In this document: positions 1 to 21,642 of the stretch, one piece after another
Position numbering within the stretch: position 1 is the stretch's first letter
How the letters are laid out: every line of letters begins with the position of its first letter
IMG/VR virus record: IMGVR_UViG_3300020055_000182
Coordinates: 1-21,642 of that record
Length of the DNA: 21,642 bases
Reading direction: 5' to 3' (one strand)
From: a virus
The notes under the pieces: model-generated
What the model was told of the DNA's origin: nothing
The model's database searches: none
Seen by the model: the letters and a program-made list of their open reading frames with translations, nothing else
Translations under genes and position numbers: made by a program

Positions 1-1
1 C

Positions 2-1513
2 GTGGGAGGCGAAGTCAACCTACAAGGCAAACCCTTGGTCCGTTGCTACTACGAAAAGCATACGGATGCTCGCCACGCTAGAGCCGCACATGAGAAAACC
101 TACGAAGGTGATGTTCCTTTCCACTTTCGGTATTGCGTGGATGAGTTGGAAAGTCTTCACGAATACAACTTGCGAAAGTGGTATTGGGATATGGAGTGGC
201 AACAGGGTGGTGAATACGATGGGGCAATTACGGCTATCGTTGCTTTTGACAACTATTCGGAAACCTTTCACCAATTCACTTGGTGCCCAAACTTTGAGTT
301 CAGCGTTGATGTTCAAGAGAATCTCTCAATTGAAGACTACAAGTTGAACTTCTTCTACTTCACAAGTGAAAAGGACATGCTTGAGGCTTTCCTTGACCAC
401 ATGGTTGCAGAAGACCCCGACATGCTCATTGCTTGGTTTGGTTTGAAGTTTGACTTGCCTAAGTTGTTGGAGCGTTGTGCTATCCTTGGGATTGATGCTC
501 GTAGAATCTCTCCGATGGGTCAAGTGAAGGGCTTTGTCAAGTCTTCTAAGGCTGAAAGCGGCTATTACTTCGCCTATGTTGAGCAAGGCTATTCGCCAAT
601 TGAGCAACCCATCGGTGGAAGAATCACTTTGAACCTTGACTTGGCCTTTGAGCGACAATGGAACGACTCACAACGAGGAACACTCCCCTCGCTTTCTCTT
701 GAGTATGTTTCACAGACACTCTTTGGTGAAGGCAAGCACACTGAAACCAAGTTTGAGGACCCAAACGAGTTCTATCGCAGGGCTTGGCTTGAAGACGCAG
801 TAGCCTATTTGCAGTATGCCCTACAAGATGTGGAGTTGCTAAGAAAGATTGACGAAACCAACTTTACAAGTGAAGCCATCCTTTCGCTCCAGCGGTTGCT
901 AGTGGCTCCATTTGATGCTTGCTTCTACGCTTCACACATGGGTTCCATCTACTTCATGCGGAACGCTTCTTGGATTGCTCCTACGGGCAGAAAAGATGTG
1001 GAGCGTGAGGAATACGAAGGGGCGATGATTTACCACCCCGAATCGGAAGGAACCAATGGCTTGCACCTTGGAGTGGCCGCATTTGACTATGCTGGCCTCT
1101 ATCCGTCAATGATGATTGCTCGCAACATCAGTTGGGAAACCAAATCAGCAGAACCTACTGAGTTTGCAGTCAATATCCTTACACCTAGGGACTTCAGCGA
1201 TGTAACCAGTGAGAGGATGCTTTACTACAAGACGGATGAATTGGGCCTGCTTCCAAGAGCAGTTTTAGAACTCAAAGAGTTGCGAAACGACTACAAGCGA
1301 AAGATGCGAGAAGCACGGGAAAACAACACAGGAGAATACCAAAAGTGGTATAACAACCAAATGGCCGTTAAGCGACTTATGGCTTCCTTTTACGGCATCG
1401 TTGCCTTCCAAGGGTTTGGTTGGGCTGATGTTGACTTGGCCGCTAGCATTACCGCTAGTGCGAGAGAAGCAATTAGAACGGCGGCTTTTGTTGCGAGGGA
1501 GATTGATGGTTGA
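2..1513 (+). CDS. polB: Family B DNA polymerase, N-terminal part (exonuclease and palm/fingers; 5' end cut by window)
   Basis: This is the N-terminal part of a replicative DNA polymerase; the reading frame is open to the left edge, so roughly the first 90 residues are missing by comparison with archaeal PolB (inference). In window numbering the 3'-5' proofreading domain shows Exo I (D63-M-E65), Exo II (D151 in FDLPKL) and Exo III (Y272-x3-D276), so proofreading looks intact. Polymerase motif A is DYAGLYPS (D362) and motif B is KRLMASFYG (K457, Y464, G465). Motif B has Ala where archaeal PolBs usually have Asn (KxxxNSxYG). The protein stops at residue 503 (AFVAREIDG), just before where motif C should come; motif C begins the separate gene at 2161. 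The two products must assemble to give an active enzyme, as known for the split PolB of Methanothermobacter. Family assignment is very secure. Confidence 0.95.
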   Translation: MGGEVNLQGKPLVRCYYEKHTDARHARAAHEKTYEGDVPFHFRYCVDELESLHEYNLRKWYWDMEWQQGGEYDGAITAIVAFDNYSETFHQFTWCPNFEFSVDVQENLSIEDYKLNFFYFTSEKDMLEAFLDHMVAEDPDMLIAWFGLKFDLPKLLERCAILGIDARRISPMGQVKGFVKSSKAESGYYFAYVEQGYSPIEQPIGGRITLNLDLAFERQWNDSQRGTLPSLSLEYVSQTLFGEGKHTETKFEDPNEFYRRAWLEDAVAYLQYALQDVELLRKIDETNFTSEAILSLQRLLVAPFDACFYASHMGSIYFMRNASWIAPTGRKDVEREEYEGAMIYHPESEGTNGLHLGVAAFDYAGLYPSMMIARNISWETKSAEPTEFAVNILTPRDFSDVTSERMLYYKTDELGLLPRAVLELKELRNDYKRKMREARENNTGEYQKWYNNQMAVKRLMASFYGIVAFQGFGWADVDLAASITASAREAIRTAAFVAREIDG

Positions 1514-1610
1514 ACATTGCAGAACTTGTCAAACAAGGCGTGGGCCTCTTCATCCGAACTATCGGATTTGCCACTTGTGTTTCATCAACATGCGGAGGCG
1601 AATGAAATGA
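1506..1610 (+). CDS. 34-aa Cys4 zinc-binding microprotein
   Basis: A very short frame (34 codons plus TGA) starts at an ATG overlapping the end of the polB N-terminal gene. It has a purine-rich ribosome-binding sequence (GAGGGAG, 1495-1501) just upstream. The product has two CxxC knuckles (C5/C8 and C22/C25) and a basic tail (NMRRRMK), the minimal pattern of a structural zinc knuckle. Its stop overlaps the next ATG by 4 nt (ATGA), as at other junctions of this operon, which supports it being real. Function is unknown; nucleic-acid or protein binding is a guess from the Cys4/basic composition. It is one of four small genes lying between the two halves of PolB. Confidence 0.6.
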   Translation: MVEHCRTCQTRRGPLHPNYRICHLCFINMRRRMK

Positions 1611-1756
1611 AGAACTACATATGCCCCGATTGCTACGAAAAGCAGTTCAAGGTCTATTTTGCGACTGAGAACAAAGTCGGGCTAAACAAGTTAAGGCTCG
1701 TTTGTGACAACAAGAAGTGCAATTTCAAATCAAAGACGATTGATGTAATGAGGTGA
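1607..1756 (+). CDS. 49-aa zinc-ribbon protein
   Basis: The start chosen is the ATG at 1607, which overlaps the stop of the upstream microgene in an ATGA arrangement; the frame is open further upstream, but that part would overlap the other Cys4 gene. The product has CPDC near the N-terminus and CDNKKC near the C-terminus (C-x2-C...C-x4-C), separated by about 26 residues rich in beta-forming residues. This is a typical stand-alone zinc ribbon. Function is unknown. Its place in the replication operon suggests a nucleic-acid-associated role (inference). It could be an accessory subunit of the split polymerase, but nothing in the sequence proves that. Confidence 0.6.
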   Translation: MKNYICPDCYEKQFKVYFATENKVGLNKLRLVCDNKKCNFKSKTIDVMR

Positions 1757-1761
1757 ATGTG

Positions 1762-1917
1762 ATGTTTAACTTAGACGAATTAATTGAAGTGCAAAAGGAA
1801 ACACAAGGCACACTCTCTGAGTTGCTAGAGAATGTAAAAAGAAGCAACAAAATCCTGATGATGGTAAATGTGGTGAACATTGCTACCATTATCACTCTAC
1901 TAGTGGTGATACTATGA
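1762..1917 (+). CDS. 51-aa tail-anchored membrane microprotein
   Basis: The 51-codon frame begins at an ATG preceded by AGGTGA and overlaps the next gene by 4 nt (ATGA, 1914-1917). Residues 1-30 form a charged amphipathic helix. Residues 31-51 (from KILMMVN to the C-terminus LLVVIL) form one hydrophobic segment ending at the last residue. This is a C-terminally anchored topology with the charged helix probably in the cytoplasm. The helix contains QGTLSELLENVK, resembling QATLANLIEGMK in the adjacent downstream protein, so the two may pair as coiled coils (inference). No known family is recognised. A membrane protein inside a replication operon is unexpected. Confidence 0.6.
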   Translation: MFNLDELIEVQKETQGTLSELLENVKRSNKILMMVNVVNIATIITLLVVIL

Positions 1918-2159
1918 CAGATGAAAATATGAAAGAAGTAACGGAAACTATTGGGTTGATGCAAGCAACGCTTGCTAATCTAATTGAAGGAATGAAGAAT
2001 ATGGAACGAAGGCTAGAAGGTATAGGTCAAGACTTAGATAACCTTTACGCCGAAGACAAGGACATTGGCCTTGTTCGTGGTGCAGTGAGGGAACTCCAAG
2101 ATGAAGTTGCTAAGATGGCCAACCAGCCAGTTGGAATGATGTTTGTGAGAAGGGTTTGA
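1914..2159 (+). CDS. 81-aa coiled-coil protein
   Basis: A small, soluble, strongly helical protein with heptad-like spacing of Leu/Ile/Met over residues 5-75; it contains GLMQATLANLIEGMKNMERR and LVRGAVRELQDEVAKM. There are no cysteines and no membrane segment. The start ATG overlaps the upstream stop (ATGA), and the stop lies 1 nt before the ATG of the PolB C-terminal gene. The first half resembles the cytoplasmic helix of the 51-aa membrane protein just upstream (Q-x-T-L-x2-L-x-E-x2-K), suggesting the two arose by duplication or pair with each other. Function is unknown. Confidence 0.7.
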   Translation: MTDENMKEVTETIGLMQATLANLIEGMKNMERRLEGIGQDLDNLYAEDKDIGLVRGAVRELQDEVAKMANQPVGMMFVRRV

Positions 2160-2160
2160 C

Positions 2161-3069
2161 ATGAAGGTAGTTTACGGACATACTGATTCAATCTATGTTC
2201 AAATTGACGACATTGAAAAGGCCAAAGAAATAGCAGAAGTGATTCAAAATGAAGTTAGAAAGAAGTTCCCGAATGTTCTCGGACTTGAACAACATCCCGT
2301 TGTCTTGGAGTTTGAAAAGTATTATTCGGCGTTGGGCGTCGGCATTACGAAGAACCGAAACGCAGGAATGATTACTTGGGAAGACGGCGTGTATTTGGAT
2401 AGGCCGAAGTTTACCTTGACCGGGTTTACTGCAAAGCGGGTAAGTGAAACAAAACTCGCCAAACAAGTTCAAACTGATGCGCTCAAAATGTGGGTTTCTC
2501 AAAAGACCCAGCGTGAAATCAACAAGCACCTCTACGATACCTATCGTGATGTGTTGCGGGGCAACATCCCCCTTGATGCTATCATCAAGAGAAGCCGTCT
2601 GCGTGAAAATAGATTCACTCTGCAATGTCGCTTCAAACACAAGCACCATCTCAAGGATTTGATTGGTGACAAGAACATTTGTGGCCACCGAAAAAACAAG
2701 AACTCCCTGCCTTGTCAAGAGCCTGTGACTGCCTTTCAAACTGTTGAAGGTAAGCGACCTAGCATTGCCGCAGGAATTGCCGGTATTGTGCATTGTTGGG
2801 CCAACAAGGGTATGGAGTTTGATGACTCCTACCTTCACTTGAAAGTAAAGACAGACGAATACTACACCCACCCCTTAACCAAGGAAGTGAGAAATGTGGA
2901 ATATGTAGCAGGAACAACTTATGCAGACTTTGACGAATATACTCCCGATTGGGAGCATTATGCAGAGCAGGTCGTCAAGAAAGCAGAGCCTATTTACCGA
3001 GCAATGGGCTGGAACATTTCGGGCATTAGAAACGGCTCGGTTCAAATGAGTTTAACGGAGTGGTTTTGA
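2161..3069 (+). CDS. polB: Family B DNA polymerase, C-terminal part (motif C, thumb, PIP motif)
   Basis: The protein opens directly with polymerase motif C as KVVYGHTDSIYV. Family B normally has YGDTDS, so the first Asp is His here (H7), while the second Asp (D9), the essential metal ligand, is kept. The following palm/thumb region includes LTGFTAKRVSETKLAK (87-102), matching the conserved segment after motif C. Thumb-like sequence continues through residues 200-290. Residues about 150-190 hold a Cys/His-rich segment (C156, H160, H162, H163, C174, H176, C185) that looks like an inserted zinc-binding element. The last eight residues, QMSLTEWF, fit the PCNA-interacting (PIP) consensus QxxLxxWF. 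Together with the gene at 2-1513 this makes one complete polymerase. Confidence 0.93.
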   Translation: MKVVYGHTDSIYVQIDDIEKAKEIAEVIQNEVRKKFPNVLGLEQHPVVLEFEKYYSALGVGITKNRNAGMITWEDGVYLDRPKFTLTGFTAKRVSETKLAKQVQTDALKMWVSQKTQREINKHLYDTYRDVLRGNIPLDAIIKRSRLRENRFTLQCRFKHKHHLKDLIGDKNICGHRKNKNSLPCQEPVTAFQTVEGKRPSIAAGIAGIVHCWANKGMEFDDSYLHLKVKTDEYYTHPLTKEVRNVEYVAGTTYADFDEYTPDWEHYAEQVVKKAEPIYRAMGWNISGIRNGSVQMSLTEWF

Positions 3070-3288
3070 ATGGTGTCATACTTTTGTTCTATCTGCGACA
3101 AGAAAATCAATGTTCGTCCACATTCTTACAATAAAAGCGACTATGTTCCGGTATGCTGGCTTTGCCGGACAACGACTCCCCCCGACATGTTTCGGTGTAA
3201 AGGGACAACTGCAAGCGGAACCCGTTGTAAAAAATGGGTGATGCTAAACCAGCAAACATGCAAAAACCACGGAGGTTTGAAACAATGA
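3070..3288 (+). CDS. 72-aa double zinc-finger protein
   Basis: The ATG follows the PolB stop directly with no gap. The product has two probable zinc sites: CSIC (residues 6-9) with CWLC near residue 30, then a second unit with RCKG, GTRCKK and CKNHGG. The second unit (C...GxxCK...C-x2-H) is a widespread short Cys3His motif in phage and microbial proteins (established pattern, function generally unknown). No catalytic motif is seen. The ribosome-binding sequence of the next gene (GGAGG, 3271-3275) lies inside its last codons. The position between the polymerase and a nuclease suggests DNA or RNA binding (inference). Confidence 0.75.
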   Translation: MVSYFCSICDKKINVRPHSYNKSDYVPVCWLCRTTTPPDMFRCKGTTASGTRCKKWVMLNQQTCKNHGGLKQ

Positions 3289-4190
3289 ATACAGATGAAA
3301 AATACGAAGCAAGAATAGCATCAATGCGAGAATACACCTACCAATGGGACCCTTCTTCTTATGAAGACCCTAGCAAACCAGTCTTGAAGATTACCAAGTC
3401 TTCTCTTGGTTCGCACGATTGGTGTCCGAAGAAGTATGACTTCTCATACATTCAGCGTCTTCCACAAGACCAATCCGAAGCCATGCGAAAAGGAACGGTT
3501 CTCCACAACCACCGTGAGAACTTCTTCAATGATTTTGATTTGAAGAAAGCGGAGAACATGTCGGCTGATGAGGTCATTGAATACTGCACTGGGCTTTTCC
3601 CCCTTGACGAATACTTTGACATTTCAATGAATGTGGCGGCTTTTGAAGCCCAGCGATACATTGAGGCAAGAAGTGAAGAGAAGGAACACGAATTTCTTCC
3701 CATTGTCAACGAAGGTAAGTTTGATGCGGAAATCACAATCCCTCACGACATTAGCAAAAAATATCCCTTGTCCCGTGACTATGTGATTCACATTCAAGGT
3801 ATCATTGACCGTATCTTCATTGAGAACGGTAACTTGATTCCCTTTGAGTTCAAGACGGGTCCTTGGAAGGACTACAAATCCAGCACCATGCGTAAGGAAA
3901 TGGCCTTTTACCAAATGCTCATTGAGTATGCTTCCGATGAAGTGTTGGAAAAGAACGGTCTAACGAGGGACATGAAGGTGACACATTGGGGATGGTATTA
4001 CCCAGTTTCCAATTACATCTATGTTGAGAAAATCAAAAAGCGAACCATGACTTCTGTAAAGGACAACATCGCAAAGTTGATTCAAGCCTATGAGCAAGAG
4101 AACTTCCCAACCAAGTTTTACTACAAGACTTGCGCTCATTGTTCCTTCTTTGGCATCTGCGATGGGGCGCAGGACGATACTTGGGTGTGA
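3285..4190 (+). CDS. Cas4/RecB-like PD-(D/E)XK exonuclease with probable Fe-S cluster
   Basis: This 301-aa nuclease starts at an ATG with a GGAGG site 9 nt upstream, overlapping the previous stop. It has the RecB/Cas4 nuclease layout: C47 in DWCPKKY; GTVLH (H74); GIIDRI (D175); PFEFKTG (E188, K190, the ExK motif); the Q-Y motif QMLIEYA (Q210); and a C-terminal cysteine cluster C283-x2-C286-x5-C292. One N-terminal and three C-terminal cysteines are the classic 4Fe-4S arrangement of Cas4 and AddB-type nucleases. In archaeal viruses such enzymes resect or process DNA ends during replication and recombination (family knowledge). No cas1, cas2 or CRISPR array is nearby, so a CRISPR role is unlikely. 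Confidence 0.9.
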   Translation: MNTDEKYEARIASMREYTYQWDPSSYEDPSKPVLKITKSSLGSHDWCPKKYDFSYIQRLPQDQSEAMRKGTVLHNHRENFFNDFDLKKAENMSADEVIEYCTGLFPLDEYFDISMNVAAFEAQRYIEARSEEKEHEFLPIVNEGKFDAEITIPHDISKKYPLSRDYVIHIQGIIDRIFIENGNLIPFEFKTGPWKDYKSSTMRKEMAFYQMLIEYASDEVLEKNGLTRDMKVTHWGWYYPVSNYIYVEKIKKRTMTSVKDNIAKLIQAYEQENFPTKFYYKTCAHCSFFGICDGAQDDTWV

Positions 4191-4195
4191 GGCAA

Positions 4196-4381
4196 ATGCT
4201 AGTGGATGGGCTAGTAGCATTTGTTTTACTCTCTGTGTTTATCATTCGCCTCAACTTTGTTCAGCAAAGACAAATGAAACGGCTAGAAGGCCTCATCAAG
4301 TATCAAGAGAAAACAATCAACTTGATGAAGAAAAGAGAAGCAGAGAACTATTTGCGATTGAAGAAACTGGAGAACAGATAA
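4196..4381 (+). CDS. 61-aa N-terminally anchored membrane protein
   Basis: The product starts with a hydrophobic segment (LVDGLVAFVLLSVFIIRL, residues 2-19) followed by a long, highly charged helix of about 40 residues ending LRLKKLENR. This is a single-pass anchor with a probable cytoplasmic coiled-coil tail. The ATG at 4196 is used here; a GTG at 4187 that overlaps the upstream stop as GTGA is an equally plausible start and would add three residues. No family is recognised. It is the second of three single-TM microproteins in the replication operon. Confidence 0.6.
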   Translation: MLVDGLVAFVLLSVFIIRLNFVQQRQMKRLEGLIKYQEKTINLMKKREAENYLRLKKLENR

Positions 4382-4382
4382 T

Positions 4383-4754
4383 ATGGATGAAATAATCAAA
4401 ACAAAAGTATTGAGCAAGAATTGGACATTTGCTGAGATTTCAAATCTCAAAACGACCATTGGCTCTCTTTCTAAAGAAGTCTATTCTGAGATGAATGTGA
4501 TTGAGAGGTTCCAATTGGCTAGAGAAACGAAAATCAATGACGCTTATGTTGGAATGGCTTTGGAAGATGTGTTCCGAGAAATAGTTATGACCCACATTCA
4601 AGGGGAAGTAGCAGGAACGATTAGGAATATGCTTGAAGGAGCAACAGTGAATTTTGGGGGTAATAGAAATGAAGTTTCCGAGAGAAGTGTGGGCGGGGAG
4701 TCACATCAAGAACGCACCACAGATGAAGAGGAAGATAGTGCAGACAAAGAGTGA
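4383..4754 (+). CDS. Hypothetical 123-aa protein with acidic C-terminus
   Basis: Residues 1-85 read as a helical soluble domain (for example EISNLKTTIGSLSKE and EDVFREIVMTHIQGE). The last 30 residues are low-complexity and polar to acidic (TTDEEEDSADKE). The ATG is one base after the upstream stop. Its last 86 nt overlap the start of the primase gene in another frame; this is the longest overlap in the operon. The acidic tail may therefore be shaped by the primase coding constraint, or the primase may start later. No motif or family is recognised. Confidence 0.65.
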   Translation: MDEIIKTKVLSKNWTFAEISNLKTTIGSLSKEVYSEMNVIERFQLARETKINDAYVGMALEDVFREIVMTHIQGEVAGTIRNMLEGATVNFGGNRNEVSERSVGGESHQERTTDEEEDSADKE

Positions 4755-5697
4755 ATACATTGAGTTTGTGCAAGCACAAAACAACAAAACCAATGTTTAC
4801 ACGACTGTTTACGACTTTGAGCAGTTTAGCGATAGTGCGAAGATTGAGCATTCTGTTATCATCAACAGAGTATTCCTTGACTTTGATGCTCACGGCGAAG
4901 AAGGCGTAGAAGATGCCTACCGTGATGTTTGCACTATTATGGAACATGTCAAAGAGAACGATTGGGAACACTCACTCTTCTTTTCGGGTAGGGGATTCCA
5001 CCTTTTCATTGAAGGTGAGCGAACCCACTCAATCCGAAACATACAGGTCTTCTTCCGGCAGATGAAAGCCCTGCTTGGTGAGAACTCAACGCTTGACGAC
5101 AGAGTTGGGCAGATTAGCAGGCTTCGCAGAGTGCCGAATACCGTGAACCTTTCATCAAGCGACGAAAACGGAAACCCCTACTATTGCATCCCTCTCTTCT
5201 ATGAGGATTTGCAGGGCGGTTTGGCCAGTTTACACAGTTTGGCTAAATACCCCCGCACTATCCCATATCGCAAGGAGGGTTCAGTCAAAGTGGTATTCCC
5301 CGATGCGCCCCCTCTAGAGGCCATAGAAGGCGAGGTAGAGGTTCCCGACTATGATGGGACCTTACCCATCCTTCCGTGCCTACACAACGCCACCATGAGC
5401 GAAAATCCGGCACACATTTCTAGGGCCTACCTTGTGTCTTGGTATCGTGACCTGCTAAGTGGAAACCGTGACTTGACGAATCAAGAAGACAAGAAGCGAG
5501 TTTTGGATTTGGTCGTAGAAGAACTAAAGGTATCTTTTGGCGAGAGAGAAGATGTGTGGTTGGATTGGGACGAAAGGACTACCCGGCAACATGCTAGGTT
5601 TACAGTCTATGGAAACTACAACACTCCTTCGTGTGCTAAGTTGATTTCCGATGGCTATTGTGTCGGCAAGTGCTGGCGATACCCAAGGAGTGATTGA
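4669..5697 (+). CDS. Archaeo-eukaryotic primase: PriS-like catalytic domain fused to PriL-like Cys domain
   Basis: This 342-aa protein carries the three catalytic motifs of the archaeo-eukaryotic primase superfamily: motif I FLDFDAH (D71, D73), motif II FSGRGFHLF (G107, H111) and motif III RRVPNTVN (R154, N157). It would make the primers for viral replication. The C-terminal third (about 230-342) has PCLHNA (C237), then C322, C331 and C335 in the context PSCAKLISDGYCVGKCW. This matches the cysteine layout of the PriL C-terminal Fe-S domain, so catalytic and regulatory primase parts seem fused in one chain. The ATG at 4669 has a G-rich site (4656-4660) 8 nt upstream; an in-frame TTG at 4654 and an ATG at 4723 are alternatives. 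It overlaps the upstream gene by 86 nt. Confidence 0.9.
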   Translation: MKFPREVWAGSHIKNAPQMKRKIVQTKSEYIEFVQAQNNKTNVYTTVYDFEQFSDSAKIEHSVIINRVFLDFDAHGEEGVEDAYRDVCTIMEHVKENDWEHSLFFSGRGFHLFIEGERTHSIRNIQVFFRQMKALLGENSTLDDRVGQISRLRRVPNTVNLSSSDENGNPYYCIPLFYEDLQGGLASLHSLAKYPRTIPYRKEGSVKVVFPDAPPLEAIEGEVEVPDYDGTLPILPCLHNATMSENPAHISRAYLVSWYRDLLSGNRDLTNQEDKKRVLDLVVEELKVSFGEREDVWLDWDERTTRQHARFTVYGNYNTPSCAKLISDGYCVGKCWRYPRSD

Positions 5698-5698
5698 C

Positions 5699-6394
5699 AT
5701 GTTGGTGATTGACAGTAGAGAAACAGAGAAATCTAAACTGTATTCCCTAGTGGAACAACAGGCAAAAGCACTTCACATCAAAACCGACAAGCGATGGCTG
5801 GAGATTGGTGATTATGTGTTTGATGATGTTTGCTTTGAAGCAAAGTCCTCCATTGATTTCCTTGGCTCAGTTATGACAAAGCGATTGTGGACTCAACTGG
5901 ATAACATGGACCGGCACTACAAACATTGCATTGTAATCGTTTACGGTTCTATTGATGAAGCAATCATGGCGGTCATTGAGAACTCTCCCAGCAAGATGCC
6001 AGTTAAGTCAAGAGCAATCATGTTGAGAAACAAGTTCCTTGGTGCAATTGGGAGGATTACTCTTGATACTGACGCAAAGCCGTTTTGGGTTTCCAACGAA
6101 GAAGAAGCGGCTCAAATCATTACCTCAATTGCTAAAATCAAACCAATGACAAGAGAAACAATTAGACCGGAAGTGTTCAAGCGAGTGACTACAGACGACT
6201 TGCGATTGGACTTACTTACCGGCATCAAAGGTGTGTCTTACAAAAAAGCAAAAGCCTTGATTAAACAGTTTGGTTCCATTATGGAAATAGGTGAATGTTC
6301 TGCATTTGAAATGCAGGCCGTGGACGGGATTGGCGAAACCCTAGCCAAAAGAATCCTTTCCACACTCAACTCGGAAGAGAAGGTGAAAATATGA
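5699..6394 (+). CDS. XPF/Hef-like ERCC4 nuclease with helix-hairpin-helix motifs
   Basis: This 231-aa protein starts at an ATG preceded by AAGGAG (5685-5690) at 8-nt spacing. Residues 1-130 are an ERCC4 nuclease domain: IDSRE (D5, E8), GDY (G37, D38), FEAKSSIDF (E47, K49, D53) and RLWTQ (R62). The XPF signature ERKxxxD is changed to EAKxxxD here, keeping the metal-binding acidic residue and Lys but losing the Arg. Residues about 168-225 carry tandem helix-hairpin-helix motifs (LLTGIKGVSYKKAKAL and AVDGIGETLAKRIL), the DNA-binding part of XPF/Mus81/Hef. Such enzymes cut branched or forked DNA. There is no helicase domain, so it resembles the short archaeal XPF form. It overlaps the next gene by 4 nt. 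Confidence 0.92.
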   Translation: MLVIDSRETEKSKLYSLVEQQAKALHIKTDKRWLEIGDYVFDDVCFEAKSSIDFLGSVMTKRLWTQLDNMDRHYKHCIVIVYGSIDEAIMAVIENSPSKMPVKSRAIMLRNKFLGAIGRITLDTDAKPFWVSNEEEAAQIITSIAKIKPMTRETIRPEVFKRVTTDDLRLDLLTGIKGVSYKKAKALIKQFGSIMEIGECSAFEMQAVDGIGETLAKRILSTLNSEEKVKI

Positions 6395-7863
6395 ATTACG
6401 AAGAATTTGAATTGAACGATGAAGACTGGTTGGTAGCAGAAGAGAATGCCCAACCTTTAACTGAAAGCCTACCAAAGATTGTAGCGGAATTCCAAGCAGA
6501 TGCCGCCAAGGTTTCTCACTTCAATGAGATTCCAGCCGCTATGTCTTTCTTTACCATTCTTGGGCAAATCTGCAAAGAGTTTGTGACCATTCCTACTGGT
6601 AGAAACAGAGAAGACTCCCGCATCCACTTTTGTTGGATTCAAACTTCGGGAACTGGCAAATCCACACTTTGGAACTTTGTTGGCCCTGTGGCCAAGAGAA
6701 CCTTTGAGCGAATCAACAACGGTGGTGTTCATCCCCCATTGACTTCTCCAATTGATAATCATCAAATGCCCCGCCGGTTTGACATTTTCGGCGTTACCGA
6801 CTATACCGACTCAGTGCTTCTTGGGACTTACAATGAAGACATTGACGAGGAAGGCAACAAGTCACTAGAGCGAGTTGCTGGCCTCCTTGAAGGTAGCGGG
6901 CTTGCCCATTGGGACGAGTTTGAATACTCCGGCATCTTCAAGCAAAGCCAGCACAAAGAGAACTCAATCGTTTATCTCAATACTTTGATGAACACTCTTG
7001 CTGGTGAATCTTGGGTTATCTCCAAAGCATTGACAAAGTTCGGCGGGGAAATCATGCACTGCTATTCGGAACGCTCTGTTCTAGCAATGACCTATCCACC
7101 AAATAACCTCAACAATGTGATTGCTGAGAAAGGTGTTCTTCAAAGAATGGTCATGTATGTGGTTGATGTTCCCGATGCAGTTCAGCACCAAATGCGTCTT
7201 GAGCAACTGTCAAAGGTTGGAACCATTGAAGAAATCAATCAGCCCATTGACAAGTATGTGAATGGACTCATGGAGATTTACAACATGCTCAAGGAACACC
7301 ACGAAGAGATGGGCGGTGACTCTACCAAAACCATTCGCTTTGCCGAAGGATTCAATGCTAACTTGATTCTTGAATACAAGAACATGAGAGCAGAACTGTC
7401 CAAGTGCCGAAAGGAAGTGGCTGAGTTGGCTTCCAATTTTACCACTCGTTTGATGGTGAACCTTACGAAGATGAGCGTTCTCGTTTGCATTGCTCGCAGT
7501 CTTAACATTAAGGACAAAAATGCCCGATTTTTGGTAACTGGTCAGCATGTCCGTGAAGCCGCTCTTATCATGAGGAAGTGTTATATCAGTCTGGTTTCTT
7601 GGCTTGAACAGAGCCTAAAGGTTCGCAAGGCGAGCATCGCTGAAAAATCGCTTGAACCCCAATTCATGTCAATTTACAAAGAATCGGAAAAGGACGAAGA
7701 GGGCTTCATTCACAAGAGCAAATTCCTAAATGGCGTTATTGAGAAAACGGGCAAATCAAAGGCGCAGATTTACAGACACTTCAAATCTATTGAACACAAG
7801 TTTGATGAGAAAGCACACGGGAAATACAAGTATATCCGACTGATTGGAGATGATGTAGAATGA
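6391..7863 (+). CDS. DUF3987-like P-loop ATPase, possible replicative helicase, with C-terminal winged helix
   Basis: A 490-aa protein with a clear Walker A (TSGTGKST, residues 85-92, K90) and a Walker B-like segment LAHWDEFE (D175, E176). A downstream strand SVLAMTYPP (about 229-237) and GVLQRM (R252) sit where sensor and arginine-finger elements would be expected. Layout and spacing resemble the DUF3987 family, often found beside phage primases. The last 75 residues (ISEKSLEP-like region, then KSKAQIYRHFKSIE) look like a winged-helix DNA-binding domain. Lying between the primase and exonuclease genes, it is the best helicase or loader candidate in this window, but helicase activity is inference. 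The start overlaps the upstream stop by 4 nt (ATGA). Confidence 0.75.
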   Translation: MNYEEFELNDEDWLVAEENAQPLTESLPKIVAEFQADAAKVSHFNEIPAAMSFFTILGQICKEFVTIPTGRNREDSRIHFCWIQTSGTGKSTLWNFVGPVAKRTFERINNGGVHPPLTSPIDNHQMPRRFDIFGVTDYTDSVLLGTYNEDIDEEGNKSLERVAGLLEGSGLAHWDEFEYSGIFKQSQHKENSIVYLNTLMNTLAGESWVISKALTKFGGEIMHCYSERSVLAMTYPPNNLNNVIAEKGVLQRMVMYVVDVPDAVQHQMRLEQLSKVGTIEEINQPIDKYVNGLMEIYNMLKEHHEEMGGDSTKTIRFAEGFNANLILEYKNMRAELSKCRKEVAELASNFTTRLMVNLTKMSVLVCIARSLNIKDKNARFLVTGQHVREAALIMRKCYISLVSWLEQSLKVRKASIAEKSLEPQFMSIYKESEKDEEGFIHKSKFLNGVIEKTGKSKAQIYRHFKSIEHKFDEKAHGKYKYIRLIGDDVE

Positions 7864-8087
7864 CGAAATGGGAAAACACATACCTCGTATTTGATGTAAC
7901 GAAAGGACCGAAAGTGATTATTGAAACCTTGAACACTTACGGCGAAGATGGCTGGGAATGTTGTTCCATGCTTACCGTCGCTGGCTCAAACATCGTTGCT
8001 TTCCTCAAGAAAGCCATCGCTACGGAAGAGAAACCAAAGGTAGACAAGGAGCAGGAAAAGGTTTCTAAACTTTGGTCGGGTGAATAA
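7860..8087 (+). CDS. DUF4177-like small protein
   Basis: A 75-aa protein. Residues 4-53 have the pattern of DUF4177: an N-terminal beta strand (WENTYLVFDV), a helix with LNTYGEDGWECC (the family's G-x-x-GWE core), and a final strand (SNIVAFLKKA). The last 20 residues are charged and probably flexible. The family is small, common in phages and bacteria, and of unknown function. The ATG overlaps the ATPase stop (ATGA), so its translation is probably coupled to the ATPase. The SD-like GGTGA of the next gene overlaps its last codons. Confidence 0.72.
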   Translation: MTKWENTYLVFDVTKGPKVIIETLNTYGEDGWECCSMLTVAGSNIVAFLKKAIATEEKPKVDKEQEKVSKLWSGE

Positions 8088-8092
8088 TCACC
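8079..8092 (+). promoter_or_regulatory. Small hairpin holding the ribosome-binding site of the DEDDy exonuclease
   Basis: GGTGA (8079-8083) pairs perfectly with TCACC (8088-8092) around the loop ATAA, ending at the base before the exonuclease ATG at 8093. GGTGA is also the likely ribosome-binding sequence. The stop codon of the upstream DUF4177-like gene lies in this region, so ribosomes finishing that gene would open the hairpin, giving coupling. The stem is only five pairs, so the effect may be weak. Confidence 0.35.
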
Positions 8093-8686
8093 ATGTCAGT
8101 TCTAGCCTTGGATATTGAAACCAAGAACATGTCCCACGACATTGGCGGTTTTGGTAACACGCACATGTTCCAAGTTTCTACTGTCGCTACTTGGGACGGC
8201 AATACTGGAACAGTCTATGTTGATGAGCCAGTTAGCGAGTTTGCAAAGTCGGGCCACATCATCAAATCGCTTGGTGAGTTGAAGTATGACTTGGACGAGC
8301 ATTTCCAAAAGGGAGGTGTTCTTTTGGGCCACAACTTGGCGGCATTTGACTTGCCCGTTCTTCGTGACTCAATGGACATTTACTGCATTCACAAATACTT
8401 GAGCGAAGAGAAATACATTGACACTTCCAAGGTTTTGCTGAAAGAACATGGTGAGCGGTTTCAACTCAAGAACCTTGTCAAATGCACCATGCAGGATTCT
8501 AAACTCATGGATAGTGCAGATGCGCCCCGCCTTTGGAAGATGGGTCGCTTTGACGAAGTGGTTGAGTATTGCATGAAAGATACTCAGTTGGTCTACGACC
8601 TGTGGGATTACGGTAAGCAGAATGGAATCGTCAAAGCGTTTTCCATCAACAATGAAGAGTTTGTGGATTTGGAGGTGAATTGGTAA
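8093..8686 (+). CDS. DnaQ-like DEDDy 3'-5' exonuclease
   Basis: This 197-aa stand-alone exonuclease has all DEDDy motifs: Exo I LALDIETK (D7, E9), Exo II LLGHNLAAFDLPVL (N81, D86) and Exo III YCMKDTQ (Y159-x3-D163). The length is that of a bare RNase H-fold exonuclease without a polymerase. It degrades single-stranded 3' ends (family knowledge). As PolB already has its own intact proofreading domain, this enzyme may serve in repair, primer or RNA trimming, or end processing (inference). The GGTGA at 8079-8083 is the likely ribosome-binding site, and it lies within a short hairpin just before the ATG. It overlaps the next gene by one base (TAATG). Confidence 0.92.
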   Translation: MSVLALDIETKNMSHDIGGFGNTHMFQVSTVATWDGNTGTVYVDEPVSEFAKSGHIIKSLGELKYDLDEHFQKGGVLLGHNLAAFDLPVLRDSMDIYCIHKYLSEEKYIDTSKVLLKEHGERFQLKNLVKCTMQDSKLMDSADAPRLWKMGRFDEVVEYCMKDTQLVYDLWDYGKQNGIVKAFSINNEEFVDLEVNW

Positions 8687-8838
8687 TGACTGGTTGGGAA
8701 TGGTTTTGGTTGATTGTTTTCCTTGTCGTGCTGATGCTTCTCTTCTTTGCCGCATTCGGTGGTTCAAACATCACGGAAGAATCCGTGGAAGAATACATGA
8801 ACCGTCTTATGGGCAAAGATGAGGCTAGGCAGAAATGA
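8686..8838 (+). CDS. 50-aa membrane microprotein
   Basis: A 50-codon frame starts in TAATG at the exonuclease stop, with a GGAGGTGA sequence upstream (about 8671-8678). Residues 3-25 (from GWEWFWLIVFLV to FAAFGG) are one hydrophobic, tryptophan-rich membrane segment. A 25-residue charged tail follows (EESVEEYMNRLMGKDEARQK). It overlaps the next gene by 4 nt (ATGA). No known family. With the genes at 1762 and 4196 it makes three single-TM microproteins in this operon; a small membrane-acting lysis or superinfection protein is also possible, but unproven. Confidence 0.65.
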   Translation: MTGWEWFWLIVFLVVLMLLFFAAFGGSNITEESVEEYMNRLMGKDEARQK

Positions 8839-8993
8839 CATTGAAACAATCGTGTGCATACTGCAAAGCAAAAACCCTTGCAAAAAGGTTGCAAGGATTC
8901 TACATTGGCTCAACAGAGCGAGTCAAACTTTGGGAGTGTAGAAACTGCGGAGGCATTTGGTCTTCAAAGACCCTTACGGGGGGAGAGTCTTAG
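8835..8993 (+). CDS. 52-aa zinc-ribbon protein, last gene of the replication operon
   Basis: The ATG overlaps the upstream stop (ATGA). The product has two CxxC knuckles (CAYC near residue 7 and CRNC near residue 35) about 25 residues apart, joined by a basic and beta-prone stretch, and ends in a Gly/Ser-rich tail. This is a small zinc ribbon, probably nucleic-acid binding (inference). Its last codons form the left arm of the downstream terminator hairpin, and its TAG stop lies in the loop, so translation to the end of this gene would overlap termination. Confidence 0.65.
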   Translation: MTLKQSCAYCKAKTLAKRLQGFYIGSTERVKLWECRNCGGIWSSKTLTGGES

Positions 8994-9017
8994 GATTCTC
9001 CCCCCAAGATTTTTTTT
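8978..9017 (+). terminator. Intrinsic-type terminator of the replication operon
   Basis: A 9-bp perfect GC-rich stem pairs GGGGGGAGA (8978-8986) with TCTCCCCCC (8997-9005). It extends by three more pairs including one G-T wobble (8987-8989 with 8994-8996), leaving the loop TTAG. A run of eight T residues follows at 9010-9017, and another five T shortly after. There is no T-run on the opposite strand next to the stem, so it should act on plus-strand transcripts only. It sits exactly where the two convergent operons meet. Archaeal termination needs mainly the T-tract; the strong hairpin is extra. Confidence 0.85.
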
Positions 9018-9051
9018 GGCTTTTTGCGCCATCTACAATTTTGCATAAACT

Positions 9052-9921
9052 TCAAAGTGGCTGGCTTTGCATTTCTTGCATCTTTCTGGCGTAGTTGACG
9101 GGCTTAACGAGGTCTTTTGGTAAAACTCCACAATTGAAACCCCATGCAATGAGATGTTTAGCAAGCCTTTCTGTTGAAATGTTGGCCCCACTATTCTCGG
9201 TAAACGGGCAACCGCCTAAGCCGCCGACGCTCGCATCAAACTGCTTAACTCCTGCAAATAGGCCAGCCTTGACCAACTCAAACGCTTTGTCTTCGTCGCC
9301 TTTGTGGTGAAGATGCAACGCACTTCTCATTTTCTCTTCCTTTGCGATTTTAGCAAATTGTTTGACCTGTTTGGCAGTTCCGCATCCTACTGTATCGGCA
9401 AAAACCACAGTGTTGCCGAACATCTTGGCGTCCCTAACACAGTTTCTAATTACTTCTTCGCTGAATGTCCCCGAATACGGAGAACCGAAAGCCATAGAGA
9501 TGTAAACTCTCACATCTTTCTTTTGTGATTTCATGAATGTTTTATACATGAGAATAATCTCATTTCTTGTCTTTCCCATGTTTTTGAGATTAAATGTTTC
9601 GCATGGCGAAAAGACGATATTGATTTTTTTCGCACCCATCTTCATGGCCCTCTCATAGCCCCGCTGATTCATCACAAGAACGCCCCCTCTTTGATACACA
9701 TGCTCCGCATCGGCCATTTGTGGAACTAGCCTTGGGTGGGCCATGCTTGTTTCTTCTACATGGCTTAACCCGGCCTCGTAGAGCGAGGTGATGAAGTCAC
9801 GCTTCATTTCAGTAGGGATGAAGGTAGGGAGTGATTGCAGGCCGTCCCTTGGGCTGACCTCATAGATTGAAACTCTCACGCACTGACATTTAAGTGTAGA
9901 AAATAAACCTTGCGGAATCAC
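9052..9921 (-). CDS. HMG-CoA lyase-like enzyme (DRE-TIM metallolyase), auxiliary metabolic gene
   Basis: A 289-aa complete enzyme closely following 3-hydroxy-3-methylglutaryl-CoA lyase, which cleaves HMG-CoA to acetoacetate and acetyl-CoA. Visible active-site residues, by comparison with the human enzyme from memory: EVSPRDGLQ (R25, D26), VEETS (E56), the nearly identical VPQMAD stretch, ADTVGCGT (D176), the metal-binding HxH (H203, H205), the HMGL-specific loop GGLGGCPF (C238), and N247 in the SGANISTE segment. A difference is HLHHKGDE where the family has HCHDTYGQ. The start is a GTG overlapping the fibre gene stop (GTGA); a second GTG at 9879 would give 275 aa and a more usual N-terminus. 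It is the last gene of the tail operon, so probably expressed late. Related DRE-TIM enzymes are less likely because of the CPF loop. Confidence 0.88.
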   Translation of the reverse strand: MIPQGLFSTLKCQCVRVSIYEVSPRDGLQSLPTFIPTEMKRDFITSLYEAGLSHVEETSMAHPRLVPQMADAEHVYQRGGVLVMNQRGYERAMKMGAKKINIVFSPCETFNLKNMGKTRNEIILMYKTFMKSQKKDVRVYISMAFGSPYSGTFSEEVIRNCVRDAKMFGNTVVFADTVGCGTAKQVKQFAKIAKEEKMRSALHLHHKGDEDKAFELVKAGLFAGVKQFDASVGGLGGCPFTENSGANISTERLAKHLIAWGFNCGVLPKDLVKPVNYARKMQEMQSQPL

Positions 9922-12470
9922 TTCAATCTCACGAATTCAAGAAATGACACTCTCGTTGTTCCGAGGGTGTTTCCTCGGTATTGGAAATTGGCTTGGTTAA
10001 AATAATACTCAATGCTTTCAATCGTCGTTCCACCTTCAACGGTGAATTGAACAGGGGTGGTAATGGCTGATTGTGCGCTACTCACATATTCTTGTTCACG
10101 ATGATAGAAGAATTGCCCATCTTGTGCTACGGCGTTAGCGTTTCCTCTCACAATCCACAGGCCATTTCCTGTTGAGTTAGCGGTGCTGATAAGCCAAAGA
10201 TGAATAATAACGAGATACATTTCATCCGAAGAAGAACCAATGGTAATTTGTCCAGCGGTAGGGTCCGGTGATGGTGGGGCTATGGTGAGAATCCCATCGG
10301 GGTCATCCACATTCCAACGAGATGTATCGCCAAAATCAATTGTAATCCAATTATTAGCCGTTTGAGCAGAATCGGGAGCGATACAATCCAATTTAGCAAC
10401 ACTACCCGATGCGCTAGCACCATCATCAACATTGAGCATTGTTCGCACTTCAGCAGGAGTTAATTCCTCACTATCACCACTACCAGCATCATTACGACCA
10501 AGAATGGTGTTGGTTGCCACATTAGAAACTACATCAACCGTTCCTCCTGCAACATCAACAAATGACAATTGACCTGCACCATCTGTTTCTAAAACTTGGC
10601 CGTTAGTGCCATCAGCAGTAGGCCAATTTAGCCCATCCAAAACAATTTTACCCGTCCCATCAGGAGTAATTGTAATATCGCCATTAGATGCTGAAACAAT
10701 GTCTTTTCCGTTCACATCTAAGTTTCCACCTAATTGTGGCGTAGTATCTTCAACAACATTTAAGATACCTGTATCTGTATCGGTATCTGTATCGGTATCA
10801 AGAATATACCATCCGACAGGAACAGAAGCCACATCATTGACATATTGAAGCGTAATGCCTTCCATTGTTTCTAATGTGATTTGTGTTGGGCCTGTTCTCC
10901 TTTGGTCTGTAGCGGCTCCCGACCCATCAACAACGCTTGTAGTGTTAATGATTGATTGGGTAGCGGCAATATTCTTGATGTGAATAATTTGCCCATTTGT
11001 TCCATCAGCCAAATTCAATGTAGAACTAATGTAATAAACGCTATCGTCAAAACCCGGCGAGGCTAAATCCGAAATAGAAGTAGCAGGGTCAATAGGAATA
11101 ATCTCAGTTTCACCGTTGTTTTTGAAACCATCAACAGTCACATGGTTGGTAGTTGTTCGCCCACGGTCTGTAACTGCCTGTAATGTATCTGCTTCTGTTG
11201 AAGTAATAGTAAAGTTGGGATAAGTCCCTGTAACTGCGGTAATGCCTGCTCCGGTCAAACTTACCGTTTGGTCGGGTGCTGAATTGACGACTTCAAGAGT
11301 TGAGCCAGCACCACCATCGTTAAGCGTAATTCCTGTTCCAGCAGTAATTTGCCGAGCGGTGGGAATAGAGGAAGCATTGGTAGTTACAAATCCATCGTTG
11401 GTTACATCGTTTGAACGACCCGAACCTTGAACAAGAATCTTAGCCGTTCCCGAAGAACCAGCAGTAAAAGTGGATAGGTGAACAATTCTTCCAATGTTTT
11501 GAATTGCATCTGTGTCGGCAGTTGGGCGAGTATTGGTTAGTTTCCCAACATTTGGTGAAAGGTAGATAATGTCACCTTCGGAGTAAGAACCAGCATCAAA
11601 CAAAGTCGCAGAAATATCTCCAGTTAAACCTTGAACAACGACTTTACCGTTTCCACTAGCAGTAATGGTATCATAGACTAGGCCAATAGCAGGATATTTG
11701 CTTGTGGCAATAGTAGCATCAGCCAGTTGAACAGTAATCCTTCCCGAAGCGTAATTTGTTGGATAAACTGGCGCACCAGCAGTTAATCCTGCACCGCTAC
11801 CATCAGTAATGCTTTCAACAACAGTAATCTCGGAATACCCGTTAGGAACCTCAAAATTCCCATTTTGCACTTCCAAGTCGCCAGTCGTAACTCTTACCTT
11901 TCCTGTTCCCGAAGGAGTAAAGTCCATGTTTGTGTTTGAAGAACCCGTGAAAGTAACATCTGTTCCATCACTTGTAATTGACATTTCTTCGCTATATGTC
12001 CCGCTTCCTTCCCCAATGCTCAAACTGTTCTTGGTCTTGTTCACGGTAAGATACTGAACGCTTAGTGGGTTTGCACCGGTATGTGTAAGCACGGCAATAA
12101 TTGTATCACCAGCAGTGTATTCTGCAACTTTATCTGCCGCAGTAGGGTTTCGCAGAACAACCGTAGGAGAAGCCCCACTTGGAGCCACAAGAAGATGGTA
12201 GCCGTTGGTGTAGGAAGAACTCAAAGTCAACGAATCTCCGGTAACATCAACCAATTCCCCATCTCTGAAAATCTTACCATCTGCTACTGTAAGAGCAGTA
12301 GCGTCTGTTCCAGTAATGTCAAATCCGCTGATAGCATAGTTCTGCCCAAGACCATCAGATAGGGCTTTGATTAATCCGGTATGCGGAAAGTCCACACCAT
12401 CTTCAATTTGATTCGGTGTTCCAGTCGTGCTTTGTCCGTAGAAATTTGGGTTACTTACCATATCACTCAA
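9918..12470 (-). CDS. 850-aa tail fibre / receptor-binding-type protein
   Basis: A long, Gly/Thr/Ser/Asp-rich protein of beta-repeat type with almost no Cys. An N-terminal region (about 1-150, with FPHTGLIKALSDG and VADGKIFRDGELVDV) resembles virion-attachment ends of tail proteins. The shaft has recurring short motifs such as TPSGTGK/TPDGTGK and ADGTNGQ, common in marine phage fibres. A DT repeat lies near residues 557-566. The last 110 residues are richer in aromatics (for example YLVIIHLWL and QANFQYRG) and may form a globular receptor-binding tip; a C1q/TNF-like sandwich is possible but unproven. It lies downstream of the hub and small tail genes, the usual fibre position. Confidence 0.75.
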   Translation of the reverse strand: MSDMVSNPNFYGQSTTGTPNQIEDGVDFPHTGLIKALSDGLGQNYAISGFDITGTDATALTVADGKIFRDGELVDVTGDSLTLSSSYTNGYHLLVAPSGASPTVVLRNPTAADKVAEYTAGDTIIAVLTHTGANPLSVQYLTVNKTKNSLSIGEGSGTYSEEMSITSDGTDVTFTGSSNTNMDFTPSGTGKVRVTTGDLEVQNGNFEVPNGYSEITVVESITDGSGAGLTAGAPVYPTNYASGRITVQLADATIATSKYPAIGLVYDTITASGNGKVVVQGLTGDISATLFDAGSYSEGDIIYLSPNVGKLTNTRPTADTDAIQNIGRIVHLSTFTAGSSGTAKILVQGSGRSNDVTNDGFVTTNASSIPTARQITAGTGITLNDGGAGSTLEVVNSAPDQTVSLTGAGITAVTGTYPNFTITSTEADTLQAVTDRGRTTTNHVTVDGFKNNGETEIIPIDPATSISDLASPGFDDSVYYISSTLNLADGTNGQIIHIKNIAATQSIINTTSVVDGSGAATDQRRTGPTQITLETMEGITLQYVNDVASVPVGWYILDTDTDTDTDTGILNVVEDTTPQLGGNLDVNGKDIVSASNGDITITPDGTGKIVLDGLNWPTADGTNGQVLETDGAGQLSFVDVAGGTVDVVSNVATNTILGRNDAGSGDSEELTPAEVRTMLNVDDGASASGSVAKLDCIAPDSAQTANNWITIDFGDTSRWNVDDPDGILTIAPPSPDPTAGQITIGSSSDEMYLVIIHLWLISTANSTGNGLWIVRGNANAVAQDGQFFYHREQEYVSSAQSAITTPVQFTVEGGTTIESIEYYFNQANFQYRGNTLGTTRVSFLEFVRLK
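10771..10800 (-). repeat. Hexamer/12-mer tandem repeat encoding a DT run in the fibre
   Basis: Five consecutive hexamers of the form GTATCN on the plus strand, alternating GTATCT and GTATCG, so the true period is 12 bp (2.5 copies). On the coding minus strand they give the alternating Asp-Thr run in the fibre shaft. All units are multiples of three, so copy-number slippage would change shaft length without breaking the frame. Confidence 0.85.
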
Positions 12471-12813
12471 CCTCCATTAGAATAAAAATCTCAAGGGTTT
12501 CATCTGTTGCAAATGGGCCAACTCCATCAAAGTTGACTCTTTGTAGCATTTCACTGCTACTGTTGAAAATACCTGCTTCACGAATGACTTTCCCTTGAAT
12601 GGTATTGCCATAAATCGTCAGTTTGACTTCAACCACATTAATGTCGGACTTTGACCTAACAATTGTAGGTGTGACGGAAAGAGGCACATCTAGCGCAGTA
12701 GCAGTTGGATTCGTTGAGTTCCCACCTAGCCCAACCTTGCCCGAATTGATGTAAGGGGTGGTGGCGGTCGCCAAGTAGGTCGCAATCGCTTCTTTCAAGG
12801 TATCAGTAATCAA
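12463..12813 (-). CDS. 116-aa small tail protein (TTG start)
   Basis: The start codon is TTG, chosen because it overlaps the upstream stop as TTGA and has a strong GGAGG site 7 nt upstream (minus strand, inside the end of the hub gene); no ATG fits. The product has an N-terminal helix (TDTLKEAIATYL) and a beta-rich body. Its C-terminal half, containing GKVIREAGIFN and ETLEIFILMEVE, resembles small phage baseplate/tail proteins whose genes lie just before fibres. It may join the hub to the fibre (inference from position and size). It overlaps the fibre gene start by 8 nt. No named family is claimed. Confidence 0.65.
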   Translation of the reverse strand: MITDTLKEAIATYLATATTPYINSGKVGLGGNSTNPTATALDVPLSVTPTIVRSKSDINVVEVKLTIYGNTIQGKVIREAGIFNSSSEMLQRVNFDGVGPFATDETLEIFILMEVE

Positions 12814-15800
12814 GCCAAATCCTCCGAATACAAGTCCGTGATAACGACTTCCCCGCCCTCAAAGCCCAATTCATTGTCCCCTGTATTTAGCGTTTCACCG
12901 AAACCCAAGGTGAAGCCGCCCGAACTTGCTCGCTTACGAACCAGCACTCGGAGTTCTTTGAGGTTCACTGTTTCCAAGAAGTTGTAGGATGCGCTCTTTT
13001 CATTGAACTTCTCATTTCGTAGATTGGAATTGATTTGCTTTTGCGTCACCAAAAGTTCCGAGAACAAATCCGACAGTTGCTTTGAGTAGCGACCAAGTTC
13101 CAAACGCATGAGTCCGGTCAACTCATGCTCAATCTGCAAGACCATGTATTGACCCATCTCAATGTTCTCTTGTTTAATTTCCACATTGATAATGTCGCCA
13201 GCCCTCAGTTGGGAAAGACCTTCATTGCCCACGGTCATGATGAGTTTTTGGTTGAAGGTGGAGTGTAGGCGAAGTAACTCAAGAGCCTTCTTGTCCACTT
13301 CATCCTGCGTTAGCAGAGTCTTATCGTGATGCTCCAATGTCTTTCTACCACGCTTCTGTATGCTTCGCAAATCTTTGCGTTCTGCTTTGTGAACACTACC
13401 GTAAACAATCACTTCGTTGTAGAAATCAAACAGAGTCGTTGCCTTTTCAAATTCAAATATCTTGAACTTACTGCTTTCATTCAAAACCACATTACTGTAG
13501 TGCGAGGAATCGTTTTGTTGTGTTACCGAGAAGGTCCCATTTTCTTCAAGCAGAACGAAGTCCTTCTTCTCCATAATGTGGCGAATAGCCGCATACAAGT
13601 CAACGCCTTTGAAGTTTGGAGCGAGATAATACGGATAATCGGTGTTGTTGGAAATGGTAAAGTCAATCCCATTTTGCTCAAAGAGTTCATTTATGAGGTC
13701 TTCTGCCTCCAAGCAGATTGTAGCAGTGCTACCGATAGCAACTCGGTTAGGGTTGATTCTCATCTCATCAAAAGTGGTAACAGTAAAGGTTTCCGAAACG
13801 GAAACGATTCCCTTCATGTTTACCTTTTCGGAAAGAGTGATACTATCAATGAAAGCGTTCTCTTCACAAATGACGCTCATTTTTTTGTTGTTTTCTCCAT
13901 CACTAAAGAACAGACTGTGTTCTCCCTCAGCCAAGACATTCCCAATGGTATGCTGAACCAGACTTGGCCCAGCGTTCTGCCTATCGCAGTCTACTACAAC
14001 AAACATGGATAGAACCCCTTCATTCTCAATGAAGTTGCCCGGAGTTTCGTCATTCCCTTCTCTCACAGTGTAATTGTCTTTTGTGTTGAACACTTTGCGC
14101 TCTCCGGGGACCTTGGTATATTCGGAGGATAGCGTTCCAATGTTGAGTTTGTCGGGGAAGAAGTCGTAAAGGCAGGTTTCGTTTGGTTGTAGGATTCTGT
14201 AAGGGGTGTTGTCTAGAAGTTCGGAGTCCGTAATCAAGTGATGGTCGGTTGAGGTGGTATCGTCCACTTCATGGGCAACAACATAAACGAGGTTAAGGGG
14301 CGAAATGTTGTTCATGCTAATTCCCAACTCTTCGGAAACGGCCTTAGCAGTAGCATCCACAAACTCATAGGTAGTTGAGGTGCTTACAGAAGTCCCAGTA
14401 ACATGCCTACCAGTTTCGGGGACCAAGTAGCAACCGGTCAAATCAATGTATTTCAAAAAGGCGTTCTGCCCACTGCTTACACTGATGGTATTCTTCTTCA
14501 AAACGCCGTTTGAGGATTTTACATCTACAACTGTTGGCAGAGTGTGAGTGTAGAGTCTTGGTTTGAAAACCATGTTGACTCCGGCAACACCGTAAGGTTT
14601 AGACAAAGAATCGTGCGAAGTGTCCCCTAGATTCTCAACGCTCTTGAACTGAAAAGCATCGTCGTGCAAAGCAACATGGTAGCCCTCAACTGGGGTCAAG
14701 GAAGCATCAGTTGTATTATTCAGCAAGAGTATTCCTTCTGAATCTGCTAGAACTTGAGTGGTCATTCCCACCTTTGCTGAGTGTTCCTTTGTTGCATTTT
14801 CAACTTCGTAAGTTCCGAGAACAACTCCAATTGTGGAGGATAGGCCGTGTGTTCCGGTAGAGGATTGAAGCGAGTTCACTAGGTTTTGAATGGTCCGAAT
14901 ATCACTAGCCTCCGCCGAGTTTGAGTTGACTTGCAGATTAATTCCGCCATTCCCGGCCCCCGGCGTGGAACTACCAAATACATCGGTAAACAGGGGCAAA
15001 AGGATTTCAGCATCGGTTCCATAGAAAACAGAATTACCATCGTCGTCCTCTTTGTATTTGTCACCGCTAGTCTGACCCCAAGTGCTAGTATCGGGCAAAA
15101 TAACGCACTTCAAAGGATTCATTGAACCCAAGTCAACTTTGTAGACGCTATCTTTTTGATTCTTACCGTAGAAGAAATGCCCTGTTGTTTCAACAACTAC
15201 TGCATTGTTTGCTCTAGAGCCATCTTGAGTCAATCTGCCGTTAGCAGAAAGAGTGTATGAGGCAAGACTACCGCTAGCGATTTCCCCAATGAACTGCCCG
15301 TTTTCTGCATCGTAAAGTTTGTCCCCTGCGCTCAAAGTTTGGTTACTATCAAAAGTAATGACTGTTCCACTTATTCCTGTAACGGCCATATTTCCGTAAC
15401 TGTCCGGGTCAACCACATAAGACGACATTGAGTAGGAAACATTTCCTGCAATCTTAGAAGGAATTGGTTTTTCGGGATTGACTGGGTTGAACAGGAAATC
15501 AAAACACAACTCTGTCAAGCGCATGAGGCCAAAGCGTTTCAAGGTAGAAATGTCTTGGTTGCTTTGAATAGCAGAAGTTTGGAAGTTTGAATCTCTTAAT
15601 GCTAGTCTGCTTCCCAAGCCCACGCTAGAATCCTTCGTGTTCTTGTCTTCCAAAAAGAACATGGAATACTCGTTAAGCGTCTTATCACTTCTCATGAGGC
15701 TATCTGTTCTAAGAGAAGAATAAGGTAACAAGTCAGAAGTGATGTAGAGGAACAATCTCAATGCGGATTGGTCGTAATCTACAAACTTGGCCATATTCTG

Positions 15801-18800
15801 TTCAAAGTTACCGCCTCTGTATTTGTTCTCATCTACATCGGTGTGAATGCGAGTATTCGCCCCATTAGAACCAAAAGAACTCGTTTGCCCTCTAAAGTCC
15901 ACTTGGAAAGACCTGTGAGAACTATCTGTTTTATCAAACAGGTTTAGGTTGCTTGTGGAGGTATTTGGTTTAAACTGGTAGGCTTCGGTGTGATGGTTGA
16001 GAAGCGACCTATTGTTGTAGAACTTAGGTAGAATGAAACGAGAACTAAATGCAGTATCTCTAAACAATCCCTTCTCTAACCCAAAGTTACCAATCGTTCT
16101 GCCGTTCATCTTGTAGTAGAGTTGCCCGTGCTTTTCAGCATAATCATCGGAACCCGAATTGATGTTCTCTAAGTTCAACGGCGAGGTTCCGTAACTGTTC
16201 AAGAGAGGGTGAGGAATAGTCAGTATCTTTCCGCCCCAAAGGTGCGCTCCGTTGATGAACACCAAATCATGAGTAGGTTTTCCCATGCTATACACAATGT
16301 CCGACACACTGAAATTGTAAAGCGTCCTATCCAAGTAAACATAGATTCCCACTGCTGAAGAAGTAGTCCCAATAACAATTCTAGAAACCTTACCAACAAA
16401 GGTCTTGGAGTCCCCAACAAACAACGAATCGCCGGGGTTCAAATCGTAAGCAGTAGTAGAAGTTGTGATGAAGTAGGAGTCATCAGTTTCCGTTGAAACG
16501 GTAGTAACTGTGGCTACCTGTGTAAAGGTGTATTCGGTGGTGTCAAAGTGATACTCCACCTTCCTTCCCAAAGTAACGGGAATGTAGGGAGCCAACTCAA
16601 TTTCAGAGAAGTTGTCTTTCTTGCTAATGCTAACCACTTCAAAGTCCATCAGCGTATTGACGGTATCAAAGGTGGCTGGGTCACTGCTACCAAACTCATC
16701 GTGTAGTTTTGCTTGGAAACTACGGTCTTCGGAAATAGAACTGGGTTTGTTGATAGCGTAGCCAACTGCTCTAGGGTCTGTATGGCTACTTGTTCCTGCA
16801 AGCAAAGCGGTTTCTGCACCAGTAGAAGCATTGATTTGGTTGCCCCCTGTAAAGAACACTCCCTTGTTTGCTGAACCGGTGAGAGAAGTGGGAGAGTTTG
16901 TTGCAAGATGGGACGAACCTAGAGCCTTTGTGAAGATGTAGTTCTTGTCGCTAGAAACATAGATGAAATCGTTATTTGCTTCGGACATTGCGCCCCTTGC
17001 AAAAATCAATCTAATTTTGAAAACGCCGTAGGTTTCCTTGTCAGTCACCTCACCAATGTAGCCATGTTCTGTGAAAAGGTGGTCGCCAACTTCGGGTAAG
17101 TTGGTAAATTGAATGGCCATAATGTCTGTTTCTAGTTCAGTATCGCCCAATGCAACATCAAACCGATTTCCATCCATCGGCACTAGTTTGTTGTATGGAC
17201 TGTTGCTGGAATAAACAATGTCTTCGCTAAACAAACTGTTGAGGTTCACGATTGGAGAAATCAGTTTGTTGAACTTATCTCGGCCTTTGACCTCAAAGAT
17301 AGTCTGCCCGTTCTCCTTCTTACTCACAACCTCTTCAATTTCGCCGTTAAACCGCTCTACATGGACGAGGAATTCACCGCCAGTATATCGCAAGGGGTCG
17401 GCGTAATAGGAGTCCCCTGTGAACGCTAGGGTAATCATTTTCTTGGTAGCGTCTGCGGCAGTTACAGTGGCGAAGAGTTCTTCCATATTTAGCGAAATAA
17501 AAGATACGCTAAGTTTAGAGAATCTGTCATTAATAATGTCAAAATCAACCATTAGGGTTTTATCTGTAAAATTGTATGCCCGACGATATGCAATCGCTCC
17601 AGAAGTCGGACTGTAATAGCCGGAACTTAGAATGGCTTCTGTTTCCAAACGGCTTCTGTTTCGCATTGTAATGGTTTGCGAGAAATTACTGAAACCCCCA
17701 ATGGTTTGAACAATGTAGATGCGACCATCAATTTTCATCTCATCTCCCACATTGATGAAGTCGTCCAAATCAAAATCAGTATTGAAGGTAAATCCATGAG
17801 AACCATCATCCGAGGTAATGGTTGCTTCAAGAGCAAACCAATCGTCCAAGGTCGCACGGTGGACAATATGCCTCACTTTGTATTCGGTGAACTCCGTGAT
17901 TTTCTTTTGTAGAATGCGAGCCGTATCAACAATCTTGGTTTCCGAAAAGCCACCTCTTCCGCTAACAGAGTCGTAGGTCTTGTGACTGTAGACGCCATAA
18001 GTGAAGTTGGCCCTCAAAGGAGAATGGTCGTAGTGAAGGTATCGCTTTGGCCCTGTGTGGGAGCGTGTAGTAATATCTCCGTCGCTATCTCTGCGAGCGT
18101 TTGGATAACTGGAATCATAGTTGTGACCTTGATAGGTAACGGTTTGCCCCTCGTTTGTTGTCAACGGAGAGTAGGTCGTGTCCAGCGTTCTCAAGTTATC
18201 CGTAACGGTAACTCTCAAAGAGAACTTACTGTAGTCAACAATGGTTTGTCCAAAGTCTTGCTTGGTAATGAATGTATGAGCATCCTTGTTGCCACTCAAT
18301 GAGTCTTTGCTGAGAGTGTATGAAGCGGCAGAACCGCCGTTCTGCATGACATAGTATTTCGTGTCATGATTCAGTTCACCTTCTTTGTCAAGCCCATCGT
18401 AGAAGTAAAACAGTGGTCTAGCACAAACCAAGTTGGATTCAAGGTCTGCACTAGTAGAGTCTTGAAGAATACCAGCGGAAAGAGCAATCACATCAGTAGC
18501 CTTTGTGGGGCCTTTGAAAATCATAAACTTTGTATCTTTAGGAATTTCATTGCCAATCTTTGGTTCAAACTCAAAAGCATCTCCAGTAGTGTCTTCACTA
18601 ATGACTTCCTTAATCCTAGCAAAGTGATGCTTGTAATCATCATCCGAATAAATCAACACAAAGTAATCGTAAGTATCAAAGTCGCCGGGATTGAACAAAA
18701 CTCCGTCAGTTGTCAAAGCATCATAGCACTTAATGCGAAAACCTTTGGTATTGTGAAGATTGGAGTATTCTGTAACTGAACCTGCAAAGTGGGCAATAGT

Positions 18801-18929
18801 GAATGAAATGTCGCCGTTTGGAACAACTGCCGTAAACATACGGTCATTGTCGGAAAAGGAAGACTGCTGAAACATAGGGTTTGTAGGGGCACTATCAGCC
18901 GCACTAAACGGATTGAGAGCCAACGCCAT
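12810..18929 (-). CDS. 2039-aa tail hub / tail-tip protein with a very large internal insertion
   Basis: The largest gene of the window. Two segments look like halves of a phage baseplate/tail hub (gpD/gp27-type) protein. Residues about 455-560 include GEFLVHVERFNG and FEVKGRDKFNKL, matching the conserved GRD region. Residues about 1746-1965 include LRAGDIINVEI, QYMVLQIEHELTG and LELGRYSKQL, matching the C-terminal hub half. Between them lie about 1170 residues of beta-rich sequence with recurring small modules of pattern GDxLF...F(I/V)Gx(I/V) near 612-632, 825-855 and 1180-1220. The N-terminal 450 residues are also beta-rich and unassigned. The end (1965-2039) is Gly-rich. It starts in TAATG at the upstream stop. 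Tail-tip function is well supported by order (tape measure, tail protein, LamG, hub); exact domain boundaries are inferred. Confidence 0.78.
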   Translation of the reverse strand: MALALNPFSAADSAPTNPMFQQSSFSDNDRMFTAVVPNGDISFTIAHFAGSVTEYSNLHNTKGFRIKCYDALTTDGVLFNPGDFDTYDYFVLIYSDDDYKHHFARIKEVISEDTTGDAFEFEPKIGNEIPKDTKFMIFKGPTKATDVIALSAGILQDSTSADLESNLVCARPLFYFYDGLDKEGELNHDTKYYVMQNGGSAASYTLSKDSLSGNKDAHTFITKQDFGQTIVDYSKFSLRVTVTDNLRTLDTTYSPLTTNEGQTVTYQGHNYDSSYPNARRDSDGDITTRSHTGPKRYLHYDHSPLRANFTYGVYSHKTYDSVSGRGGFSETKIVDTARILQKKITEFTEYKVRHIVHRATLDDWFALEATITSDDGSHGFTFNTDFDLDDFINVGDEMKIDGRIYIVQTIGGFSNFSQTITMRNRSRLETEAILSSGYYSPTSGAIAYRRAYNFTDKTLMVDFDIINDRFSKLSVSFISLNMEELFATVTAADATKKMITLAFTGDSYYADPLRYTGGEFLVHVERFNGEIEEVVSKKENGQTIFEVKGRDKFNKLISPIVNLNSLFSEDIVYSSNSPYNKLVPMDGNRFDVALGDTELETDIMAIQFTNLPEVGDHLFTEHGYIGEVTDKETYGVFKIRLIFARGAMSEANNDFIYVSSDKNYIFTKALGSSHLATNSPTSLTGSANKGVFFTGGNQINASTGAETALLAGTSSHTDPRAVGYAINKPSSISEDRSFQAKLHDEFGSSDPATFDTVNTLMDFEVVSISKKDNFSEIELAPYIPVTLGRKVEYHFDTTEYTFTQVATVTTVSTETDDSYFITTSTTAYDLNPGDSLFVGDSKTFVGKVSRIVIGTTSSAVGIYVYLDRTLYNFSVSDIVYSMGKPTHDLVFINGAHLWGGKILTIPHPLLNSYGTSPLNLENINSGSDDYAEKHGQLYYKMNGRTIGNFGLEKGLFRDTAFSSRFILPKFYNNRSLLNHHTEAYQFKPNTSTSNLNLFDKTDSSHRSFQVDFRGQTSSFGSNGANTRIHTDVDENKYRGGNFEQNMAKFVDYDQSALRLFLYITSDLLPYSSLRTDSLMRSDKTLNEYSMFFLEDKNTKDSSVGLGSRLALRDSNFQTSAIQSNQDISTLKRFGLMRLTELCFDFLFNPVNPEKPIPSKIAGNVSYSMSSYVVDPDSYGNMAVTGISGTVITFDSNQTLSAGDKLYDAENGQFIGEIASGSLASYTLSANGRLTQDGSRANNAVVVETTGHFFYGKNQKDSVYKVDLGSMNPLKCVILPDTSTWGQTSGDKYKEDDDGNSVFYGTDAEILLPLFTDVFGSSTPGAGNGGINLQVNSNSAEASDIRTIQNLVNSLQSSTGTHGLSSTIGVVLGTYEVENATKEHSAKVGMTTQVLADSEGILLLNNTTDASLTPVEGYHVALHDDAFQFKSVENLGDTSHDSLSKPYGVAGVNMVFKPRLYTHTLPTVVDVKSSNGVLKKNTISVSSGQNAFLKYIDLTGCYLVPETGRHVTGTSVSTSTTYEFVDATAKAVSEELGISMNNISPLNLVYVVAHEVDDTTSTDHHLITDSELLDNTPYRILQPNETCLYDFFPDKLNIGTLSSEYTKVPGERKVFNTKDNYTVREGNDETPGNFIENEGVLSMFVVVDCDRQNAGPSLVQHTIGNVLAEGEHSLFFSDGENNKKMSVICEENAFIDSITLSEKVNMKGIVSVSETFTVTTFDEMRINPNRVAIGSTATICLEAEDLINELFEQNGIDFTISNNTDYPYYLAPNFKGVDLYAAIRHIMEKKDFVLLEENGTFSVTQQNDSSHYSNVVLNESSKFKIFEFEKATTLFDFYNEVIVYGSVHKAERKDLRSIQKRGRKTLEHHDKTLLTQDEVDKKALELLRLHSTFNQKLIMTVGNEGLSQLRAGDIINVEIKQENIEMGQYMVLQIEHELTGLMRLELGRYSKQLSDLFSELLVTQKQINSNLRNEKFNEKSASYNFLETVNLKELRVLVRKRASSGGFTLGFGETLNTGDNELGFEGGEVVITDLYSEDLA

Positions 18930-20047
18930 TACAAGTCCACCTCTTCAAATCGTAGATACAAAAGCGTGTTATCATAGTTTGGGAGAAGGTTGTTTCTTCC
19001 AGCAAATTGGCTTTTCCTGTAATTCAGCAAAGCCATCTCATGCATCTCTCCCATGAATTGTTTGTTGGTAATGGCTGATTCACTACCAGTTGCACCTTGG
19101 CCATTTGCTCCAATGTAGAAGTCTTCTCTAGAAAAAGAAAAGCCATCTGTTTGGGAATGAGTAGCAGTCTTAACGAGGTTTCCGTTAAAGTAGATTCTAA
19201 GTGTTTTACCTGTGTCATTCCAAGCGCAAGCGATATGAAACAGATTGTTGATGTAAAGTGGGTCTTTGTCTTCATGAAAGAAAACAGTCCCGTTAGCCGA
19301 AGTGTCCACATCAGCCGACATGGTAAGGTCTGTAGCAGAATCAACAGAAGCAATAGTTCCCATGCTAATGAAGTTCCCGCCATCTCTGTAAAACAACTCC
19401 AAGCCTGCATAGAAACCAGCCGTGCTAGAAACGACAAGCGTAGTTCCGCTAACCGAGGTAACTGTCCCCGAATTGTCATACTTCACCTTACCATCAGTGG
19501 TGAAACCCGAAACGCCACTGTAGGTGTAGTGGCGAGCAATGTTCGGAGTAATCAGCGTATCAGTGTCAATGACTTCCGTAGTGCTTCCCAAGCGAATTCT
19601 CGCTCTAATCTTGTAGGTAGCGGGTTGGTTCTCATTGTGCAGAGAAGTGTTCACAAGGCTGATTTGAAAATCGCTACTGTAGAAAATCATCATTTCGTGG
19701 GTCAAGCGGTTGGTTCTTGACAAATACAATTCGCTTTCATAGTTTCCCTCAAGGCTCGCATCATAGACGGATTGGCCCAAAGCAGGAAGAATCTTCTTTG
19801 ATGCGGTAATGCTTGGTGGAGTTCTTGTGGCATCGTATGTCCCATAGCCATTAATGTCATATGGAGTCACAATAGCCTCAAAGGTAAAATCGCCTTCATG
19901 GACCCAAATGCCGTAAGCGGCCTCATCAGTAGTGTCTGCTACAGAGTTGGCGTCGGGGACATTGGCCGAATAATCAATGGTTGCAAAGGCATTACACATT
20001 ACAGGAAATACGAGTGAACGCTGATTTCCTGTAAAAATAGAATACAT
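18929..20047 (-). CDS. 372-aa LamG/concanavalin-like lectin tail protein
   Basis: A jelly-roll (laminin G-like / concanavalin A-like) domain is indicated by WVHEGDFTFEAIVTPYD (49-65), DPLYINNLFHIACAWNDTGK (262-281), LRIYFNGNLVKTATHS (283-298), DFYIGANGQ (309-317) and the closing LLYLRFEEVDL. These are typical LamG-3 signatures and suggest glycan or cell-surface binding on the tail. Residues about 190-258 form a separate small beta module (LVVSSTAGFYAGLELFYRD, then FISMGTI) that seems inserted within the jelly roll and resembles modules of the neighbouring 2039-aa protein. The ATG has GAGGTG about 6 nt upstream. The stop overlaps the hub start by one base. Confidence 0.82.
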   Translation of the reverse strand: MYSIFTGNQRSLVFPVMCNAFATIDYSANVPDANSVADTTDEAAYGIWVHEGDFTFEAIVTPYDINGYGTYDATRTPPSITASKKILPALGQSVYDASLEGNYESELYLSRTNRLTHEMMIFYSSDFQISLVNTSLHNENQPATYKIRARIRLGSTTEVIDTDTLITPNIARHYTYSGVSGFTTDGKVKYDNSGTVTSVSGTTLVVSSTAGFYAGLELFYRDGGNFISMGTIASVDSATDLTMSADVDTSANGTVFFHEDKDPLYINNLFHIACAWNDTGKTLRIYFNGNLVKTATHSQTDGFSFSREDFYIGANGQGATGSESAITNKQFMGEMHEMALLNYRKSQFAGRNNLLPNYDNTLLYLRFEEVDL

Positions 20048-20056
20048 TTAGCCACC

Positions 20057-20707
20057 TCAAGGAATCACGGTTGCTACAACAAACTCCATGCTAAAGGAAA
20101 GTTCTACTGTATCTGCGGCAAAGTCTACGCTAAAGGAGCGCACATATCCCTTGAGTCCTGTAGCCGTAACTGAGTCGGGAAATTGACTTGCAAAGACAAT
20201 GTTTTTGTTATCCTTTTCGTTGTCACCGCCTCTTGCCCTAAAGTTAAAAGGAATGAGCGGCGTATCTGCTTCGCTTGTAGAAGTTGGCTTAAGGACATTA
20301 ACCCCACTTCTGTATTCGTAGTCCGAACCCACATAGGATGGAATGAGAACCACCAATTCATCAAAGGCTTGGTATGAGGCTAGGCCCGTAGAATCCACAC
20401 CCGAAGCAATCAATTGTGCAATCTCATGGGCAGTAAAGGTTCTTGATTCGGAATCGGTGTGACTTCTTTTAAGAGAAGTGGCATTAATGAATCCGCTAAT
20501 TGAAACTCTCTTACTTGACATACCCAAATCCAAGGCCAAAGTAGTGGATTCGCCTGTAGTCAACCCACTAAAGGGAACCGAGAAATCGGGAATTGTTTTG
20601 TCTGTAGAAATACTAACTGAATTGGCTCTCAAAGGAATAGTATCTACTTGCAAATCAGTATCGCTATTGAATTGTTGCAGTTTCAAATACACATAAAACT
20701 CTCTCAT
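20057..20707 (-). CDS. 216-aa tail protein of unknown type
   Basis: A beta-rich, cysteine-free protein with no recognised catalytic motif. It starts with FYVYLKLQQFN and continues through SISTDKTIPDFSVPFSG, ending with SFSVDFAADTVELSFSMEF, a strand-rich C-terminus typical of virion structural subunits. The ATG is preceded by GGGAG and lies 4 nt after the tape-measure stop. Directly downstream of the tape measure, tailed viruses usually encode a distal tail or tail-completion protein, so that role is inferred from position alone. Confidence 0.65.
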   Translation of the reverse strand: MREFYVYLKLQQFNSDTDLQVDTIPLRANSVSISTDKTIPDFSVPFSGLTTGESTTLALDLGMSSKRVSISGFINATSLKRSHTDSESRTFTAHEIAQLIASGVDSTGLASYQAFDELVVLIPSYVGSDYEYRSGVNVLKPTSTSEADTPLIPFNFRARGGDNEKDNKNIVFASQFPDSVTATGLKGYVRSFSVDFAADTVELSFSMEFVVATVIP

Positions 20708-20711
20708 TCAA

Positions 20712-21642
20712 TCACGCTCCCAAAGTCCTAGAAGAAGTGTTTCTGTTGATTCTGCCGTTAATCATCTGCCCAATCTTATCAGCGATTCTTCTCAGTTCAG
20801 CATCGGAAGTATCTCTAGCGTTAATGGTGATGTTGAAAGTATTGCCTCCACCTGCGGCCATTCTCTTTGATTCTGCATTGGTGTGAACTCTTGAGCCTCT
20901 TGGAAGAGAAACCAATTCGGGGCCACGCTCTCCAACGACTTGCATTGGGGTGCTGACCATTCCGCCATTTGCATGGAAACCGAACAACCCCATAAGTTTC
21001 TTAGCCACATAAAACCCAATAGCGGCGGCAATCATAGCCGCCCATGCGCCCGAAGCAACAAAAAGCACATATCCAGCAATAAGAGCAATGGTGACGGCGA
21101 TGCGGTTCACCCAAGACATTGCTGAACTGAAATAATCCCCAATGAAATTAACAAACCGCTGGCCAGTTTCTTTGAGCAAAACACCGAGCAAAACCAATCC
21201 AGCAGTAATTGCAGTAATGGCGAGGCCAGCAACAAAGAGAAGCAATCCTCCAGCCACCTTAAGCAAGCCATCAATAAGAGTCATCAAATCACCATCACCG
21301 AAGAAAGCACTCCAAATATCCTTGAGTCCATCCCATACAATCATAAGGCCAGCCATAGCAACCATACCAACGGCTTTGATGGCTTCCCAAGTGGCCTTGA
21401 GCGCATCCATAATTTGTGGGCCGAATGCCTTGAATATCATGTAGAATAAAACAACAAAGGCCATTGTCTTGAAAATGACGGCTGATACTAAAATAGCCGC
21501 CTTAACCACATGCTTCTTGATGAGTTGGAATATCTTACCAAAGTCGGTATTGTTTAACACATCAATAAATTGTTTTGCGGCTTTTTTGATTCCCCCGCCA
21601 GCAGGTTCTTGTCTTCGCCGTATTCCAGTAATCATTCCTCCG
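20712..21642 (-). CDS. Tail tape measure protein, C-terminal part (cut by window edge)
   Basis: The frame is open to the right edge, so the N-terminus is missing; an ATG at 21635 has GGAGG only 1 nt upstream, too close to be a normal site, and is probably internal. About 300 residues are visible. Several hydrophobic segments (about 47-72, 90-107, 126-156 and 183-212 from that ATG) are followed by the characteristic tape-measure C-terminus: HANGGMV, VVGERGPELVSLPRGSRV and then NTFNITINARDTSD. This motif set is typical of siphovirus and myovirus tape-measure proteins, which set tail length and exit through the tail tip on infection. Hydrophobic segments are a normal feature of such proteins. 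Confidence 0.88.
   Translation of the reverse strand, partial: GGMITGIRRRQEPAGGGIKKAAKQFIDVLNNTDFGKIFQLIKKHVVKAAILVSAVIFKTMAFVVLFYMIFKAFGPQIMDALKATWEAIKAVGMVAMAGLMIVWDGLKDIWSAFFGDGDLMTLIDGLLKVAGGLLLFVAGLAITAITAGLVLLGVLLKETGQRFVNFIGDYFSSAMSWVNRIAVTIALIAGYVLFVASGAWAAMIAAAIGFYVAKKLMGLFGFHANGGMVSTPMQVVGERGPELVSLPRGSRVHTNAESKRMAAGGGNTFNITINARDTSDAELRRIADKIGQMINGRINRNTSSRTLGA

Follow-up and report, generated by a model that had tools for sequence, protein, structure and literature searches.

An HMG-CoA lyase-family gene with a conserved active site and a promoter-like element in a probable magrovirus-type virus of marine archaea

HMG-CoA lyase is an enzyme of leucine and ketone metabolism. It is named in the ICTV profile of the viral family Aoguangviridae, whose example virus YSH_150918 carries the N- and C-terminal parts of a DNA polymerase and an HMG-CoA lyase (PMC10768690). 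Likewise, a survey of magroviruses named HMG-CoA lyase as an auxiliary gene and described a sporadic spread of auxiliary genes in these viruses (Xu et al. 2023, PMC10160649). Both reports stop at annotation of the gene and describe no residues, structure, promoter, or microprotein, and likeness to them is judged here by description. The view of a preliminary description of this DNA, that the gene is not a commonly described viral auxiliary gene, is overtaken by these 2023 reports on Aoguangviridae and other magroviruses; the lyase gene is not new to viruses, and the locus analyzed here adds one more case.

The window, i.e., the whole stretch of 21,642 nucleotides that was analyzed (IMG/VR record IMGVR_UViG_3300020055_000182), contains tail genes on the minus strand that face a replication module on the plus strand, with the lyase gene between the two (Table 1). 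Small genes lie between the two pieces of the polymerase. As in Aoguangviridae and other magroviruses, the lyase is present as an auxiliary metabolic gene together with a split family B polymerase and opposed replication and structural modules, and the gene layout, the two-piece polymerase, and the lyase agree with the published description of Aoguangviridae (PMC10768690). Judged by these sequence features, the window probably belongs to a magrovirus-type tailed virus, the probable hosts of which are abundant marine archaea. No PCNA was detected by Pfam in 32 related viral records, which carries little weight because viral clamps diverge. Additionally, a strong terminator-like hairpin (12 pairs, 8 of them GC, followed by a T run) was observed at 8978-9005 on the plus strand, between the converging gene runs.

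Table 1. Features of the window, with positions counted from its first nucleotide
Feature	Position	Strand	Remarks
Family B DNA polymerase, two pieces	2..3069 (2-1513, 2161-3069)	plus	both pieces match PF00136; the first also matches PF03104
Exonuclease-like gene (convergent replication module)	8093..8686	plus	RNase_H_2, E 1e-5; PHROG 403 (DNA polymerase exonuclease subunit), E 2e-10
HMG-CoA lyase-family gene	9052..9879	minus	probable start GTG 9879, 275 aa; Pfam, NCBIfam, PDB search, AlphaFold2, alignment, selection
In-frame extension, probably untranslated	9880..9921	minus	reaches GTG 9921; unconserved as protein; one-base shift relative to L003; holds the promoter-like element
TATA-like promoter element GCAAGGTTTATTTTCTACACTTAA	9890..9913	minus	TTTA begins 28 nt before GTG 9879
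Preceding gene, probable tail fiber (850 aa)	9918..12470	minus	position after tail genes
Tail tape-measure-like protein, C-terminal part	20712..21635	minus	PHROG 991 and 19914, E 8e-8 and 2e-7; marks the tail module

The location of the lyase gene in a tail operon, as first proposed, finds support: the tape-measure match upstream and the gene order in relatives speak for it, but the 850-residue fiber protein itself matched no Pfam or PHROG family. Proteins in the fiber position of relatives include one similar to a PHROG tail-fiber protein (L063 to the L017 fiber). Three arrangements of the lyase gene were found in related viruses, namely at the end of the tail genes beside the fiber gene and facing the exonuclease gene (as in the window), within the tail-tip gene run, and in the region upstream of the large terminase gene.

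The lyase protein matched Pfam PF00682 (E 1e-18) and the NCBIfam hydroxymethylglutaryl-CoA lyase model NF004283 (E 8e-59), the latter with 199 bits, below the cut-off of 246 bits. Lyase-like proteins from four Bacteroidota genomes likewise fall under this cut-off; therefore, it is not defining, and the miss is no argument for another function. In a sequence search of solved proteins, HMG-CoA lyases made up six of the seven matched sequences (E 8e-35 to 9e-30), followed by homocitrate synthase (E 5e-4), and the best relatives were the human, Bacillus, Acinetobacter, Brucella, and Pseudomonas HMG-CoA lyases. An AlphaFold2 model based on 60 aligned relatives had a mean pLDDT of 95 and a pTM of 0.92. 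On structure comparison, the top ranks were taken by all eight entries for solved lyases, among them the HMG-CoA-bound human enzyme (Z 34.4-36.0 over 262-269 residues at 1.9-2.1 Å), other DRE-TIM enzymes came next at Z 27.4 and lower, and Foldseek likewise ranked HMG-CoA lyases first. The isopropylmalate, homocitrate, and citramalate synthases of the DRE-TIM type share the barrel fold and the type of metal site, but they score about Z 22-26, compared with 34-36 for the lyases. These family matches, nearest solved proteins, and structural ranking bear out the original assignment to the HMG-CoA lyase family, and the claim that the protein is full length is supported as well.

The closest cellular counterparts are the lyases of human (HMGCL, 2cw6), B. 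subtilis (1ydo), P. aeruginosa (2ftp), and Brucella (1ydn), with which the window protein shares the fold (Z 34-36) and the catalytic and metal residues. Unlike these enzymes, it has His in place of the Asp after the HxH motif, and it is only about 30-34% identical to them over the structural alignment. The Bacteroidota lyase-like proteins resemble it in having HLH without a following Asp and in their NCBIfam scores, but they are 25-30% identical and form a separate clade on a long branch. Among predicted viral structures, the only close match was the HMGL-like protein of Klosneuvirus (A0A1V0SKU2), which is also virus-encoded and has the same fold (TM-score 0.89); however, Klosneuvirus is a giant virus of protists with an unrelated genome, and its protein is 26% identical.

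The preliminary description listed R25, D26, E56, D176, H203, H205, C238, and N247 in a 289-residue protein, which are R11, D12, E42, D162, H189, H191, C224, and N233 in the 275-residue form and correspond to human R41, D42, E72, D204, H233, H235, C266, and N275. Every named catalytic and metal residue is present, so the active site is intact as stated there. When 64 viral relatives were aligned with cellular lyases, these eight residues were found in essentially all of the viral sequences. E7 (human E37) is conserved as well, and E237 (human E279) occurs in the window and in 52 of the 64 relatives. Residues corresponding to human E37, R41, D42, E72, Y167, D204, C266, and N275 were present in all sequences except one truncated at its start.

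The match of the two histidines with human H233 and H235 depends on the alignment. In the ungapped HMMER profile alignment the register shifts by two residues, placing viral H191 opposite human H233 and a lysine opposite H235. In the gapped alignment with the Bacteroidota lyases, a common HLH motif places H189 and H191 opposite H233 and H235, and both histidines lie within the predicted strand 185-192 of the model. Since the Bacteroidota motif is in register and both residues share this strand, we infer from alignment and model that H189 and H191 are the metal histidines, and the pairing of a lysine with H235 was set aside. Members of the main viral group have His after HxH where many lyases have Asp, a residue that the Bacteroidota proteins lack too. 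In the predicted enzyme, a divalent metal would be held by D12, H189, H191, and N233, and C224 would act as the catalytic cysteine. The conservation of catalytic residues across a large and diverse viral clade argues against a lyase protein that has lost its enzymatic role and now acts, beside the tail genes, as a part of the virion or of its assembly. Such a role would suit the two arrangements among or beside tail genes, but the third places the gene away from them, and we consider it very improbable.

The lyase reading frame ends with a stop codon at 9052-9054 and has two candidate starts, GTG 9921 (289 aa) and GTG 9879 (275 aa). GTG 9921 overlaps the stop codon of the fiber gene as GTGA, and from this overlap the lyase had been described as translationally coupled to the fiber gene. 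In the nearest relative (L003), the region ahead of GTG 9879 is conserved as DNA with a one-base offset from the window, and the 14 additional N-terminal residues show no conservation at the protein level. Furthermore, the N-termini of solved lyases fall at the GTG 9879 position. Because the extension is unconserved as protein, is frame-shifted relative to L003, and contains a TATA-like element, GTG 9879 is favored, and comparison with relatives makes it probably the true start, with the extension untranslated. A start at GTG 9921 with coupling to the fiber gene is hence improbable. The GTGA overlap is truly in the sequence, and in 39 of 69 relatives the lyase does begin at an overlap of 4 nt, but there the partner is a microprotein gene and not the fiber gene; a conserved promoter-like element between the fiber and lyase genes further contradicts the coupling.

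In the comparison of the window with L003, the stretch before GTG 9879 contains GTTTATTTT(C/A)TACACTTA, and the exact core match of the element lies at 9895-9907. In other viruses, the consensus AAGTTTAATTTCTACACCGC precedes the first start codon of the lyase cassette by 28-30 nt. Its position and sequence suggest that the element is an archaeal TATA box of a leaderless transcript. A coding interpretation of the element (KFNFYTAL) was rejected, as the spacing is 28, 29, or 30 nt by group and L013 has an in-frame stop.

Among the loci scanned, the promoter-like element AAGTTTAWTTTYTRCACYRC was almost confined to the lyase cassette. In 24 loci, 19 sites scored at least 22.8, and 17 of these were cassette sites. 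L014 has a second copy, at 7018, ahead of a 75-codon frame, and the site in L089 lies ahead of a 56-codon frame, both with scores of at least 22.8; five other matches scored at most 16 and had no frame after them. The exact version of the motif occurred 17 times in IMG/VR, 13 times on contigs of our lyase lists, and the other four occurrences had neither lyase nor microprotein downstream.

The lyase gene is widespread and strongly conserved, and dozens of viral contigs of marine origin carry it. From IMG/VR, 22 and 79 lyase loci (overlapping sets) with 36-100% identity were recovered in two scans, while a scan of bacterial and archaeal genomes gave relatives of 27-37% identity only; the latter relied on short viral-type motifs, by which a close relative would probably be visible and distant ones would not. 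In three trees, the viral sequences formed one clade (support 98; 99/96; 97/95) with a long stem within the HMG-CoA lyases, and the LeuA/homocitrate-type outgroup lay outside the lyase clade. This clade is virus-only among the sequences available, which did not include host lyases; the archaeal lyases compared came from two genes on haloarchaeal plasmids, where they neighbor CoA transferases. Low dN/dS values (about 0.04-0.11 in close pairs) reveal purifying selection and indicate that the lyase protein is in use. The virus-only clade and this selection sustain the earlier view of a settled viral gene.

The best tree sided the viral clade with the human, Pseudomonas, and Brucella lyases (94/96), whereas an alternative tree, in which it was joined to the CoA-transferase-linked homologues, was not rejected by the AU test (p 0.156). 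The phylogeny thus does not fix the substrate. Because members linked to CoA transferases and dehydratases probably use other acyl-CoAs and the joining tree stands unrejected, the main doubt about the lyase concerns its substrate. A protein of the same fold acting on another beta-hydroxyacyl-CoA, e.g., a citramalyl- or methylmalyl-type CoA, would be in line with homologues found beside CoA transferases and isopropylmalate-dehydratase-like genes, including in haloarchaea, and with the Acinetobacter relative solved with CoA and 3-methylmalate. We regard this as unlikely, since all residues named for HMG-CoA lyase are kept and the best tree points to the human, Pseudomonas, and Brucella enzymes, the latter not being decisive.

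Of 20 records that encode a close relative of the replication ATPase of the window, only three contained an HMG-CoA lyase of this kind, two of the three belonging to a deeper viral branch. This indicates that the lyase is an accessory gene, and its patchy presence agrees with the sporadic spread of auxiliary genes described by Xu et al. (PMC10160649). Two viral records of 94 kb and 96 kb (L218 and L219) carry the deeper lyase branch with the cellular SCAFGCPFEG motif and a replication ATPase of the window type. Matches in a phage collection were set aside: two were 'Acinetobacter phage' records of 328-379 kb, of which the one examined looks like bacterial DNA, and the third was an unverified fecal scaffold without annotation. 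The record examined (CAKLQH020000001, 328 kb, 'Acinetobacter phage MD-2021a') has a regulator, CoA transferase, transporter, and catalase around the match, and these bacterial-type genes make it look at least partly bacterial.

Taken together, the gene probably encodes a catalytically intact HMG-CoA lyase of a magrovirus-type virus and probably has an archaeal-type promoter of its own, giving a leaderless mRNA that begins at GTG 9879. Sequence and model point to HMG-CoA cleavage as the likeliest reaction, by which the enzyme would split HMG-CoA into acetyl-CoA and acetoacetate. Counted against this interpretation are the NCBIfam score of 199 bits, the AU result, the His in place of Asp after HxH, and the lack of HMG-CoA reductase and thiolase genes in the 32 related viral records, many of which are fragments. 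Poseidoniales have been described as degraders of proteins and fatty acids and as having a full archaeal lipid pathway, which makes both leucine breakdown and a loss of HMG-CoA possible. In a host living on proteins and fatty acids, the lyase would bring leucine breakdown to completion and make carbon and energy available during infection, and the loss of HMG-CoA from the mevalonate pathway would be a side effect or a second benefit. Which of these effects matters to the virus is speculative; catabolism of leucine or acetyl-CoA is no less likely than a block of host lipid synthesis and is weighed higher because the gain of acetyl-CoA needs no further assumption.

The same reaction might instead serve late in infection, with the lyase draining HMG-CoA from the mevalonate pathway and so limiting or redirecting isoprenoid ether-lipid synthesis during virion assembly and lysis. 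The full lipid pathway of Poseidoniales, the location of the gene amid late (tail) genes, seen in two of three arrangements, and a single-TM microprotein paired with the lyase in many relatives, which would fit a membrane-related role, are consistent with this possibility. However, no virus-encoded partner of the lipid pathway was found in the 32 related records, and with a conserved promoter of its own the lyase need not be expressed late together with the tail genes, so we consider a lipid-directed role rather unlikely. An intact and strongly selected lyase would mean that these viruses intervene where amino-acid catabolism and isoprenoid lipid synthesis branch in their archaeal hosts.

In 39 of 69 viral loci (after rough de-duplication), the first gene after the element region is not the lyase gene but encodes an undescribed microprotein of about 50-58 residues, and its stop codon overlaps the lyase start by 4 nt. 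Carriers include L006, L008, L009, L011, L013, L035 (51 aa), and L041. The microprotein has one hydrophobic segment (19-residue Kyte-Doolittle maximum of 1.85-2.96 in ten examples) and a C-terminus of the pattern CxxG(M/L)R(R/K), and it had no match better than E 0.1 in Pfam or PHROGs. Its pooled pN/pS of 0.15 reveals purifying selection and indicates a real gene. The element was found in 39 of the 69 loci, and 35 had both element and microprotein; in microprotein-bearing loci the element stands 28-30 nt before the microprotein start codon. A motif-limited scan detected the microprotein in 27 contigs, 26 of them with the lyase in the locus.

In the window, L003, L054, L058, and L067, the element precedes the lyase with no microprotein there, and no homologue of the microprotein was found elsewhere in the window. 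Viruses of marine archaea may carry a dedicated metabolic cassette of promoter, single-TM microprotein, and 4-nt-overlapping lyase at varied genome positions, in which the microprotein might recruit the lyase to the host membrane or regulate it there. The window would hold a reduced version with promoter and lyase; this proposal is tentative. The promoter-microprotein-lyase cassette is the new part, no description of it having been found in the open-access literature, and it offers a concrete testable unit of promoter, microprotein, and enzyme. At 8686-8838 on its plus strand, across from the lyase in the replication run, the window encodes another small protein of 50 residues that also has a single hydrophobic segment (MTGWEWFWLIVFLVVLMLLFFAAFGG...) but is dissimilar to the microprotein by HMM. 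In addition, L238, at the end of a viral contig of 50.7 kb, has the microprotein with no lyase after it, indicating that the microprotein can exist apart from the lyase.
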